IMG/VR virus record: IMGVR_UViG_3300020165_000007
Coordinates: 62,001 to 126,000 of that record
Length of the DNA stretch: 64,000 bases
Origin: a virus
Reading direction: 5' to 3' (one strand)
Position numbers and translations under genes: made by a program. Positions 1 to 64,000 of the stretch are shown here, piece by piece. Numbering within the stretch: the first letter of the stretch is position 1; every line of letters begins with the position of its first letter. The notes beneath the pieces are model-generated. The model made no database searches. It worked only from the letters and a program-made list of their open reading frames with translations, and had not been told where the DNA came from.

Positions 1-817
1 TAAATAAAATATCTATGTCGAAGTTCTGAGGATTAGGTGGGTTTTTTCTAGCCCTTCTTGATTGTGTCCCCGTCTCCACTTCATATAATGTTAATGCCCT
101 ACTAATTGCCGGAGAAACTTGGAACTCTTCCTCGTCAATTAAAAAACCCATCATTAAGAACTCATAGTTTTGAACGTAGTACTTCCTTTTTTCAATATCC
201 AATACTGACTCATCAGATATACCATTTAAAATTATAGGAACGTAATGACCCTTAACAAATGTATAAGCTTGTCTTGAAGAAAATTTCTGTAAAACTAATT
301 TGTTAAACTCATTCAAGTGTCGCATTTTAGTACAAAATATTTTTATATTATACGTAATATCTACAGGTACGGGTTGAGGGATTTTATAAATATCCATTCC
401 TTTTCTTTGACCGTCCCACGTTGGAACCTTAGCGTAGTAAAATTGTTTTCTGTTTGGTATGGTGTACTGTAGTGAAGGGTTGGTACCGTACTTAACGTCT
501 GGATTTCTTACAGTTGCAATAAATGGGGGTTTGATGTTTTTATCTAAGTTCTGAAAATCCCAAGTCTCAGCAAACTGAGACCAGTTTTGAGTTGTAATAA
601 TAATATCAACAGGGTTAACTTTTTTACCCTCTGCAGTCATCTCTAAATCGTTCTTAACAAAATCTAACATACCCCTATCTAAGTCAGCATGTAAAACACT
701 CTTAGGTAAATATGTACCATCTTTTTGAATATATTCCAGTAGTTGCTCCCTCCTCTCTAATAAAATTTTATCAGGAGTTAAAGGTAGATGTTTTTTTATT
801 TTTTTAGGAAATGACAT
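1..817 (-). CDS. gp15-like tail completion/sheath stabiliser, partial at left edge
   Basis: An open reading frame of 272 codons starts at the ATG at 817-815 (MSFPKKIKKHLPL) and runs off the left edge without a stop. The start shares one base with the TAA of the upstream gene (TAATG), so translation is probably coupled. The pattern PVPVDITYNVKIFCTKMRHL, followed by an FNKLVLQKF helix, a QAYTFVKGHYVPI strand and a late segment with ..EKRKYYVQ..EF, resembles T4 gp15, which caps the tail tube and sheath and joins tail to neck. The family assignment is by eye from this pattern and from position next to other neck-type genes. The C-terminus lies outside the window. A different tail terminator family is possible. 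Confidence 0.55.
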   Translation of the reverse strand, partial: MSFPKKIKKHLPLTPDKILLERREQLLEYIQKDGTYLPKSVLHADLDRGMLDFVKNDLEMTAEGKKVNPVDIIITTQNWSQFAETWDFQNLDKNIKPPFIATVRNPDVKYGTNPSLQYTIPNRKQFYYAKVPTWDGQRKGMDIYKIPQPVPVDITYNIKIFCTKMRHLNEFNKLVLQKFSSRQAYTFVKGHYVPIILNGISDESVLDIEKRKYYVQNYEFLMMGFLIDEEEFQVSPAISRALTLYEVETGTQSRRARKNPPNPQNFDIDILF

Positions 818-1290
818 TAGATTACTATTTCATTTATATGGAAGATTTTATTTCGAGTATTAATCATATCAATCTCATTTGCGTTATAAATTGGTTCTTC
901 GCTATCTTTTTTAACAAATGAATCGTATTTGTATGGGTTATATGTGATTACGTTATCATTAGTTTCTGCAGGCATTTCTTCACAAGGGAACTGACAATAG
1001 TCAACTAAATCACCAATAACAAATGCGTGTACGTTCTTTCTCATTTCTTGTCTTACTTTGTCTTTTCCCCCCTTTCTTACCCTAAACTCTACATTTCTTA
1101 ATTTAACGTAGTCGGCATACAAAATTACCCTACCCCCATAAGTCACTGAAAATGTATGTTTATGTAAGTTATAATATACCATAACCCTCAAACCAGTTAA
1201 ATCCTCAGGAGTTAATTCTTCCTCCTGTTCAATAATTAAACCCATATGAGTCTTCATTTTATTAATTTCTTTTAATAGATATCTATTCAT
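817..1290 (-). CDS. Conserved-looking phage protein of unknown function, 157 aa
   Basis: I do not recognise this protein with certainty. It has a compact N-terminal part with an aromatic beta-strand region (VMVYYNLHKHTFSV, then GGRVILYADYVKLRNVEF), a basic stretch (FRVRKGGKDKVRQEMRKNVHAFVIGDL) and a polar tail. The beta/basic pattern followed by VHAFVxGxL recalls a small uncharacterised protein seen in other T4-like phages. Its ATG overlaps the stop of the upstream 171 aa gene (ATGA) and its own stop overlaps the next start, so it is translated between two probable neck genes. A virion assembly role is inferred only from this position. Confidence 0.6.
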   Translation of the reverse strand: MNRYLLKEINKMKTHMGLIIEQEEELTPEDLTGLRVMVYYNLHKHTFSVTYGGRVILYADYVKLRNVEFRVRKGGKDKVRQEMRKNVHAFVIGDLVDYCQFPCEEMPAETNDNVITYNPYKYDSFVKKDSEEPIYNANEIDMINTRNKIFHINEIVI

Positions 1291-1802
1291 AATCCTCTAA
1301 ATTCATTTTCACTAACAGGTGATGCAGTAATTGACCTATAATAAGGTTTGTAACCACCATAAGTATGTTTATTATCACTCGTGACTCTTCCGTCATTAGA
1401 TACCGAGTAGTATCTAACACGAGATTCAGTCTCATAGTAACCTATATAATCACCATAATTAATATCTATTTCTAACTCATCTAAAGTCGTTTGATATACG
1501 CCAACCTTTAAGTTACCCGGCTCCATTTGTGTCATGTTACTATTACCGTAATTTTGATTTTCAGGTTGTTCTATTTGGACGTACCCCCTAAATTCAACGG
1601 GAGGATGGAACTTTACTCCGTCTTCTACGGTTTCACCGTAAACATCATCAGTTACTGTTTTTTGTTGGTCGATTCTATATAAAACTAACCTAAAATTCAT
1701 ATCACCCTCAAGCCATTCTCGACCCATTGCGATATCTAACTCAAAGTCTTCCGACCCGAAAAACTTTTCTAATCTTGTAATTGGAACCTTTCTATTACTC
1801 AT
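1287..1802 (-). CDS. Putative neck/head-completion protein (gp14-like?), 171 aa
   Basis: A 171 aa protein rich in acidic and aromatic residues. A central segment (LKVGVYQTTLDELEIDINYG, then DYIGYYETESRVRYYSVSND) has the alternating pattern of a beta-barrel. T4 gp14 has a comparable segment about a protein of known usable status read as GD-I-Y-x-x-x-x-x-R-Y-x-V, and the gene sits directly before the gp15-like gene as gene 14 does in T4. It is shorter than T4 gp14 (about 256 aa), so the assignment is tentative. A TATTTATC variant of the late motif lies just upstream (1807-1814), between this gene and the divergent helicase gene. Confidence 0.45.
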   Translation of the reverse strand: MSNRKVPITRLEKFFGSEDFELDIAMGREWLEGDMNFRLVLYRIDQQKTVTDDVYGETVEDGVKFHPPVEFRGYVQIEQPENQNYGNSNMTQMEPGNLKVGVYQTTLDELEIDINYGDYIGYYETESRVRYYSVSNDGRVTSDNKHTYGGYKPYYRSITASPVSENEFRGL

Positions 1803-1806
1803 TATT

Positions 1807-1814
1807 GATAAATA
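1807..1814 (-). promoter_or_regulatory. Late-type motif variant TATTTATC
   Basis: Reading on the minus strand the octamer is TATTTATC, one base from the TATTTATA found before many structural genes. Only four bases separate it from the ATG at 1802, closer than for most other copies, so it is a weak candidate. Confidence 0.35.
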
Positions 1815-1823
1815 TTAAGTTAT

Positions 1824-3608
1824 TTGTTATATTTAAGTGTATTTAGTCGACTTTTGGAAAATAAAACATTAAATAGCTTGCCTGAAGTGAGGGCTCTTCG
1901 TATTTTAGAGAAATACGAGGGGTATAATAATTACATTATCCGGTTACAGGATAAGATGAAAAAATTTAATCATTTTAAACTTACTCGTGCCCAAGCGGAT
2001 TACATAATTAAATTTAAAGATACTGTACCCAAAATAGCTAGAAGGTGGGTGGAACTTGATAGTTACTTTGGTCAAAAACTAATGAATGACAAGTTACTAC
2101 CAAAGAGACCTGAAAAAATTTATGTGGAAAAATTATTAGTGGAGAAAGAAAAGTCGTACCACATATGGGGTAAGTTATTTGAAAGTGAGGAACTTACAGA
2201 CATATGGTTACCTAAAGTTGCGTTAACAAAAAACAAACAAAGGGAAGTAAAAATCGACTATAGTAAGTACTCACATAGACCTCCGCTTTCACACCAAAAA
2301 GAATCTATAGAAAAACTTGTTGGTAATGACAAATATATATTGGCAGATGATATGGGTCTCGGAAAAACAACCTCAACAGTTATTGCGTCGATAGAGATGG
2401 GGATAGAAAAAGTATTAATTATATGCCCCGCATCTTTAAAAATTAACTGGGAGAGAGAAATACAAAATTATACGGAAAAATCTATTTCAATTATTGAGGG
2501 TAAAAAGTGGGAACCTTCCGAGTATACCATTATAAATTATGATATATTAAAAAACTTTCACGACCCAAAATACCCCGATAAATCAGAGATTTTAAATTAT
2601 GGTTTTGATTTGATTGTAATGGACGAAGCTCACTACGTTCAAAATAAAAAAGCTCAAAGAACAAAAATTGTAAATGACATCGCTAACAAAATAGGTAAGG
2701 TATGGTTACTAACGGGAACTCCGATGACCTCAAGGCCGATGAATTATTATAATCTTTTAGACTTAGTAGACTCTCCAGTCGCAGAAAATTGGATGGCCTA
2801 CGCTATAAGGTACTGTGCAGGTTATCAATTTAGTGTTGGTAGTAAAAGAGTTTGGAATGTTTCGGGAGCGTCTAATCTAGAAGAGTTAAGAGACAGGACA
2901 AAACCACAAGTATTAAGAAGACTAAAGGAAGACATCTTGGACTTACCTGAAAAAATAATAACTCCAGTTTATTTAAGAACCAAGTCTAAAGAATATAAAA
3001 AATTGATGGGTGAATACTATGATTGGTATAATTCATCTGAAGACTCGAATTCACTGACAATACAATTTTCTAAGTTAATGAAAGTCCGACAAGTTATTGC
3101 TGAAGAAAAAATAAAAGACACAATAGAAATTGCTCAGAACATAATAGACCAAGGTAAAAAAGTAATAATATTTACAAATTTTACAGATACACTAAATAAA
3201 ATAAACGAACATTTTGGTAAAGAGTCAGTTAAGTTAGATGGTAAAATGACCAAACCTAAAAGACAGGAATCTGTAGACGAGTTTCAAAACAATGATGACA
3301 TCAAAGTTTTTGTAGGTAATCTAAAAGCTGCGGGAGTAGGAATAACCCTAACAGCTGCAGAGGCGGTTATAATGAATGACCTATCTTTTGTTCCTGCTGA
3401 CCATTCACAAGCCGAAGATAGGGCGTATAGATATGGACAAAAGTTCTCAGTTTCAGTTTATTACCCGATATTAGAAAATACAATAGAAGGTATTATATAT
3501 AATATACTAACTAAAAAGAAAAATATTTTTGAAACAGTTATGGGTGATAATGAAGGTAAAGGTGACGTAATGGAAGAAATATTAAATATGATTTCACAAG
3601 AAAGGTGA
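1824..3608 (+). CDS. SNF2-type superfamily 2 DNA helicase/translocase
   Basis: A two-lobed SF2 ATPase of 594 aa. Walker A is DDMGLGKTT near residue 175, the DEAH box is VMDEAHYVQNKKA near residue 267, motif III is LLTGTPMTSRPM, and lobe 2 carries GVGITLTAAE and a final QAEDRAYRYGQ, the SNF2 motif VI. This is nearer to SMARCAL1/HepA-like annealing helicases than to T4 UvsW, but may fill the same place in replication and fork remodelling. No ATG lies near the expected N-terminus. The frame opens after a stop at 1809, and the first usable start is TTG at 1824. It is divergent from the gene at 1802. The N-terminal 150 residues are lysine-rich and not recognised. Confidence 0.9.
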   Translation: MLYLSVFSRLLENKTLNSLPEVRALRILEKYEGYNNYIIRLQDKMKKFNHFKLTRAQADYIIKFKDTVPKIARRWVELDSYFGQKLMNDKLLPKRPEKIYVEKLLVEKEKSYHIWGKLFESEELTDIWLPKVALTKNKQREVKIDYSKYSHRPPLSHQKESIEKLVGNDKYILADDMGLGKTTSTVIASIEMGIEKVLIICPASLKINWEREIQNYTEKSISIIEGKKWEPSEYTIINYDILKNFHDPKYPDKSEILNYGFDLIVMDEAHYVQNKKAQRTKIVNDIANKIGKVWLLTGTPMTSRPMNYYNLLDLVDSPVAENWMAYAIRYCAGYQFSVGSKRVWNVSGASNLEELRDRTKPQVLRRLKEDILDLPEKIITPVYLRTKSKEYKKLMGEYYDWYNSSEDSNSLTIQFSKLMKVRQVIAEEKIKDTIEIAQNIIDQGKKVIIFTNFTDTLNKINEHFGKESVKLDGKMTKPKRQESVDEFQNNDDIKVFVGNLKAAGVGITLTAAEAVIMNDLSFVPADHSQAEDRAYRYGQKFSVSVYYPILENTIEGIIYNILTKKKNIFETVMGDNEGKGDVMEEILNMISQER

Positions 3609-3629
3609 GTTTGTTTTTATATTTCGCAT

Positions 3630-3637
3630 TATTTATA
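3630..3637 (+). promoter_or_regulatory. Late-type promoter motif TATTTATA
   Basis: An exact TATTTATA followed by TATAAAAATA and then ATG at 3648, a gap of 10 bases. There is no Shine-Dalgarno site. It matches the octamer before other genes here and is inferred to be read by the phage late sigma factor. Confidence 0.65.
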
Positions 3638-3647
3638 TATAAAAATA

Positions 3648-5207
3648 ATGGGTACTAAAAGGGCATTAAATAAAATAACTGATATAGAAAATCAGATTAT
3701 AAGTGAAGGGATAAAAAGAAAAGTATCACCGAACGTCCCAAAAGAAATTTTAAAAGAAATGAAAAAAATAGGTATCGAAAGATTACCTTACTCTTATTCA
3801 GCCTTAGAACGTTTTATAGATAAAGAAACTATGAACGTACACTACAATAAACATTATAAAGGTTATGTTAATAAACTTAATGATGCGATAAAAGATAAAA
3901 AGGGTAAGGACAAAAAATTAAAAGATATTGTGAAAACAATATCAATGTACGACAGAACTGTAAAAAATAATGCTGGCGGAGCGTTCAACCACGCATTGTT
4001 TTGGAAAATGTTAAGTCCTAAAAGGCAAAGATGTTCAGGAGAAATCTATGAGAAAATTATTAAAGAGTATAAAACGTTTAATAACTTTAAAAAGTTATTT
4101 GAGTCCGCAGCTCAAAAAAGATTTGGTTCAGGGTGGGTATGGCTTGTTTTAACAAAAAATAATAGGTTAAAAATAATGACTACTGCAAATCAAGACAACC
4201 CTCTTATGAATACCATTAAAGACGGTGGACTTCCATTATTAGGTTTGGATTTATGGGAACACTCTTATTATTTAAAATATAGAAATAAAAAAGACGATTA
4301 TATAAAAAACTTTTGGTCAGTAGTGAATTGGGATTTTGTGAACAACTTATATACATCTAACCCTAAATCCTCAATAAAGGAGTCGTTTAATAAAAAAAAT
4401 CTTATTGTTGAAATTGAGAGTCAGGGGTGTAATTCAAGACAAGTTAAACAGACCATAGAATTATTTAACACCAATCCTCAAATAAAGTGGAAATATCGTA
4501 CCGTAATTGATAAGGTTTTTAAAGAAATCTTTAAAGATTATTGGAGAGAAAAAGAAGGAGAGCAGTTATCGGGTATATATGACTTTGAATATAAAGGGAG
4601 TGTTGAAGGAGGTCGGTCGGTATTAAATAAAATCAATACAAACGCAACTACATTTTGTATTTTAAAAAATGACATTAATATTACTTTAAAACATTATGGA
4701 CACCCTCCGATTAGTTTTTACGGAAAAAATAAAAATGAACAAATAAAGGAATTATATCGATTTTTAAAATATATCATCCATTGGAAAGATAGTCTATTTA
4801 AAAATACATCAAACACTTTTGACTCTATGTATACCGCGGTTAATAGAAAAAATAAACAAGGTGATAAAACTGAAAATTTAGCGGTTAAAGAATTACAAAA
4901 AGTGTTCGGAGTTTCTAACGTAAAAAAAGTTGGTGAATTAGGTAGTGTTATAGATGCTATCGGTGGTGTTGATGCGATTATAAGGACAGATAATGGAGAT
5001 AAAACTGTACAAATAAAACCATTTAGAGATTATATTATTGAAGATGGGAAAATAACTATGGTCGGAACAGGTGTTATAAAACAGTATAAAACCGATATGT
5101 TAGTATTTCATAATAAAAATAAAGGAATAGTGGTATTTGATAATAACAACACCCAAATTAAAAACGGGAAATATGTTTTTGATAAAGAGTCTCAATATAA
5201 GTCTTGA
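3648..5207 (+). CDS. Putative PD-(D/E)XK-type nuclease, 519 aa
   Basis: The first 400 residues are lysine-rich and unrecognised. The C-terminal 115 residues look like a restriction-endonuclease fold. GDKTENLAVKELQKVFG (about residue 405) is a helix with the usual Glu. GGVDAII (about 441) supplies the acidic residue, and KTVQIKPF (about 455) gives a Q-x-K form of the (D/E)xK motif, followed by a beta strand. Such domains occur in type II restriction enzymes and phage-encoded nucleases. No methyltransferase is adjacent, and it is preceded by a late-type motif. A role in host DNA breakdown, packaging or superinfection is open. The fold is inferred from motif order only. Confidence 0.5.
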   Translation: MGTKRALNKITDIENQIISEGIKRKVSPNVPKEILKEMKKIGIERLPYSYSALERFIDKETMNVHYNKHYKGYVNKLNDAIKDKKGKDKKLKDIVKTISMYDRTVKNNAGGAFNHALFWKMLSPKRQRCSGEIYEKIIKEYKTFNNFKKLFESAAQKRFGSGWVWLVLTKNNRLKIMTTANQDNPLMNTIKDGGLPLLGLDLWEHSYYLKYRNKKDDYIKNFWSVVNWDFVNNLYTSNPKSSIKESFNKKNLIVEIESQGCNSRQVKQTIELFNTNPQIKWKYRTVIDKVFKEIFKDYWREKEGEQLSGIYDFEYKGSVEGGRSVLNKINTNATTFCILKNDINITLKHYGHPPISFYGKNKNEQIKELYRFLKYIIHWKDSLFKNTSNTFDSMYTAVNRKNKQGDKTENLAVKELQKVFGVSNVKKVGELGSVIDAIGGVDAIIRTDNGDKTVQIKPFRDYIIEDGKITMVGTGVIKQYKTDMLVFHNKNKGIVVFDNNNTQIKNGKYVFDKESQYKS

Positions 5208-5225
5208 TAAATAAAGATTTCTAAA

Positions 5226-5233
5226 TATTTATA
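5226..5233 (+). promoter_or_regulatory. Late-type promoter motif TATTTATA
   Basis: An exact TATTTATA 13 bases before the ATG at 5247, followed by TATAAAATATATC with no Shine-Dalgarno site. It precedes a gp13-like structural gene, as expected for a late promoter. Confidence 0.7.
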
Positions 5234-5246
5234 TATAAAATATATC

Positions 5247-6359
5247 ATGTCAGCAATTAACGAACCACAAAGAAGTAAGCTATATACTCGTATAAAACAT
5301 CTATTAGGTGCTCCCTTACGTGGTGTAGAAATTACCGATGAAATGATGGATTCACTAATGGAATTATCAATTCAAGACTACGCACAATATGTTAACGATT
5401 GGTTAATTGAGGCTCAATGGACATCATTGTACGGGCTAAATTTAGATGAACAGTCGGTAACTAGAGCTTTTATAACTCGTAGTTTAGATTGGGAAACACA
5501 GTATACATACGCTTACTCAAAAATTGTCGGTTTACAGGCTGGAGGTGACTCAGTATTAAAAAAAGATTTTATTACTTTAGTTCCTGGACAACAAATTTAT
5601 GAGGTACCTGCAGGAAGAGAAATTAATGAGTTATTATGGTTTAGTAGGGCAGAGTTAGATGCGGCATTTTTTGACCCATTTATGGGTGGTTTTGGTGGTT
5701 TTGGTGGTGTAGGTTTAGGTGGAGGAGCGGGATTCTCTCAAATGGGTTCTCAGGGAAATTATTTTATAACACCGGCCTTTGATATGTTACTTAGAATGCA
5801 AGATATTAACATTAAGAGAAGAATAATTTCAGGAGATTTAACTTATAGAATTACTGCACTACCTGAAGGTAAAAAGGCGGTTCATCTAATGAATGTACCT
5901 GGAGGTAAATTTGATTTTGGTAATATTCAATATAATCAATACGTTGTGTGGTATTGGTATTATGAAACTGATGACCGTGAGACCTGTTTAGCTGAAAATC
6001 CTGACATAGTAAGATTACCTTCAGATATCCCGATAGATGAAATGTTATGGGATGAGTTAAATAATCCAGCCCAAACATGGGTTAGGAGATGGTTTACTGC
6101 TTATGTAAAAGAATCTTTAGGGAGGGTAAGAGGTAAGTACCTAGGAAATCTAAAAACACCTGACTCCGAAATACAAATGGAGTATGACTCACTTTTAACA
6201 GAATCAAAAGACGAAAAATCAAAACTAATAGAAGAGTTAACTCAAAGGTTAGAAAGATTAAGGCCTGATAAAATGATGGAAAGACAAGCTAATGAAGCGG
6301 AAAATTTAAATAAATCATTACAATATCGGGCATTCCCAAGACAATTTTATTCAATATAA
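5247..6359 (+). CDS. Neck protein gp13-like (head-tail connector)
   Basis: A 370 aa protein whose N-terminus (KHLLGAPLRGVEITDEMMDS) matches the LGAPV-x-(I/V)-E-(L/V)-(S/T)-D-E-Q pattern of T4-like gp13 neck proteins. It is followed by an aromatic helical segment (YVNDWLIEAQWTSLYGLN). The C-terminal region has WVRRWFTAYVKESLGRVRGK and KTPDSEIQMEYDSLL, as in gp13-like proteins, where it forms the helical ring below the portal. A Gly/Phe-rich insert (GGFGGFGGVGLGGGAGF, about residues 147-165) is a probable flexible loop. It stands apart from the other neck genes, on the opposite strand, which is unlike T4. A late motif precedes it. Confidence 0.7.
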   Translation: MSAINEPQRSKLYTRIKHLLGAPLRGVEITDEMMDSLMELSIQDYAQYVNDWLIEAQWTSLYGLNLDEQSVTRAFITRSLDWETQYTYAYSKIVGLQAGGDSVLKKDFITLVPGQQIYEVPAGREINELLWFSRAELDAAFFDPFMGGFGGFGGVGLGGGAGFSQMGSQGNYFITPAFDMLLRMQDINIKRRIISGDLTYRITALPEGKKAVHLMNVPGGKFDFGNIQYNQYVVWYWYYETDDRETCLAENPDIVRLPSDIPIDEMLWDELNNPAQTWVRRWFTAYVKESLGRVRGKYLGNLKTPDSEIQMEYDSLLTESKDEKSKLIEELTQRLERLRPDKMMERQANEAENLNKSLQYRAFPRQFYSI

Positions 6360-6360
6360 T

Positions 6361-6693
6361 ATGGCAATTTTTAAATCAACACCAATTACAAAAATTATTA
6401 ATGGTCTAACCATTAAAACTTCAGAATCAACACTTTTAAGTAGTGAATCGTATACCACAAGCGGAGAGGCTGCGATTATTATTAAAGATGTTAAAGTCTG
6501 TAAATTACAATTAGATTCAAATACGACTGAACACGTAACAATTAAAGCGTTAACCGATGTTTTAGTGGTCGGAGATTATTCGATTGATGAGGAATTCGAT
6601 GAAATAGAATTACAGAATGGTGCGTCTGTAGAACTTAGATTTATAAGAGATGGTTGGTTTATTATGTCGTCTGATGGTCTAAAGAATTCATAA
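6361..6693 (+). CDS. Small beta-rich protein, probably virion-associated
   Basis: A 110 aa protein starting two bases after the stop of the gp13-like gene, so co-transcribed with it. The sequence alternates hydrophobic and polar residues throughout (AAIIIKDVKVCKLQL, LTDVLVVGDYSI, ASVELRFIRDGWFIMSS), which suggests an all-beta fold. I do not recognise a family. Position argues for a virion part such as a decoration or fibre attachment protein. Its last 32 bases overlap tail-to-tail with the 3' end of the DNA polymerase gene. Confidence 0.65.
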   Translation: MAIFKSTPITKIINGLTIKTSESTLLSSESYTTSGEAAIIIKDVKVCKLQLDSNTTEHVTIKALTDVLVVGDYSIDEEFDEIELQNGASVELRFIRDGWFIMSSDGLKNS

Positions 6694-9421
6694 GAATTTT
6701 ATTTTTCTCAACATAATTAGTGTTAACTAATTCTTCGGTTCCTTCTAAATACATGTAGAAAGGGTTAATTCCAACACTTTTCCAAAACACTTTTTCAGTG
6801 TCAGATAGGGTAAGTACCTCATCTAAAGTATCTTGGTCACCTTCTTTTCTTGGGTATCCTCTAACTAATTTAGTTTGAGTTTTTGTAAAAAACGGTCTAT
6901 CTTCAGGATTTTCAATTAATATTTCATCTCGTATTTCAGGAGAAAATACAACTAATAGAGGTTCAATTCTCTTATTAAACGCAGTTACATAACGAGGAAC
7001 ATTATAATCTCCTAACTTATCTGGTGTATCTTCGATATCTTTTTCTTTTACATGATAACAGTTAATTACCACCTCATCTTTTTTCTTTTGTACATCTCCA
7101 TGAGATTTACGGGTTCCGTTATTTACGTAGTAAATTGTATCTCCTAACCCGACACTTAAGTTATTTGCCAATGCTAATTCCATATGTGCTTGTCGAGACA
7201 TAAAAGAACCTGACTTAGTTCTTTTTGTAATATGAACTTTGTAATCGTCAAGAGACTGTTTTACACGAGCTTTGTTCGCTATTTTAGAAATAGGTATTTC
7301 TCTGTTATATAATTTACCTAGATATTCATAGTATGAGTCTAAGAATTCTTGACCTTTACCGTCCAACAACATATTCAATCCTGAATCTAAGAACTCCGCA
7401 ACATACGTCTGAAGTTTTTTAGACTTAATCGAGTTTCCTGTAAGTTTAACCTTACCCTTATCTGTAAGTAGTGCGTAGTTTTTACGTGCTACATTAATAG
7501 TTGCTGGCCATTGACCGTCAGTGTCGAGACCCATTTCTCCTCTCATAAATATATCATTATATTCTGCAACATCTGCTTCTGAGCCCGAATATTCTTTACC
7601 TTCTTCTACAAGACCATTCAAACCTTTACCTACGTATTTGTGGTCTTCTCTACCATCAGGAACCGCAAAGTTAACACCATCAGTGTCCATAACTAATGGT
7701 TCGTACCCACGCTCCATAAACCACATAATCATTTGCCTTAGGTATTGTCTACCCGTACAAGTAATTTGTTCACCCATATCCATATCACCCCATGGAAATA
7801 CGTGAGGAGCGGACAGAGAACCAAAGAATGCGTTAATAAAAATCTTAATCGGAAGTTGTTTTCGATTGTACTGTGAAGACAATTTAGGGTCCGAAAGGTA
7901 ATGGTCGGATGCTAACTTCTTATATTTAATACGGGTATCACGGAAATACTTCAACATACTCTTCATTGCCCCCGTAACATCACACTTAGGAAATACATCG
8001 TGCACGAGTTGAATAGAGGGGTATAGAGACGAGTAGTCGAGCTTCAACACGTCAGTGGAGTACCCGACCTGTAATAGTCGAGACAGACCCCCTGTAAATG
8101 AACGCTTGTCCCCTTTCTTAGGTATTGCGAGCCCATGTTTATACGACCATGACATCATAATCATTTTCCATAGTGTTGCAGTACCCATTGTAGACAATCT
8201 CTCATATGTTGTAGGTACAAGTTTAGCGAGAAGGAAGTTGGCTTGGTTGAACTCTTCGTCAACCACCATAGTTTCCCAAATATCATCATACAGATATCTC
8301 TCGATGAGGTACTCACCGTTTACTTCTTCATAGTGACCAGGGAACCTTTCCATAAGATTTTCTGTACCGGGAGAGCCCACCTCTTTATAACCGCCAGTCT
8401 TAGGGTTGAAATAATAATCTTTATTATCAAAATATATTTTTCCAATCTTATCACCTTTGACGTATACACGATTTTCCTTTTCCGCTCCGATAAATTGAGT
8501 AATATACTTAAGACCCCAACTTTTTATGTCTGAGTTAATTGCTTGAGCTCTCCTAACGGCATGTGCAATGTCTACAATATTATACCCCCACATCATGGTC
8601 TGAGTATAATCTTCCATCTCATTTGCAAGCTTCAACATCCCTTGTTTTTGTCTAAGTTTTTTTTCGGGGTTAAGGGTCTTAGCTATTTTTCCTATATCCA
8701 AACCCAACATTTCCGCTCTTGTTAAAATAAAAGGAAAATCGAAAAACGCTGAGTTATATCCACCAACTAATGTCGGTTTTAGATAATTAATGGCATTAAA
8801 AAATTCGACAATCATCTCCTTTTCCTCCTCTTCATTTTGTGCCGATATCACCTTTTCATAACCTCTATTATCTTTCATGCCGATTAGGAATATTTTTTCA
8901 GTATTTGCATCCAAACCTGTGGTCTCGATGTCAAACACAAAACGATGTACTTCATCATACTCATCAAATCCCTTAAACAATCTTTTTTGTTTCTGACAAA
9001 GATACTGTTCTACTGGAGATAGTATCGCAATCGCATTTGTATTCTCTCTATCCCAAGGATTTAATCCTCCATTTTTAAAAAAGTTAACTAAGTTTGAGTA
9101 GGTCTTGGTTGTCTTTACCATATACTTCAGACCTTGTTCCATTCTTACATCGCCATGAGTATCTAACGTTTCGATTAGAATACCGTGTTCTGACATGGCT
9201 TGTTTTTGTGCATGTTTAGAACCGTTATAAAAATTCTTACCCTTTAAATCGCCGACCCATGCGAACGGTATAAAAGAGTCTGTTTTAATTTGTTTCCCGT
9301 TTGTAGGGTGTTGAATAACCTTAAAAATCTTATTAGACCTATAGTCATATTCTAAGGCTACAATATATTTTTCTTCATCCTCTCCGTGGAGGAACTTTTC
9401 AATTTCTTCTTGTGAGACCAT
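6662..9421 (-). CDS. DNA polymerase, family B (T4 gp43 type)
   Basis: A 919 aa replicative polymerase with proofreading exonuclease. Exo I is FVFDIETTGLD (about residue 164) and Exo II is VGGYNSAFFDFPFIL. Polymerase motif A is LKLDYSSLYPSIQ (about 460), motif B is KIFINAFFGSLSA (about 527), and motif C is VMDTDGVNF (about 580). The length fits T4 gp43 (898 aa). All catalytic aspartates are visible and there is no intein or split. It stands alone on the minus strand between structural modules with a host-type promoter about 70 bases upstream, so it is probably expressed early. Confidence 0.97.
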   Translation of the reverse strand: MVSQEEIEKFLHGEDEEKYIVALEYDYRSNKIFKVIQHPTNGKQIKTDSFIPFAWVGDLKGKNFYNGSKHAQKQAMSEHGILIETLDTHGDVRMEQGLKYMVKTTKTYSNLVNFFKNGGLNPWDRENTNAIAILSPVEQYLCQKQKRLFKGFDEYDEVHRFVFDIETTGLDANTEKIFLIGMKDNRGYEKVISAQNEEEEKEMIVEFFNAINYLKPTLVGGYNSAFFDFPFILTRAEMLGLDIGKIAKTLNPEKKLRQKQGMLKLANEMEDYTQTMMWGYNIVDIAHAVRRAQAINSDIKSWGLKYITQFIGAEKENRVYVKGDKIGKIYFDNKDYYFNPKTGGYKEVGSPGTENLMERFPGHYEEVNGEYLIERYLYDDIWETMVVDEEFNQANFLLAKLVPTTYERLSTMGTATLWKMIMMSWSYKHGLAIPKKGDKRSFTGGLSRLLQVGYSTDVLKLDYSSLYPSIQLVHDVFPKCDVTGAMKSMLKYFRDTRIKYKKLASDHYLSDPKLSSQYNRKQLPIKIFINAFFGSLSAPHVFPWGDMDMGEQITCTGRQYLRQMIMWFMERGYEPLVMDTDGVNFAVPDGREDHKYVGKGLNGLVEEGKEYSGSEADVAEYNDIFMRGEMGLDTDGQWPATINVARKNYALLTDKGKVKLTGNSIKSKKLQTYVAEFLDSGLNMLLDGKGQEFLDSYYEYLGKLYNREIPISKIANKARVKQSLDDYKVHITKRTKSGSFMSRQAHMELALANNLSVGLGDTIYYVNNGTRKSHGDVQKKKDEVVINCYHVKEKDIEDTPDKLGDYNVPRYVTAFNKRIEPLLVVFSPEIRDEILIENPEDRPFFTKTQTKLVRGYPRKEGDQDTLDEVLTLSDTEKVFWKSVGINPFYMYLEGTEELVNTNYVEKNKILMNSLDHQTT

Positions 9422-9490
9422 ACTTTTTAACTTTTCACCTGAGATATTATTCTCACATCGTTTTGACGTGATTTCTCTTGGTATTTGTTA

Positions 9491-9521
9491 CAAAGATAAT
9501 CTACAATTTAAAGTTTGTCAA
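9491..9521 (-). promoter_or_regulatory. Bacteroidota-type promoter for DNA polymerase
   Basis: On the minus strand this reads TTG, 20 bases, then TATCTTTG. This fits the primary-sigma consensus of Bacteroidota (TTG at -33, TAnnTTTG at -7). The -33 element overlaps the stop of the 117 aa gene upstream. A leader of about 70 bases remains before the ATG at 9421. No TATTTATA motif is present here, consistent with early expression by host polymerase. Confidence 0.65.
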
Positions 9522-9871
9522 ATAATATTAATAAATAAAGGCTCCCTGATTGGCGCTATTAAAATCCCGTCTTTGGTTGTAATTGAGAACTCTCCGATAA
9601 AACGACCTTTTTGGTTTGTATCTCTCGAAGTCCATTTATAATATATGTAATACTCTCGTGGTGTGTCAGGATTTATTAATAACTTTTCAGTTATGTATGC
9701 GTTATTCATAATAATTTTTTCCAAACCATCCGACTCTCTTTTCATTGAAAACCTTATAACTGAGTTTACAAGTTCTTCATTAAATTTCTGATATGAGTCA
9801 GTTCTCCCATCCTGAACTATTTCCATAATTAGGATGGGAGACTCACTATTTTTATTTATAAAAAATTCCAT
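9518..9871 (-). CDS. Small BppU-N-like domain protein of the fibre module
   Basis: A 117 aa protein that aligns along its length with the first 120 residues of the large adhesin encoded at 17055-20606. Shared features include M-x-F-(F/Y)-I-x-K-N-S at the start, I-x-F-x-M-K-x-E-x-x-G, a YY strand, a T/K-x-G-x-(F/Y)-I-x-E-F segment and a final P-I-x-(E/N) strand. The two are therefore paralogous. The pattern resembles the beta-sandwich N-terminal domain of phage baseplate upper proteins (BppU), which fixes receptor-binding proteins to the baseplate. That resemblance is inference. It begins two bases after the stop of the 1443 aa adhesin gene and so belongs to the same transcript. Confidence 0.6.
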   Translation of the reverse strand: MEFFINKNSESPILIMEIVQDGRTDSYQKFNEELVNSVIRFSMKRESDGLEKIIMNNAYITEKLLINPDTPREYYIYYKWTSRDTNQKGRFIGEFSITTKDGILIAPIREPLFINII

Positions 9872-9872
9872 A

Positions 9873-12800
9873 TTAACAAGACGGACATTCTATAATTTTG
9901 AACCCGTAAGCGGTACTGTTAAATAACCCTCCGTAAACTGTTAAAGTATAAATTGATTCTCCCTGAGGTTTTTCAAAAGAGAATACTCGTGAGCCATTTG
10001 AATATCCTCCACAACCCGCATAAGTATCTAGGGGGATTGAAGGGGTCAAGCCGCATGAGCCAGGAGATACATAAACATTACTATTAAGATTAAAATATTC
10101 TAAAGTACCTCCAATTTGACCTTTTGCACCATATCTAGAAACACCATTATCGTCCCATACATTATCATATAATGGATATGTGTAATTACCAGCATCCGAA
10201 TGGTAAGGGAAGTCGGTTACCGTAACAGGTACCGATTGGGTGCTGGTGAACTCTAACTGGTCAGTGTCGTTATTCCACGTAAATACATTACATATATACG
10301 GACTATTCTCAACTCTACTATCAACCAAAGACTCATTAGATGGTTGACCTAACAGTAAACTATCGATAACAACCTCATCTGAGTTATTTTTAACAACAAA
10401 CCGGTCATGAGCACTCTGTGCGTATAATGCGAATTTTACCGTACCCGCACAAGACGATAAATTAAGTGTCGCATTTATAACGGTCTTTGATGTAGAATAT
10501 GATTGTATAGTCCCATCGGGGTTTAAAACATTATTAAAGTTTGAAGTACTAATAGTAAAATTATCAGCACACTGTATAGCTTCAGGTATAGGTGATGACG
10601 TTACCGAAGGTGTTGGAGTAATGGTAGGTGTGATTGATGGTGTGATAGTAGGTGTGATGGTAGGTGTTGGTGTCGGTGTATTTGATGCACAACTTTCACA
10701 TCCTAAGGGGTAAGTTAAAACCTGTCCTACAACGGGACCTAACTGTGTTACGCCAGACCACGGGATTGCTAATTCACTAGGAACAAAGCTAAGATAACAA
10801 TCCCCATTTACTGATAACTCGTCTTGAAAGTCCACAAAATAATAAGTGGCCGATGCGCCGTATTGGGGTATGTAGCTAAAATCTGGTCCCGTTAAGTCGC
10901 CACTCGAATCCCATATAAAATATCCGTTTCCTGTTGTACATCCGGTAAAATAACCCGTCACTGTACACTCTATATCGAATGCATTAGCGGCATCGAAACA
11001 ATTATTTACTCCTCCCTGAAATATATCTTCGTCGTCTAAATAAAAATATGCAACATCTTCCGAAGGTGAAGTTCCGATTACCCTCCACGATAAGGGGTCT
11101 CCAGGGTTGGAATAATTCCAAACAAATACGTCACCATTATTAAGAGATGTGATGGTACCATTAAAAATAACACCCAAAACATACCCATCAGTATCATCAC
11201 TAACTGCTGAACAACACGGAATCACTTCGTAATAAACAATGGGTAGTGGTGGTGAAGAACTTGGAGTCACTGAAGGTGTTACGGTCATAGTTACCGATGG
11301 TGTCATAGTTACTGATGGTGTCATAGTTACTGATGGTGTCACAGTTACTGATGGTGTCACACTAGGTGTAACTGTTGGACATGGTTCACATAGTTGAGGG
11401 TTTAATATTAAGTCAGTACATATATTTTCTAAAAAGTTGTCTGAATTTATTGTAATACTACCGCTTCCACTACCTTGACCTTCAATGAATACAAAACAAT
11501 TTCCTGAATATGAGAATCCATGAAATCCTAAAATAGGTTGGTCTCCCACTACTGTAACAAACAAATCTTCAACTCCACTTGTACAACAAGACTCCGCTCG
11601 ATATAATGAAGTACATGGGTTTGACGCTAAACACGAAGAACAGTTATCAAATCCGGTACTATTGTCTATTGTAAAAGAAGGTGTTAAAGTATTGTCTAAT
11701 ACAAAGTTTATCACAGTATAACATTGTGGTAATATGTTTTGAGTCCCGTCACCACCAAAATAGAAAGTGTCATTTGATTGAGTTATTTGATTAGTAAACT
11801 GAACATGCTCCAAATATGTTTCATTATCGCAACACCCACTTAATAATACTTTATATACAAATTGTGTAGGTGTCGAACTTGGAGTGACTGTGGGGGTAAC
11901 CGTATTAGTTGGTGTTATAGATGGTGTTATAGTTGGTGTTATAGATGGTGTTGGTGTCATTGAAGGTGTAGGTGTTGGTGTAGGAATCTCATCTTCAATA
12001 CATTCTGTACATCCTGAGTATACAGTATCAATACTAAAATTAATGACAGGTTGGTCTATACTGTTAACATCTCCCACATACTCATAGCAATTTTCTTCTT
12101 GAGTGACGTAGTAAATACCATTTAGTGTTGGATTAAGACCTTGAGTATACACCGAAGGACATGTTATTTGTTCTTGAATATATGATTGTAATTCTCCATA
12201 TATTGACAACATTACAAGTAGGTCCAAAGTAGTAAGGACCCCGTCAACTCCACCAAACGTATCACAAAAATATTCAATATTAGTACATGGACTATTAAGA
12301 TAAAAAATGAAACACGCAAACATTGCGGCGTCAGTTATAACACCATTTTCATCCGCTAAAGGTGCCAAATGTGATGGTTCTTGAATTACTGTAGGTATAT
12401 TGTATGTCACACCATCTGCGTTTGTATACGGTACTGTGTCGTAAGGATATGAAACTACGGTACATTGTTCGGAACAACCTGTATATTTTTGTAAACAAGG
12501 ATGATTATTTGTACATGAAGTACAACTTACTGACCCATAATTTTCGGTAATAGTCCCTTGTGAAGGCCCTGTTTGTGCCGACGATGAAAGTATTTTGTAA
12601 CATCCAGAAGTAAAACTACTACTATAAGATGAGTTATTATTAATAAAATAAACGTAGTCATTAACGTTTGCAGATACGTTTAATGTGGTATTTGCAGTAT
12701 AGGTAATTCCATCACAACAACCTTCCAGTGTCAATAGGTTAGTTACGATAGTCCATGAGTCGGGAGTTGTACTTGGTGTGGGTGTAGGTGTTGGCGTTGG

Positions 12801-14204
12801 ACAATCAGGACATAACTGTTCACCACAAATGTTATTAAACACAAAACTGTTTTGACTAATTATAATTGAGGGATTATTTTGATTTTGTTCCATGTAGAGA
12901 AGTCTATAACAGTTACCGTTATAGAAAAATCCAGGGTTAAGGGATAATATAGGTGTAGAATTTAAAAGTAATTGTACCGTTATTTGGTCTCCGCTATTGC
13001 AACAATTTTCAGCTCTAAATAAACTGTTTGTTTGTTCACATGGGTCAAAGTTATTTTGATTATAATTAAAACATTGTAGACATGATAGATGAGTACTCGA
13101 TACTGAGTGTATTACATCACTTGCGTCTAAACCATTCACCCCAAATAAAGTATAACAACCAGGCTCAATCTGAGCGTTTCCATCATACATTATCCCATCA
13201 AAAAATACTATAGTTCCATTTTCAGGTAAATAGTCCATAGCAAAAGTCACTACAGTAACATCATATGGGGGACAACAAGATTTTGCATATGCGGCAAATT
13301 TATCCTCTGGTTGGTCTGAACATAAACTAGTACATATCGAGCTTTGACAGCTTTGAGCTGATGGTCCGTTAAAAATTAATTGTGTTTGTTGACCTGTTAC
13401 CTGTCCATTACTAACCCAACAAGTACCATTATGAGTGACCGCATTACCATTAAATACCCAACCCCCCGTTTGAGTTTCCGTTAATAAAACTCTGGCTAAT
13501 ATAGTATCCTTAGGATTACAACAATTAATCCATTCATGTGTAGTGTATTGGGGAGGTGGAAAAGTATTATTTAAATATTGTGAATCAGAATTTACGTTAA
13601 TTATCGCATTAGCGTCTGAACATACAATGTTTTCAAACTCATAATAACCTTGTTGTAAATCGGAAAAAGGTATACTAAAGGTTAATTCAGTTGAACCTAA
13701 CGACTCTCTGACGGTGATAGATACTGAACCACTTTGAGTGACAGTCGTCCCCACATCATCTTTTAATTTTAAATCAAAAGAGATTGTAGTGTTGACATTA
13801 ACTAATATATTAGAAATTATATTAACGTAAGTGGTGGTTGTTCCTCCACCCGGTCCCGCTTCAAAAACATTATTTACGGTTAAACGAGGTATGACACCGG
13901 ATATAGGGGTTAACGTAGGAGTTGGTGTCGGTGTAAATGACAGTGTCGGTGTCGGAGTAACTAAATTAACACTACCAGTACAAGAACAACTTGTTACGGT
14001 ATCTATTAATTCATATGTGATACATGTCGAACCTGAAGTGCCCGAAAAATTGGTTGTTTCGAAATAATAAGGAAAATTATCAGGATTTATCAATCCTGTG
14101 GCGATTAATTGTTGGGGACTACCCGGTGCACAATCAGAAATATAAAGCGAATAATCACCTGGTTGAGGGTCTGATGGTGTTAAGTTTACTGAGATATAGG
14201 CCAT
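9873..14204 (-). CDS. Large cysteine-rich adhesin/tail-fibre-like protein with Pro/Thr stalks
   Basis: A 1443 aa protein. Residues 1-88 form a domain paralogous to the start of the 500 aa neighbour (D-C-x-x-x-(S/T)-P, then T-G-L and F-P-Y). At least seven cysteine-rich modules follow (CC starting INCCNP, KSCCPP, ENCCNSG, EGCCDG, SGCCDN, ESCCTSG and PCCSAV), most with a later GNC(Y/F) or QCYT cysteine. They are separated by Pro/Thr/Ser stalks such as [17 protein letters not shown]. The layout suggests beads on a rigid stalk that reach the host surface, with disulfides forming outside the cell. No signal peptide or membrane anchor is visible, so virion attachment is more likely than secretion. 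A late motif precedes the gene. Confidence 0.7.
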   Translation of the reverse strand: MAYISVNLTPSDPQPGDYSLYISDCAPGSPQQLIATGLINPDNFPYYFETTNFSGTSGSTCITYELIDTVTSCSCTGSVNLVTPTPTLSFTPTPTPTLTPISGVIPRLTVNNVFEAGPGGGTTTTYVNIISNILVNVNTTISFDLKLKDDVGTTVTQSGSVSITVRESLGSTELTFSIPFSDLQQGYYEFENIVCSDANAIINVNSDSQYLNNTFPPPQYTTHEWINCCNPKDTILARVLLTETQTGGWVFNGNAVTHNGTCWVSNGQVTGQQTQLIFNGPSAQSCQSSICTSLCSDQPEDKFAAYAKSCCPPYDVTVVTFAMDYLPENGTIVFFDGIMYDGNAQIEPGCYTLFGVNGLDASDVIHSVSSTHLSCLQCFNYNQNNFDPCEQTNSLFRAENCCNSGDQITVQLLLNSTPILSLNPGFFYNGNCYRLLYMEQNQNNPSIIISQNSFVFNNICGEQLCPDCPTPTPTPTPSTTPDSWTIVTNLLTLEGCCDGITYTANTTLNVSANVNDYVYFINNNSSYSSSFTSGCYKILSSSAQTGPSQGTITENYGSVSCTSCTNNHPCLQKYTGCSEQCTVVSYPYDTVPYTNADGVTYNIPTVIQEPSHLAPLADENGVITDAAMFACFIFYLNSPCTNIEYFCDTFGGVDGVLTTLDLLVMLSIYGELQSYIQEQITCPSVYTQGLNPTLNGIYYVTQEENCYEYVGDVNSIDQPVINFSIDTVYSGCTECIEDEIPTPTPTPSMTPTPSITPTITPSITPTNTVTPTVTPSSTPTQFVYKVLLSGCCDNETYLEHVQFTNQITQSNDTFYFGGDGTQNILPQCYTVINFVLDNTLTPSFTIDNSTGFDNCSSCLASNPCTSLYRAESCCTSGVEDLFVTVVGDQPILGFHGFSYSGNCFVFIEGQGSGSGSITINSDNFLENICTDLILNPQLCEPCPTVTPSVTPSVTVTPSVTMTPSVTMTPSVTMTVTPSVTPSSSPPLPIVYYEVIPCCSAVSDDTDGYVLGVIFNGTITSLNNGDVFVWNYSNPGDPLSWRVIGTSPSEDVAYFYLDDEDIFQGGVNNCFDAANAFDIECTVTGYFTGCTTGNGYFIWDSSGDLTGPDFSYIPQYGASATYYFVDFQDELSVNGDCYLSFVPSELAIPWSGVTQLGPVVGQVLTYPLGCESCASNTPTPTPTITPTITPSITPTITPTPSVTSSPIPEAIQCADNFTISTSNFNNVLNPDGTIQSYSTSKTVINATLNLSSCAGTVKFALYAQSAHDRFVVKNNSDEVVIDSLLLGQPSNESLVDSRVENSPYICNVFTWNNDTDQLEFTSTQSVPVTVTDFPYHSDAGNYTYPLYDNVWDDNGVSRYGAKGQIGGTLEYFNLNSNVYVSPGSCGLTPSIPLDTYAGCGGYSNGSRVFSFEKPQGESIYTLTVYGGLFNSTAYGFKIIECPSC

Positions 14205-14216
14205 TTTACTTTTTTT

Positions 14217-14224
14217 TATAAATA
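14217..14224 (-). promoter_or_regulatory. Late-type promoter motif TATTTATA
   Basis: Exact match on the minus strand, 12 bases before the ATG at 14204, followed by AAAAAAAGTAAA. It is the probable late promoter of the 1443 aa adhesin gene and the small gene behind it. Confidence 0.7.
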
Positions 14225-14234
14225 CTATTTATGT

Positions 14235-15737
14235 TTAATTTGTGTTAACATCGCAATTTAATGGAGTTATCGGTGTTTGAGTTGGTGTAACCGATGGGTT
14301 AGGTGTTACGGCTACATCACAACTTAATGGAGTTATTGGTGTTTGAGTTGGTGTAACTGATGGGTTAGGCGTTACGGCTACATCACAACTTAATGGAGTT
14401 ATTGGTGTTTGAGTTGGTGTAACTGATGGGTTAGGTGTTACGGCTACATCACAATCTAAATCGACACACTCAGGGTTAGATGTTGATGGAGTTATTGAGG
14501 GGGTTGTAGTTATTGAGGGAGTCGTTGTTGGTGTTGGTGTCGGACACGCGCAATCACTAGCTTTACATGAATTAAATCTAGGTCCCCATAGGTCACCTAT
14601 GTATGGACTTCCAGACCCTGTACTAAACGGAATATAACAATTACCGTTATAATATATTGCATTACCATTAGTAACCCATCCATTAACTCCGAGGGCTGAT
14701 GCATCAATTTGACCTACCACGTATTGGGGTGAGGTATCTTTACAACAGGCAATAAAACGGTGAGTTTGCCATATAGGGCTATTTTTACCGGTAAAGGTAA
14801 CTGAATTTACTGTGTACGAATCAACCAACTCTCCCGTGGATGAGAAATCTTTAAATTCACTATATGTACCTAATACATCGGTATACGATAAAGAGTTTTC
14901 AGTTATGGTTGCGGTTCCTGAAGTTTGACCTTGATTAATAGTTACTGACACACTAATTTCTACAAAGGTACTATTAGTCCTTTCAAGTCTATTGATAAAG
15001 CTTACTGTAGTATTAGTAGATGCCGCCACATTTGATGTTGCGGTGTAATTACATACTGTTGAACCACTTTCGTAAACAACACCAAAACCAATATTAAAAG
15101 GTATTACTGAAGATGAGGGCGTTACCGATGGAGTCGCGGTTACCGATGGAGTCGCGGTTATCGATGGAGTCGCGGTTACCGATGGAGTTACTGTTATCGA
15201 TGGAGTTGCTGTTATCGATGGAGTTGCTGTTATCGATGGAGTTGCGGTTATCGATGGTGTAGATGTGGGTGAAAGTCCTGGAGTTGCGGTTATCGATGGA
15301 GTTGCTGTTATCGATGGAGTTGCTGTTATCGATGGAGTCGCGGTTATCGATGGAGTTGCTGTTATCGATGGAGTCGCGGTTATCGATGGAGTTGCTGTTA
15401 CCGATGGAGTTGCTGTTATCGATGGTGTAGATGTGGGTGAAAGTCCTGGAGTTGCGGTTATCGATGGTGTTACAGTTACAGTGGGTGTTGGGCTTGGTAA
15501 TAACGTTTGACCACTACAGATTAAACCTGATATAGATTCCGAAACTTTAAAATCATAACAACTTATACTCCCGAACGTTTCGTCTAAATTAACTAAATAA
15601 GGGAAAGAGTCGTAAGTCAACCCTGTAGATATGGTTGTATAAGTGGGAGAAGAGCAATCTTTTAATTCAACTGTAAACGTATTAGTTACTCCAGTTAAAT
15701 TAGTACTTGTTAATAATATTCTAGCGAATGTTGCCAT
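14235..15737 (-). CDS. Pro/Thr/Ser-rich stalk protein with one cysteine-rich module
   Basis: A 500 aa protein. The N-terminal 80 residues are paralogous to those of the 1443 aa adhesin. A stalk of six-residue units ([12 protein letters not shown]) covers roughly residues 85-205. A beta-rich domain (about 210-330) and one CC...GNCY module (starting RFIACCKDTSP) follow, and then a second Pro/Thr tail with three near-identical 22-residue units beginning CDVAVTPNPSVTP. The architecture fits an elongated fibre or adhesin. Repeat number may vary between relatives. It has its own late motif upstream. The function and receptor are unknown. Confidence 0.7.
   Translation of the reverse strand: MATFARILLTSTNLTGVTNTFTVELKDCSSPTYTTISTGLTYDSFPYLVNLDETFGSISCYDFKVSESISGLICSGQTLLPSPTPTVTVTPSITATPGLSPTSTPSITATPSVTATPSITATPSITATPSITATPSITATPSITATPSITATPGLSPTSTPSITATPSITATPSITATPSITVTPSVTATPSITATPSVTATPSVTPSSSVIPFNIGFGVVYESGSTVCNYTATSNVAASTNTTVSFINRLERTNSTFVEISVSVTINQGQTSGTATITENSLSYTDVLGTYSEFKDFSSTGELVDSYTVNSVTFTGKNSPIWQTHRFIACCKDTSPQYVVGQIDASALGVNGWVTNGNAIYYNGNCYIPFSTGSGSPYIGDLWGPRFNSCKASDCACPTPTPTTTPSITTTPSITPSTSNPECVDLDCDVAVTPNPSVTPTQTPITPLSCDVAVTPNPSVTPTQTPITPLSCDVAVTPNPSVTPTQTPITPLNCDVNTN
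14255..14452 (-). repeat. Three tandem 66 bp units at the 3' end of the stalk gene
   Basis: Units at 14255-14320, 14321-14386 and 14387-14452 encode the 22-residue CDVAVTPNPSVTP repeat and differ at only a few bases. This suggests recent duplication. Confidence 0.85.
15116..15490 (-). repeat. 18 bp repeat array encoding [12 protein letters not shown]
   Basis: Roughly twenty 18 bp units with third-position variation encode the Pro/Thr/Ser stalk of the 500 aa protein. Two copies of a TPGLSPTS interruption break the array and suggest a higher-order duplication. Confidence 0.85.
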
Positions 15738-15750
15738 TTTACGGTTATCT

Positions 15751-15758
15751 TATAAATA
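15751..15758 (-). promoter_or_regulatory. Late-type promoter motif TATTTATA
   Basis: Exact match on the minus strand 13 bases before the ATG at 15737. The local sequence is TATTTATTTATAAG, so a second overlapping near-copy is present. Confidence 0.7.
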
Positions 15759-15770
15759 AATACTTATAGA

Positions 15771-17027
15771 TTAGTTTATAGTACCCATCTGAAAAAATTT
15801 GTTTTCACCTATTGTTGTTGCACTTAAAGTAGAAAATCCTATTTCATAATGAATTTGAGGATTTAAAGTATTACTATAATTAACTGTTTGTCCTGTAAAG
15901 GGCTCGATATTTAGTTGTTCCGCAACTTTATCAATCCTACAAGCTCTACCAATCGTAAAATATCCGTCAGGACTTCCTGAAGTAGAACCCGCAAAACAAA
16001 GACCTATTATTTTTATTTCTCCATTTATATTTGCTAAAAGAGCGGAACCGGAATCACCTGAATTAATAGGGTAATAACATGAATTACCATTAGTTGTTGT
16101 TGACGCACTAGCAATATATGAAATACACTCGTCATATCTACAAGTAGATTGTGTGGTACTGTTTAATTTATTATTAACATAAACGGTTCCAATCGACAAA
16201 AATCTTAACTTAGTATCCCCCTCTCCTTTAGCTCCTGTCGTTCTACCCACGCTAAAAAAGTCCCATTCATTATTTATTAAGTCATCAATTTCAGATGTTG
16301 TTGCAAATGTAGGTGCTCCCGAAAAACTTAACCCATAATATTTATAAGACTCATTTGAATCAACAACTGACGAATCTAACGTAAATAACGCTCCGTCGAC
16401 GTAATTTATACCACCTAAAGAGTTACTTTTAACCGGTATGTATTTTTTAGTCACACCAACTTGTTGAGAAACTGATGAACTAGGTTGACCCATATCATCC
16501 CCAAATACATTTTCAACACCTCTACTTGGTTGGTTCGCTTCAAAAAATATTTCAGTCATAACATGGGCATTTGTAACCCCAACCAAAGAATCTGTATCTT
16601 TATCTACTGCGATAAATCCCATAGTACCTACCCATGATTTGGTTTGATTTCTAATTTGTAGACCCCCCATTATAGGTCTGATAGTGTTTTGTTGAATCGG
16701 AGTTGTTGCACCTGTCGGATTTAGAACGTTATTCGAGCTCCAAAAATAAAAGTTACTTGGGCAAGCCTCATATGCCGCAAATTCATTAGTTCCTTCTTGA
16801 ACATCGGTTTTTATTACCTCGTCACCTATTTTAATATTTTGTGGTATTATTTCCGCAGAAGTTAGTTCGCTTAATTTCTTTTTTTTCTTAAAACTAAAAA
16901 TTATAGATTTTTCTTTTGTTAATTTTCCGTCCGATTCTTTAAACCCATAACTAATAGATGTGCAATCTTCAGAGGAATTATCCGCTAATTCTTTTATTTT
17001 GTCTTTAATTTTTTGTGTGTATGACAT
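15771..17027 (-). CDS. Trypsin-like (PA clan) serine protease in the fibre module
   Basis: A 418 aa protein with a chymotrypsin-fold signature. His155 lies in GVTNAHVM, Asp211 in INYVDGALFTL and Ser326 in INSGDSGSALL. The strand GTMGFIAVD before the His and the VGRTTG segment before the Ser are usual for trypsin-like peptidases. About 115 N-terminal residues, lysine-rich and then polar, could be a pro-region or a virion-binding segment. No signal peptide is visible. It lies between two stalk-protein genes and has its own late motif, which suggests a virion-borne or assembly-stage protease. It might mature the fibre proteins or cut host surface proteins. It is not related to the gp21-type protease at 53943. 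Activity is unproven. Confidence 0.8.
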   Translation of the reverse strand: MSYTQKIKDKIKELADNSSEDCTSISYGFKESDGKLTKEKSIIFSFKKKKKLSELTSAEIIPQNIKIGDEVIKTDVQEGTNEFAAYEACPSNFYFWSSNNVLNPTGATTPIQQNTIRPIMGGLQIRNQTKSWVGTMGFIAVDKDTDSLVGVTNAHVMTEIFFEANQPSRGVENVFGDDMGQPSSSVSQQVGVTKKYIPVKSNSLGGINYVDGALFTLDSSVVDSNESYKYYGLSFSGAPTFATTSEIDDLINNEWDFFSVGRTTGAKGEGDTKLRFLSIGTVYVNNKLNSTTQSTCRYDECISYIASASTTTNGNSCYYPINSGDSGSALLANINGEIKIIGLCFAGSTSGSPDGYFTIGRACRIDKVAEQLNIEPFTGQTVNYSNTLNPQIHYEIGFSTLSATTIGENKFFQMGTIN

Positions 17028-17039
17028 ATAGATATTTTT

Positions 17040-17047
17040 TATAAATA
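17040..17047 (-). promoter_or_regulatory. Late-type promoter motif TATTTATA
   Basis: Exact match on the minus strand 12 bases before the ATG at 17027, followed by AAAAAATATCTAT. Probable late promoter of the serine protease gene. Confidence 0.7.
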
Positions 17048-17054
17048 TTATTAT

Positions 17055-20000
17055 TTATACTGTTGGTGGTGAGTTTTTATATGGGTGGTTTGACGGTAAT
17101 TTATTTACTAATCCCCATTTCCATGCTAAATATCCCTCAGCCTTTTCTAATTGTGTTAAATCAGTTCCTCCTGTACCAGGAATTGTTGCGTACGCTATAA
17201 ATTCAGCTAAACGACCATCTAATTCTTGAGACGACCTGTTTCTCATTAGTCTTAACTCTTGGTTTGTTTGTAATGAATTATCATAGTCATTAACAGGAGT
17301 AAACGCATTACTACCATTTAATCTATTTCCAATTTGATTTCCTGTCTTATTAAACCAACAAGAAACTATAACCCAGTTATCCATAGAGACGCTTTGCAGA
17401 TTCCAAGTTTGTAAATTACCAATAGTAGTACTAATTCTATTACTTGATAATCCATCTAAGTCAAGTTCACCAGGCCAAGTGTTTGAACCACCACCACCTG
17501 ATGAAATTGCATAATCTCTTTTAGGTGAACCATCTGTTTCATAAGACCAAAAACTATCTTTGTCTCCGTCAACAAAATCCGCTAAAAATACACCAACAGC
17601 CCAATGATTACCAGATGACACTTGTGGTCTATATAATGTACTTTGTAGATATTCATTACTACCATCAAAATCAAATACATTTAGACTGTTGAGACCATTA
17701 GTAATTACTGTAGGATTACCACCAATACTCATTGTATAAGTTCCTGCCTTGTCCGTTACTGATGACAATATAGACCCCGAAGTATTATAACTACCTGTAT
17801 CTCCTGCATCAATCCACGCGACAGGTGATAATGTTGAGTCCGGTATCCACGGTACTTGAGTACTTGTACTTGGAGTTATCGACGGTGTTGGTGTTATTGA
17901 GTTAGTCGGAGTTACTGAAATAGACGGTGTTATAGATGGTGTTATAGATGGGGTTATAGATGGTGTTGGTGTTATGCAATCATCCGCAACATATCCAGAA
18001 ACCCCACCGTGGTTATTTTGGAAAATGTTTCTTAGTGTTACAAAACTTGGTTTAGTTAAAACTGTTGCGAAATAAGAATTAAATAAGTTATAACCTAAAA
18101 TATTATTTGTTTGAATACCCGATGGAGTTCTCATATTATCATTCCACTCAGGAGATAAAGAACCTCCCGCCCAAAACTCAGACATCTCCCACATACCCCA
18201 GTTAAGTAAATACATATACTCTTTATATGCTAATTGAGCCTGTTCTGTATCACCTGACCAATTAGGTGCGTATTCAGTAGGGTCAAACATACTATTGTCA
18301 ATGGCTTGTTTCATAGCCAAATGTAAGTCAGTTGTTTGCCAATTTGGATTTTCTTCTGCCATCCAATTTACTGCGGTTGACGAACCAGGAACCGCTCCCA
18401 TTATACCAAACAAGTGAACCGTATGGAAAATATGTTCAAAGACTTCTTCAATCACAGTATCTCCACTTGTGGAGCCGCTACTGTACCACACCATGTCATT
18501 AGTCGCGTGAGTATCTAAGAATTCTTGGTATCCTGTATACCCTGTTATACCTTCATCGGTCAACCAATTAGGGTCATAGTCGTCCCCACTACCATAACCA
18601 ACTCTTTGGGCTGTAGGTATTCCCTCATGTATTGTACCTACATCACCTCTTAAAGTGGCTACTAAATTATTTTGATATGACAAAGTAATCCCTGTTGCTG
18701 ATGGGTCCATTATTAATTGGAACGAACGAGCAACTTTTTTAGAGAATTCATCAGGTACCGCAACATTACCACCAACCGCACCGGCTATAACTTCTAACAT
18801 ACCGCTAACATTTATACTTCTATCGAATACTGCCCCATTACTAGTATCGGCAGTTAAAGGTCCTGCGACATAACAACTAAGAAGAGCATCAGCGGATGTT
18901 GTCGGTGTTGGTGTTATAGTATTAGTTGGTGTGATAGAATTTGTTGGAGTTACACTGTTAGTTGGAGTAACTGATGGAGTTGCGGTTATGGATGGAGTTG
19001 GAGTAACTGATGGAGTTGATGTTATAGAAGGAGTTGCGGTTATGGATGGAGTTGTAGTAACTGATGGAGTTGCGGTTATGGATGGAGTTGGAGTAACTGA
19101 TGGAGTTGATGTTATAGAAGGAGTTGCGGTTATGGATGGAGTTGTAGTAACTGATGGAGTTGCGGTTATGGATGGAGTTGTAGTAACTGATGGAGTTGAT
19201 GTTATAGAAGGAGTTGCGGTTATGGATGGAGTTGCAGTAACTGATGGAGTTGCGGTTATGGATGGAGTTGGAGTAACTGATGGAGTTGATGTTATAGAAG
19301 GAGTTGCGGTTATGGATGGAGTCGCAGTAACTGATGGAGTTGCGGTTATGGATGGAGTTGGAGTAACTGATGGAGTTGATGTTATGGATGGAGTTGGAGT
19401 AACTGATGGAGTTGATGTTATAGAAGGAGGTGCGGTTATGGATGGAGTTGTAGTAACTGATGGAGTTGTAGTAACTGATGGAGTTGCGGTTATGGATGGA
19501 GTTGGAGTAACTGATGGAGTTGCGGTTATGGATGGAGTTGTAGTAACTGATGGAGTTGATGTTATAGAAGGAGTTGGAGTAACTGATGGAGTTGCGGTAA
19601 TCGAAGGAGTTACAGTTATTGATGGCGTCGAGGTTGCGGAAGGAGTTACAGTTATCGATGGAGTTATTGAAGGAGTCGAGGTTATTGACGGAGTTGCAGT
19701 AATCGATGGTGTTGCAGTAATCGATGGAGTTGCTGAGTTAGTAGGTGTCGGTGTAGGAGTTACGTTGTAAGTATCTCCTGTAACAATATCAAATGTGGGA
19801 GAACTTGAACCCGTGTAAGATAAGGACACTCCAGTAAAATTAGATAACTGTGACAACTGATTGTAATCCCCGTCAATAAATGTTTGAGTGAACCCACTGG
19901 TTTCTCCACTAAGAATAGTGATTGACACGTTGTTACTTATAGTATTACCGGTTGTTGTTGATAATACATCAGTAAATGAAACTCCAATATGAGAATTATA

Positions 20001-20606
20001 TGATTCACTTATTGTTGCTGAATATCCAGCACCGATAGAGCCATTAAAGTAAAGCCCTGTTAATGTTAAAGTTGGTACGTTATTAGAGGGGGTAATCGTA
20101 GGTGTTACTGAAGGAGTGGTTGTTGGTGTAATTTCATTTGTGGTGCCTACAACAACCAATTCACATCTAATACCTATAGATGATGTTGGTGTAGGTTGTG
20201 GTGTTGGTGAAACTCTAACATTAGGTCGACAACACATATCAGGATTAGCAAAAGAATCTATTACATTAACTATTATTTCATTTTGTATTGGTAATATCTC
20301 AGTACCTCTTTGACCTATAATTTTAAATTCGGTAATATAACTTCCTAATTTTGAGGTTTCTTTTTGTGTAAATTGAGTTTCTAAGTAATAACTTTTAATG
20401 GGTCCTGAGTTTGTCGACCTTTTTACTTTTACAGATACTGGTTTATTAATTATAGTATAAAAACCAGTCTCCTCACTTTTCATGTTAAACGTAATAGTTG
20501 ACGCGGAAAAATCATCATTAGATGACCAAAAAGAGTTTCCGTCATCTATAAAAACCTCAACGATTAGTTTTGGTAGTGTGCTATTTTTTCTAATATAAAA
20601 ATTCAT
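17055..20606 (-). CDS. Multidomain adhesin: BppU-like N-domain, PT stalk, helical domain, LamG-like lectin
   Basis: A 1183 aa protein. Residues 1-125 are paralogous to the 117 aa protein at 9518 and may anchor it. A beta-rich segment follows, and a long stalk of [12 protein letters not shown] units covers about residues 283-565. Residues about 570-870 form a Trp-rich, largely helical domain with the motif [12 protein letters not shown], rich in His and Glu and possibly metal-binding although it is not HExxH. After a short second stalk, residues about 915-1183 form a LamG/concanavalin-like domain ending [12 protein letters not shown], then LPSNHPYK, a common ending of such domains in marine sequences. 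A receptor-binding fibre is the likely role. It starts two bases after the stop of the 640 aa gene. Confidence 0.75.
18949..19760 (-). repeat. Long 18 bp repeat array encoding the PT stalk
   Basis: About 800 bases of 18 bp units ([18 protein letters not shown]) with clear higher-order repeats of several units, for example recurring blocks around 19015-19330. The reverse strand is free of stops only because of the repeat composition. Confidence 0.9.
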
Positions 20607-20608
20607 AA

Positions 20609-22531
20609 TTAACTAATACTCCCTACTACGTTTAATCGACAATCTGAGTCAACACATTCAATACAGTCTTTACACCAAAAATCATATAAATTGAACTTAT
20701 CTTTAAGTATTCTAAAATTATGTTGTATTTCAGGTGCGGTAAGAGGCTCCACATACATTCTAAATTGTGAAATACCTCCCATAAAGGTACCCCCAAAGTC
20801 AGGCTCCATGATAATATCAGTAGTAAGACCTGATAAACTAGTACCTGATAAGGTTTCGTTCGGCATTAATTCAGGGTCTTGAATATATGGACCCGTAAGT
20901 CCTGAACACCCACTAAATATTAAACTCTCTCTTAGTCCTTGCGTTCCTCCACCTATAGATATATTAAAAGGAACCCCTAATTGTTTTTCTTTTTCGGTAT
21001 TAAGTTCGTGAGGAATAATCTCTTCAAAATCAGGAATTTCCATAAACAGATAACCATTGATGTAAATTTTTAATATTCCTAATCTTTTTATTCTATCTTC
21101 AAACCATTTTTGAGTTAAGTTAATGTATGTTCTTTGTTCTTCTTTTGTGGAGCCTGAGTGTGTCTGAGGAGGCATTATTAAATTCGTAGACGACCCATTT
21201 AGTTCAGAGGGGAATAATAATTTTCGGACATCCCCTAATCCCCCCCAATTTAATAAATCACAATCTTCCAAAGTGATATATCTTTCAAATACAGTACTTA
21301 CCATAACCCACGATTCCTCACTTGATGATGTACAAGCAGTATAAATACAATCTTTATAAATTGTATCTGTAGAACAAGTCTCCACTATTGTATATCCTGA
21401 ACTATATGTTACTCCTGTATTTTCACAAGTACCTGTAGTTATACAATCTCCGGTAAACTTAATATATTTTACACAAATTTTAGGATTAGAGGGGTCTCCT
21501 GAAAATCTAACAGAAAACGCATTAGAAAATAAATCTAAGTCGGGGTCAGGTAATTTTTTAGAAACTTCCTTAGTGTACCCACCACAACTACTTATTCCGT
21601 GTGTTTGTGTGACCGCAGTTTGTGGGTAAACTAAAAGACAGTCTGAATTAGTAACTCCAGTATCCGAACACGCACAAGTTTTAATACACTCAGTCAACCC
21701 TGAGGTCACTCTAGTATATCCCGTATCACTTAATGGGCTACCAGATGCGGGATGGTAATATTTATTTTCTGCCCTCGTACCCATGAAAAAGAAAGTACCT
21801 GAATTTCCTGAGTAAACATCATTTAAATATAGAGAATCTGAATCAGGGGTAAATTTGTTTTCTAATCTAGGTTTTAATAATAATTCCGATGACCACCCTT
21901 TATTAACTCTTTCGGGGAAAACTTCATAATCGTAACCAAATAACTTATAAAATCCTTGATAAAATCCTCCATATAGTTCGTTATAATATCCAACATCACT
22001 ATCATTGTAAGAAACTATATTATATAAAGTTCTTTTTGTATTACCCGAAAATCTATGATTAGGCGATTCAGTATATCCTGTAACGGGATGCATCTTAAAC
22101 CTTCTATCGTAATAATGAGGATTAAACTTTTCAAAATCATTTAAACCCATAGTAAATGTCAGAGTTTCACCTGTCATTTTGTCATATAACCCATTGTCTG
22201 TGGCAGTTAAACCAATATCACATAAGGTAGTAGCGGTTTCACAAAACAAATCGTCATTGTTTGGGTTATAGTAGTTTTCAGAAACCAAAGTGTTACCTGA
22301 GTAATATTTTCCCCACTGTAACGTTTCTTTTTGATTAGATAAATTAGAGTTTAAATCAATGTTGATGGGTAATATATTACCGTTGTTTTCCCCTATTAAA
22401 TTAGGTGAAAATACCACTTCAGAGTTATATCCGTCGATATCCGAAGAAAGTGTAATGTCAAAATCGTCAATATTAGACAATTTTGCATCAAATCTATTAA
22501 AATAATAATTTTTAATATTTTGCCCGGGCAT
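20609..22531 (-). CDS. Virion structural protein with C-terminal LamG-like domain
   Basis: A 640 aa protein rich in Asn, Tyr, Gly and Ser. Most of the N-terminal half has aromatic, beta-type composition (for example [16 protein letters not shown]). The C-terminal part has LamG-like elements: [33 protein letters not shown], then [23 protein letters not shown], the typical end of a jelly-roll laminin-G type domain. It closes with a Cys-rich tail ([12 protein letters not shown]). It is the first gene of the adhesin run, with a late-motif variant upstream. A fibre or baseplate-attached lectin is likely. The exact place in the particle is unknown. Confidence 0.65.
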
Positions 22532-22544
22532 ACTCCTTTTTTAT

Positions 22545-22552
22545 GATAAATA
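22545..22552 (-). promoter_or_regulatory. Late-type motif variant TATTTATC
   Basis: On the minus strand TATTTATC lies 13 bases before the ATG at 22531. One base differs from the common octamer, and the spacing matches the other copies. It is divergent from the motif at 22565. Confidence 0.5.
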
Positions 22553-22564
22553 CTTCCTTCGATG

Positions 22565-22572
22565 TATTTATA
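22565..22572 (+). promoter_or_regulatory. Late-type promoter motif TATTTATA
   Basis: Exact match 14 bases before the ATG at 22587, followed by GAAAAAAACTAAAT. With the copy at 22545 it forms a back-to-back pair in a 55 base intergenic region. Confidence 0.7.
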
Positions 22573-22586
22573 GAAAAAAACTAAAT

Positions 22587-23342
22587 ATGAAGTCGTATCT
22601 TTTTAGAACAAAAGAAGAAGCGTTAGACGCATCTAAAGAACTAGGTTGTGAAGGATTTCACAAACACAAAAGAAAAACTTTTATGCCTTGTAAATCTCAT
22701 GACACTTTTAAAAATAAAGTGGAAGGATTAAAAGAACCTAAAGAAGAATTAGATGAGTTAATTGATTTTGACGGAACAATGAATAATTCTAAAATTCCTA
22801 TAATTGACCCAAGAACTAGCGCACCTGGTTTAAGTACAATGGATAAAAGAGTTGCGTCAGGACACCAAACCCAAGACCCACTTATGAGGGGATATAGAGT
22901 TTATTATGGTGAGTCGTTCGTTAGAGAGGAAGATATGTCAAAAGCGTTTGGTCATGAGGATACTGAATCTATGAATGCTGAGGAAACTATAAATCACTTT
23001 ATTAAAGCCTATGAATTTAATCCTGAAGATGCAAAAGATAGAGCAGCGGAAATGGGTAAAGACGAAAAAATACCAGTAAATAAAGAAATTGAAAAGGAAG
23101 AGGGAGAAGACTTTATTGATACTATGAGGTTAATTGAAAAAGAATTCACAAAAGAAGACATTATAAAAATGGTTGAGGATTCATTAGTTTTAAAGTCTGA
23201 CGATAAAGGTTTGAATAAAAAAGATTTATCTGATGACTCCGTGTCACCAATCCTTAAAAGAAATTTAAAAGCCCTAAAAAATATGGCCGAAACTGAAGGT
23301 ATATCAATACCTCAGTTAGTAAAGATGTTAAAAAATGAATAA
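22587..23342 (+). CDS. Unrecognised acidic protein with Cys/His N-terminal motif
   Basis: A 251 aa protein. The first 40 residues (EALDASKELGCEGFHKHKRK, then FMPCKSHDTF) carry two cysteines and several histidines in a pattern (E-A-x-x-x-x-x-x-x-G-C-x-G-x-H ... M-P-C) that recurs at the start or end of diverse phage proteins and may be a small metal-binding module. The rest is charged, helical and unrecognised. The segment LMRGYRVYYGESFVREED stands out as the only aromatic part. It is first in a run of four overlapping genes and has a late motif, so a virion or assembly role is likely. Confidence 0.6.
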   Translation: MKSYLFRTKEEALDASKELGCEGFHKHKRKTFMPCKSHDTFKNKVEGLKEPKEELDELIDFDGTMNNSKIPIIDPRTSAPGLSTMDKRVASGHQTQDPLMRGYRVYYGESFVREEDMSKAFGHEDTESMNAEETINHFIKAYEFNPEDAKDRAAEMGKDEKIPVNKEIEKEEGEDFIDTMRLIEKEFTKEDIIKMVEDSLVLKSDDKGLNKKDLSDDSVSPILKRNLKALKNMAETEGISIPQLVKMLKNE

Positions 23343-23799
23343 AGATTTATACCATAGAAAGGCTAAATTACCTGAATCTTTAAAGACCCATTTACAAAAA
23401 AGTTTTGAAATGGTGGAGGGGGACAGTAACATTGAGGGTTACAACAGAAATAAAGATTTAAGGGAAAAAGGCGTTATTGGATATCCGGTTTTAAAAAGAA
23501 TTAAAAACTGGTTCGATTCCTATGACGGAGATGGTAAAGATTTACCTTTTGTTTTGAACGGGGGTCACAGAATGCATAAATGGTGTGACCACGTACTTAA
23601 TCATTGGAGGGATAGAATGTCTCAAGGAAAGACTGTTAAGTCTGACACAGGAATGGATAATCAATTTATCGACAATCATGAAAAAGAAGGTATAGTAGTT
23701 AACCCTCATGATAAACATGAAAAAGGAATTAATAAGTTTGATACTTCAATAACTGAAGAAATTAAAAAAATAAATAAATTATTTAAAACAATAGAATAA
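23335..23799 (+). CDS. Unrecognised 154 aa protein
   Basis: It overlaps the gene before it by 8 bases and ends on the first base of the next start. A conserved-looking core (GYPVLKRIKNWFDSYDGDGK, then FVLNGGHRMHKWCDHVLNHW) contains Trp and His residues and looks like a small helical domain. Both ends are polar. I do not recognise a family. Tight coupling to neighbours under one late motif suggests a common role, perhaps in the virion. Confidence 0.55.
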   Translation: MNKDLYHRKAKLPESLKTHLQKSFEMVEGDSNIEGYNRNKDLREKGVIGYPVLKRIKNWFDSYDGDGKDLPFVLNGGHRMHKWCDHVLNHWRDRMSQGKTVKSDTGMDNQFIDNHEKEGIVVNPHDKHEKGINKFDTSITEEIKKINKLFKTIE

Positions 23800-24095
23800 T
23801 GGCAACACAAAATGACAAATTAGATTTTGCACAACCAGAAAATACGTTATCGGCAATTGCTGAGGCGGAAAGAGCAAAACTATTCCCAAGGAATGATTAC
23901 TCACCTAAGTCAGAAAAGTACTCATCTGTACACCCCGATGCGAATGCTGACGGAGATGAATTAGGTAGAGGAACTGGTACATTTTTAGACGTTTATAATC
24001 AAAATGCTGGTACGTCAACTGATGTATTTGAGAGAAAAGACGAGATAAAAGTTAATAAGTACAACTCAAGTCAACCATACAACGTAGAAGGATGA
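23799..24095 (+). CDS. Unrecognised 98 aa protein
   Basis: A short, polar and probably partly disordered protein (many Asp, Asn, Ser and Gly; NADGDELGRGTGTFLDVY is typical). It overlaps both neighbours by a few bases. No domain was recognised. Real coding is supported by the tight overlaps and an A-rich start. Confidence 0.55.
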   Translation: MATQNDKLDFAQPENTLSAIAEAERAKLFPRNDYSPKSEKYSSVHPDANADGDELGRGTGTFLDVYNQNAGTSTDVFERKDEIKVNKYNSSQPYNVEG

Positions 24096-24481
24096 AACTA
24101 ATAACGACATTTAAATCTTTATTAACTGAAATTGCATCTTTAAGTGATATTGAAGATTCGATTAATAAGAAAATTGTCGTTACAATTTACTACGATGGGG
24201 ATGAACCTGGAGGAAAGGGTTATAGAACAGTCGAACCTGTCGCAGTAGGATATAGTAAGGGAGGTAATAATTTAGTTTTAAGGGCATATGACTTAGACGG
24301 GGCGTCTCATACAGCGACTATAGGCGAAAAACCATTACCTGGATGGAGACTTTTTAGGGTTGATAAAATATTGACTTATCAACCAACTGATGATAATTTT
24401 ACAGAAATGAGACCTGACTATAACCCATCAGGAGATAACAGTATGTCAAATATGTTATTAAATGCTAAGTTTAATACGTGA
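24092..24481 (+). CDS. WYL-like small beta-domain protein
   Basis: A 129 aa protein. Residues about 27-95 read KIVVTIYYDGDEPGGKGYRT, then VEPVAVGYSKGGNNLVLRAY, and PLPGWRLFRVDKI. This follows the order of the WYL/Sm-like domain: strand, a YR-x-(V/I)-x-P loop, G-x-x-x-x-x-N-x-x-L-R-A-(Y/F), and W-R-x-F-x-(V/L)-D-(K/R)-I. WYL domains bind ligands or nucleic acids in bacterial regulators. Here there is no DNA-binding domain. The match is by eye, and the role in a phage late-type transcript is unknown. Confidence 0.5.
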   Translation: MKLITTFKSLLTEIASLSDIEDSINKKIVVTIYYDGDEPGGKGYRTVEPVAVGYSKGGNNLVLRAYDLDGASHTATIGEKPLPGWRLFRVDKILTYQPTDDNFTEMRPDYNPSGDNSMSNMLLNAKFNT

Positions 24482-24514
24482 GATTTAAATTAAAAAAACT
24501 GAACCCCAATACAT

Positions 24515-25114
24515 ATGAGCGATTTAATGCAAAAATTAGCGATGTCCAAAAAAATAATGGATAAACACAGTGAAGTACCGAGAGGTCAGTCACCGGGACA
24601 ACTTCCCATGAGTGAGAATGTAAACGCAACATACAACATACCGGAAAATATAAACAGTCAATTGACTCAACAACCAACACAACAACCAACACAACCATCA
24701 ATACAGGAAACGGTTAATGTTCAACCAATAAGTCAAGACGCAGTTATAAACTCAAAACTACCTGAAGAAATTAAAAAATTAATGTTAGAAAATCCGATAG
24801 TTCAACCTCAAATGAATGGACCGTCACTTTCTAATGAAATAATAGAAGGGGCAACAAGACTAATGGATAATAAGGTTACTCAACAAAGTAGTGCTCAACC
24901 AAATAGTATTCAACCAACAAATAATAATTCCGACCTAAAACAAATGATAAGGGATGTGGTAAGAGATACCGTTAGAGATGTGGTTAAAGAAGAATTAAAA
25001 AATTCAGGTTTATTAAGTGAATCCGCACAAAAAACTAATGAAACTCTTTCATTAAGAGTAGGTAAACACATTTTTGAAGGTAAAGTAACAAAAATTAAAA
25101 AAGTAAGACAATAA
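24515..25114 (+). CDS. Unrecognised Gln/Pro-rich protein with coiled-coil tail
   Basis: A 199 aa protein. The middle is low-complexity (QLTQQPTQQPTQPSIQ), and residues about 145-170 form a strongly heptad-like helix (LKQMIRDVVRDTVRDVVKEE). The C-terminus is a small basic beta segment (LRVGKHIFEGKVTKIKK). Such a layout suits an oligomeric scaffold or linker. No family was recognised. The start follows a 33 base gap without a late motif, so it is probably read through from the upstream genes. Confidence 0.55.
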   Translation: MSDLMQKLAMSKKIMDKHSEVPRGQSPGQLPMSENVNATYNIPENINSQLTQQPTQQPTQPSIQETVNVQPISQDAVINSKLPEEIKKLMLENPIVQPQMNGPSLSNEIIEGATRLMDNKVTQQSSAQPNSIQPTNNNSDLKQMIRDVVRDTVRDVVKEELKNSGLLSESAQKTNETLSLRVGKHIFEGKVTKIKKVRQ

Positions 25115-25141
25115 CTTTTCTTATTAAGTATTTTTTCCTAT

Positions 25142-25161
25142 ACTTTTCTAAATAGAAAAGT
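25142..25161 (+). promoter_or_regulatory. Perfect 20 bp inverted repeat before the glycan operon
   Basis: ACTTTTCTA (25142-25150), two A bases, then TAGAAAAGT (25153-25161). It ends one base before the ATG at 25163. It could be an operator, or an mRNA hairpin masking the start codon. A run of T bases just upstream does not form a convincing terminator. Confidence 0.5.
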
Positions 25162-25162
25162 C

Positions 25163-26374
25163 ATGTCAAAAATTAATGTGTTAGTACTCCCATCAGACAG
25201 AACAGGAGTAGGTAAATTTCGTTCTGTTGAGCCACACACGTTTTTACAACAACATTATTCAGATGAATTTCATGTTGATATAGATTACGAACCTAAGGTA
25301 AATGACGAAAAATACTGGAAAAAGTACCAAATAGTACATTTTCATAGAGTTATAGGTTCAAATTATGAGCAGTCCCCTTTAATCATTAAACAGTTGAGAG
25401 AATGGGGTATTGTCACTATTGGGGATATTGATGATTATTGGCAACCCGGAAAAGAACATCCCGCATATGAATTAGTAAAAAAACATAACTTAAGTCATCA
25501 CATAATGAATAATTTGAGTTGTGTAGATTATGTTACAACCACTACTGAATTATTTGCGAATGAAATAAGAAAGATAAACAAAAATGTTTTCGTTTTACCT
25601 AACGCAATTAATCCCGAAGAACCACAATTTACAGAAAAAACTAAACCTAGTGACAGGTTAAGGTTTGGGTGGTTAGGTGGTTCCTCACATTTACATGACT
25701 TGAAATTACTTGATGGCACTACTAATAGGTTAACTGAGTTTAAAAATGATTATCAGATGTACTTATGTGGATTTGACATTAGAGGTAATGTTACAGAAAT
25801 TAATAGGGAGACCGGTGAGGAGAAGAAAAGACCTATTAGACCTGATGAGACCGTATGGAAGAAATATGAGGAAATATTCACGGATAATTACAAAACTGTA
25901 GATGAAAAACAAATGAAGTACCTGATGGAGTACCAATCAGGAGACTATAGTGAAGAAGACGTTTTTTACCACAGAGTATGGACCCAACCGATTAATAGTT
26001 ACGCTAAAAATTACTCTAAGTTTGACGTATCTTTAGCTCCTATTAAAGACCATATGTTTAACAGGATGAAGTCTCAATTAAAGGTAATTGAAGCAGGTTT
26101 TTATAAAAAAGCGTTAATCGCTTCTGATGTTGGACCATACACAATTGACTTAAAACACTCATTAGATAAAGGAAATTTTGTGGATGGTAACGCACTATTA
26201 GTTGATAAAAATAGAAATGGTAGTGATTGGGCAAAATACATGAAAAAACTTATTAAAAACCCCTCATGGGTTGAAGATTTAGGTGAGAGACTTTACGAAA
26301 CTGTGAACGGAACTTACGATTTAAAAAGTGTGACTAAAAATAGAGCGGAATTTTATAAATCTTTAGTAAAATGA
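25163..26374 (+). CDS. Glycosyltransferase, GT-B type (GT4-like)
   Basis: A 403 aa protein with a Rossmann start (INVLVLPSDRTGVGKFRSVE), a hydrophobic strand before FHRVIG, a GDIDDYW segment and the middle strand NVFVLPNAINPEEPQF. The second lobe begins RLRFGWLGGSSHLHDLKLL, as usual for GT4-type enzymes, and continues with FDVSLAPIKDHMFNRMKSQLKVIEAGFYKK, where the E-x-x-(F/G) region would bind the sugar nucleotide. It is first in a long run of plus-strand sugar genes, four bases overlapping the next. Sugar and acceptor cannot be read from the sequence. Confidence 0.8.
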   Translation: MSKINVLVLPSDRTGVGKFRSVEPHTFLQQHYSDEFHVDIDYEPKVNDEKYWKKYQIVHFHRVIGSNYEQSPLIIKQLREWGIVTIGDIDDYWQPGKEHPAYELVKKHNLSHHIMNNLSCVDYVTTTTELFANEIRKINKNVFVLPNAINPEEPQFTEKTKPSDRLRFGWLGGSSHLHDLKLLDGTTNRLTEFKNDYQMYLCGFDIRGNVTEINRETGEEKKRPIRPDETVWKKYEEIFTDNYKTVDEKQMKYLMEYQSGDYSEEDVFYHRVWTQPINSYAKNYSKFDVSLAPIKDHMFNRMKSQLKVIEAGFYKKALIASDVGPYTIDLKHSLDKGNFVDGNALLVDKNRNGSDWAKYMKKLIKNPSWVEDLGERLYETVNGTYDLKSVTKNRAEFYKSLVK

Positions 26375-27072
26375 TAGACGTACCATTAAACAAATTGTTA
26401 TTTTTTGATTTAGAAACTGTAGGGATAGAGAAAGACTACACTACACTAAATGAAAAGAACCCTGAAATGGGTAGACTTTTTGAAAGTTACCGAAATTGGT
26501 TTGAGAAAAGATATCCTGAAGACGTCGATAAGTCTTTAGATGAGATATTCACTAATCACGCAGCATTAATTTCAGATTTTGCAAAAATTATCGTGGCTTC
26601 ATTCTCATTCATAACCCCAAGCGGAGAAGTACACACCACTACGTTCGCAGAAGATGATGAGAAAAAACTTTTATTAGGGGTAAAAGACTTATTAAATAAA
26701 GTGTTAAAACTTGATTTTCATTTGTGTGGGCACAATATAAAGGGATTCGATATGCCAATGTTGTCTAAAAGATTTGTATGTAACGGTATAAAACCCCCAA
26801 GTATTTTACCAAAATTAGGTACAAAACCATGGGAATTAAAAGCTGTAGACACGAAAGAATTATGGCAGTTTGGTTCATTTAATTCTCCAGCCTCACTTGA
26901 TTTAATGTGTGTTGCGATGAATGTGAGTAGCCCTAAAACCGGCGAAGTGTCGGGAAATATGGTACATGATACATATTGGAACTTAAATGGGTTAACTCCT
27001 ATATCCGATTATTGTGAGAAAGACGTCCAAGTTTTAGTGGATGTTATGAATAAAATTTATAATTTAAAATAA
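26371..27072 (+). CDS. 3'-5' exonuclease, DEDDy type (PolB/RNase H-like fold)
   Basis: A 233 aa protein. Exo I is LLFFDLETVGIE, Exo II is LCGHNIKGFDMPML, and Exo III is DYCEKDVQVLVDVM with the Tyr four residues before the Asp. All DEDD acidic residues are visible. There is no polymerase domain. Stand-alone enzymes of this type degrade or trim single-stranded DNA. It overlaps the glycosyltransferase by four bases (ATGA) and is followed two bases later by dUTPase, so nucleotide and sugar genes share one transcript. Confidence 0.85.
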   Translation: MIDVPLNKLLFFDLETVGIEKDYTTLNEKNPEMGRLFESYRNWFEKRYPEDVDKSLDEIFTNHAALISDFAKIIVASFSFITPSGEVHTTTFAEDDEKKLLLGVKDLLNKVLKLDFHLCGHNIKGFDMPMLSKRFVCNGIKPPSILPKLGTKPWELKAVDTKELWQFGSFNSPASLDLMCVAMNVSSPKTGEVSGNMVHDTYWNLNGLTPISDYCEKDVQVLVDVMNKIYNLK

Positions 27073-27073
27073 T

Positions 27074-27673
27074 ATGTTTAAAAAATTTAATGAACTAAAC
27101 GACAGTTTGAGAGCCTTAAAAGATTTAGAAAGTAAATTAAGCGATGTGGATATGAGTAACCCCCAAGAATTATTAAATAGTTTAGGGGTAAACATTGATG
27201 AGGTTGAAGATAGTTTTAATAACAATTTTACAGGTATTGTTGAGCTAAAATACTTTTTGGACTCAGATAATAAGGAGCCTGAATATGCTTACCCTACCGA
27301 TTCAGGGTTTGACTTAAGGTCTAATGTCGATATTACCTTAGAGCCTTTTGGTAGAGCGTTAGTCCCTACAGGTATTCATTTTGATGTACCCGAAAGGTGT
27401 GAAATACAAGTTAGACCAAAAAGTGGGTTAGCAATTAAACGTGGTTTATCAGTCTTAAATACTCCAGGTACAGTAGACTATGGATATACAGGAGAAATTA
27501 AAGTAATCGTCTTTAATATGAGTAATGAGGTACAGAGTATAGTTAAAGGGGACAAGGTCGCTCAAGCTGTTGTATGTCCTGTAGTACAGGGTTCTGAAAT
27601 TAACCTAAAGAGAGTGGATAAAATTGAGAATAAAGACCGTAACAGTAATGGGTTTGGTTCTACAGGAAATTAA
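27074..27673 (+). CDS. dut: dUTP diphosphatase (trimeric dUTPase)
   Basis: A 199 aa protein. After about 55 extra N-terminal residues that look like a short coiled coil, the five dUTPase motifs appear in order: AYPTDSGFDLRS, RPKSGLAIKRGL, LNTPGTVDYGYTGEI, GDKVAQAVV and NSNGFGSTGN. The enzyme removes dUTP to dUMP and so keeps uracil out of phage DNA. The N-terminal extension is unusual for the trimeric family, and the last motif has SNGFG instead of the usual TGGFG. The catalytic Asp and Tyr (VDYGYTG) are kept. Confidence 0.95.
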   Translation: MFKKFNELNDSLRALKDLESKLSDVDMSNPQELLNSLGVNIDEVEDSFNNNFTGIVELKYFLDSDNKEPEYAYPTDSGFDLRSNVDITLEPFGRALVPTGIHFDVPERCEIQVRPKSGLAIKRGLSVLNTPGTVDYGYTGEIKVIVFNMSNEVQSIVKGDKVAQAVVCPVVQGSEINLKRVDKIENKDRNSNGFGSTGN

Positions 27674-27679
27674 AAAATT

Positions 27680-28108
27680 ATGAAGAAGACTATTGAATTA
27701 AAAACAATTACAGATGATGAAGGGTATGCCACTAGTCCTACCTTACCTGACGGAATAAAAAATTATCTTATTGATATAGATGGTACTATCACCGATGATG
27801 TCCCTAATGAAGAATCTGAAAGAATGAGACAAGTCATACCATATGAAGGTTCAGTTGAAACTTTAAACGGGTGGTTTAATGAAGGACATATAATAACTTT
27901 TTTTACTTCACGAACTGAAGAGGTAAGGGAGATAACCGAGGAGTGGTTAGATAAGTGGGGGTTCAAATATAGTAACCTGTTAATGGGTAAACCTCGTGGG
28001 GGTAATTATCATTGGGTAGACAATCACATTGTAAGAGGAACGAGATATAACGGACAGTGGACTGAGTTGACAAATAAAATGGTAGAAATTCAAGTATTTG
28101 ACGACTAA
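27680..28108 (+). CDS. HAD-superfamily hydrolase, small
   Basis: A 142 aa protein with the HAD nucleophile motif YLIDIDGTITDD near residue 30, motif II IITFFTSRTEE near residue 75 and a C-terminal KPRGGNYHWVDNH with the motif III/IV Lys and Asp. Small phage HAD enzymes act as 5'-nucleotidases or sugar-phosphate phosphatases. With dUTPase before it and glycosyltransferases after it, either substrate type is possible. It ends on the first base of the next start. Confidence 0.75.
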   Translation: MKKTIELKTITDDEGYATSPTLPDGIKNYLIDIDGTITDDVPNEESERMRQVIPYEGSVETLNGWFNEGHIITFFTSRTEEVREITEEWLDKWGFKYSNLLMGKPRGGNYHWVDNHIVRGTRYNGQWTELTNKMVEIQVFDD

Positions 28109-29970
28109 TGATTACAATAGGGTTTAGTACAAGGGAGGTCGATAATAAGTTCATAGAACATATTAAGAAGACTTGTGGTCCAAAAAATATTGAAGTTATA
28201 CCTTTTGAAAATAAAGGTTCTCATTCTTTAACTGAAGCTTATAATATATTACTTGAGAAAGCAAGTAATAATATTGTGGTACTATGTCATGATGATATAT
28301 ATTTTGATAAAAAGGGTTGGGGTTCTAAAATATTAAACCATTTTAAAAAAAACCCTGACTATGGAATATTAGGTGTTGCCGGCTCAACTATTTTTCCTTC
28401 GTCCGCTAGATGGTGGGAAGATACTAGTAAAATGAGAGGGATTGTTAATCACGAACACAATGGTAAAAAATGGGAGTCAAAGTACTCAAATAGTAGAGGT
28501 AATAAGATTGACGAGGTTGTGGTGGCAGATGGTGTTTTTTTGTCAGTAAATAAAAACAGATTAAAAAAAACTTTTAATGAAGATATAAAAGGATTTCATT
28601 TTTACGATGTAAGTTTTACTTTCGAAAATTATATAGACGGAACCAAAATAGGGATTATGTATGATGTTAGAATTACCCACAAATCAATAGGTCAAACTAA
28701 TCAAGAGTGGGAAGATAATAGAATTAAAATCTCAAATTTATATAGTGAGTTTTTACCTAAAAAAATACTAAAAGATAAAAACAGTATATTAAAAATACTT
28801 TTATTAGTTAAAAAATATATTAAGGAAAATTACAATTCACTTAATACTCATGAACTAACTATTGTATCTGAATCTGTCGAGTATAGTAAAAATATTTTTG
28901 AAATTAGTACGATTCCGAGTACATTTTTAGGTGATGGTATTACACAAATAGGGGTAAATAAAACTGTTTCAGTAAAAAATAGGTTATATAAAACAAAACA
29001 AGTAGATTATGATTTAATAATTTCAGATTCCGAATTACTTTCTAATAAAATTAAGTACATTTATCCTAACACAAAACATATTTTTATAGGTGAAAAAAAA
29101 GAAATTCATAGTTCGGTTGAATTTATAAAGAATCTTAATTATGAAGATATTCATTTATTATCTAATAATAACATATCAAAACCTAAAGTTAAGGTATTGA
29201 CGGGGTTCTCAAACCAAGGAGGGTCTACATTTGCCATTTCAAGACTAGTTAATTATTTTAATAAAAATGATATACCCTCGACTATGTATGGACCACATGA
29301 TTATCATTTAAACTTATGTAATTCTGACTTAAGTGAAAATTTATCATTAAATACAGAAGACATTCTAATTACACATTTCATAAATTTAAAAGAAAGACCT
29401 AACGTAAAAAAAGTAATTTTATTTTGCCATGAAAAAAATCTTTTTGAAGTGTCAAAAATGAAACCTTACTGGGATGAAGTAGTGTTCCTTAATAATAAAC
29501 ACAAGAATTATCATTCAGGATACGATGGAAAATACACCATAATACCTAACTTTAAAGAGTTTTTTGAGGTCAGTAAAACTAAGGATAGTATAAACACTGC
29601 AGGTATTATTGGGTCTATAGATATTAATAAACAAACCCATAAATCTATTGAAAGGGCTTTAAATGATGGATACCAAAAGGTTATACTTTTTGGTACTGTA
29701 ACTGATATAAAATATTATCAAGATTATGTCAGTCCTTTAATTGATGGTAAAAATGTTATAGAATATGGTTTTACTGATGATAAAGAAAAAATATATTCTA
29801 TGGTTAATGCTGTTTATCAGTCTTCTTTAAGTGAAGTCGCATCTTTAGTAAAAGAAGAGTGTGAGATGACTGGTACAAAATTTAATGGTAACTCTCACAT
29901 AGACAATGATACTGAATCATTGTCGGATGAAGAAATATTTAAAAAATGGAAAAATTTATTAAAATTGTAA
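28108..29970 (+). CDS. Two-domain glycosyltransferase (GT-A fused to GT-B-like)
   Basis: A 620 aa protein. Residues 1-210 resemble a GT2-like GT-A domain: VVLCHDDIYFDKKGWG carries the metal-binding acidic pair, and VVVADGVFLSVNKNRL follows, with FHFYDVSFTFE as the acceptor-side motif. After a linker (about 215-360), residues about 365-600 look like a GT-B transferase: KVLTGFSNQGGSTFAISRLV, then VILFCHEKNLFEV, YTIIPNFKEFF and VNAVYQSSLSEVASLV. One polypeptide may thus add two sugars in sequence. Assignments are from motifs. Donors and acceptors are unknown. Confidence 0.7.
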   Translation: MITIGFSTREVDNKFIEHIKKTCGPKNIEVIPFENKGSHSLTEAYNILLEKASNNIVVLCHDDIYFDKKGWGSKILNHFKKNPDYGILGVAGSTIFPSSARWWEDTSKMRGIVNHEHNGKKWESKYSNSRGNKIDEVVVADGVFLSVNKNRLKKTFNEDIKGFHFYDVSFTFENYIDGTKIGIMYDVRITHKSIGQTNQEWEDNRIKISNLYSEFLPKKILKDKNSILKILLLVKKYIKENYNSLNTHELTIVSESVEYSKNIFEISTIPSTFLGDGITQIGVNKTVSVKNRLYKTKQVDYDLIISDSELLSNKIKYIYPNTKHIFIGEKKEIHSSVEFIKNLNYEDIHLLSNNNISKPKVKVLTGFSNQGGSTFAISRLVNYFNKNDIPSTMYGPHDYHLNLCNSDLSENLSLNTEDILITHFINLKERPNVKKVILFCHEKNLFEVSKMKPYWDEVVFLNNKHKNYHSGYDGKYTIIPNFKEFFEVSKTKDSINTAGIIGSIDINKQTHKSIERALNDGYQKVILFGTVTDIKYYQDYVSPLIDGKNVIEYGFTDDKEKIYSMVNAVYQSSLSEVASLVKEECEMTGTKFNGNSHIDNDTESLSDEEIFKKWKNLLKL

Positions 29971-29971
29971 G

Positions 29972-30685
29972 ATGATAATATTAACTACTCTTTTTAACGC
30001 TGAAAAATACATCGAAAGATGTTTGTACTCAATAATGAGTCAAACATTTAAAGACTTTAGATGTTATATAACTGATGATATGTCTACAGATAAAAGTGTG
30101 GATATAGTTAAAAAAATTATAAAGGACGACGACAGATTTATTTTAATAGAAAATAAAGAAAAATTTTATCAACCAGGAAATTACGACCAAGTAATTAGAA
30201 GTAATCCATTAATTAATGATGATGACGTTTGCGTTGAGGTAGATGGGGATGACTGGTTACCTGATTCAAAAACACTACATAGAATTAACAACGTTTATCT
30301 CGATAAAGATGTTTGGATAGCAAATGGTAAATTTAGGTATTCTTCAGGTGCAAATGGTTTTGCACAAAAACAAACTAATTTTGACTCTCTAAGGAAACAT
30401 AGATTTACTGCATCACATATTAGAACTTGGAGGGCTTTCCTTTGGAGAAATATCGACATATCTGATTTAAAGGATGAAAATGGAGTATATTGGAAAATGA
30501 CCGGTGATTTATCATTTATGTTTCCTATGCTTGAAATGTCAGGGGAAAAACATTATGTCTTTATGGAAGACATAAATTACGTTTATAACGAACAAAACCC
30601 AATTAATGACCACAAAGTAGATTTGTCATTAGTAAATGAAATTGCCTTAAAAATAAGAAATAAAAAAAAATATAAAAAAATATAA
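29972..30685 (+). CDS. Glycosyltransferase family 2
   Basis: A 237 aa GT-A enzyme. The start MIILTTLFNAEKYIERCLYS, followed by SQTFKDF and YITDDMSTDKSVDI, is the classic GT2 nucleotide-binding region. The DxD equivalent is VEVDGDDWLPD near residue 90. The C-terminus is basic and short, with no membrane segment, so the enzyme is probably cytosolic. It begins two bases after the two-domain transferase and ends two bases before the aminotransferase-like gene. Confidence 0.88.
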   Translation: MIILTTLFNAEKYIERCLYSIMSQTFKDFRCYITDDMSTDKSVDIVKKIIKDDDRFILIENKEKFYQPGNYDQVIRSNPLINDDDVCVEVDGDDWLPDSKTLHRINNVYLDKDVWIANGKFRYSSGANGFAQKQTNFDSLRKHRFTASHIRTWRAFLWRNIDISDLKDENGVYWKMTGDLSFMFPMLEMSGEKHYVFMEDINYVYNEQNPINDHKVDLSLVNEIALKIRNKKKYKKI

Positions 30686-30687
30686 AA

Positions 30688-31833
30688 ATGAAAAAAGTTT
30701 GGTATGCCCCCTATAAGTTTGAGTCCTATGGTGAAGAGGAAATAAAAGCAGTAGAAGAATCACTTAGAAGTGGGTGGTTAGGAGGTCAAGGACCTAAATC
30801 TATCGAGTTTGAAAAAGCGATTGCAAAGCGTTTTGGTAAGAAGTTTGGTGTTTTTGTTAATTCAGGCTCTTCCGCCTGTTTATTGGCTTTGGCGGCGTTA
30901 GACCTTTTAAAAGGGTCTAAAGTAATTACACCGGCTTGTACCTTTTCAACAACTTTAGCCCCAATAATACAGTTAGGATATGAACCTGTGTTTGTTGATG
31001 TGGGTTTGAATGACTACGTGGCACATGTTGAAGATATTATTAACGTGGTAACACCTGAGGTTAAGGCGATTATGTTACCTAACCTAATAGGTAATAAACC
31101 AAATTGGAAGTTACTCAAGGAGCAGTTAAAGTTAATTGGTAGAGAAGATATTTACTTGATTGAGGATTCGGCGGACACCTTAACTGAAACCCTTGAAACT
31201 GATGTTGCGACAACTAGTTTTTATGCGTCTCACGTTATAACTGCAGGTGGTGTTGGCGGAATGGTAATGTTTAACGATGAAAAGCACGTTACTAAATGTT
31301 TACAGTACCGTGATTGGGGTAGATTAGGTAATGACTCTGAAATAATGGACGATAGATTTACTCATGAAGTTGACGGTATACCTTATGACCACAAATTTTT
31401 ATACAGTGTATTAGGTTACCATATGAAATGTAGTGAAATGAATGCCGCTTTTGGTTTAGTTCAGTTGGAAAGGTTTAAAAAGTTTTCACAGATACGAAGA
31501 GATAATTTTGAACGATATATAGAAAACTTACAAGGTATTGGAGATTTGATTTTACCTGATGATTCAATTGAACCTAATTGGTTGGCGATACCGTTACAAA
31601 CTGAAAAAAGGTTTGAGTTATTAACATTTTTAGAAAATAGTAATATTCAAACTAGAGTTACCTTTGCGGGTAATGTTACAAGACACCCTGTCTATAGAGA
31701 ATACTTACAGGATTTTGAAAATTCTGATTTAATCATGAAGAACGGTTTTTTGTTAGGAGCTCATCATGGGATGAACATAGAAGACGTTGATTATGTTTGT
31801 GACAAAATAAAAGAATTTTTTAGTGAGTCATGA
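30688..31833 (+). CDS. DegT/RfbH-like sugar 3-dehydrase (PLP enzyme with His in place of Lys)
   Basis: A 381 aa DegT/DnrJ/EryC1/StrS-fold enzyme (SGWLGGQGPKSIEFEKAI, NSGSSACLLALAAL, TPACTFSTTLAPI). The usual PLP lysine is replaced by His182 in TSFYASHVITAGGVGG. This replacement marks the RfbH/DdhC and ColD 3-dehydrases, which remove the C3 hydroxyl of a 4-keto-6-deoxy sugar nucleotide. The following RDWGRLG and PYDHKFLYSVLGYHMKCSEM match RfbH closely, but the cysteines that bind the 2Fe-2S cluster in RfbH are absent after RDWGR. It may therefore work by a ColD-like route. It overlaps the reductase gene by four bases, and together they suggest a dideoxysugar. Confidence 0.85.
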   Translation: MKKVWYAPYKFESYGEEEIKAVEESLRSGWLGGQGPKSIEFEKAIAKRFGKKFGVFVNSGSSACLLALAALDLLKGSKVITPACTFSTTLAPIIQLGYEPVFVDVGLNDYVAHVEDIINVVTPEVKAIMLPNLIGNKPNWKLLKEQLKLIGREDIYLIEDSADTLTETLETDVATTSFYASHVITAGGVGGMVMFNDEKHVTKCLQYRDWGRLGNDSEIMDDRFTHEVDGIPYDHKFLYSVLGYHMKCSEMNAAFGLVQLERFKKFSQIRRDNFERYIENLQGIGDLILPDDSIEPNWLAIPLQTEKRFELLTFLENSNIQTRVTFAGNVTRHPVYREYLQDFENSDLIMKNGFLLGAHHGMNIEDVDYVCDKIKEFFSES

Positions 31834-32507
31834 AACCTTTAGTTTTAGGTAACGGTCTTTTAGGTTCTGAAATTATAAAATTAACGGGATGGGACTTTGT
31901 TTCTAGGAAGTCTCATAATTTTAATATTGAAAATTTTGAGTCTTATATTGATTCACAATATGATACGATTATAAATTGTGTGGCAAATACAGATACCTAC
32001 TCAAAAGATAAAGATTCTCATTGGGATGTTAATGTAAAATTTGTTGATAAGTTAATTGATTATTGTAACAGTAATGATGTAAAATTAGTTCATCTGTCTA
32101 GCGATTATCTTTATACGGGGTCAGAAGTTAACGCTTCAGAGGAAAGTGTTCCTGTTCATTGTGACACTTGGTATGGATATACTAAATTAGTTTCAGACGC
32201 TTTAGTTCAGTTAAGGTGTAAAAATCATTTATTAATTAGGTGTACTCATAAACCAACACCATTTCCATATGATAATGCTTGGGTTGACCAAGTTGGTAAC
32301 TTTGATTATGTCGATATAATTTCTAATTTAATTATAAAATTAATTAAAAAGAATTTATCGGGACTCTATAATGTGGGGACTGAAACTAAAACTATGTTTG
32401 AACTGGCGTCAAAAACAAAGACGGTAAATAAATCATTTGCTCCTGTAAATGCACCTAAAAATACGTCTATGAATATTAAAAAATTATTAACAGACTTAAA
32501 TGAATAA
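31830..32507 (+). CDS. RmlD-like NAD(P)-dependent sugar reductase (SDR)
   Basis: A 225 aa protein. The nucleotide-binding turn is LVLGNGLLGSEII, with TIINCVANTD on the next strand. LVHLSSDYLYTGS and the catalytic WYGYTKLVSD (YxxxK) follow. This is the RmlD/dTDP-4-dehydrorhamnose reductase type, shortened at the C-terminus (usual length about 290). It probably reduces the 4-keto group of the sugar made by the preceding dehydrase. It overlaps both neighbours. Confidence 0.82.
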   Translation: MKPLVLGNGLLGSEIIKLTGWDFVSRKSHNFNIENFESYIDSQYDTIINCVANTDTYSKDKDSHWDVNVKFVDKLIDYCNSNDVKLVHLSSDYLYTGSEVNASEESVPVHCDTWYGYTKLVSDALVQLRCKNHLLIRCTHKPTPFPYDNAWVDQVGNFDYVDIISNLIIKLIKKNLSGLYNVGTETKTMFELASKTKTVNKSFAPVNAPKNTSMNIKKLLTDLNE

Positions 32508-33198
32508 TCCATTTTTTTCAGTTGCAATACCAACTTACGGATATGACGGTAAGGGTTCTGATTTTTTAAATTTTAGTTTATCTAAATTAAGTAGTCAGAC
32601 TTTTAAGGATTTCGAGGTTGTTATATCTGACCATAGTAGTGATGACACGATAAAAGAAGTGTGTGAGAGATGGTCGAATAAGTTAAATATAAATCATACT
32701 TTTAATTCAAAAGGTCGAGGTATTATCTCACCTAACATTAATGAGGCGTTAAAAAAGTGTGAAGGGAGATGGATAAAGATATTATTTCAAGATGATTTTT
32801 TATTTGATGAATACTCGTTAGAAAAACAAAAAAAATTCATAGAAGACAAGGATAACTTAGTATGGTTTTTTTCAAAATTTTACCACAGTAATGACGGTAA
32901 ATCGTTTTATAGATTATATACACCGAAGTGGAATAATACTGTTTGGGTTGGAAATAATACTTTAGGTTGTCCTAGTGGACTTACGATAAAAAATAAAGAT
33001 ATTTTATTTTTTGATGAAAATCTTAATTGGTTAATGGATTGTGATTACTATCAGAGTATGTTCATTAAATACGGCGAACCTGAGGTATTAGATGAGATAA
33101 CCGTTGTAAATAGAACATGGGGGAATCGCCTTACTGATACCATATCTCAACAAATAAAGGATGAGGAATTTGTTTTAGTTAAGAAAAAATATGCTTGA
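32500..33198 (+). CDS. Glycosyltransferase family 2
   Basis: A 232 aa GT-A enzyme. FFSVAIPTYGYDGKGSDFLN, then SQTFKDFEVVISDHSSDDTI, is the GT2 start. The acidic motif is WIKILFQDDFLFDE near residue 95, followed by CPSGLTIKNKDILFFDENLN and WLMDCDYYQSM, the acceptor-side region. There is no membrane segment. It overlaps the reductase by 8 bases and the next gene by 8 bases. Confidence 0.85.
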   Translation: MNNPFFSVAIPTYGYDGKGSDFLNFSLSKLSSQTFKDFEVVISDHSSDDTIKEVCERWSNKLNINHTFNSKGRGIISPNINEALKKCEGRWIKILFQDDFLFDEYSLEKQKKFIEDKDNLVWFFSKFYHSNDGKSFYRLYTPKWNNTVWVGNNTLGCPSGLTIKNKDILFFDENLNWLMDCDYYQSMFIKYGEPEVLDEITVVNRTWGNRLTDTISQQIKDEEFVLVKKKYA

Positions 33199-33850
33199 TT
33201 TAAATAATATAACTTTAGTTGCCCTAACAAGTGTTAGGTTAGAACAAACCATAAAGGCGTTACAACACAGTTCTTTAAAAATTAACTTCGGTGACATAAA
33301 ATTATTAAGCGATATTAAACCTGATAATTTACCTGATAATATAACACATGAGTATGTACCTAAATGTAATAATATAGATGAGTGGAATTATCATATAATT
33401 TATACTTTACCAAAATATATAGAAACCGACTATATCATTTTAATACACGATAATGGGTTTATTGTAAATCCTGAAGTGTGGACTGATGAATTTTTAAAAT
33501 ATGATTATATCGGGGCGCCATGGCCATTACCTAAAGATGATTTTTCATATAGAGATATAAATGGAGAAGTTATTAGACAAGGAAATAGTGTATCTCTAAG
33601 AAGTAAAAAATTATTAGATGTTGCGAACAAATTAGATTTAGAATGGAAAGCCTTTCATGGTTTTACAAATGAAGACGGATTTATATGTGTTAATTATCGT
33701 CATGAATATATAAATGAAGGTTGTGTTTTTGCACCTATCGATATATCCTGTTTATTTTCTAAAGAAACTGAGTTACCTGAAAATCGCGGAATTAATACGT
33801 TTGCCTTTCACAACTATAATGGAGAAAACAGAAAATACCCTAAATTTTAA
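33191..33850 (+). CDS. DUF5672-like putative glycosyltransferase
   Basis: A 219 aa protein with the DUF5672 layout: ITLVALTSVRLEQTIKALQ at the start, YIILIHDNGFIVNPEVWTDE near the middle, and FLKYDYIGAPWPLP followed by a short Gly-rich turn and SVSLRSKKLLD. Members of this family are found in glycan gene clusters and are thought to be glycosyltransferases. Family recognition is by eye. It overlaps the previous GT2 gene by 8 bases. Confidence 0.7.
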   Translation: MLDLNNITLVALTSVRLEQTIKALQHSSLKINFGDIKLLSDIKPDNLPDNITHEYVPKCNNIDEWNYHIIYTLPKYIETDYIILIHDNGFIVNPEVWTDEFLKYDYIGAPWPLPKDDFSYRDINGEVIRQGNSVSLRSKKLLDVANKLDLEWKAFHGFTNEDGFICVNYRHEYINEGCVFAPIDISCLFSKETELPENRGINTFAFHNYNGENRKYPKF

Positions 33851-33854
33851 AATA

Positions 33855-34044
33855 ATGAAAGATAATAACTACAGGGGCTAAATTAATAATCACCGATTTT
33901 AATCATTTACCCGAAAACCCCAAAGATTTTTGGACGGATGAATATACCGATAACTATATAGTATATGATAAGGCACATAGATTTAATGAAACTAATAAAA
34001 TAGTCCATAAAGAAAATTTAGGGTCAAATATATATGATAAATGA
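33855..34044 (+). pseudogene. Frameshifted or mis-started small gene (about 62 aa)
   Basis: The only ATG here (33855) reads nine codons in its own frame. Removing one base (the G at 33861) joins ATG-AAA to a 60-codon open frame starting IITTGAKLIITDFNHLPENP, which ends in the TGA at 34042-34044 and overlaps the ATG of the next gene in the usual ATGA way. The open frame itself has only AAG/ATA codons after an in-frame TGA (33856). A one-base insertion, a sequencing error or an unusual start would each explain this. The product resembles the N-terminus of a sugar-operon protein but no family was recognised. Confidence 0.6.
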
Positions 34045-34721
34045 GTACTAAAGAAATTGTAATAGCGGCTTACGATAAAGAATTAGATTGGATAACCCAA
34101 TTTGATTCTGATATTAAACAAACAATATACAGAAAAGGTATTGAAACTGATAATGAAAATGAAATATTTATTGAGAATAATATGGGTAGATGTGTACATT
34201 CATTTTTTTATCACATTTATAAAAATTATGATAATTTATCAGACATAACGTTCTTTGTACAAGATTATCCATTTGACCACTGGGAAGATTTAATTGAAGT
34301 AATTAATAATGAAACTTGGGTTGATAGGTGTGCTTTAGAAATCGAGGGTTATTATGGTTTCCATTGGAATTCTATAAAAGTTCCATCACCAAAAGGGGGT
34401 ATTATGCACTCCCTTAAACCAACAACACATCATGGTAATGGTAACATTATTAGTTGTAACTCAAATGGTAGCCCACAAGACCGAAACCCATTAATAAATG
34501 TTGATAAATATTGGGAATTATTATTTGAAGGGATACCACCACCTATATATGAATTCATACCAGGTGGACATTTCGGCATAACAAAAGAATATACCCATCT
34601 AAGGTCTCGTGAATTTTATGGTAAAATATGTAATTTATTAACTGAAGATATATGGGCACCATGGATGATAGAACGTTTAGAGTGTTACATATTCAACCCA
34701 AAATATAAAACAAAATTATGA
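34041..34721 (+). CDS. DUF3431-like protein
   Basis: A 226 aa protein. EIVIAAYDKELDWITQFDSD, then TIYRKG, NNMGRCVHSFFYHIYKNYDN and ITFFVQDYPFDH match the pattern of DUF3431 (a strand ending in A-x-Y/R-x-E, then YxKG, N-x-G-R-E-x-x-x-Y-L-x-(Y/H)-I, and FxQ). PGGHFGITKEYTHLRSREFY follows near the end. This family occurs with glycosyltransferases in capsule and phage sugar clusters, with function unproven. It is coupled to both neighbours by ATGA-type overlaps. Confidence 0.65.
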   Translation: MSTKEIVIAAYDKELDWITQFDSDIKQTIYRKGIETDNENEIFIENNMGRCVHSFFYHIYKNYDNLSDITFFVQDYPFDHWEDLIEVINNETWVDRCALEIEGYYGFHWNSIKVPSPKGGIMHSLKPTTHHGNGNIISCNSNGSPQDRNPLINVDKYWELLFEGIPPPIYEFIPGGHFGITKEYTHLRSREFYGKICNLLTEDIWAPWMIERLECYIFNPKYKTKL

Positions 34722-35641
34722 TAACGACAAATTTAACTGGAAATCTAGGGAACCACATGTGGCAATATGCGGTATGTAGAACAATAGCTGAGAAACTAGG
34801 GTATGAGTGGGGTATAAACCCATCGCCAAGTCATGATTACTTTAAAGGGCAATCACAAATGACATTTATGAATGTTGATTTTGGTAAACCTGTAGAAGGT
34901 ATTATACATGAATATCATGAATCTTGGAAAGAAATATCTCACGTAGATAAAGTTAATATAACAATGTTAAATCCCTCATTATATGAGATACAAGATAATA
35001 CTATATTAGTCGGAGATAAGAGTATTAACCCAGGAGCGATAGGTGGTATATATCAGTCAGAAGAATATATAATTAATAGAAAGTCAGATATTAGAGAATG
35101 GTTTAAGATTAAAAACGAGTCAAAAAAAAATTATGATAAAATATTATCTGATAAGGGTATTGTTCTTGATGAAAATCTTTGTGTTATTAATTTCAGAGGT
35201 GGGGAGTATAGGTCGATACCAAATGTATTATTAAGAAGGGAATATTGGAGGGATTCAATTAACCACATGTTAATAATAAACCCTAATATGAAATTTGTGA
35301 TTATAACAGATGACCCAAACACCGCAAATAAGTTTATGCCCTTTCCAATCGAATCAATTCATGTTGATGTTGGATTTGATTTTTACGTTGTCAATCAAGC
35401 TAAATGGAATATAATATCCAATTCAACATTTGGTTGGTGGGCAGCATGGCTTAATGACAAAACAAATAAAATAATAGCTCCTAAGTATTGGGCTAGACAT
35501 AATGTTAGTGATGGGTATTGGGCCACAGGAGATTCGTACACCATAGGGTTTACATATATGGATAGGGAAGGAAATTTATATGATTATGAAACTTGTAAAA
35601 AAGAGGCAGAAATTTACTATAAACAAAAAAATATAATTTAA
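34718..35641 (+). CDS. GT11-like fucosyltransferase with degenerate motif I
   Basis: A 307 aa protein with the GT11 start MITTNLTGNLGNHMWQYAVC (compare G-x-G-L-G-N-Q-M-F-Q-Y-A). The later motifs are FVIITDDPNTANKF and WNIISNSTFGWWAAWLND followed by IIAPKYW. The GDP-fucose motif usually written HxRRGDY is VINFRGGEY here, losing the His and one Arg and changing DY to EY. This could mean a different donor or a weak enzyme. A second, canonical GT11 lies at 37239. They differ enough to be old paralogues or separate acquisitions. Confidence 0.75.
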   Translation: MITTNLTGNLGNHMWQYAVCRTIAEKLGYEWGINPSPSHDYFKGQSQMTFMNVDFGKPVEGIIHEYHESWKEISHVDKVNITMLNPSLYEIQDNTILVGDKSINPGAIGGIYQSEEYIINRKSDIREWFKIKNESKKNYDKILSDKGIVLDENLCVINFRGGEYRSIPNVLLRREYWRDSINHMLIINPNMKFVIITDDPNTANKFMPFPIESIHVDVGFDFYVVNQAKWNIISNSTFGWWAAWLNDKTNKIIAPKYWARHNVSDGYWATGDSYTIGFTYMDREGNLYDYETCKKEAEIYYKQKNII

Positions 35642-35642
35642 T

Positions 35643-36380
35643 ATGAGTTATACAGAGATACCAAACGAGGAGTTAGAAATTTTTAAAAGATTAAGTAATA
35701 AATTCAAAGTTGTTTTTGATGTAGGTTGCAGAGATGATATTGATTATTTTAAGATTAATGATTTATGTGAATATCACTTATTTGAACCAAATACAATAGC
35801 GATAAATTCTTTAAATGAAAAATTAGGTAAGTTAGAAAATCATAATATAAAATTAAATGAATTTGGTTTATCTGATACAACACAAGATAATTGTGTTTAT
35901 TATAAAAACGTTGAATCTTTTACGATAAATCCATTTGCTAGAACAATAGATTCTGGTGATAGATTCTCTTTAAAAAAATTAGATGATTATATCTCAGAAA
36001 ATAATATTGAAAAAATTGACTTTATAAAAATAGATGTTGAAGGGTTGGATTATAAAGTTATTTTAGGTGGTTTAGAGGCTATTAAAAATAAAAATATTGT
36101 GTCATTCATTCAAATAGAATATAATGGTGGCGTTAAACAATACGTTGATTTGCTTGATAATTTTGAGTTTTATTGGATGATGGAACCAAGATTATTATCA
36201 GCTGTTAATAATATGGGTAATAAAAATGATTTTAACAAATCATTAATTAGACTTGATATTGACATAATTAATTTTATTGATAATACCGTATCCCCAACTG
36301 GTAATGGTGGTAATATTTTTGGTGTTAATAAAAAAAATGTTGACTTTGATGTTGATAAAATAATATTTAAAATAATTTAA
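35643..36380 (+). CDS. FkbM-family methyltransferase
   Basis: A 245 aa SAM-dependent methyltransferase. Motif I is KVVFDVGCRDDIDYF, the acidic SAM residue lies in YHLFEPNT, and the FkbM hallmark FIKIDVEGLDYKVILGGLEA is near residue 130. It probably O-methylates a sugar hydroxyl made in this cluster. Codon use and AT content are like those of its neighbours. It starts two bases after the GT11-like gene. Confidence 0.88.
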   Translation: MSYTEIPNEELEIFKRLSNKFKVVFDVGCRDDIDYFKINDLCEYHLFEPNTIAINSLNEKLGKLENHNIKLNEFGLSDTTQDNCVYYKNVESFTINPFARTIDSGDRFSLKKLDDYISENNIEKIDFIKIDVEGLDYKVILGGLEAIKNKNIVSFIQIEYNGGVKQYVDLLDNFEFYWMMEPRLLSAVNNMGNKNDFNKSLIRLDIDIINFIDNTVSPTGNGGNIFGVNKKNVDFDVDKIIFKII

Positions 36381-36381
36381 T

Positions 36382-37242
36382 ATGCGAAAAATTTATGATT
36401 GTTTTAATTTTTTTAATGAATTAGATTTATTAGAAATAAGGTTAAATACACTATATGATATAGTTGATTATTTCGTAATCATCGAATCAAACTTAACTCA
36501 CTCTGGTGAGGTTAAACCATTTTATTATGAGGATAATAAAAGTAGATTTGAAAAATTTTCAGATAAAATTATACATTATAAGGTGTTAGATACTCCAGAA
36601 CAATTTAATAATTTACATAATGGTGATGATGAAATACTAAATCAAATCTATCATTATATAAATAAACAAACTAATAGGTTTAATAGAAACACACAGCCCG
36701 ATTATGGTAGAGACTTCTTTCAAAAGGAATGTGTTAGAAGACCCTTAACAAATTGTTCTGATGATGATATAATTATTATTTCTGACTTGGATGAAATACC
36801 GAACCCTAAAATACTAAGTAATGTACACGAATTAAATCTATCTGAAAATATATATCGGTTAAATCAAAATATGTATTGTTATTATTTAAATGTGTTTAAG
36901 GAGAAAAATTGGTTTGGTAGTAGAATTCTTAATTATGGTAAACTTAAAAATCTATCAATAAATGAGGTTAGAGGTGATAATACACTTAGTGTTGAATTAC
37001 CAAATGGTGGTTGGCACTTCAGTTTTATGGGAGGAAAAGAAATGGTAAAAAAGAAAATAACATCTTATTCTGCACGAGATTTAGGAGGTAGACATGTTTT
37101 AAACTCTATTGAATCAAATATGGACAAGAATATTGACCCCTTTTTTAGGGGTAGTCTTAATGTTGTTGAAATTGATGATACTTACCCTAAGTATTTGATT
37201 AATAACCTTAAAAGGTATGGTCACCTCATAAAAAAAATATGA
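36382..37242 (+). CDS. GT17-like N-acetylglucosaminyltransferase-type protein
   Basis: A 286 aa protein. KIYDCFNFFNELDLLEIRLN, then VDYFVIIESNLTHSGEVKPF, FFQKECVRRPL and IIIISDLDEIPNP follow the GT17 family order, including the D-L-D-E-I-P metal/sugar motif. A WHFSFMGG segment near residue 210 also fits. GT17 enzymes add beta-1,4-GlcNAc in eukaryotes. Bacterial and phage members have unknown acceptors. It overlaps the next gene by four bases. Confidence 0.82.
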   Translation: MRKIYDCFNFFNELDLLEIRLNTLYDIVDYFVIIESNLTHSGEVKPFYYEDNKSRFEKFSDKIIHYKVLDTPEQFNNLHNGDDEILNQIYHYINKQTNRFNRNTQPDYGRDFFQKECVRRPLTNCSDDDIIIISDLDEIPNPKILSNVHELNLSENIYRLNQNMYCYYLNVFKEKNWFGSRILNYGKLKNLSINEVRGDNTLSVELPNGGWHFSFMGGKEMVKKKITSYSARDLGGRHVLNSIESNMDKNIDPFFRGSLNVVEIDDTYPKYLINNLKRYGHLIKKI

Positions 37243-38015
37243 TAACTTGCAAATTACAGGGAGGATTAGGAAATCAAATGTTCCAAATATCTGCAACTAT
37301 TGGTCACGCTCTGAGGTATGGTTTTAATTATGGTTTTGATTTTAACCGTTGTTATACTCCTAATCAGGGTCATAAATCATCCACATATTCAAATAACTTT
37401 TTTAGAGACATTAACGAAAGAATCGACTTATCAGACTTATCTAAATATAATTTATTTAATGAGAGAGGGTTTTCGTATCAGGAAATACCAAATAAAGATA
37501 ATATTATTTTATCGGGTTACTTTCAAAGTGAAAAATATTTTAATAATGTTAAATCCGTAATTAAAGACCTTTTTTATTTCGATGAACAAATAAAAAATAA
37601 CGTTAATAAATTATTAAACTCAATTAATGAAGAAAAATGTGCGATTCATATTAGAAGAGGTGATTATGTAAATAAACCTGATTTTCATTTAGTTTGTGAT
37701 AATACGTACTATCAAAAAGCTATCGATTTTATTGGTTCAGACAAACATTTCATTGTGGTATCGGATGATATAGAATGGTGTAAAGACAATATAAAGTCAG
37801 ATAATATAACTTTTACTCCATTTAAAGACGAAATAAGTGATTTATATTTAATGACACAATGCGAACATAAAATAATGTCTAATAGTTCTTTTAGTTGGTG
37901 GGGAGTGTGGTTATCAAAAAAAAGTGGGGTTGTGGTTTCCCCAAATAAGTGGTTTAATTATAATGGGCCGCAAGATTTTAACGATATATATTTAGATTCT
38001 TGGGTTAAAATATAA
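37239..38015 (+). CDS. Alpha-1,2-fucosyltransferase-like GT11
   Basis: A 258 aa protein with canonical GT11 motifs: MITCKLQGGLGNQMFQISAT, CAIHIRRGDYVNKPDFH (the HxRRGDY donor motif), FIVVSDDIEWCK and IMSNSSFSWWGVWLS. The length is a little short for the family. It closes the first half of the sugar run, and 50 bases of AT-rich sequence separate it from PhoH. The donor is probably GDP-fucose by family knowledge. No fucose synthesis genes are seen in this window. Confidence 0.87.
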   Translation: MITCKLQGGLGNQMFQISATIGHALRYGFNYGFDFNRCYTPNQGHKSSTYSNNFFRDINERIDLSDLSKYNLFNERGFSYQEIPNKDNIILSGYFQSEKYFNNVKSVIKDLFYFDEQIKNNVNKLLNSINEEKCAIHIRRGDYVNKPDFHLVCDNTYYQKAIDFIGSDKHFIVVSDDIEWCKDNIKSDNITFTPFKDEISDLYLMTQCEHKIMSNSSFSWWGVWLSKKSGVVVSPNKWFNYNGPQDFNDIYLDSWVKI

Positions 38016-38064
38016 ACGATTTATTTTTATTAAAAAATTAATATATTTTAATAAAATATAATAC

Positions 38065-38772
38065 ATGTCAACAAAACAAAAAGGTAATGAAAAGCCCTTT
38101 AATAATGTTAAGGAGTTAGTTAATTCTATAGTAAATCGTAAAACAAGGAAAAAGTTTTTATCGGATAATCAGAAAACTTACTACCAAACATTATTAGATA
38201 ACGAAATAACGATATGTTCAGGTCCTGCGGGAGTAGGTAAATCTTTTATCGCTATGAGAGCAGCTATAGATTTACTATTAGATAAGGATAATGCATATGA
38301 AAAAATTATTATTGTTAGACCGGCGGTGGAGGCTGAAGAAAAATTAGGTTCTTTACCTGGTAATTTAGAAGAAAAATTAGACCCTTATATTTTTCCGTCT
38401 TACTACCTACTAAATAAAATCATAGGTAAAGAAGCTAGAGAAAAATTAAAACAGAATGAAGTTATTGAAGTTTTTGCGTTAGCATATATGAGAGGAATGA
38501 ATATTGATAACTCTATATTAATTTTTGAGGAGGCTCAAAACGCGACTCCATCTCAGATGAAACTACTATTAACTAGAATAGGTTTTAATTCTAAATTTTT
38601 AATATCAGGTGATGTGGAGCAAACAGACCGTTATAGAGATAAAACACAATCAGGGTTATATGACGCTTTAAAAAGATTTAGAAATATTGATGATATCGGA
38701 GTTTTTGAGTTTGATAACAAGGATATCATAAGGAATCCTTTAATAAGTAAGATTTTAGACAATTACGAGTAA
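38065..38772 (+). CDS. phoH: PhoH-like ATPase
   Basis: A 235 aa P-loop protein. Walker A is CSGPAGVGKSFIAM near residue 55, IIIVRPAVEAEEKLGSLPG is the PhoH signature, Walker B is SILIFEEAQNATPSQMK, and FLISGDVEQTD follows. PhoH is common in marine phages, where it is often linked to phosphate stress or RNA metabolism with no settled role. The AT-rich leader holds a small palindrome TATTTTA-A-TAAAATA but no exact TATTTATA. Confidence 0.95.
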   Translation: MSTKQKGNEKPFNNVKELVNSIVNRKTRKKFLSDNQKTYYQTLLDNEITICSGPAGVGKSFIAMRAAIDLLLDKDNAYEKIIIVRPAVEAEEKLGSLPGNLEEKLDPYIFPSYYLLNKIIGKEAREKLKQNEVIEVFALAYMRGMNIDNSILIFEEAQNATPSQMKLLLTRIGFNSKFLISGDVEQTDRYRDKTQSGLYDALKRFRNIDDIGVFEFDNKDIIRNPLISKILDNYE

Positions 38773-38773
38773 A

Positions 38774-39421
38774 ATGAAAATCGCAATAGATTTAAATGGT
38801 GTAATTAGAGATGTTTTTGGTAAATCAGCTCAGGTTTACGAAAAATTTTATTTAGATGAATTATCTGAATCACCAACCTCTCAGTATAATGAAGAAACCG
38901 AAGAATGGGTTAAAGAAGATAATGATAAAAATTCTTTTGATTACGAATTAAACTTACCAGTTACGTCATTAAATTTAATTGACCACTTTAAGTTTGATAA
39001 TGATGAGGATTTATATGATTTTTTCTATGTTGATTTTCCTATGGAAATATTTGGTCACAGTCCGTCGATACAGAATAATACATTTAATATTTTAAATGAT
39101 ATATATGTGAATTTTAGAGATTTTAATGAAATCACTATAATTTCAGATGAAATAGGTAAGTCCAAACCGGCAACTTTATTTTTCCTATCTAAATACGGAT
39201 GTTTAATCGAAAACATTAAGTTTTATTCAAAAGTGACTTTATCAGATACTTTCGATTCATTTGATGTTATTATTACGTCAAATCCCGATTTATTATCATT
39301 AAAAAATGATAATAAAACTATAATAAAAGTAATAACTACATATAATTCTGAATTTGACGGGGATTACAACATCTCTAATATTGAAGAGTTATCTGAAGTA
39401 TTAACAAAAATTAATATATAA
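38774..39421 (+). CDS. HAD-like/5'-nucleotidase-like protein
   Basis: A 215 aa protein. The start KIAIDLNGVIRD has the HAD nucleophile pattern with Asn in the second acidic position (DLNGV instead of DxDGT). ITIISDEIGKSKPATLFFLSKYG later supplies a motif II-type Ser and a Lys, and DSFDVIITSNPD a late acidic site. The second Asp of the nucleophile motif is missing, so activity is doubtful. It starts two bases after PhoH. Confidence 0.5.
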   Translation: MKIAIDLNGVIRDVFGKSAQVYEKFYLDELSESPTSQYNEETEEWVKEDNDKNSFDYELNLPVTSLNLIDHFKFDNDEDLYDFFYVDFPMEIFGHSPSIQNNTFNILNDIYVNFRDFNEITIISDEIGKSKPATLFFLSKYGCLIENIKFYSKVTLSDTFDSFDVIITSNPDLLSLKNDNKTIIKVITTYNSEFDGDYNISNIEELSEVLTKINI

Positions 39422-39425
39422 TAAT

Positions 39426-39695
39426 ATGTTGGAAATTTTAGGAGAAATGTATTACATAGATTTAAATGAATTAAGTGATACTATTGATATGTCCATCCCT
39501 ACAATAAGTGGTGAAACTGAACAAACTATAAACTTAGTTTCATTTGAAGTTTTAAAGATGATGCTTGAGGTTATAATGACTGAACGTGAGGAAGTTGACG
39601 AAAATTTAGGCATCCACTCGGTTAAAAATTTAAGTATTCCCTTTAAAATTGCATTTAATACATTATTAAAACATCAAATACTAAAACATTTATAA
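39426..39695 (+). CDS. Unrecognised 89 aa protein
   Basis: A small, acidic, mostly helical protein (ETEQTINLVSFEVLKMMLEV, then IPFKIAFNTLLKHQIL). No family was recognised. It is placed four bases after the HAD-like gene and two bases before a glycosyltransferase, so it is very likely translated within the operon. Confidence 0.55.
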   Translation: MLEILGEMYYIDLNELSDTIDMSIPTISGETEQTINLVSFEVLKMMLEVIMTEREEVDENLGIHSVKNLSIPFKIAFNTLLKHQILKHL

Positions 39696-39697
39696 AA

Positions 39698-40762
39698 ATG
39701 AATGAAGAAACGTTACTAAAAGTAGAAAAGTCTATCGAGAACTTACGTGATAAGTCCTCTAGAATTTATTTTATGGTTCAGGATACTAAAGGTAATCCTA
39801 AGGCCGGTGTTAGGATGTCATATCAAATGGCTCAAACATTAAAAGAAGAAGGTTATAATACCTTTATTATGCATGAAAAAAATGATTACACCGGTGTATC
39901 ATCATGGATGGGTGAAAAATATATGGAAATCACACACTCATCAATAGAAAATCAAAATTTACAGATATCACCTGAAGATTTTATAATAATACCTGAAGTA
40001 TATGGTCATGTTATGGAACAGGTGTCAAAAATGACATGTGCTAAAATTGTCTTATGTCAAGCTTATGACCATATGTTAGAGACATTACAGGCTGGAACAT
40101 CTTGGTCCCAATACGGATTTTTAAAATGTATCACAACAAGTGAAACTCAAAAAAAATACATTTCAGAAATAATGAAAAATATATCTTTCGATATAATTAA
40201 ACCACTTATTACTGAAGAATTTACCCCTAAAACATTACCATCTAAACCAATCGTTTCTATCCACACAAGAGACCAGAGGGACACTATGAAAATAATAAAA
40301 ACTTTTTATTTAAAATACCCTCAATATAGATGGATTACTTTTAGAGATATGAGAAGTTTAGATACTAAAGAATTCGCCGAATATTTAAAAGACGCGTTTG
40401 TATCAGTATGGGTTGACGATATTTCAGGTTTCGGTACATACCCTATTGAATCAATGGCAAGCAATACTCCTGTAATTGGAAAAGTCCCAAATATGAAACC
40501 GGAATGGTTAAACGATAATAATGGTATATGGACATATGAGTTAAATAACATTCATGATATACTTGCTGAATATATACAGAATTGGTTAGAAGATAATGTT
40601 AATATTGAATTGTACGATAATGGAATTGAAACTTCTAATGAATACAAAAATCAGGATTCCTTTAAATCTTCAGTTATTGAATTATTTGAGGGTTACTTTA
40701 ACTCTCGTAGAGAAATTTTTGAGGTTCAATTAGAAAAAATAAAAGTAGAAGAAGAAAATTAA
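39698..40762 (+). CDS. Glycosyltransferase, GT-B type
   Basis: A 354 aa protein. RIYFMVQDTKGNPKAGVRMS is an N-lobe start with the Gly/Arg loop of GT4 enzymes, and FIIIPEVYGHVM is a core strand. The C-lobe opens with KPIVSIHTRDQRDTMKIIKT and carries SVWVDDISGFGTYPIESMAS followed by TPVIGKVPNMKPEW, the region that normally contacts the donor. The acceptor is unknown. It is followed six bases later by a second transferase. Confidence 0.75.
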   Translation: MNEETLLKVEKSIENLRDKSSRIYFMVQDTKGNPKAGVRMSYQMAQTLKEEGYNTFIMHEKNDYTGVSSWMGEKYMEITHSSIENQNLQISPEDFIIIPEVYGHVMEQVSKMTCAKIVLCQAYDHMLETLQAGTSWSQYGFLKCITTSETQKKYISEIMKNISFDIIKPLITEEFTPKTLPSKPIVSIHTRDQRDTMKIIKTFYLKYPQYRWITFRDMRSLDTKEFAEYLKDAFVSVWVDDISGFGTYPIESMASNTPVIGKVPNMKPEWLNDNNGIWTYELNNIHDILAEYIQNWLEDNVNIELYDNGIETSNEYKNQDSFKSSVIELFEGYFNSRREIFEVQLEKIKVEEEN

Positions 40763-40767
40763 TTAAA

Positions 40768-41598
40768 ATGGAAAAATTAAATATATCAGTGGTTTTACCT
40801 GTAGAATCTTCTAAACATAAAAATTTTACAGACCTATTTAAATCTTGTATTGTTTCAGTACAACAACAAATTAAAGAATCTGTAAGAGGTGAAAATGTTA
40901 TAGATGATATTGAGTTGGTTATAATCCATTCAGGAGAAGAGAGTTTAGTAGAATTAATTAATAATTCAGACTTTAGTGGGTTAACTACTAATATCATTCA
41001 TAATGAAGGAGATACGGACTTTAGTACTCAAGTTAATTTAGGTATTGAAAAGTCGTCTCACGACTGGGTAACAATATTAGAATTTGATGATGAGGTATCG
41101 AGCATATGGTTTAGGAACGTTTATAAATATATTAACGCATACCCACACATAAAAGGGTTTTTACCTATCGTTGTTGATACTGACGAAAATGACACGTTTG
41201 CAGGATTTACTAATGAAGCTACATTCGCGGCTAACATGAATAGTGAAATTGGAATACTAACCAACGAAGTACTACTAAACTATCAGAATTTCCAAACGAG
41301 TGGTATGGTTTTTAAAAAATCAATATTTGATGACTTTGGTGGTTTTAAGAAATCCTTTAAGTTAACCTTTGTATATGAACTATTATTAAGGTTGACTTAT
41401 AACTCTGTAGAAATAATGACTATACCTAGAATTGGGTATAAACACTCCAATATGAGGGAGGGGTCAATTTTTTGGAACTATAAAAATGGAGAATATCCAT
41501 TAACTCAAGAAGAAGTTTCTTTTTGGATTGAATCAGCAAAAAAAGAACATTTCTTTAAAGATGATAGAGATATAAAATATGAAGTGATTGATATTTAA
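40768..41598 (+). CDS. Glycosyltransferase family 2-like
   Basis: A 276 aa protein. NISVVLPVESSKHKNFTDLF is a GT2-type start, NEGDTDFSTQVNLGIEKSSH is the helix before the acidic strand, and VTILEFDDEVSSIWFRNVYK holds the DD motif. SGMVFKKSIFDDFGGFKKSF near residue 195 is the acceptor-side segment. It ends on the first base of the sigma factor start. Confidence 0.78.
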   Translation: MEKLNISVVLPVESSKHKNFTDLFKSCIVSVQQQIKESVRGENVIDDIELVIIHSGEESLVELINNSDFSGLTTNIIHNEGDTDFSTQVNLGIEKSSHDWVTILEFDDEVSSIWFRNVYKYINAYPHIKGFLPIVVDTDENDTFAGFTNEATFAANMNSEIGILTNEVLLNYQNFQTSGMVFKKSIFDDFGGFKKSFKLTFVYELLLRLTYNSVEIMTIPRIGYKHSNMREGSIFWNYKNGEYPLTQEEVSFWIESAKKEHFFKDDRDIKYEVIDI

Positions 41599-42350
41599 TG
41601 TTATTAAATGAAACGGGAAATACTGTAAATCCTGAAACTAAAGGTAAGAGGGGAAGAAAGGCTAAATCTCAAAACTATTTTGATGTGAGAGAGGAGAAGG
41701 CTGTTAGGATGTTCCTGACCGCCTCTACATGGGAGGAAAAAAACACCATATACAATGAGTTTTTAAGGGGACCTTTAGATAAAATGATAGAATCTATTAT
41801 TAGAAGATATAAACTATATCGTAAAAATATGGAGTTTAGAGATATTCATAATGATACCCATTCATTTTTAATGACTAAAGTTGATAAATTTAAACCTGAT
41901 AAAAATAAAAAGGCGTACTCTTATTTTGGTACTATATGTAAAAACTATTTAATGGGTCAAATAATAAAAGACCAAAAAGAACAAAATAGAAAAATATCAT
42001 ATGAGGATATCACGACTAAATTAGAAAGTAGACCTGACATGGTATATTATTTAGAGTATGAAAAATTACTACCAGAAAAGGTAATAAAAGAGTTTATAAA
42101 AGAACTAAATAAGTTTATTGATAATACTGATTTAAATAATAATGAATTAAAATTAGGATACGCATTAATTGAGTTATTTGAAAATTATGAGGATATATTT
42201 ATTGGTACGGATAATAATAAATTTAATAAAAATATCATATTATTATCATTGAGAGAAATGACTAATTTAACCACTAAAGAAATAAGGACTTCTATGAAAA
42301 AGTTTAAAAATCTATACTTTGATTTGACCGTTAAATTAAATAACCTATAA
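41598..42350 (+). CDS. Late RNA polymerase sigma factor, T4 gp55-like
   Basis: A 250 aa protein. The central part, FKPDKNKKAYSYFGTICKNY, then LMGQIIKDQKEQNRKISYED, matches the region-2-like core of T4 gp55-type late sigma factors (F-x-x-x-x-x-x-x-A-x-x-Y-F, helix, basic K-x-x-K-E). The N-terminus has a basic GKRGRKAK segment. It would direct host RNA polymerase to late promoters, and the TATTTATA octamers in this window are the natural candidates. It is longer than T4 gp55 (185 aa) at the C-terminus. Family identity is fairly secure. Target choice is inferred. Confidence 0.8.
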   Translation: MLLNETGNTVNPETKGKRGRKAKSQNYFDVREEKAVRMFLTASTWEEKNTIYNEFLRGPLDKMIESIIRRYKLYRKNMEFRDIHNDTHSFLMTKVDKFKPDKNKKAYSYFGTICKNYLMGQIIKDQKEQNRKISYEDITTKLESRPDMVYYLEYEKLLPEKVIKEFIKELNKFIDNTDLNNNELKLGYALIELFENYEDIFIGTDNNKFNKNIILLSLREMTNLTTKEIRTSMKKFKNLYFDLTVKLNNL

Positions 42351-42366
42351 AATACAAATTCAATAA

Positions 42367-42374
42367 TATTTATA
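42367..42374 (+). promoter_or_regulatory. Late-type promoter motif TATTTATA
   Basis: Exact match, only 5 bases before the ATG at 42380. The spacing is shorter than for the other copies, so a transcript from here would be leaderless or the true start may differ. Confidence 0.55.
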
Positions 42375-42379
42375 TTATT

Positions 42380-42751
42380 ATGGGTAGACCAAAAAAGAAA
42401 GAAATAATTTTAAGTAAAGACTCCGTTTTAGGGTTAATGCAAGAAATTTATAACGAACTTGTCGAGCAAAGAGCAACTGCGGTACGTATACAAAATAAAA
42501 TGTTAAACCTATTAAAAGGTGCAGAAGACATGGCGGTTATAGGTCCTGTTATTAAAGAACAACAAAAAATTATAAACGATACCATAGAAAAAAAATTATC
42601 ATTATCTAAACTACAATCATCAATATGGGAAAAATCAACAAATAATAGTGAGGATAATTTTAACTTAGCGGAAATGGACGACGATGTATTACAGGCGCTA
42701 ATTAATAAAGATACTGACGATAATAATAAAGATGGTTATAAAATGAGTTAA
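42380..42751 (+). CDS. Unrecognised 123 aa helical protein
   Basis: Basic start (MGRPKKKEI), then long amphipathic helices (GLMQEIYNELVEQRATAVRI, then IKEQQKIINDTIEKKLSLSK) and an acidic tail. It could be a small oligomeric assembly factor. A small-terminase role was considered because of the basic N-terminus and helical core, but nothing specific supports it. It is two bases from the next gene and preceded by a late motif. Confidence 0.55.
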   Translation: MGRPKKKEIILSKDSVLGLMQEIYNELVEQRATAVRIQNKMLNLLKGAEDMAVIGPVIKEQQKIINDTIEKKLSLSKLQSSIWEKSTNNSEDNFNLAEMDDDVLQALINKDTDDNNKDGYKMS

Positions 42752-42753
42752 TT

Positions 42754-44709
42754 ATGGCTACAGACGTTAAAAAAGGACTTAATGATGCTTCATCTCAAAT
42801 AATCTCTTATGGTACCACCATTAGTGTGCAGGAAACGGAAAAAAAATTAAAGAAACTATCTAATGGTAATAATTTTGAACTATCTAAAAGTGAATCAGTA
42901 AAACAACTTAACGCAATAGGTGATGTTAAACAGAGAGCACAAACAGAGATAAAAAACCAATTTGAGGAGTTAATAGATTTGTTTAAACTGTCTATGCCAT
43001 CCAAACCTGGTATAAACTCTAAAAGTATTGATTTTCTTTTAAAGCAAATTCTTTTAGCTAGCCAAAACACTAAGAGTAGAATCTCAGAAGTATTGGTCGA
43101 GGAAAGTATGAAGGTTGCGGGATGTTCTCAAGAACAGACGTTTGAGGGTAATGACGATAATGACGGACCTAATAAGTTATATGTTAGAGTAAACCAAATA
43201 GATTTATTTAAACTCTTAAAAAAAGACCCTGAAGAAGGATTTAATAGTATTTTATATGAGTCCACTAATCCCGTAAATGGGTCTCAACCATATTCCATGG
43301 ATAAGGAGTTATATAATCGACTTCAAAACGAAGGGTTTTCTTTTAATGACGAATATGGTAGTGATTATATAGGTTCAGCTAACAGTCCCATTATGAATAT
43401 CACATATGTTACCTCATACGTTAAAAATGGTACAACATATTATGGAAATTTTTATGAAATAACTTTAAGGAATAGACCAAATTTAAATCGAGTTTCAGAT
43501 TTTTTAAAGGATTATTATAATTCTATTGATTTTTTGAACTTTGATGGTCTTTCGGTTAAAATTATGAACTCTCTAACTAACTTTATAGATATATCTGGAA
43601 ATTTATCCATTAATGAAAAGGAGGAGCAATCTAAGTTTGAAAAGATAGTGCAGAGAATACTTGGGTTGTGTTTTGATAATAATAAAGAAATTGACGTATC
43701 AGGAAATGCTAAGAATTCTGCTTTAGATACTATTAATGAATCTTTCTTTGAGATGTCACCTATAGATTTACGTAACATCGAAAATAACGTGAATAATATG
43801 GTAAATGGTGTTACTGAGTTTGAGGATTGTAATAATGTTAAAGTTCCTGTAAACGTACAGTCTATATCAAAATCTATAGGTAATATGTCATTTTTACCTG
43901 ATAATGAAAAAATTGATTATTTTATTCAAGAAGCCGATAATATGTCTAAGGACGAAAACTGGAAATTACTTCTACCTGACAGTCTTAATATAAATGTATC
44001 AATAAAAAGTGGAATATTAAAAGTAATCCCACAAGCAGTTGTCCTTACTATTTTATCACCAAAAGTTTTATTAGGTTTAATGGTTATATTAAAATCTTTA
44101 GGTAGTACTATAATTGATGAAATTGAAGGTTTTGATACATTTATGAGAAATATGAAAAGCTTTTTAATTAATTTAGTTAGTCGGATTGGCGCTATTTTTA
44201 TTGAAGAACTTTTTATGTTATTAAAAGCTAATCTAAGAGCGTTAGTTGAAACATTATTAATTGAGGTAGTAAAGGAGTCTAAAAACGCCTCTCTAAGTAT
44301 TGTAACTTCTATTATTTATGCGTTAATACAAGTTGCGTCAGGTATTGTGGATTGGCGACAATGTAAGAGTGTAGTAGATGAAATATTAAATTTATTAAAG
44401 TTAATACCTCAACCTATTCCCGGAATACCTAACTTTGCACTTTCGTCTGCAAGATTACTACCAGGTTACTCACCAACCAGAGCTATGGCATTAATAAATG
44501 AAAATTTACAAAAACTAGGTCTACCTACCGGTGATATGCCTGACGGGTCACCTAATTTAATGTTACCATCTATGTTTCAACAATTAAAAGGTAGTAATCA
44601 AGAAAATCTTAACAACAGTAAAACTGAAATTTATGTACCCGCAACTGCAGTTGCGGCATTTGCTGGAGGGGTAACCTTTCCGGTTAAAGCCTTTGGAAAA
44701 TCTTATTAA
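42754..44709 (+). CDS. Large virion/baseplate-region protein, 651 aa
   Basis: No family was recognised. The N-terminal two-thirds are polar and helical. Residues about 425-545 contain long hydrophobic helices (ILKVIPQAVVLTILSPKVLL, then GLMVILKSLG, and SLSIVTSIIYALIQVASGIV) that could insert in a membrane or pack inside a tail structure. The C-terminus is Pro/Gly-rich with LLPGYSPTRAMALINENLQK. It lies just before the gp5-like gene, so a baseplate hub or tail-lumen protein is a reasonable inference. Host inner-membrane contact during DNA entry is another. Confidence 0.5.
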   Translation: MATDVKKGLNDASSQIISYGTTISVQETEKKLKKLSNGNNFELSKSESVKQLNAIGDVKQRAQTEIKNQFEELIDLFKLSMPSKPGINSKSIDFLLKQILLASQNTKSRISEVLVEESMKVAGCSQEQTFEGNDDNDGPNKLYVRVNQIDLFKLLKKDPEEGFNSILYESTNPVNGSQPYSMDKELYNRLQNEGFSFNDEYGSDYIGSANSPIMNITYVTSYVKNGTTYYGNFYEITLRNRPNLNRVSDFLKDYYNSIDFLNFDGLSVKIMNSLTNFIDISGNLSINEKEEQSKFEKIVQRILGLCFDNNKEIDVSGNAKNSALDTINESFFEMSPIDLRNIENNVNNMVNGVTEFEDCNNVKVPVNVQSISKSIGNMSFLPDNEKIDYFIQEADNMSKDENWKLLLPDSLNINVSIKSGILKVIPQAVVLTILSPKVLLGLMVILKSLGSTIIDEIEGFDTFMRNMKSFLINLVSRIGAIFIEELFMLLKANLRALVETLLIEVVKESKNASLSIVTSIIYALIQVASGIVDWRQCKSVVDEILNLLKLIPQPIPGIPNFALSSARLLPGYSPTRAMALINENLQKLGLPTGDMPDGSPNLMLPSMFQQLKGSNQENLNNSKTEIYVPATAVAAFAGGVTFPVKAFGKSY

Positions 44710-44711
44710 AT

Positions 44712-44906
44712 ATGGATGATAAATTAAAAAATGTTATTATAAACTATAAGTCTTTACCTAATAAAGAGTTAGAATTTGGTTTAGGTTTAATAAGTGAAGA
44801 TTTTGAGGACACTAAAAAACTATTAGTTAAACTTACTCACCATTTAGATTCTTTAGAAAAAAGTTATAATAATATATTAGAAGAATATAAAACACGAAAT
44901 AAGTAA
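44712..44906 (+). CDS. Unrecognised 64 aa coiled-coil protein
   Basis: A short acidic protein with a heptad-like helix in its second half (KKLLVKLTHHLDSLEKSYNN). It is two bases after the 651 aa gene, and its stop overlaps the next start (TAATG). A chaperone-type or tail-tip role is possible, with no direct support. Confidence 0.55.
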   Translation: MDDKLKNVIINYKSLPNKELEFGLGLISEDFEDTKKLLVKLTHHLDSLEKSYNNILEEYKTRNK

Positions 44907-46486
44907 TGGGTCTTGAAGGTAAAAGCAATAATAGAGATATATTAAATTCACAATTAATATATAAAGGTCAGTGTATAAACAATGACGACCCGATGAGACT
45001 TGGTCGGATTAGAGCTTTATTAAAGACTGAAAATCAATCTGACAGAGAAATTGCTAATGAAAATTTTGGTAAACAAACTTATAAAGATTGGGGTGAAAAG
45101 GACCCCTTTGTTTTCAAACCTCTACTACCTTTTTTCATTAATACCCCACCTAAAATAGATGAGTATGTACACCTTTTTTATAATAATATAACTAGAAAAG
45201 GTAGTAAAGATAAATACTATATCGGAGGGGTGTACAGCTCCCCAACCACATCAAATGTTGAGGTTTACGACTCGGCAATTACTAATTTAGAAGAGGGTTC
45301 AAGAAATAAGCCGTTTCCAAATTTATTAAATGAAGAGGGGGAGTATTTTATTAAAGACTCTAAAGGTATATACGCCGACCCTAATGATATAACACTATAC
45401 GGTAGGGGTAGTTGTGATATAGTAATACAAGATAACACAGTACTTTTAAGGGCGGGTAAAAATAAAAATTTTCAAGTAGGTCAGACTCCGAGAAAAAATG
45501 AAAAACGTTCTTTTTTACAATTAAGTAAATTTGACAGTAGGACAGTTTATGGTCAACCAGAAAAGAAATATATATTTGGTTCACAACATAAAGATTTAAA
45601 ATGTTTAATAGAATACGATATTATTAACCCTGAAAATCAAGCGAATAACTTTAGAGGTATCATTTATATCTATAATTTAACACAGCCAATTTCTACTCAG
45701 TCAATATCAGTAAATTTACCTATACCTGAAACGTCTAAATCTTTAATGACTACAGTATCTTTTGAATCAAAGACTATTAATCAAGTAAAAACATTAATTA
45801 ATCAAGTTTTAGAGGGGTTTATTAAGTCAAATATAAATGGTATCGTTACACAACAATCTGAAAATATTACGGTTAGTGGTCCTGAAAGGTTTGATGCAGG
45901 TGGTATTTTCCCCTTTTATTTTAGACCACAAAACAGTTTTTATAAACTTTTAAATGGTGTGAATTCATCAACTAACCCACAAGTAATGTTTAATGTAAGT
46001 AGTATTATATCACAAGTTTCTATTAAACCTACCGATGGTTTAAGTAGAGGTTATAGTTTGGTATATGACAAAAATAAAACAGATTCGGTACCACTTATAC
46101 CTACAAGACAAGATATAATACCTAAAAAAGTGGAGCCTTTTAATAAATCTGTTGGTATTTTTGGTGGTGATGAAATTTATTTGTTATCTCATAATTCGCA
46201 AAAATCAGGTACTAATGGTAAAATCGACTTGTCCGATACACTATACGGAATAAATGAGAATTTAGTTGCCGATGAAATTGAACCTAAAACATCCTCTATG
46301 GTTAGGGGTGAAGAATTATTAGACTTATTAAACTTAATGATTCGATTTTTGGTGGGTCACGTACATGCGTACCCCGGTTTACAACCCGTACCTCAAAGTG
46401 TTGACGGTGTTACTGTAGATAACCTTCTTGAGGAGTTATTAAATGCGCAAGATACAATTTTAAATAAGAATATTCGTATAAACTGA
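44906..46486 (+). CDS. Baseplate central spike/hub protein, gp5-like OB-fold
   Basis: A 526 aa protein. An OB-type N-domain is suggested by GQCINNDDPMRLGRIRALLK, then DPFVFKPLLPFFINTPPKID, EYVHLFYNN and YYIGGVYSS. This is the pattern of T4-like gp5 and phage-type spike proteins, where the domain binds the hub. TLYGRGSCDIVIQDNTVLLR starts a beta region. The end (MIRFLVGHVHAYPGLQPVPQ) is common in phage baseplate proteins. No lysozyme domain is visible, unlike T4 gp5. Assignment is moderate. Confidence 0.65.
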   Translation: MGLEGKSNNRDILNSQLIYKGQCINNDDPMRLGRIRALLKTENQSDREIANENFGKQTYKDWGEKDPFVFKPLLPFFINTPPKIDEYVHLFYNNITRKGSKDKYYIGGVYSSPTTSNVEVYDSAITNLEEGSRNKPFPNLLNEEGEYFIKDSKGIYADPNDITLYGRGSCDIVIQDNTVLLRAGKNKNFQVGQTPRKNEKRSFLQLSKFDSRTVYGQPEKKYIFGSQHKDLKCLIEYDIINPENQANNFRGIIYIYNLTQPISTQSISVNLPIPETSKSLMTTVSFESKTINQVKTLINQVLEGFIKSNINGIVTQQSENITVSGPERFDAGGIFPFYFRPQNSFYKLLNGVNSSTNPQVMFNVSSIISQVSIKPTDGLSRGYSLVYDKNKTDSVPLIPTRQDIIPKKVEPFNKSVGIFGGDEIYLLSHNSQKSGTNGKIDLSDTLYGINENLVADEIEPKTSSMVRGEELLDLLNLMIRFLVGHVHAYPGLQPVPQSVDGVTVDNLLEELLNAQDTILNKNIRIN

Positions 46487-46487
46487 A

Positions 46488-46495
46488 TATTTATA
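46488..46495 (+). promoter_or_regulatory. Late-type promoter motif TATTTATA
   Basis: Exact match 14 bases before the ATG at 46510, followed by TAAAAAACTTATCT, beginning two bases after the gp5-like stop. Confidence 0.7.
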
Positions 46496-46509
46496 TAAAA
46501 AACTTATCT

Positions 46510-48018
46510 ATGTCACTTCATCGTTCATATTTTAGTAAAAATGATACCATATTATATAATTCATACACTAATACGGGTCGGAATCCTGTTGTAGAGTTAT
46601 TTTATGGTAATGTAGATAACATTATATCGCCTGTAGGTTTTACTCGTTTTATATTCGATGTGGATATTGACGATTTACAAAAAAAAGTTTCTTCAGGTGA
46701 AATATCTACTGGGTGTAGTTATAATCTTACCCATAAATTAAAAATGACTAATACTTCATCTTTTGATGAAGAGTTATTAAACGAAAAATGGTCTAACGGT
46801 AGAAGAAGAGCCACATCTTTTGATTTAGTCCTATTTAGAATACCCAAAACATCAGGTTCAAGTGGAGACCCTCAAACATGGGACGAGGGTGTAGGTACTG
46901 ATTATTATGCAGGTCAAGCAAGAAGCAGTACTAATACAGTTTCAGTACAGAATATAATAGAAACTGATAAATCATACTCAAGCCGACCTGTTAATTGGTT
47001 TCAGAGAAATACAATTAACAACTGGTCGGAAGAAGGTTTATATAGTAACACTAATTCAGTATCAAATACCCCAGGATTAAATTATTCAGGATTAACGATT
47101 ATCGATACTCAACATTTTGAGTTTGGTAATGAAGATATTGAATTTGATATGACTAATGAGATAAATAATATAATAACAGGTTCCACAACAGGAACTACAG
47201 GGTGGGGAATCGCATTCGTACCTGATGTTGAAAATATATCGGGTCTTACAGAAAATTACTCCGTTGGGTTTTTCTCTCGTCATACTCAAACTTTTTACGA
47301 ACCGTTCTTAGAAACTTCATATAGTGATTTAATCCAAGACGATAGAAATACCTTCTACGAAAAAAGAAATAATAGGTTATATTTATACTCATTTAAATAC
47401 GGCAACCCTCAAAGTTTCGACTCAAATCCAACAGTAGACATCTTAGACTCGACAGGGTCCGTTGTAAGTGGTTTTAATGGACTGACAACGTGTCAAATAT
47501 CTAAAGGGGTGTACGAGGTTAACGTTAGTGGTTTAACGTCCTCTTCGGTCCCCTGTGTCTTTTATGATACATGGAAAGGTATATCCGTTAATGGGGTAGC
47601 ATTAAATAATGTAGAAAATCAATTTGTTTTACATTCATTATCTGATTTATATCAAATAGGGATGGAAGATAATGAACCTAAGATATATGGATTTGATTTT
47701 TACGGGATTAAACAAGATGAAAAAATACTAAACACAGATATTAGAAAAGTTAATGTAGTGTTGAAAAAGGCATATACCACAAAAGAGGTATTAACACACG
47801 TTGACGCTTACTATAGAATATACGTAAGAGAAGGGATGACCGAGGTACAAGTTCAAGATTGGACCTCTATTAATAGAACATCTAGCGGATATTATTTCAT
47901 ATTCGATACCAAAGATAAGATACCTAATGAATATTTCATAGACATAAAAGTTATTACTGACAGAGAGGTTAATACCTATAAACGAGAATTACAATTTCAA
48001 ATAGTTAACAAAAAATGA
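46510..48018 (+). CDS. Virion structural protein, 502 aa
   Basis: A beta-rich protein. The start has TNTGRNPVVELFYGNVDNII, then TRFIFDVDIDDLQKKV and LTHKLKMTNTSSFDEELL, followed by FDLVLFRIP and a WDEGVG segment. This resembles the jelly-roll domain found in many large phage structural proteins and in secreted bacterial proteins that bind glycans. The C-terminal third (about 340-500) looks like stacked Ig-like strands (VDAYYRIYVREGMTEVQVQD). It sits in the baseplate region with its own late motif, so a baseplate wedge or fibre-attachment role is likely. Confidence 0.6.
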   Translation: MSLHRSYFSKNDTILYNSYTNTGRNPVVELFYGNVDNIISPVGFTRFIFDVDIDDLQKKVSSGEISTGCSYNLTHKLKMTNTSSFDEELLNEKWSNGRRRATSFDLVLFRIPKTSGSSGDPQTWDEGVGTDYYAGQARSSTNTVSVQNIIETDKSYSSRPVNWFQRNTINNWSEEGLYSNTNSVSNTPGLNYSGLTIIDTQHFEFGNEDIEFDMTNEINNIITGSTTGTTGWGIAFVPDVENISGLTENYSVGFFSRHTQTFYEPFLETSYSDLIQDDRNTFYEKRNNRLYLYSFKYGNPQSFDSNPTVDILDSTGSVVSGFNGLTTCQISKGVYEVNVSGLTSSSVPCVFYDTWKGISVNGVALNNVENQFVLHSLSDLYQIGMEDNEPKIYGFDFYGIKQDEKILNTDIRKVNVVLKKAYTTKEVLTHVDAYYRIYVREGMTEVQVQDWTSINRTSSGYYFIFDTKDKIPNEYFIDIKVITDREVNTYKRELQFQIVNKK

Positions 48019-48269
48019 AAATTATTAAATTAACAGAAGGAGATTTAGTTGAAATGATACAACAAGTTATTTCCGAAAAAAAGAAAAAATCTAAAAAGAA
48101 GAAGTCTAAAAAGAAAGATACGACTTTATGCTCTCGCGGTATTAACGCAGCAAAATCCAAGTATGAGGTTTACCCCTCAGCATATGCTAATGGCTATGCC
48201 GTACAAGTATGTAAAGGAACTATGCCTGGATTAGACGGTAAGAAAAAATGTTCAGGAAATTATTGTTAG
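48015..48269 (+). CDS. Small basic Cys-containing virion-type protein
   Basis: An 84 aa protein. The start (KIIKLTEGDLVEMIQQVISE) is an amphipathic helix common at the N-terminus of small virion proteins in T4-like phages. A Lys-rich linker (KKKKSKKKKSKKKD) follows, then CSRGINAAKSKYEVYPSAYA and a C-terminus with three more cysteines (VCKGTMPGLDGKKKCSGNYC), possibly metal-binding. The YPSAYAN segment recurs in phage proteins of unknown function. It overlaps the preceding gene by four bases. Confidence 0.6.
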   Translation: MKIIKLTEGDLVEMIQQVISEKKKKSKKKKSKKKDTTLCSRGINAAKSKYEVYPSAYANGYAVQVCKGTMPGLDGKKKCSGNYC

Positions 48270-48292
48270 TGTATAAATAAAACTTATATTTG
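48263..48292 (+). promoter_or_regulatory. Bacteroidota-type promoter (TTG-N19-TATATTTG)
   Basis: TTG at 48263-48265, 19 bases, then TATATTTG at 48285-48292. This fits the Bacteroidota primary-sigma consensus exactly. It overlaps the end of the gene before it and lies 16 bases before the ATG of the small ORF at 48309. Confidence 0.65.
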
Positions 48293-48308
48293 TAAAAACA
48301 TTTTGAAA

Positions 48309-48482
48309 ATGAATCGTGTTAACTACAGAACTTATCAACTATTAAAAGAAGACAAATTAATCTTAGAAACTGAAGCGGCCACCTTTGATAGGGCTGTTGA
48401 TTACTTTTGTGATATACATCCTAACGCATACATGGATAAGTCTTATACTTTTAAAGTCGCCCCCATTAAGTACGGGTATTAA
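48309..48482 (+). CDS. Small ORF, 57 aa, with host-type promoter
   Basis: ATG at 48309 opens a 57 aa frame (MNRVNYRTYQLLKEDKLILE...) ending at TAA 48480-48482. The middle reads TFDRAVDYFCDIHPNAYMDK, a compact alpha/beta pattern. The A-rich start (TTTTGAAAATG) and a well-placed Bacteroidota-type promoter support real expression, probably early. No family was recognised. Its end overlaps by four bases the 3' end of the convergent gene at 48479. Confidence 0.6.
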   Translation: MNRVNYRTYQLLKEDKLILETEAATFDRAVDYFCDIHPNAYMDKSYTFKVAPIKYGY

Positions 48483-48742
48483 TATTCCTCTATAAGGATT
48501 TTAAGGTCCATACTCCCCTTAATAACTCTGTGGAAGGTCTCCTTAGGTATTTCAAATTTAACACCCTTTTTAAGGGGTGTAGGTAACTCGTTGTCCATTT
48601 GAAAGTACCAGTCCGTATCCTCTAATACTTCCACTATCCGATTTTCTTTATCTCTATGCCAAACGAGCTCTTTCTCAGAGACATCTGAAGAAAAAACTCG
48701 TTTGAATTTATTATCTGTAACGTTTTCTTGGGTGTATACCAT
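48479..48742 (-). CDS. Small cupin-like protein
   Basis: An 87 aa protein if the ATG at 48742 is used. That ATG overlaps the TAA of the upstream gene (TAATG), which makes it a better start than the TTG two codons earlier. ELVWHRDKENRIVEVLEDTD, then WYFQMDNELPTPLKKGVKFE and IPKETFHRVIKG follow a cupin-like order (W-H-R-D-x-x-x-R, W-x-x-Q, a G-turn, I-P-x-x-x-x-H-R). Small proteins of this pattern are frequent in marine T4-like phages, with unknown substrate. Two His residues could bind metal. Confidence 0.6.
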   Translation of the reverse strand: MVYTQENVTDNKFKRVFSSDVSEKELVWHRDKENRIVEVLEDTDWYFQMDNELPTPLKKGVKFEIPKETFHRVIKGSMDLKILIEEY

Positions 48743-49656
48743 TACCAAAATCTACCTGATACATTCTTACCAAAATCTTTATGGGCTCTACACGCCCAAT
48801 ATCCGGCCTTTGTTTTATCTTTTTTCTTTTCACATCTGTGTCTAGCGGCAAATGATTTTCTCGCTGCAGGGTCATTCCATTTAGCTGTCATTACAGGAGA
48901 ACCATAACTTACCTTTTTTACGTTACCTGATTTAGGATTTCTTACGTAAACATACCATTTTTTTGAACCTCCAGACTTAGGTTTATTTAAACTTACTTTC
49001 TTACCTTTATATTCAGCTTCATTTAAATTTACATATTCAAAAGGGAAATCTAAAGCTACGGTATCCCCATTAATTAATTTAACAAAAGTACCAACCTCAG
49101 ACTCTAAAATCTCAGTGTCAAAATCATTAAAACGATATCCATTACCATGTAATTGCCTAGCCTCATTTACAATCTCAAAATACTTTTCACTACCATGTCT
49201 AAAAATATTATCGGTTATTGATAAGTTATTATCGATGTGATATTTCATTTCTTCTGAAATAATATTTTTTTCTATTATTTTTTTATTAATAGATTCTTTT
49301 ATTATTTTTTTAAGATACATAGATTCGTTTTTTGATTTTTTATTTTTATGATTTTTAATTTTAATTCTTGTTGGTTTTTGTCCTTTACCTGATTGTGGGT
49401 CTTTCTTTTCTTTTTCTCTTTTTCTTCTGCAAGCCGAGTCTTTTGCAGATTGTGACATTTTACCTGCGACACCCGCAGCTCTACATACGGGATATCCCCC
49501 TTTATCAGAATCTTTTCTACCGCAAGATGGGTGACCACCCCCCTTCTTTTTTTTGCAGATGTTAACCCATGGTCCCTTTGGTTGTTTGGACCCCTTCTTT
49601 TTTTTCTTTTTTCCGAACCATACGGCCAAGTCTTCAGATAAAATATATGTATCCAT
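48742..49656 (-). CDS. Virion-type protein with DUF5872-like Cys/Lys-rich N-domain
   Basis: A 304 aa protein. Residues about 5-95 (LSEDLAVWFGKKKKKKGSKQ, then GPWVNICKKKKGGGHPSCGR, GGYPVCRAAGVAGKM) match the pattern (E-D-L-x-x-W-F ... W-V-(N/D)-I ... H-P-x-C-G-R ... G-Y-P-x-C-R) of the DUF5872 family, probably metal-binding. A charged helical linker follows. The end (KKWYVYVRNPKSGNVKKVSY, then ARKSFAARHRCEKKKDKTKA, GYWACRAHKDF) is a second Cys-containing module seen in T4-like phage virion proteins. Such proteins are typically packaged or head-associated. The role is unknown. Confidence 0.65.
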   Translation of the reverse strand: MDTYILSEDLAVWFGKKKKKKGSKQPKGPWVNICKKKKGGGHPSCGRKDSDKGGYPVCRAAGVAGKMSQSAKDSACRRKREKEKKDPQSGKGQKPTRIKIKNHKNKKSKNESMYLKKIIKESINKKIIEKNIISEEMKYHIDNNLSITDNIFRHGSEKYFEIVNEARQLHGNGYRFNDFDTEILESEVGTFVKLINGDTVALDFPFEYVNLNEAEYKGKKVSLNKPKSGGSKKWYVYVRNPKSGNVKKVSYGSPVMTAKWNDPAARKSFAARHRCEKKKDKTKAGYWACRAHKDFGKNVSGRFW

Positions 49657-49677
49657 ATTTACTTTATTAAGTTTTTT

Positions 49678-49685
49678 AATAAATA
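49678..49685 (-). promoter_or_regulatory. Late-type motif variant TATTTATT
   Basis: On the minus strand TATTTATT lies 21 bases before the ATG at 49656. One base differs from the common octamer. Confidence 0.4.
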
Positions 49686-49705
49686 TTAGTAAAAAAGGAA
49701 TTAGT

Positions 49706-49966
49706 ATGGAAAATGAAAATCAAAATGTAAATACTCTATTTAACGCTATTAATTACAGAGAACCTCACGAGTTAAATAAATTTATAGACGAAATGAATTT
49801 AGACCAAGCATTATTTTGTTTAGTACATGCCGCTAGATACGCACATAATAAAGGTATATACGGTATAGAGGAGTCTGAAGTAGTATCAAAAGCAATTAGA
49901 GCGTTAACTACTCCACAACCTTTATCAGAGGACGAAAAAAATGACGAAGAACCAACTGTCGAGTAA
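49706..49966 (+). CDS. Unrecognised 86 aa protein
   Basis: The frame is open further upstream to 49553, but that part is antisense to the neighbouring gene and reads as poly-Phe, so the ATG at 49706 (MENENQNVNTLFNAINY) is the likely start. It is preceded by AAAAAAGGAA, one of the few Shine-Dalgarno-like stretches here. The protein is acidic and helical (LDQALFCLVHAARYAHNKGI, then IEESEVVSKAIRAL). No family was recognised. It overlaps the next gene. Confidence 0.6.
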   Translation: MENENQNVNTLFNAINYREPHELNKFIDEMNLDQALFCLVHAARYAHNKGIYGIEESEVVSKAIRALTTPQPLSEDEKNDEEPTVE

Positions 49967-50144
49967 AATCATAGAACTGCAATCAGAGATTACAACTGCA
50001 ATTTTAAAAGGTCATAAATCTAATGATGATGATATTTTTAATTCACATAGAATAGAGTTAATGATATTACGTTGTATGTTATATGGTGAAGATTCTAAAA
50101 TTTGTAAAACAGAAAAGTCTAATTGTAGAAGTTGTAAAAAATAA
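49941..50144 (+). CDS. Unrecognised 67 aa protein with C-terminal Cys cluster
   Basis: It starts inside the end of the gene before it (26 base overlap). Helical, with a Cys/Lys-rich C-terminus (ICKTEKSNCRSCKK) that could bind zinc. An intrinsic terminator begins at its last base. No family was recognised. Confidence 0.5.
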   Translation: MTKNQLSSKIIELQSEITTAILKGHKSNDDDIFNSHRIELMILRCMLYGEDSKICKTEKSNCRSCKK

Positions 50145-50172
50145 AAAAGGGAACCTAATTGGTTCCCTTTTT
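50144..50172. terminator. Bidirectional intrinsic terminator
   Basis: Perfect 12 bp stem AAAAAGGGAACC / GGTTCCCTTTTT with a 5 base loop. A and T runs flank it on both sides, so it can stop plus-strand transcripts from 49706-50144 and minus-strand transcripts from the capsid gene ending at 50195. Confidence 0.85.
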
Positions 50173-50194
50173 CTTTTTACTATTAAGATATATA

Positions 50195-51991
50195 TTATCT
50201 TAATTCTTTTAAGTCAAATGTTCTAACACCATCAACTGTAATCTTACCGTAGAAACGGTTGTTCACCATCTTCTTAGCGTATCTAGTCATGATACCCTTA
50301 ATTGGTGTAAAGTTGAATGGGTTATACATTGTAGGTGTTAACTGAAGCGGTACATACGGTGCATATACATATCCAGTATCAAGTAATGATGAACCTTTGT
50401 GTCCCAACAATACTGTGTTTGGTGGGAAGTAAGGGTCACGGTAAACTTGATATCTACCTGACAATGTTCCAACTCTTTCAATACCCATGTTATACTGGTC
50501 CTGGTCAGGAGCCGCGTTTGAAACGTGGAAGTACTCAAGGTCGTCAAAAATAGCAGAAATTTCAGAAGAAACAACAACCCAATTTGCACCACCTCTTAAA
50601 GTTGACTTATGGATTTGAGCTGAAATCTGATTGATTGCTGTAATCAATGTTTGATTCCAATCCTTTTGGTTATAGTTTACAGAACCGTTAGAAATTCTTC
50701 TCCAACCGTTGTAATCCCATCTTAAGCTCCACGCCGCACCTTTTCTTAAGTCTCTTAAGATTTCACGGTCAATCTCAGCTGCAACTTGCTCTGACAACAG
50801 TGCTGTCAATTCAGCTTCAGCATCAATATTATGGAATGCAGATACGTCTTGTGCGAGTTCTGGTGACCATTGTGCTCTTAACTTTCTTTCTGTAACAGAA
50901 ACAGTAACAGCGTCAAGGTCGAATGAAACCTCACCAATCTTATCTTCAAACTCAAGACTTTCATAAACTCTGTGATAAGACTCAAAAGTATCTCCTGATG
51001 CGATAGTAGTTCCGGTATAACCATCGATTGAACAGTTTGGACATCCTACAACAGGTGTTGAGAAGTCTAACTCTAAATAGATTTTACCTGTGACATCACA
51101 GATATCTTCGTATCTTCCACCAGGACCAGGATGAGAACCTGAATAGAAAGTAGTTTTTTGCTCACTACCATACTGTACAATACCTTTACCGTACTTTTGA
51201 GTAACTACTCTAAAGTTATAATACACATCGGGTGCAGCACTTTCATAAGTTTCTAATGAAGCTAAGAAATCTTCAGTATCCATTTCATTTCCATCGGGTC
51301 CGATTAATTTACCAGCTCCTGATGAACTAAATCCTGATAACATAAAGATTAATGACCTAACGTTACCATCTGCCGCTGGGTTACCAGGGCTACCTGCCGC
51401 AGCACCTAAAGCTAATCCCAAAGTAGTACCAACTAATTCACCGTTAGACCATACTGCAGGTACTAAGGTATTAGTTTGAGCACTCCACTGACCTTTTGAA
51501 TAATCAAATAATCCTGCGGGGTCAGAGTTTGGTGTACTTCCTTCATAAAATCTGTCATAAAGGTTAGTTCCTGAATCGTATCCAGCCGATGGGTCTGACT
51601 CGTTATTACCAGGTGCTCCGAATGGTTGTCTGTGTGAACCAGCTCCTTGAGCACCTTCTTGGATTTTTGGTACAAAGTAAAATAACTTACCGATAGGTAA
51701 ATTCATCGCTTGAACAGAAACGATATCGTTAGCCAATAACTTAGAGAATACTCTTCTGATGATTGGAAAAACAACAGTTTCAAATGAACCTGAACTGTCT
51801 GAAGATGATGCTTCGTTTATCAAATGTGACGCTTGGTTTTCATACAATTGCGCCATGTTTTCTTTAATGTGTCCTTTAAGACCGTCGAGGAACCCTAATT
51901 TGTCCCACTTATTGATTGTGTCCTCCTTGATAACTTTTAAGTGCTTAAGACCAATGTTACCAACTAGACCTGATTCTAATAATGCTCCCAT
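50195..51991 (-). CDS. Major capsid protein, gp23-like
   Basis: A 598 aa protein with the T4-type capsid signature VVFPIIRRVFSKLLANDIVS followed by VQAMNLPIGKLFYF near residues 73-105. The prohead cleavage site is visible as HLINE|A at residues 56-61, matching the (I/L)-x-E rule of gp21-type proteases, so about 60 residues would be removed during maturation. The C-terminal half contains DREILRDLRKGAAW and GTLSGRYQVYRDPYFPPNTV, as in gp23. It follows the scaffold gene in T4 order and is closed by the terminator at 50144. No exact late motif lies directly before it, so it is probably read from the scaffold promoter. Confidence 0.93.
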   Translation of the reverse strand: MGALLESGLVGNIGLKHLKVIKEDTINKWDKLGFLDGLKGHIKENMAQLYENQASHLINEASSSDSSGSFETVVFPIIRRVFSKLLANDIVSVQAMNLPIGKLFYFVPKIQEGAQGAGSHRQPFGAPGNNESDPSAGYDSGTNLYDRFYEGSTPNSDPAGLFDYSKGQWSAQTNTLVPAVWSNGELVGTTLGLALGAAAGSPGNPAADGNVRSLIFMLSGFSSSGAGKLIGPDGNEMDTEDFLASLETYESAAPDVYYNFRVVTQKYGKGIVQYGSEQKTTFYSGSHPGPGGRYEDICDVTGKIYLELDFSTPVVGCPNCSIDGYTGTTIASGDTFESYHRVYESLEFEDKIGEVSFDLDAVTVSVTERKLRAQWSPELAQDVSAFHNIDAEAELTALLSEQVAAEIDREILRDLRKGAAWSLRWDYNGWRRISNGSVNYNQKDWNQTLITAINQISAQIHKSTLRGGANWVVVSSEISAIFDDLEYFHVSNAAPDQDQYNMGIERVGTLSGRYQVYRDPYFPPNTVLLGHKGSSLLDTGYVYAPYVPLQLTPTMYNPFNFTPIKGIMTRYAKKMVNNRFYGKITVDGVRTFDLKELR

Positions 51992-52023
51992 TTTAATATT
52001 TTTTTTTGGAATTTTTATTTTTA

Positions 52024-53568
52024 TTATAATTTACCCATTAAATCTTTCATTCTTAAGAACTGTGGATTTTCATAGGTTTTGCTCTCGATTAAGTTATTCG
52101 CAGAACCATTAGATGGTGATTTTTGAACTTTAGATTGTACTGATTCAGTAACAACCGACTGTGCTTTTCCACCTAAGTCTTCTTTGAGTGACTTATAAAG
52201 AGACTTTGACTCTTTAATAGTTTCGACACCATCGAAACGTCTTAGTATATTTATTTTTTCTTTCTTTGTCGTAGTGTGTTCAGTGAACAAACGAGTAGCG
52301 TAAGCTAAGTTAGAATTGAAAACTGCAACCTCGTTAAGTTTTTCTTTAAAGATGTTAAGTGCCTTACGGTACTCTTCATTCTTTTCTCTTAACTGTGTAA
52401 TTTCTTTATTAACTGACTCGTTTCTTTGTGCGGGTCTCTTAAGAGATTTAGGAAAGTTAGCAGGTTTTTTATTAGTCATTCTACCGTTAACATTAGAACG
52501 AGCTGAACCTTCGTTAGCTTCGTAATCTCTGTGGGACCTAGACTCATCGCCTTTGTTTCCACCATACTTACCTTCGTTAGCTTCGTAATCTCTGTGGGAC
52601 CTAGACTCATCGCCTTTGTTTCCACCATACTTACCTTCGTTAGCTTCGTAATCTCTGTGGGACCTAGACTCATCGCCTTTGTTTCCACCATACTTACCTT
52701 CGTTAGCTTCGTAATCTCTGTGGGACCTAGACTCATCGCCTTTGTTTCCACCATACTTACCTTCGTTAGCTTCGTAATCTCTGTGGGACCTAGACTCATC
52801 GCCTTTGTTTCCACCATACTTACCTTCGTAATTTTCCTCTTTGTGATGTTCTTCAGAATCATAGTGTGCGTCTTTTTTCAACTTCTCAATTTGTGAGTAG
52901 TCGTCCTCAGCCGAGTCACCATAATAGTTTCCGTCATCTTCTCCGATTTCTAATTCGACATCTTCTTCACCAATCTCAATTTCATACACGACTTCCTCCT
53001 CTTCCATTTCTGCAAGAGCTTCTTCTTTATCTTCAGATTCTAAACGAATCTCATATTCTACATCTGCTTCATCATCTTTTAAATTAATACCCTCTTCGTC
53101 TTGTGTGACAATGACACCGTCATCTTCACCCATAGCCTTAAAGACCTTTAAAATTTCGTCATCGGAAGCACCTGTTAAATCAAGTGGTAATAGAACTTCT
53201 TCTTCATCATCGACTTCTAAATCATCACCAGGTAAATCAGTCATTAACATTTCCTCATCACCTAAGTCTAACTCTTCGTCGTTATCAGAGTCCATTTCAA
53301 TATCTCCAAGAACTAAATCTTCAAGACCTTCAATATCATCCTCTCCATCATCATCCACATCAATGTCTAAATCAAGAACTTCTTCTTGTTCTGACATTTC
53401 TGTTTCAGAATTTTTAACCTCTTCTTCTTCGAGAGATTCTTTTACTAATTCACTGATTTCTTCCTTCATAGTAGAAGCAAGTATTCCTTTTGCATTTTCT
53501 GTAATGGCTTCTTGTAGATTTTCCATCTGCAATAAAGCTTCCTCAACTAGTGTTTTTTTGTCTGCCAT
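52024..53568 (-). CDS. Prohead core/scaffold protein, gp22-like, with five tandem repeats
   Basis: A 514 aa protein starting at ATG 53568 (MADKKTLVEEALLQMENL). The frame is open to 53619, but that part contains the promoter motif. The N-terminal half is very acidic (runs of Asp/Glu), and the middle has five exact 21-residue units beginning EGKYGGNKGDESRSHR. The C-terminal part is helical (ITQLREKNEEYRKALNIFKE, then KLNEVAVFNSNLAYATRLFT), like T4 gp22. Position between protease and capsid genes matches T4. It probably forms the core on which the prohead is built and is then degraded by the gp21-type protease. Confidence 0.8.
   Translation of the reverse strand: MADKKTLVEEALLQMENLQEAITENAKGILASTMKEEISELVKESLEEEEVKNSETEMSEQEEVLDLDIDVDDDGEDDIEGLEDLVLGDIEMDSDNDEELDLGDEEMLMTDLPGDDLEVDDEEEVLLPLDLTGASDDEILKVFKAMGEDDGVIVTQDEEGINLKDDEADVEYEIRLESEDKEEALAEMEEEEVVYEIEIGEEDVELEIGEDDGNYYGDSAEDDYSQIEKLKKDAHYDSEEHHKEENYEGKYGGNKGDESRSHRDYEANEGKYGGNKGDESRSHRDYEANEGKYGGNKGDESRSHRDYEANEGKYGGNKGDESRSHRDYEANEGKYGGNKGDESRSHRDYEANEGSARSNVNGRMTNKKPANFPKSLKRPAQRNESVNKEITQLREKNEEYRKALNIFKEKLNEVAVFNSNLAYATRLFTEHTTTKKEKINILRRFDGVETIKESKSLYKSLKEDLGGKAQSVVTESVQSKVQKSPSNGSANNLIESKTYENPQFLRMKDLMGKL
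52510..52824 (-). repeat. Five tandem 63 bp repeats in the scaffold gene
   Basis: Units at 52510-52572, 52573-52635, 52636-52698, 52699-52761 and 52762-52824 appear identical at DNA level and encode a 21-residue unit in frame. Confidence 0.92.
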
Positions 53569-53605
53569 TTTATTTTTTTTGCAAAAAAGTTTATTATAGT
53601 TTACA

Positions 53606-53613
53606 TATAAATA
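53606..53613 (-). promoter_or_regulatory. Late-type promoter motif TATTTATA
   Basis: Exact match on the minus strand, 37 bases before the scaffold ATG at 53568. The longer leader fits a real promoter better than a translation signal. It lies downstream of the terminator at 53659 and so restarts transcription for scaffold and capsid. Confidence 0.7.
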
Positions 53614-53653
53614 TGCCAATTACTAAAAAAGTGTAATTTTAATAACTAATAGC

Positions 53654-53684
53654 AAAAAAAAATCGGGATTTTAGTCCCGATTTT
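53654..53684 (-). terminator. Intrinsic terminator after the protease/DUF4494-like genes
   Basis: Stem AAAATCGGGA / TCCCGATTTT (53659-53668 and 53675-53684) with loop TTTTAG. On the minus strand it is followed by a run of T bases, so it ends transcripts coming from 53713-54665 before the scaffold promoter. Confidence 0.88.
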
Positions 53685-53712
53685 AATTTTTAAAATATTA
53701 TGTTAAAGTATA

Positions 53713-53922
53713 TTATTCGTATACCTCATCAATTTTACTCTCTACACACGCTGTAATTCTCCAGTCATAAACAAAATCTTTAAAATGTTTAGTGACCTTA
53801 GCCTCAACATCAGTTACATTATAACCTTTAACTAATTTTTCTTCTCTGATTTTTTTTACCTTACCTGAATTTTCATCAGGAAGGTCATACTGTACTTTAG
53901 CAACAAAATATTTTTCGTCCAT
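53713..53922 (-). CDS. DUF4494-like small protein
   Basis: A 69 aa protein. YFVAKVQYDLPDENSGKVKK, then EEKLVKGYNVTDVEAKVTKH and a late beta strand with CVESKIDEVYE follow the DUF4494 pattern (Y-x-x-K-(V/I)-x-Y, K-x-x-x-E-x-x-L-V-x-A/G, EA-x-x-(I/V)-x-K). The family is mainly known from Bacteroidota genomes and their phages, with unknown function. It sits between protease and terminator. Confidence 0.65.
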   Translation of the reverse strand: MDEKYFVAKVQYDLPDENSGKVKKIREEKLVKGYNVTDVEAKVTKHFKDFVYDWRITACVESKIDEVYE

Positions 53923-53942
53923 TTTTATTTTTTTAATAATGT

Positions 53943-54665
53943 TTAATAACCTAAATAATCGGATAACTTTTTCATTAAGTCAACACTTTTACCTAAACTA
54001 CCATCTATATTCTGTTCAGTAGCTCTATTCTGTGTCTCCTCTTCAATATTTTCTTCATACTTACCTTTATCGTCTTTATTTAAAAATAAATAAGCTCCGG
54101 GTGTTGAAGGTGACGAGACCAAATCAAAACATATTAATTCAAAATCCTCTTGAACTTCATTTCTTTCTCCTTTCTTTACTAGTGAACCTACTCCACGAGA
54201 AGATACTCCCATAGTAACCCCTTGTCTCATTAAGTTGGCCGCTTGGTCTCCGGGACAAGATACGACACCTCTTTCATGAAATCCTGGTGAGGTTAGTAAT
54301 TTAATCTTACCCATAAGAGTGTTACCTTCCCACCACACATCTGTTATAAGATGAGAAACACGGTCTAAATCAATTAAAGACGATTCAGGGTGATTAAGTT
54401 CAGATATTGATAATCCCTTTTCAATTGCCTTTTTATAATTATCGGCTTCACGTCTTAATATTTTTTCAGGATATACTCTACCATTTCTATTTGGTGTATC
54501 AAATTTCTGTAAAGTCGCATAAAACTCAAAGGGTTTAGAGTGTTCTAGTTGTCCGTAAGATTCTTTAATTACTTTAGAGTTCCTACCATCCTTAGGGTTT
54601 ATTGACCCAGCATCCCACTCAACTAAAATACCTTTACCTGTATCGTTTGGTCCTAATATTTTCAT
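53943..54665 (-). CDS. Prohead maturation protease, gp21-like
   Basis: A 240 aa serine protease of the phage prohead type. FEFYATLQKFDTPNRNGRVY is the common N-terminal region. The catalytic His is His92 in ISELNHPESS, and the Ser lies in GVTMGVSSRGVGSL (155/156). It would cleave scaffold, core and capsid proteins at (I/L)-x-E sites, such as the one seen in the capsid protein here. Its place between the core-region genes and the scaffold gene matches T4 gene 21. A late motif lies 11 bases before the start. The Glu/Asn/Gln-rich C-terminal tail is likely removed in maturation. Confidence 0.9.
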   Translation of the reverse strand: MKILGPNDTGKGILVEWDAGSINPKDGRNSKVIKESYGQLEHSKPFEFYATLQKFDTPNRNGRVYPEKILRREADNYKKAIEKGLSISELNHPESSLIDLDRVSHLITDVWWEGNTLMGKIKLLTSPGFHERGVVSCPGDQAANLMRQGVTMGVSSRGVGSLVKKGERNEVQEDFELICFDLVSSPSTPGAYLFLNKDDKGKYEENIEEETQNRATEQNIDGSLGKSVDLMKKLSDYLGY

Positions 54666-54676
54666 ACTTTTTTTAT

Positions 54677-54684
54677 TATAAATA
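54677..54684 (-). promoter_or_regulatory. Late-type promoter motif TATTTATA
   Basis: Exact match on the minus strand 11 bases before the protease ATG at 54665, followed by ATAAAAAAAGT. Confidence 0.7.
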
Positions 54685-54686
54685 TG

Positions 54687-55130
54687 TTAGACCAACTCTT
54701 TTGTCGATTTACTCTTATGTACTTTGAAATAATTTATCCCTTTTATGTTGTCTTTGTATACCGCTCTAAGTATATCTTTTATTTTTTCCCTCAAGATTAA
54801 GGATTTAAAATCTGTAGACTCTTTAACAAATAAGGTTATTTCTAAGTTCATAAAACTTCTTTTACCTTTTTGAATTCCACTACTTCTTAAGTCTAAATCC
54901 ACTATATTAAATTTCTCAAATACTAAAGGGTCACAAATCTCATGTAATGTCTGTTTTATAGTTTTTTCTAAATAACTTGTCGCTCTATCCCAGTTATCAA
55001 ATTCTTTTATGGGTTCTACCCATGTCTGTAATACAATATACAGTGATTTTAAATTTTTTGCATCTACCGTCCCATAATAACATTTTATATCGCTAAATAA
55101 TTTTAGCTGTGATGTTTTTCCTTTTTTCAT
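54687..55130 (-). CDS. Unrecognised 147 aa protein of the head block
   Basis: Alpha/beta composition (LKSLYIVLQTWVEPIKEFDN, then RSFMNLEITLFVKESTDFKS). No family was recognised. In T4 the small core genes 67 and 68 lie between portal and protease, and this gene occupies the same interval, but its sequence is neither strongly acidic nor Gly-rich as core proteins often are. It ends two bases before the late motif of the protease gene. Confidence 0.55.
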   Translation of the reverse strand: MKKGKTSQLKLFSDIKCYYGTVDAKNLKSLYIVLQTWVEPIKEFDNWDRATSYLEKTIKQTLHEICDPLVFEKFNIVDLDLRSSGIQKGKRSFMNLEITLFVKESTDFKSLILREKIKDILRAVYKDNIKGINYFKVHKSKSTKELV

Positions 55131-55204
55131 ATTTTAGCATAACTTTAAAAGTTTATTTATTTAAATAAAATATAGTTTAATAATGGTAATATGTCAAAAA
55201 CATA

Positions 55205-55212
55205 TATTTATA
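55205..55212 (+). promoter_or_regulatory. Late-type promoter motif TATTTATA before bS21
   Basis: Exact match on the plus strand, 17 bases before the ATG at 55230. A small inverted repeat (ATATGT / ACATAT, arms 55189-55194 and 55200-55205) abuts it and might be an operator. There is no Shine-Dalgarno site. Confidence 0.65.
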
Positions 55213-55229
55213 TTACATAAAACCGTATA

Positions 55230-55415
55230 ATGTTAATAATAGAGGTAAAAAATAAGAATATTGAATCAGCTTTGAAGAACTATAAATATAAAGTTTATAG
55301 AACTAAGCAGATGCAGAAAATCAATGAAAATAAAGAGTATACGAAACCTTCGGTTGAAAGAAGGGAGGAGCGCAAAAAAGCTATCTACGTAAATAAAAAA
55401 AGAAACGACCTTTAA
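55230..55415 (+). CDS. rpsU: Ribosomal protein bS21, phage-encoded
   Basis: A 61 aa protein with the bS21 layout: MLIIEVKNKNIESALKNYKY (strand, then A-L-(K/R)-x-(Y/F)-K), a central basic helix, then YTKPSVERREERKKAIY, which matches the (F/Y)-x-K-P-S-x-x-(R/K)-R-x-x-x-x-x-A motif of Bacteroidota bS21. bS21 binds the small subunit near the 3' end of 16S rRNA and affects start selection. In Bacteroidota it helps hide the anti-Shine-Dalgarno sequence. It is the only plus-strand gene inside the minus-strand head block and has a late-type motif. Replacement of host bS21 late in infection is inferred. Confidence 0.85.
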   Translation: MLIIEVKNKNIESALKNYKYKVYRTKQMQKINENKEYTKPSVERREERKKAIYVNKKRNDL

Positions 55416-55513
55416 CTGTTAGAGTACCACTGGTCGAAAATATCCAAATTCTTTCTTATCTCAGCGTCACTAACAGTAGTATTGGACCATTTAAGATATT
55501 TTCTGTCTGACAT
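55412..55513 (-). CDS. Small ORF, 33 aa, downstream of the membrane protein
   Basis: ATG at 55513-55511 overlaps the stop of the holin-like gene (TAATG) and opens MSDRKYLKWSNTTVSDAEIR..., ending at TAA 55414-55412, which overlaps the end of the convergent bS21 gene. The coupling and full use of the gap suggest a real peptide. No family was recognised. Confidence 0.4.
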   Translation of the reverse strand: MSDRKYLKWSNTTVSDAEIRKNLDIFDQWYSNS

Positions 55514-55743
55514 TATTCTTCGACCCCTCTACTCCTTGAAAATTTTTCAAGTGTGGTGAATCCTAGTCCGGCTCCAACAATATACATCATACCATCCCAA
55601 ACATATTTTTGTAGAGGTATTTCCATAAAGATGTTGGATATAAATGCAACACACATCATGAAAAATGCTATTATAGTAACAAATCTTTTTGATGATTTTT
55701 GACCATCGACGTCACCTAATAATGATGTGAAAAATTTTCTCAT
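55513..55743 (-). CDS. Small membrane protein, holin-like
   Basis: A 76 aa protein with two hydrophobic segments, RFVTIIAFFMMCVAFISNIF and WDGMMYIVGAGLGFTTLEKF, and a charged C-terminus. Size and topology fit class II-type holins and other small phage membrane proteins. It lies in the head block, not beside a lysin, and no endolysin is seen in this window, so the holin call is tentative. The start overlaps the upstream gene by four bases. Confidence 0.5.
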   Translation of the reverse strand: MRKFFTSLLGDVDGQKSSKRFVTIIAFFMMCVAFISNIFMEIPLQKYVWDGMMYIVGAGLGFTTLEKFSRSRGVEE

Positions 55744-56480
55744 GAAATAAGTCCACTTTCTAATTGTCTTAATTTATATAAAGACGTTAAACTATTTTCC
55801 GACTCATTAATTTTATTAATAGTCTTTTGTAATTTTTCTTTTAATTCGGTATCGGTAGATTCGTTTAGATTATTGTTTAACTTTTCTATTACTGAGTCTT
55901 TTGTGTTGGATATTTCCTCTTTTAATGATTTACCGTCTAAAGAAATAAAATACTTTAACTCATTCTTATCCGACTCATTTAATGTGACATACTCATCATT
56001 AAATGTTTTAGTTGCAACTTTTAACATAGTTGATAGAGGTAGATTAACTGATGTACTTTCTTTAACTACTATTGTTTTTAATAAATTGTTTTTAATCTTT
56101 AATTTAGACTCTAAAAGAGACTCTAAGTTCTTCACAACGTTTTTAGTGTAGATTTGATAATCAATATCGGCATATCTATTATCCACATTTTCTTTTAGTA
56201 ACCCGTCAATCCATTCACCTAAAGAGTTAATTTTAGTTTGATTATTATTAATTAAATCTCTTAATTGTTCAAATGATTCTGATATGTAATCATCAACTAT
56301 ACTTTCATTTAATCCCTTTTGTGACGATAACTCATCGTATATATAATAAGCCTCAGAAATAGATTTATCACCTATAACGTAATGTTTAAATTCTTTTAAA
56401 CCTTTTTTAAAAATATCTTTTTTGTAATTTTTTTCAAAAAAAGTTTCGATTTTAGTTTTTATTACTCCAAATGAATTCAT
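55740..56480 (-). CDS. Head-block helical protein, possible core protein
   Basis: A 246 aa, almost wholly helical and highly charged protein (LNESIVDDYISESFEQLRDL, then SVIEKLNNNLNESTDTELKE and KLQKTINKINESENSLTSLY). No family was recognised. It takes the place of T4 genes 67/68 directly after the portal gene, so a prohead core role is plausible. A late motif lies 12 bases upstream. Confidence 0.55.
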   Translation of the reverse strand: MNSFGVIKTKIETFFEKNYKKDIFKKGLKEFKHYVIGDKSISEAYYIYDELSSQKGLNESIVDDYISESFEQLRDLINNNQTKINSLGEWIDGLLKENVDNRYADIDYQIYTKNVVKNLESLLESKLKIKNNLLKTIVVKESTSVNLPLSTMLKVATKTFNDEYVTLNESDKNELKYFISLDGKSLKEEISNTKDSVIEKLNNNLNESTDTELKEKLQKTINKINESENSLTSLYKLRQLESGLIS

Positions 56481-56492
56481 GGTATTTTATTT

Positions 56493-56500
56493 TATAAATA
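56493..56500 (-). promoter_or_regulatory. Late-type promoter motif TATTTATA
   Basis: Exact match on the minus strand 12 bases before the ATG at 56480. It fills the gap right after the portal stop (56501). Confidence 0.7.
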
Positions 56501-58402
56501 TCAATCATTTAGTAATTCGTTCAATTTATCTTCAATTTCACCTAACGACTGTCTTCCTTTAGATAAGTCTAATATAGTTTTTCCATTAATAAAATCATCT
56601 TCTAATAATATATCTAAATCTTTATTACTAATAAATCTTTCAGGTGTTAAATCTCCCCCACCTTCGTCACCACCTGCGTCACCACCTGCGTCACCACCTA
56701 AATCACCACCTAAATCACCACCTAAATCACCACCTAAATCACCTCCTAAATCACCTCCTAAATCACCTCCTAAATCACCAGTCGACATTCCTCCCATATC
56801 ACCTACTTCGGAGTCTGTTGTTTCGTCACCCATAGCATCACCACCTTCACCAGGTTTATTACCGTATAACTTATCTATATTAGCAAATATACCCGTTTTA
56901 CTTATTACTTCAGATGTCTTTTCTAATTCAGCGGCAACTGCTTTTTCCATTCTTTGTTGTTGAATATCCAACTTAATTTCATCATCACTAAATCCGAGAA
57001 TGTGTTTCTTAGCCCAAGATGATGAAACAGGTAGAATACCATTACCTGGGTCACTAACAGCATCCCTATAAAGTTGTATTTTCTGTGTCCATTGTTCCAT
57101 TTTTAATAATTCTGCTTGTGCAGATGGATTAGTTAACCCTAAAGTAAAGTTACCTAATTCGTCTTCAAAACCTAAAAGGTATAAATGAACTATAGCTATT
57201 TTATTAAGTTCTTGAACCATAGATTTTTGTATTCTATTTATAGTTCTAGCGAACCTAATATCTTGTAAAGATAGACTTTTACCGTCTCCAACAACCTCTT
57301 CAAAACCTAAGAAAGCTTTAGGTACCCTCAAAGAAGTTAATAACTTTTTTTGTATGTACTCAATATCCGCAATTTCAGATAGGTTCTGAGCCCCTGGTAA
57401 TGTATCTATAGGGTTAGGAGCATTAGGGTCCCTAACAGGAATAAAGTAATCTTGGTCAACAGCCATTTGATTATATCTTAAGTCCACATTTCCATTGTTG
57501 GAGTCAACTACTTGGTCTCTTTTGAACTTATTAGCGACTCGTTGTACATAAGGTTCAACATCCTTATCATCCATGTTACCTACAAATATTTTAAATACCC
57601 TTCTTTCTGGTGCTCTAGAAGTCCTATAGATTAACATAGCATCTTCTGATAAGATTAATTGTTTCCATATACGTCTACCTTTTTCTAACATAGATGTACC
57701 GTATGGTAGTTTTCTATCATCACCTAATAATCTAAAGTGAGCGACTTCCCAAGTATTGAAAGTTATATCTTTATTCTGCCACAAAAATTTTAATGAATCA
57801 TTTTCACTTTCCGTTGAGTTTCTTTCAGGTTTAATTTTCATACCTCTCTCCTGTCTAGTAATCTCAATATTAGGTAACTGTTGAGCCCCCATAATACCTT
57901 TTTCAGGGTCTAATTTTAAATACACAAAATTATCACCGTACTTACATGTATTACGTGTCCACATAGGTAAGTTAGTATTAATATCTAATCTATTATTAAA
58001 TAAATCCGCTAAAACTGATTTTATTCTTTTACTTTCAGAGTAAATTTGTAATATATATCCGTCTTCATCGGGTGTAGTAGACTCTTCAGAATAAATGTCT
58101 AAAGCTGCTGAAATTTCAGGAGTATACTCCATACTCTCATAGTCGTAAAAAGATGCTAAACGTGTGGGTTCATAATAAACCGCTTGGGTATATAAATTGT
58201 TTTCGATTTTTTGCCATTGCTGACCTAAATATAGTGTTTGTTGAGCTTGTAATTTCTCTCTTTCATATTCTTTTTTGTCGGTAGTTTTTAATATTTGTTT
58301 TTTATCAAAATTATAAACCGGGGCTTGTTGGTCTAAGGTAGAATCAGGTCCAAATACCTTAGTCAACCTTTGCCATATAGTAAAATTGTTATTATCAGCC
58401 AT
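56501..58402 (-). CDS. Portal protein, gp20-like
   Basis: A 633 aa protein. YYEPTRLASFYDYESMEYTP followed by EISAALDIYSEESTTPDEDG is the T4-type portal signature. NTCKYGDNFVYLKLDPEKGI, YGTSMLEKGRRIWKQLILSE and RAPERRVFKIFVGNMDD follow, with LRVPKAFLGFEEVVGDGKSL and RFARTINRIQKSMVQELN in the clip/stem region. The C-terminal extension carries a Gly/Asp/Leu array (DLGG repeated about seven times) that is not part of T4 gp20 and is probably flexible. It forms the dodecameric ring for DNA packaging, next to the terminase gene as in T4-like phages. Confidence 0.93.
   Translation of the reverse strand: MADNNNFTIWQRLTKVFGPDSTLDQQAPVYNFDKKQILKTTDKKEYEREKLQAQQTLYLGQQWQKIENNLYTQAVYYEPTRLASFYDYESMEYTPEISAALDIYSEESTTPDEDGYILQIYSESKRIKSVLADLFNNRLDINTNLPMWTRNTCKYGDNFVYLKLDPEKGIMGAQQLPNIEITRQERGMKIKPERNSTESENDSLKFLWQNKDITFNTWEVAHFRLLGDDRKLPYGTSMLEKGRRIWKQLILSEDAMLIYRTSRAPERRVFKIFVGNMDDKDVEPYVQRVANKFKRDQVVDSNNGNVDLRYNQMAVDQDYFIPVRDPNAPNPIDTLPGAQNLSEIADIEYIQKKLLTSLRVPKAFLGFEEVVGDGKSLSLQDIRFARTINRIQKSMVQELNKIAIVHLYLLGFEDELGNFTLGLTNPSAQAELLKMEQWTQKIQLYRDAVSDPGNGILPVSSSWAKKHILGFSDDEIKLDIQQQRMEKAVAAELEKTSEVISKTGIFANIDKLYGNKPGEGGDAMGDETTDSEVGDMGGMSTGDLGGDLGGDLGGDLGGDLGGDLGGDLGGDAGGDAGGDEGGGDLTPERFISNKDLDILLEDDFINGKTILDLSKGRQSLGEIEDKLNELLND
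56664..56779 (-). repeat. 12 bp repeat array encoding DLGG/DAGG in the portal tail
   Basis: About ten 12 bp units with small variations encode the acidic glycine-rich C-terminal linker of the portal protein. Confidence 0.85.
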
Positions 58403-58411
58403 CTTTTTTTA

Positions 58412-58419
58412 AATAAATA
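58412..58419 (-). promoter_or_regulatory. Late-type motif variant TATTTATT
   Basis: On the minus strand TATTTATT lies 9 bases before the portal ATG at 58402. One base differs from the common octamer. Confidence 0.45.
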
Positions 58420-58445
58420 TAAACTTTACTTAATTTAATTAAAGG

Positions 58446-60227
58446 TTATCTACGATTACCTCCAAATAACCAACCGTAATCCTCATAATCTTTTTTAGTG
58501 TAACCATCAATTCGTCTATGGTGATTGTATTGATTAGCGGGCATTACAGGTAAACCTGGATTAAACTCTTTAGATGAATTTTTTACCGGAGTTTCATTAA
58601 CTAACCAACTTTCCATCATAGCCTTTGTTTGGTCGGTCACCTTTTCAAGTTTCGTGAAAGAATTTTCACCTACATATATTGCCATTGCCATGGCCATGAT
58701 AAGGTCGTCGTGTTGACCCTTAATATGGTCAGGCCTTCCATTTACATAGACAAAAGTATTTAGCTCGTTCATAAGACGTGTCGAACGAACAATAAAGTTA
58801 TGTCTTAAAGCCTCCTCAAAAGAAGCCACAATTTGAACTCTTTTTGAGTTAAAGTTTAATCCCGGTATTTTCTCTATAGTTGATGGGTTGTACTTCCACT
58901 TATCAGCAACATTAGTACCTTCAACATATAAATCTTTATAGTTCATTTCTTGCAATTTTCTTGCGGTAGAAACCCCCATACCTCCAGTGATATCAATAAC
59001 GACAAAGGCAGAATACATTGTCGCCCACTTAAATGCGACTTCAGCAGCGACATCAGGAGGTATTTTACCTAAATACTCTAAAACTTGTTCTCTCTCATCA
59101 AAATCTATAATACAAAAGGTTGTAAAGTCTTCACTATCACCACGAGATACATCAATACCCATAATATATTTGTGACCGACAACAGGTTCTTTCCACTGCC
59201 ATAACGCACCACCCATAAATTTATTTTCTGGTTCCACAATAAAATTCTCCTTTATTTTTTCCACAGTATCACTAGGTATTACATTATCACCTGAACCCAA
59301 GAAATTACACTCTAATTCCTGAGCAATTTTACGTCTATCAAACTTAAGCTTTTTAGCCATACCTTCGAACCACGTAGAGTATGGCTTATATCCCTCAAGA
59401 AACTTAGATTTAATCTCTTCAAAATTTCTTTCCATAGGTGATATGTGACCATACTCTATAATAATCTCGTCATCATTGTAATCCTCCCTATTTAACATAT
59501 AATGAACAATATCATTACATTTAATAAGTTTTAAATCTTTAGCGTACCGAGGGTCACGGTACCAAAACATTTCAGTAATTTTAAAGTCATTCATACCCCT
59601 TAAACACTGGTCGTAAATAGAGTAATATATTGGGTCAAATCCATTAGGGGTAGATATTACAATTACTTTACCTCCTGTAGATAGGGACGCCATACACGCA
59701 GACCAAAAGTCATTATCGGCTTCAATAAATGCCGCTTCGTCAAACACAAGAATGGTAGGGGTATATCCACGAAGTGCGTCTTTCGATGTTGCAACTGACT
59801 TTACTTCACACCCATTAGTTAATTTATAATGTCTTTGAGAGTTCTTTTCAATGGAGAAATCTACCCCAAACCATGAGGGCCATTGGTCCATGAAAGCTCT
59901 GATTTTACTTGCCATCTCAACAGATGTATCAAGTTTATTGGCTATGATAAGGATTTTTTCTGGTTTAGTTTTAGAAGCTGTAACTAATTTTTTAGATATC
60001 CATGCAGATGTTACAGTAGACACTCCAGCTTGTCTATATTTAAGGGCTATGTTTTCTTCAAAAGTATCATAATCATTTATTAGATATTCTTGGTCGGGAA
60101 ATAATTTTAAAGGAACATATTTAGACTGAGTATTATCATAAGTCTGTAGATATGTTTTTAACGCATACGAGGTGTCTTTTACACACCTCGCATACTCCAA
60201 TAATACCTTTTCTTTTGTTAACGCCAT
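58446..60227 (-). CDS. Terminase large subunit, gp17-like
   Basis: A 593 aa packaging motor. The ATPase part has a Walker A-type loop NIALKYRQAGVSTVTSAWI (residues 59-77), Walker B PTILVFDEAAFIEAD near 165 and a coupling segment VIVISTPNGFDPIYYSIYD. The nuclease part has YIMGIDVSRGDSEDFTTFCI near 356, FVVIDITGGMGVST and GQHDDLIMAMAMAIYVG near 503, giving the usual acidic triad. No intein or intron is visible. It lies upstream of the portal gene on the same strand. The small subunit was not found. Confidence 0.95.
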   Translation of the reverse strand: MALTKEKVLLEYARCVKDTSYALKTYLQTYDNTQSKYVPLKLFPDQEYLINDYDTFEENIALKYRQAGVSTVTSAWISKKLVTASKTKPEKILIIANKLDTSVEMASKIRAFMDQWPSWFGVDFSIEKNSQRHYKLTNGCEVKSVATSKDALRGYTPTILVFDEAAFIEADNDFWSACMASLSTGGKVIVISTPNGFDPIYYSIYDQCLRGMNDFKITEMFWYRDPRYAKDLKLIKCNDIVHYMLNREDYNDDEIIIEYGHISPMERNFEEIKSKFLEGYKPYSTWFEGMAKKLKFDRRKIAQELECNFLGSGDNVIPSDTVEKIKENFIVEPENKFMGGALWQWKEPVVGHKYIMGIDVSRGDSEDFTTFCIIDFDEREQVLEYLGKIPPDVAAEVAFKWATMYSAFVVIDITGGMGVSTARKLQEMNYKDLYVEGTNVADKWKYNPSTIEKIPGLNFNSKRVQIVASFEEALRHNFIVRSTRLMNELNTFVYVNGRPDHIKGQHDDLIMAMAMAIYVGENSFTKLEKVTDQTKAMMESWLVNETPVKNSSKEFNPGLPVMPANQYNHHRRIDGYTKKDYEDYGWLFGGNRR

Positions 60228-60247
60228 ATAGACATTTTAAATAACTT

Positions 60248-61543
60248 TTATGTTAAGGAAATACCTAGGTCACCCAATAGGTCAGAAAGTCCATCATCGC
60301 TGTCATCATCATCATCAGTATACTGTGACATTGCGTCTTCATATTCATACCCCTTAAGTTCTTCAATAATTTCATTAACCATTTTTGAAACAATTTGTTT
60401 TCCTTCGTCTGAACCTGAAATAATTAAACGAGCTACTTCAAAAAACTCGTCTGTAGATAATGCGGAAAAACGAGAAAATAAATAATTTTGTATTTCTCTC
60501 ATATCATCTTCATATATTTTATCAGGATACGAAGATTTAAATTTGTCCCAAATAACTGGACCTAATCTTAAATCCCATATTTCATATGGGAGTGTATCTG
60601 TTTGACCCATAACCATATCAGCGGCCTTAGGGTCGTCTGGTAACCCTGACGTACCTAATACCTCATAAACCCCTTTAATTAGTTCATGAACTAAAACAGG
60701 AAAGAATAGACCTTTAGCCTTAATAGTAGGTGGGTCTGTCGTATCATCAACTTCTTCAGAACCCTGTACTCCCTCACCACTTTCGGCTGCGGACATAATC
60801 ATTTGGTCTGGCATTATCCAATAAAGTAAATCGTTAATAGACATTAGGACCCCATAAAGATTTAATAGTCTAGGGTTAATATTATTTAATTGTTCCTCAA
60901 CAAGATGGAACATGTAATGACCTTTTTTTGAGGCTCCCTGTATTAATGAATTAATAAACCTTCTTTTAGATTTCTCTAAATCAAATTTTTCAAAAGCCAC
61001 CATAAAGTTTTCTAAATCGTCTTCCGCCTCATCTGAACTAACTCCAAATTGTTGCTGAACTTCCTCATCATCAATCTCTTCTGGTTCAGAAATCATATTA
61101 GACGTATCTATTTGACCTGGCATTGATTGTAACTCTACGTCATATTGAAATGCATCATCAGGTAGTGATAATTCTTGTTTAACTAAGTCTACTGCTAATT
61201 GTTCTAAATAACCCTCATTATTTGATTCTATAGATTTCACTTCCTGTACTGCCTGCATTAACATCATTTGTAATTGCATAAATGCATTTTGTCCTGACAC
61301 TTCTTCCATACCAGTGTAGTTTTTTACTCTATCAACCACTTCTTTAAATCTCGTAGAAGCTATTAATTCAGCAAAAGAATTATCAAACTCATCGTTCTCT
61401 TTACCTGGTAGGGCGGGATTATCAGAAATAGGGGTTTCACCACTAGAGATTTTCCTCTCGATTTCTCTATCCATTCTTTCAGGACCATCGTATTCGATTT
61501 GTTCTTTTACGGCCTTTCGTATTTTGTTAGTTAAATCACTCAT
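60248..61543 (-). CDS. Unrecognised acidic helical protein upstream of terminase
   Basis: A 431 aa protein with acidic ends (the last 30 residues include DDDDDSDDGLSDLLGDL) and a helical core (NAFMQLQMMLMQAVQEVKSI, then LNLYGVLMSINDLLYWIMPD). FFPVLVHELIKGVYEVLG is the most conserved-looking part. No family was recognised. Conserved linkage to terminase and portal suggests a head or packaging role. It overlaps the upstream gene by 8 bases. Confidence 0.6.
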   Translation of the reverse strand: MSDLTNKIRKAVKEQIEYDGPERMDREIERKISSGETPISDNPALPGKENDEFDNSFAELIASTRFKEVVDRVKNYTGMEEVSGQNAFMQLQMMLMQAVQEVKSIESNNEGYLEQLAVDLVKQELSLPDDAFQYDVELQSMPGQIDTSNMISEPEEIDDEEVQQQFGVSSDEAEDDLENFMVAFEKFDLEKSKRRFINSLIQGASKKGHYMFHLVEEQLNNINPRLLNLYGVLMSINDLLYWIMPDQMIMSAAESGEGVQGSEEVDDTTDPPTIKAKGLFFPVLVHELIKGVYEVLGTSGLPDDPKAADMVMGQTDTLPYEIWDLRLGPVIWDKFKSSYPDKIYEDDMREIQNYLFSRFSALSTDEFFEVARLIISGSDEGKQIVSKMVNEIIEELKGYEYEDAMSQYTDDDDDSDDGLSDLLGDLGISLT

Positions 61544-62498
61544 CTCTAAATTTTATATTTAGGTTATTAAATTTTAAGAACTCAGGCACTCCTTTATCTT
61601 CACCCGCTTTAGGTTTTGGACTATGTTTTGGTTTGTAAGGATTACCCCTTTCAGGTTTAACACCTGGTTTAACCGTTGGCTCTGCCGGTTTTATTTCAGT
61701 ACCCGCTTTAGGTTTTGGACTATGTTTTGGTTTGTACGGTGTACCTCTTTTAGGTTTTACCCCTGGCTTAACAGTAGGCTCTGCGGGTGCAATTTTAGGT
61801 TGTTCCGACAAAATATCTTTTTTAGTTAACATTTTACCTTGTGATTTCTTAATCAAAGATACAATACTTTCTTCAAGATGACTAATTTTTTCTTCCTTAC
61901 TTTCTTTTTTAACGCAATTTGGAACTTTTTTACCAAACATAGTCTTCATACCTTTCTTCTCATAACCTTTCCAACACTTCGTACCTTTACTTGTCTCTTC
62001 AAACATACCTAAAGTTGTTAAAGTACCGATAGGTTTTTTCATTTTTTTCTTTGGGCTACCGAATAAATCTTCTATAACTGCATCCTCATCAATATACCCC
62101 ATTCCGTCACTATTCGGACTAGGATTATTACCTGCCGGACCTTCAGTATTACCAGGACTATTACCGGCGTAAGGATTATATCCACTTTCCTTCTCTACTG
62201 AGTTATCTAAATCTTCATCCTCAGATATTTCACTTTCATTCTTCATTGTTAATGCAACGTCTCCTTGGTCGGTTGCGGTTATCTGATTATTCTCACCGCT
62301 ATTAGCGTCTTTATCAAACTCTTTTCTATCTGTTTCATTATCTAAATCAAAAACTTTTGTTTTTGTATTATAACTTTCAGCCTCTTTAATTAATCTATCA
62401 TATAGTAAATCAATGTGAGTGTTAGACATTTTCTTAATAGTATCATAAGAAAAACCCTCCTCTAATAATGATACTATTTTTTTTTCTTTATTCTTCAT
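61536..62498 (-). CDS. Unrecognised protein with Lys/Pro-rich duplicated segment
   Basis: A 320 aa protein. Acidic and Asn/Gly-rich in the first half, with a small basic Cys module (GTKCWKGYEKKGMKTMFGKK followed by VPNCVKKE). It then carries two copies of a 28-residue Lys/Pro segment beginning AEPTVKPGVKP, at about 61602-61689 and 61701-61788. The CWKGYEKKG ... PNC pattern recurs in other phage virion proteins. The tail could bind DNA or be disordered. No family was recognised. Confidence 0.55.
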   Translation of the reverse strand: MKNKEKKIVSLLEEGFSYDTIKKMSNTHIDLLYDRLIKEAESYNTKTKVFDLDNETDRKEFDKDANSGENNQITATDQGDVALTMKNESEISEDEDLDNSVEKESGYNPYAGNSPGNTEGPAGNNPSPNSDGMGYIDEDAVIEDLFGSPKKKMKKPIGTLTTLGMFEETSKGTKCWKGYEKKGMKTMFGKKVPNCVKKESKEEKISHLEESIVSLIKKSQGKMLTKKDILSEQPKIAPAEPTVKPGVKPKRGTPYKPKHSPKPKAGTEIKPAEPTVKPGVKPERGNPYKPKHSPKPKAGEDKGVPEFLKFNNLNIKFRDE

Positions 62499-62898
62499 GT
62501 GTCATAAAACTTTTTTCATAAGAAAGAACAATATCTCTTTCATATAATTTATCTTCTACGGATTTTACTGTATCTCCGTATCTAAAGACTAATCTTTTAT
62601 ACTTACTATCGACTACAAACTCAGAATCAGATTTTTCCCATCCTAAAGATATAACATCCTCAACTGCGTCATAAACAGAAAAAAAGTCAGAGTTTTGAAC
62701 TAACTCTAATTCAATATCTGAGTTTCTCAAAACACCAACTTTTTTAATATATTCAACATTAGGTGGTAATGGTTTACCTGAAGCCGGTTCAGAATCCCAA
62801 TCCTCACCCCATACTTCTTCTACGTCAGAGAATATAAACTCATAGATATTGTCCCCTTTATAATTGGGACCCAATTCGTTGACGTAGATTAACCTCAT
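62488..62898 (-). CDS. Conserved-looking 136 aa phage protein
   Basis: The first half has a strong pattern: RLIYVNELGPNYKGDNIYEF, then FSDVEEVWGEDWDSEPASGK and PLPPNVEYI. It is followed by a beta segment (DIELELVQNSDFFSVYDAVE). I recall similar uncharacterised proteins beside terminase genes of T4-like phages from Bacteroidota, but cannot name a family. It overlaps both neighbours by a few bases, so it is translated as part of the head operon. Confidence 0.6.
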   Translation of the reverse strand: MRLIYVNELGPNYKGDNIYEFIFSDVEEVWGEDWDSEPASGKPLPPNVEYIKKVGVLRNSDIELELVQNSDFFSVYDAVEDVISLGWEKSDSEFVVDSKYKRLVFRYGDTVKSVEDKLYERDIVLSYEKSFMTHEE

Positions 62899-64000
62899 AG
62901 TAATTCTCCATTAGGTGATACTTTCAATTGTTTACCATCTACTTCAAATACCAAGTTGTTCTTGTTTGTTTTACCTAAGAACTTAGAACCCTTGTTTTCC
63001 TTCATGATAAACTCTGAGGTTAATTCTTGCTCTAAAGTCTCTGACATTTCTTTAACTTCAGACTTAACTTTAACCTTGTTTACTTTTTCTGTGATAAATC
63101 TCATTACGTTCTTATCTTCAGTTTCCTTTTTTTCTTCTTCAGAAATTACGAAATACTTTGATAAAACCTTATCTACTTTAGATTCTGTGAATACTTCATC
63201 TACAACTTCTTCGATTCCGTATCCTTCACCTAATTCCTCATCACCTACAGGTTCTTCTTCCACACTCATATCCAAGTCTAAGTCCAACTCATCTTCACCA
63301 CCGGCTTCAATATCAAGTTCTCCCTCAACACCATAGTCGATTTCTTCATCTTCAAAGTTACTTAAAATATCTTCTAAGTCTTCTTCTGATAAGTTTTCTA
63401 AATTCACGGCAGATATAATTGAATTTAAAACGTACTTAATATCTTCAGAAGAAAGTCCTTCTTGAGAATCTAATGTTCTTAACTTTTGACCTAGTTTACC
63501 CGTTAATTTTTGGATTAATTTAAATGATATTTCGTCTTCCTCTGATTCAATGTCAGTTTCAGGTACATCCATATCTAAGTCTAATTCTTCTTCACCTTCA
63601 GGTGTTTCTAAATCCATGTCTAAATCTAATTCTTCTTCTTCACCTCCTAAACTCCCTAAATCTAAATCACCACCCATATCGCTCATCGAAGCTTCAGGTG
63701 ATGGTTCTGGTTCAGGTGTTGGAGTCTTAAGTACAAACTTTTTTTGTTCACCTATTAAGTCAACATTTTCACTATGTTCATGAATCCTATTCAATTCGCC
63801 AGCCATTAGATTTATTTTTTTCATGGCTTGTGAATAAGAGCGATAATATTTCCTATTCTTCATAGGATTAATATATTCTAATTCACTTTCGTTAATTCCT
63901 CTTTTAACTATGTAACCACTTTTTTCGTGTACAATACCGTAAACGTTACCATCTGCGAGTTGTATAGTGTAATCGGATTTATTTTCATTCAAATTTTGAG
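62895..64000 (-). CDS. Acidic protein at right edge, N-terminus outside window
   Basis: An open frame of at least 365 codons. The first candidate start in the window is TTG at 63992, but the frame stays open to the edge, so the true start probably lies outside. The N-terminal part (NVYGIVHEKSGYIVKRGINE, then YYRSYSQAMKKINLMAGELN) is basic and alpha/beta. The middle is extremely acidic with LDLDMD-type runs, and a C-terminal helical part and short beta end follow (NLVFEVDGKQLKVSPNGELL). It resembles scaffold-like proteins in composition only. Confidence 0.6.
   Translation of the reverse strand, partial: QNLNENKSDYTIQLADGNVYGIVHEKSGYIVKRGINESELEYINPMKNRKYYRSYSQAMKKINLMAGELNRIHEHSENVDLIGEQKKFVLKTPTPEPEPSPEASMSDMGGDLDLGSLGGEEEELDLDMDLETPEGEEELDLDMDVPETDIESEEDEISFKLIQKLTGKLGQKLRTLDSQEGLSSEDIKYVLNSIISAVNLENLSEEDLEDILSNFEDEEIDYGVEGELDIEAGGEDELDLDLDMSVEEEPVGDEELGEGYGIEEVVDEVFTESKVDKVLSKYFVISEEEKKETEDKNVMRFITEKVNKVKVKSEVKEMSETLEQELTSEFIMKENKGSKFLGKTNKNNLVFEVDGKQLKVSPNGELL

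Follow-up and report, generated by a model that had tools for sequence, protein, structure and literature searches.

The rpsU gene at positions 55230–55415 (+) of the window (the whole stretch of 64,000 nucleotides analysed here, bases 62001–126000 of a 270,383-base virus record) encodes, judging from its sequence, a ribosomal protein bS21 of the Bacteroidia (Tyr54) type. It lies within the block of head genes on the opposite strand, is preceded by a late-type TATTTAT motif and starts without a Shine-Dalgarno (SD) sequence. Chen et al. 2022 (PMC9723584) had already published the genomic context, the expression late in infection, the Bacteroidetes hosts, the Tyr54 residue and the ribosome-hijack idea; the accessible part of that paper mentions neither the promoter motif nor the absence of an SD. 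What is new here is the conserved TATTTAT motif, the start without an SD, unlike that of rpsU in Flavobacterium, the best studied of the likely hosts, and a sigma-like protein encoded at 41598–42350. We give roughly even chances to the interpretation that the phage gene is an unregulated late source of working Bacteroidia-type bS21 that keeps ribosomes replete.

No other ribosomal protein gene is as common in phages as that of bS21. The predicted product of the copy in the window begins at an ATG codon, comprises 61 aa in the list of open reading frames and includes YTKPSVERREERKK. The bS21 pattern recognised in the preliminary description was borne out by a profile search, in which Pfam PF01165 (Ribosomal_S21) scored 42.1 bits (cut-off 27; E = 6.8e-11), aligning residues 4–55 of the product with positions 2–54 of the 55 in the profile; this is the single PF01165 match in the whole virus record. 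The top PDB matches are solved bS21 chains, including that of F. johnsoniae (7jil_z, E = 1.4e-6), and the PHROG family annotated as ribosomal protein S21 was also matched (E = 0.0023). The score for the NCBIfam equivalog TIGR00030 was 25.7, slightly below the cut-off of 28.95, as expected because the phage protein is a diverged copy. Tyr53 of this protein is equivalent to Tyr54 of F. johnsoniae, and the window copy thus carries the aromatic residue 54 that characterises the Bacteroidia-type, anti-SD-sequestering bS21.

Gene calls from 50195 to the end of the window are all on the minus strand except rpsU, in agreement with the initial claim that it is the sole plus-strand gene in a 14-kb minus-strand head block. 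Its minus-strand neighbours encode the major head protein (50195–51991; phrog_138, E = 7.2e-65), a repeat-rich scaffold-like protein, a prohead protease (53943–54665; Pfam Peptidase_S77, E = 1.1e-22), the 147-aa protein CN147 (54687–55130), a convergent 76-aa membrane-like protein (55513–55743; weak PHROG membrane protein match, E = 0.066), an unassigned 246-aa protein, the portal protein (56501–58402; phrog_213, E = 2.7e-66; TATTTAT at −17) and the large terminase subunit (58446–60227; phrog_2, E = 2.4e-38), whose closest isolate relatives are the Flavobacterium phages immuto, with 26% identity. The scaffold-like protein contains five near-identical copies of the unit EGKYGGNKGDESRSHRDYEAN (52500–52860, −), the other frames also being open across the repeats, and the C-terminal stretch of the portal (56640–56840, −) contains many LGGD repeats. 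A small plus-strand operon (about 49706–50144) sits just outside the head block; two small overlapping ORFs there (49706–50172, +; one found by eye, the other of 67 aa) are convergent with the major head gene and end at a bidirectional terminator-like hairpin. A search for Rfam elements and tRNAs near the bS21 gene in the window found none; twelve phage tRNA genes were recorded, ten of them clustered (L035:17842–19681 and L036:126–10421).

According to Chen et al. 2022 (PMC9723584), the same layout occurs in 47 huge phage genomes with predicted Bacteroidetes hosts, and in lake metatranscriptomes bS21 transcripts accompany those of structural genes, pointing to late expression. The preliminary description had expected late control and this context to be informative; the motif is indeed shared with virion and lysis genes, and the question was largely answered in that study.

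Scans of IMG/VR yielded 171 usable loci, which reduced to 53 distinct sequences. In 38 of these 53, the head block also holds CN147 as the divergent neighbour directly beside bS21. These 38 syntenic loci are mutually related, like the other distinct loci, and do not amount to 38 independent events. CN147 is possibly the counterpart of the bS21_CN of Chen et al. Its AF2 model is confident (pLDDT 87), and its fold matches, all weak and none significant, include phage neck and tail-terminator proteins, suggesting that it may possibly be a structural protein of neck or tail-terminator type. The idea of CN147 as a ribosome factor found no support, the weak fold matches pointing toward phage neck proteins.

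Tyrosine occupies position 54 in 38 of 38 syntenic copies and in 50 of the 53 distinct phage copies. The median dN/dS among close relatives was about 0.04, a rough figure from 24 usable pairs whose dS was mostly high and partly saturated, and indicates that the phage gene is under purifying selection. In a phylogeny with host bS21, proposed at the outset as a check, a single supported branch close to Flavobacteriaceae and other hosts of the Tyr54 type contains the majority of the phage copies. Built from only 64 columns, the tree is poorly resolved, with one host row inside the main phage branch. Neither the phage copies nor the host copies are united in a group of their own, the starred branches forcing at least three label changes, and the tree therefore does not demonstrate a single capture. 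A search of the phage collection for a cultured Bacteroidota phage with a matching bS21 found none, the matches coming from one Salicola phage and otherwise from records that are uncultured or unassigned.

The late-type motif attributed to rpsU in the preliminary description was located as TATTTATA at 55205–55212 (+), 25 nt upstream of the ATG codon, where it is a candidate late promoter −10 element. For motif statistics, genes were called across 264 kb of the record with a simple codon model of our own, and the resulting 155 upstream regions were compared with dinucleotide shuffles. TATTTAT lay 17–28 nt ahead of the start codon in 29 of the 155 regions, as against 2.7 in the shuffles (sd 1.5, maximum 8, 200 rounds), a large effect size, the motif window having been picked, like the SD window used below, after viewing the data. 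The reverse complement, ATAAATA, was found in 7 of the same regions versus 3.2 in the shuffles, a slight excess that is expected because divergent genes share their upstream region. Interpreted as a T4 late box, TATAAATA, the element TATTTATA would point in the opposite direction; the genome-wide counts favour the plus-sense motif, and the minus-strand T4-type box was rejected on these numbers. Among the relatives, TATTTAT precedes bS21 in 38 of the 38 distinct syntenic loci and in 2 of the 15 found in other contexts, that is, in 40 of all 53 distinct copies versus 1.3 in shuffles. Should TATTTAT serve as a −10 element, late mRNAs would have leaders of only some 10 nt. A search of the literature for TATTTAT as a late promoter of phages found no relevant record.

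A second motif, TATATTTG, which we take to be the TAnnTTTG element of Bacteroidota promoters, was found upstream of 7 phage genes versus 0.2 in shuffles. The annotated genes behind TATTTAT are mainly those of virion and lysis (connector, endolysin, portal, a protease in a block of large genes, and bS21), and many further ones, some of them coding for very large proteins, lack a functional assignment; those behind TAnnTTTG encode an ATP-dependent protease, a peptidase, a nuclease, a DNA methyltransferase and an SSB-like protein. With few annotated genes and a classing that was not blinded, this distribution supports TATTTAT as a putative late and TAnnTTTG as a putative early promoter class. The motif offers a means of sorting phage genes by their likely timing without a cultured phage. 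The ATP-dependent protease (phrog_4871, E = 4.5e-243) and the peptidase lie at L034:2523–5679 (+), each behind TAnnTTTG, and are probably early because of this host-like motif. McNutt et al. 2023 (PMC9976891) speculate that such phages might turn a protease on host bS21.

On the minus strand, a candidate promoter of the divergent gene (TTGACA-17-TATATT, 55169–55197) matches the consensus at 11 of 12 positions, although matches of this type are no commoner in the region than in shuffles. In an alignment of close relatives, the GTCAAAAAC and AAATATA blocks are conserved at this site, and so is the block ATGTCAAAAAC, whose minus-strand reading is TTGACA, with TATATT 17 nt away. The ATGTCAAAAAC block is thus probably part of the promoter of the divergent gene, conservation being a better argument than the consensus match. 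The conserved GTCAAAAAC block was also considered as part of the bS21 promoter; its simpler reading is the −35 (TTGACA) of the divergent gene.

The protein encoded at 41598–42350 (+) is a candidate late sigma factor resembling gp55 of T4. It gave the single match in the record to phrog_234, the T4 gp55 family, with E = 0.0094 genome-wide and a weak E = 0.079 library-wide; hhalign to T4 gp55 aligned 52 columns with a P-value of 0.0099 and a probability of only 4%. Its model is of low confidence (pLDDT 69.5), and its fold matches are mostly sigma factors, sigma region 2 included, with non-significant E-values. A search of solved structures with its profile returned chance matches only, and the sigma family phrog_12791 gave no match, an uninformative outcome because the controls gave none either. 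The protein is widespread, with relatives encoded in at least 597 IMG/VR stretches. The product is likely a sigma-like protein and perhaps a distant gp55.

The start of the phage gene differs markedly from that of Flavobacterium rpsU. Pairing with the 13-nt 16S tail, calculated by the same method for both, gave +1.0 kcal/mol for the phage bS21 start, that is, no SD, and −18.6 to −21.6 kcal/mol for Flavobacterium rpsU starts (ten distinct starts from 80 loci). The phage gene therefore lacks the extended SD of the SD-autoregulated Flavobacteriales rpsU genes. Energies of −6 or below were reached at the bS21 start in 2 of 38 syntenic relatives, and two non-syntenic relatives have an SD of −6.8. 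Two close syntenic relatives, L149 (674–714) and L151 (3960–4000), have bS21 with a GGAG SD (−9.5 and −7.4 kcal/mol) and retain the TATTTAT box beside it, offering a natural comparison. Genome-wide, 3.8% of 236 phage genes reached −6, against 3.0% in shuffles and 14% in mock upstream windows. None of the 29 TATTTAT genes did so, versus 4% of the other phage genes, both classes being without SDs. Across 50 genomes of the Bacteroidota phylum at large, 64% of the rpsU starts reached −10; among Tyr54-type hosts, a count by eye found such a strong SD in only about half (5 of 11). One genome in this survey, G119, has three bS21 matches and a few have two; the extra matches possibly come from phages or other mobile elements.

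In F. johnsoniae, the extended SD of rpsU is best read by ribosomes lacking bS21 and thus works as an autoregulatory sensor; such ribosomes initiate poorly on SD-less mRNAs, and almost all Flavobacterium host genes are SD-less (McNutt et al. 2023, PMC9976891). The authors also suggest that host autoregulation might counter a phage bS21, and the accessible text contains no discussion of the SD of phage rpsU genes. Since the SD of Flavobacterium rpsU runs this autoregulation and the phage start has none, the phage copy should, on sequence grounds, escape the bS21-sensing feedback of the host. This argument holds solely for a Flavobacteriales-like host, because a strong SD is present in some but not all host rpsU genes of the Bacteroidia type. 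The pairing of an SD-driven Flavobacterium gene with an SD-less phage gene leads to a testable prediction, namely that the phage copy is immune to the host bS21 feedback loop.

These findings suggest a mechanism for the supply of bS21. A Bacteroidia-type rpsU, presumably captured from a host and retained under purifying selection, would be transcribed late from its own plus-strand promoter, back to back with a structural-gene promoter. Its SD-less mRNA would be translatable by replete ribosomes and uncoupled from the host feedback. Because Tyr54 is conserved, the protein is expected to associate with 30S subunits, where it would continue to sequester the anti-SD, and the replete ribosomes would then support mass translation of SD-less virion mRNAs with efficient SD-less initiation. 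The supply of phage bS21 would at the same time keep a presumably SD-regulated host rpsU repressed, and host rpsU is the one host mRNA that phage bS21 should clearly disfavour. Against this mechanism, L149 and L151 do have an SD, and the activity of only about 5% reported for ribosomes with pelagiphage bS21 fits inhibition better (Mizuno et al. 2019, PMC6375957). A fuller scenario, which we offer tentatively and lean against as a whole, is that phage rpsU genes in this Bacteroidota lineage dropped the SD-based bS21 sensor of the host. Late bS21 supply would then no longer follow the need of the ribosomes and would hold them with the anti-SD hidden, to the benefit of late mRNAs whose SD-less leaders of about 10 nt start just after a TATTTAT read by a phage sigma factor.

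The preliminary description had interpreted the gene differently, proposing that hiding of the anti-SD could shift initiation in favour of the phage late mRNAs. The Tyr54-type bS21, the motif common to virion and lysis genes and the SD-less phage genes uphold its premises; the selecting step is the weak point, because host mRNAs and both classes of phage genes are SD-less and hiding alone cannot discriminate between them. A late translation bias was also proposed by Chen et al. 2022 (PMC9723584), who describe phage bS21 as retaining Tyr54 with a diverged first helix, and in the resulting model phage bS21 replaces the host protein and its N-terminal helix selects phage late mRNAs. We consider this unlikely, although three of the positions called divergent in that study are changed here too (R21, F23 and T28 of F. 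johnsoniae being Y, V and Q in most syntenic copies), the gene has a late motif and a position in the head block, and the bS21 of pelagiphage HTVC008M is incorporated into E. coli ribosomes (Mizuno et al. 2019, PMC6375957). The motif class shows no difference in SD energy from the other phage genes that the anti-SD could select, and helix 1 is not known to recognise any feature of mRNAs.

The low activity of ribosomes carrying the pelagiphage protein, which made GFP in vitro at only about 5% of the wild-type level, could instead indicate host shut-off, with phage bS21 making ribosomes poorly active or displacing the host protein, late host translation being blocked and phage factors compensating. 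Conservation of the divergent sites among phage copies would suit this, but the figure comes from a heterologous ribosome, Tyr54 and the C-terminal K51, A52 and R46 are conserved, and expression together with virion genes falls at the time of greatest phage need for translation, making shut-off improbable. Least probable is a role outside the ribosome, as a regulator or as a protein packaged or used in the virion, an idea of packaging raised by Chen et al. 2022 (PMC9723584) to which the location among head genes and the conserved structural-like divergent neighbour would lend themselves, whereas the conserved residues are those of the 16S-contacting C-terminal half and the low dN/dS is that of a bS21 sequence.

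The phage gene and its motif can be compared with known systems. As in T4 late transcription, which uses the gp55 sigma factor and TATAAATA boxes, one short AT-rich box precedes late genes and a gp55-like candidate is present; unlike in T4, the box is TATTTAT in sense orientation and the gp55-like protein is a weak candidate. The HTVC008M bS21 (PMC6375957) is likewise phage-encoded and under purifying selection, and its entry into ribosomes was demonstrated. It belongs, in contrast, to the alphaproteobacterial lineage and represents a separate capture. To our knowledge, the ribosomes of its host lack the Bacteroidia anti-SD pocket. F. johnsoniae bS21 (rpsU; PDB 7jil) is 37% identical to the phage protein over the aligned length and has Tyr54, K40, S42, R46, K51 and A52 in common with it, whereas R21, F23 and T28 are changed in the phage; its gene starts behind an extended SD of about −19 kcal/mol and is autoregulated through it, and the phage gene has no such SD. 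The closest correspondence is with the Bacteroidetes huge phages of clades a–e of Chen et al. 2022 (PMC9723584), in which bS21 likewise lies between two hypothetical genes and runs in the opposite direction to TerL, portal, protease and MCP, here within a few genes of all four, and which share Tyr54, a diverged helix 1, predicted Bacteroidetes hosts and a large genome (a 270-kb record here).
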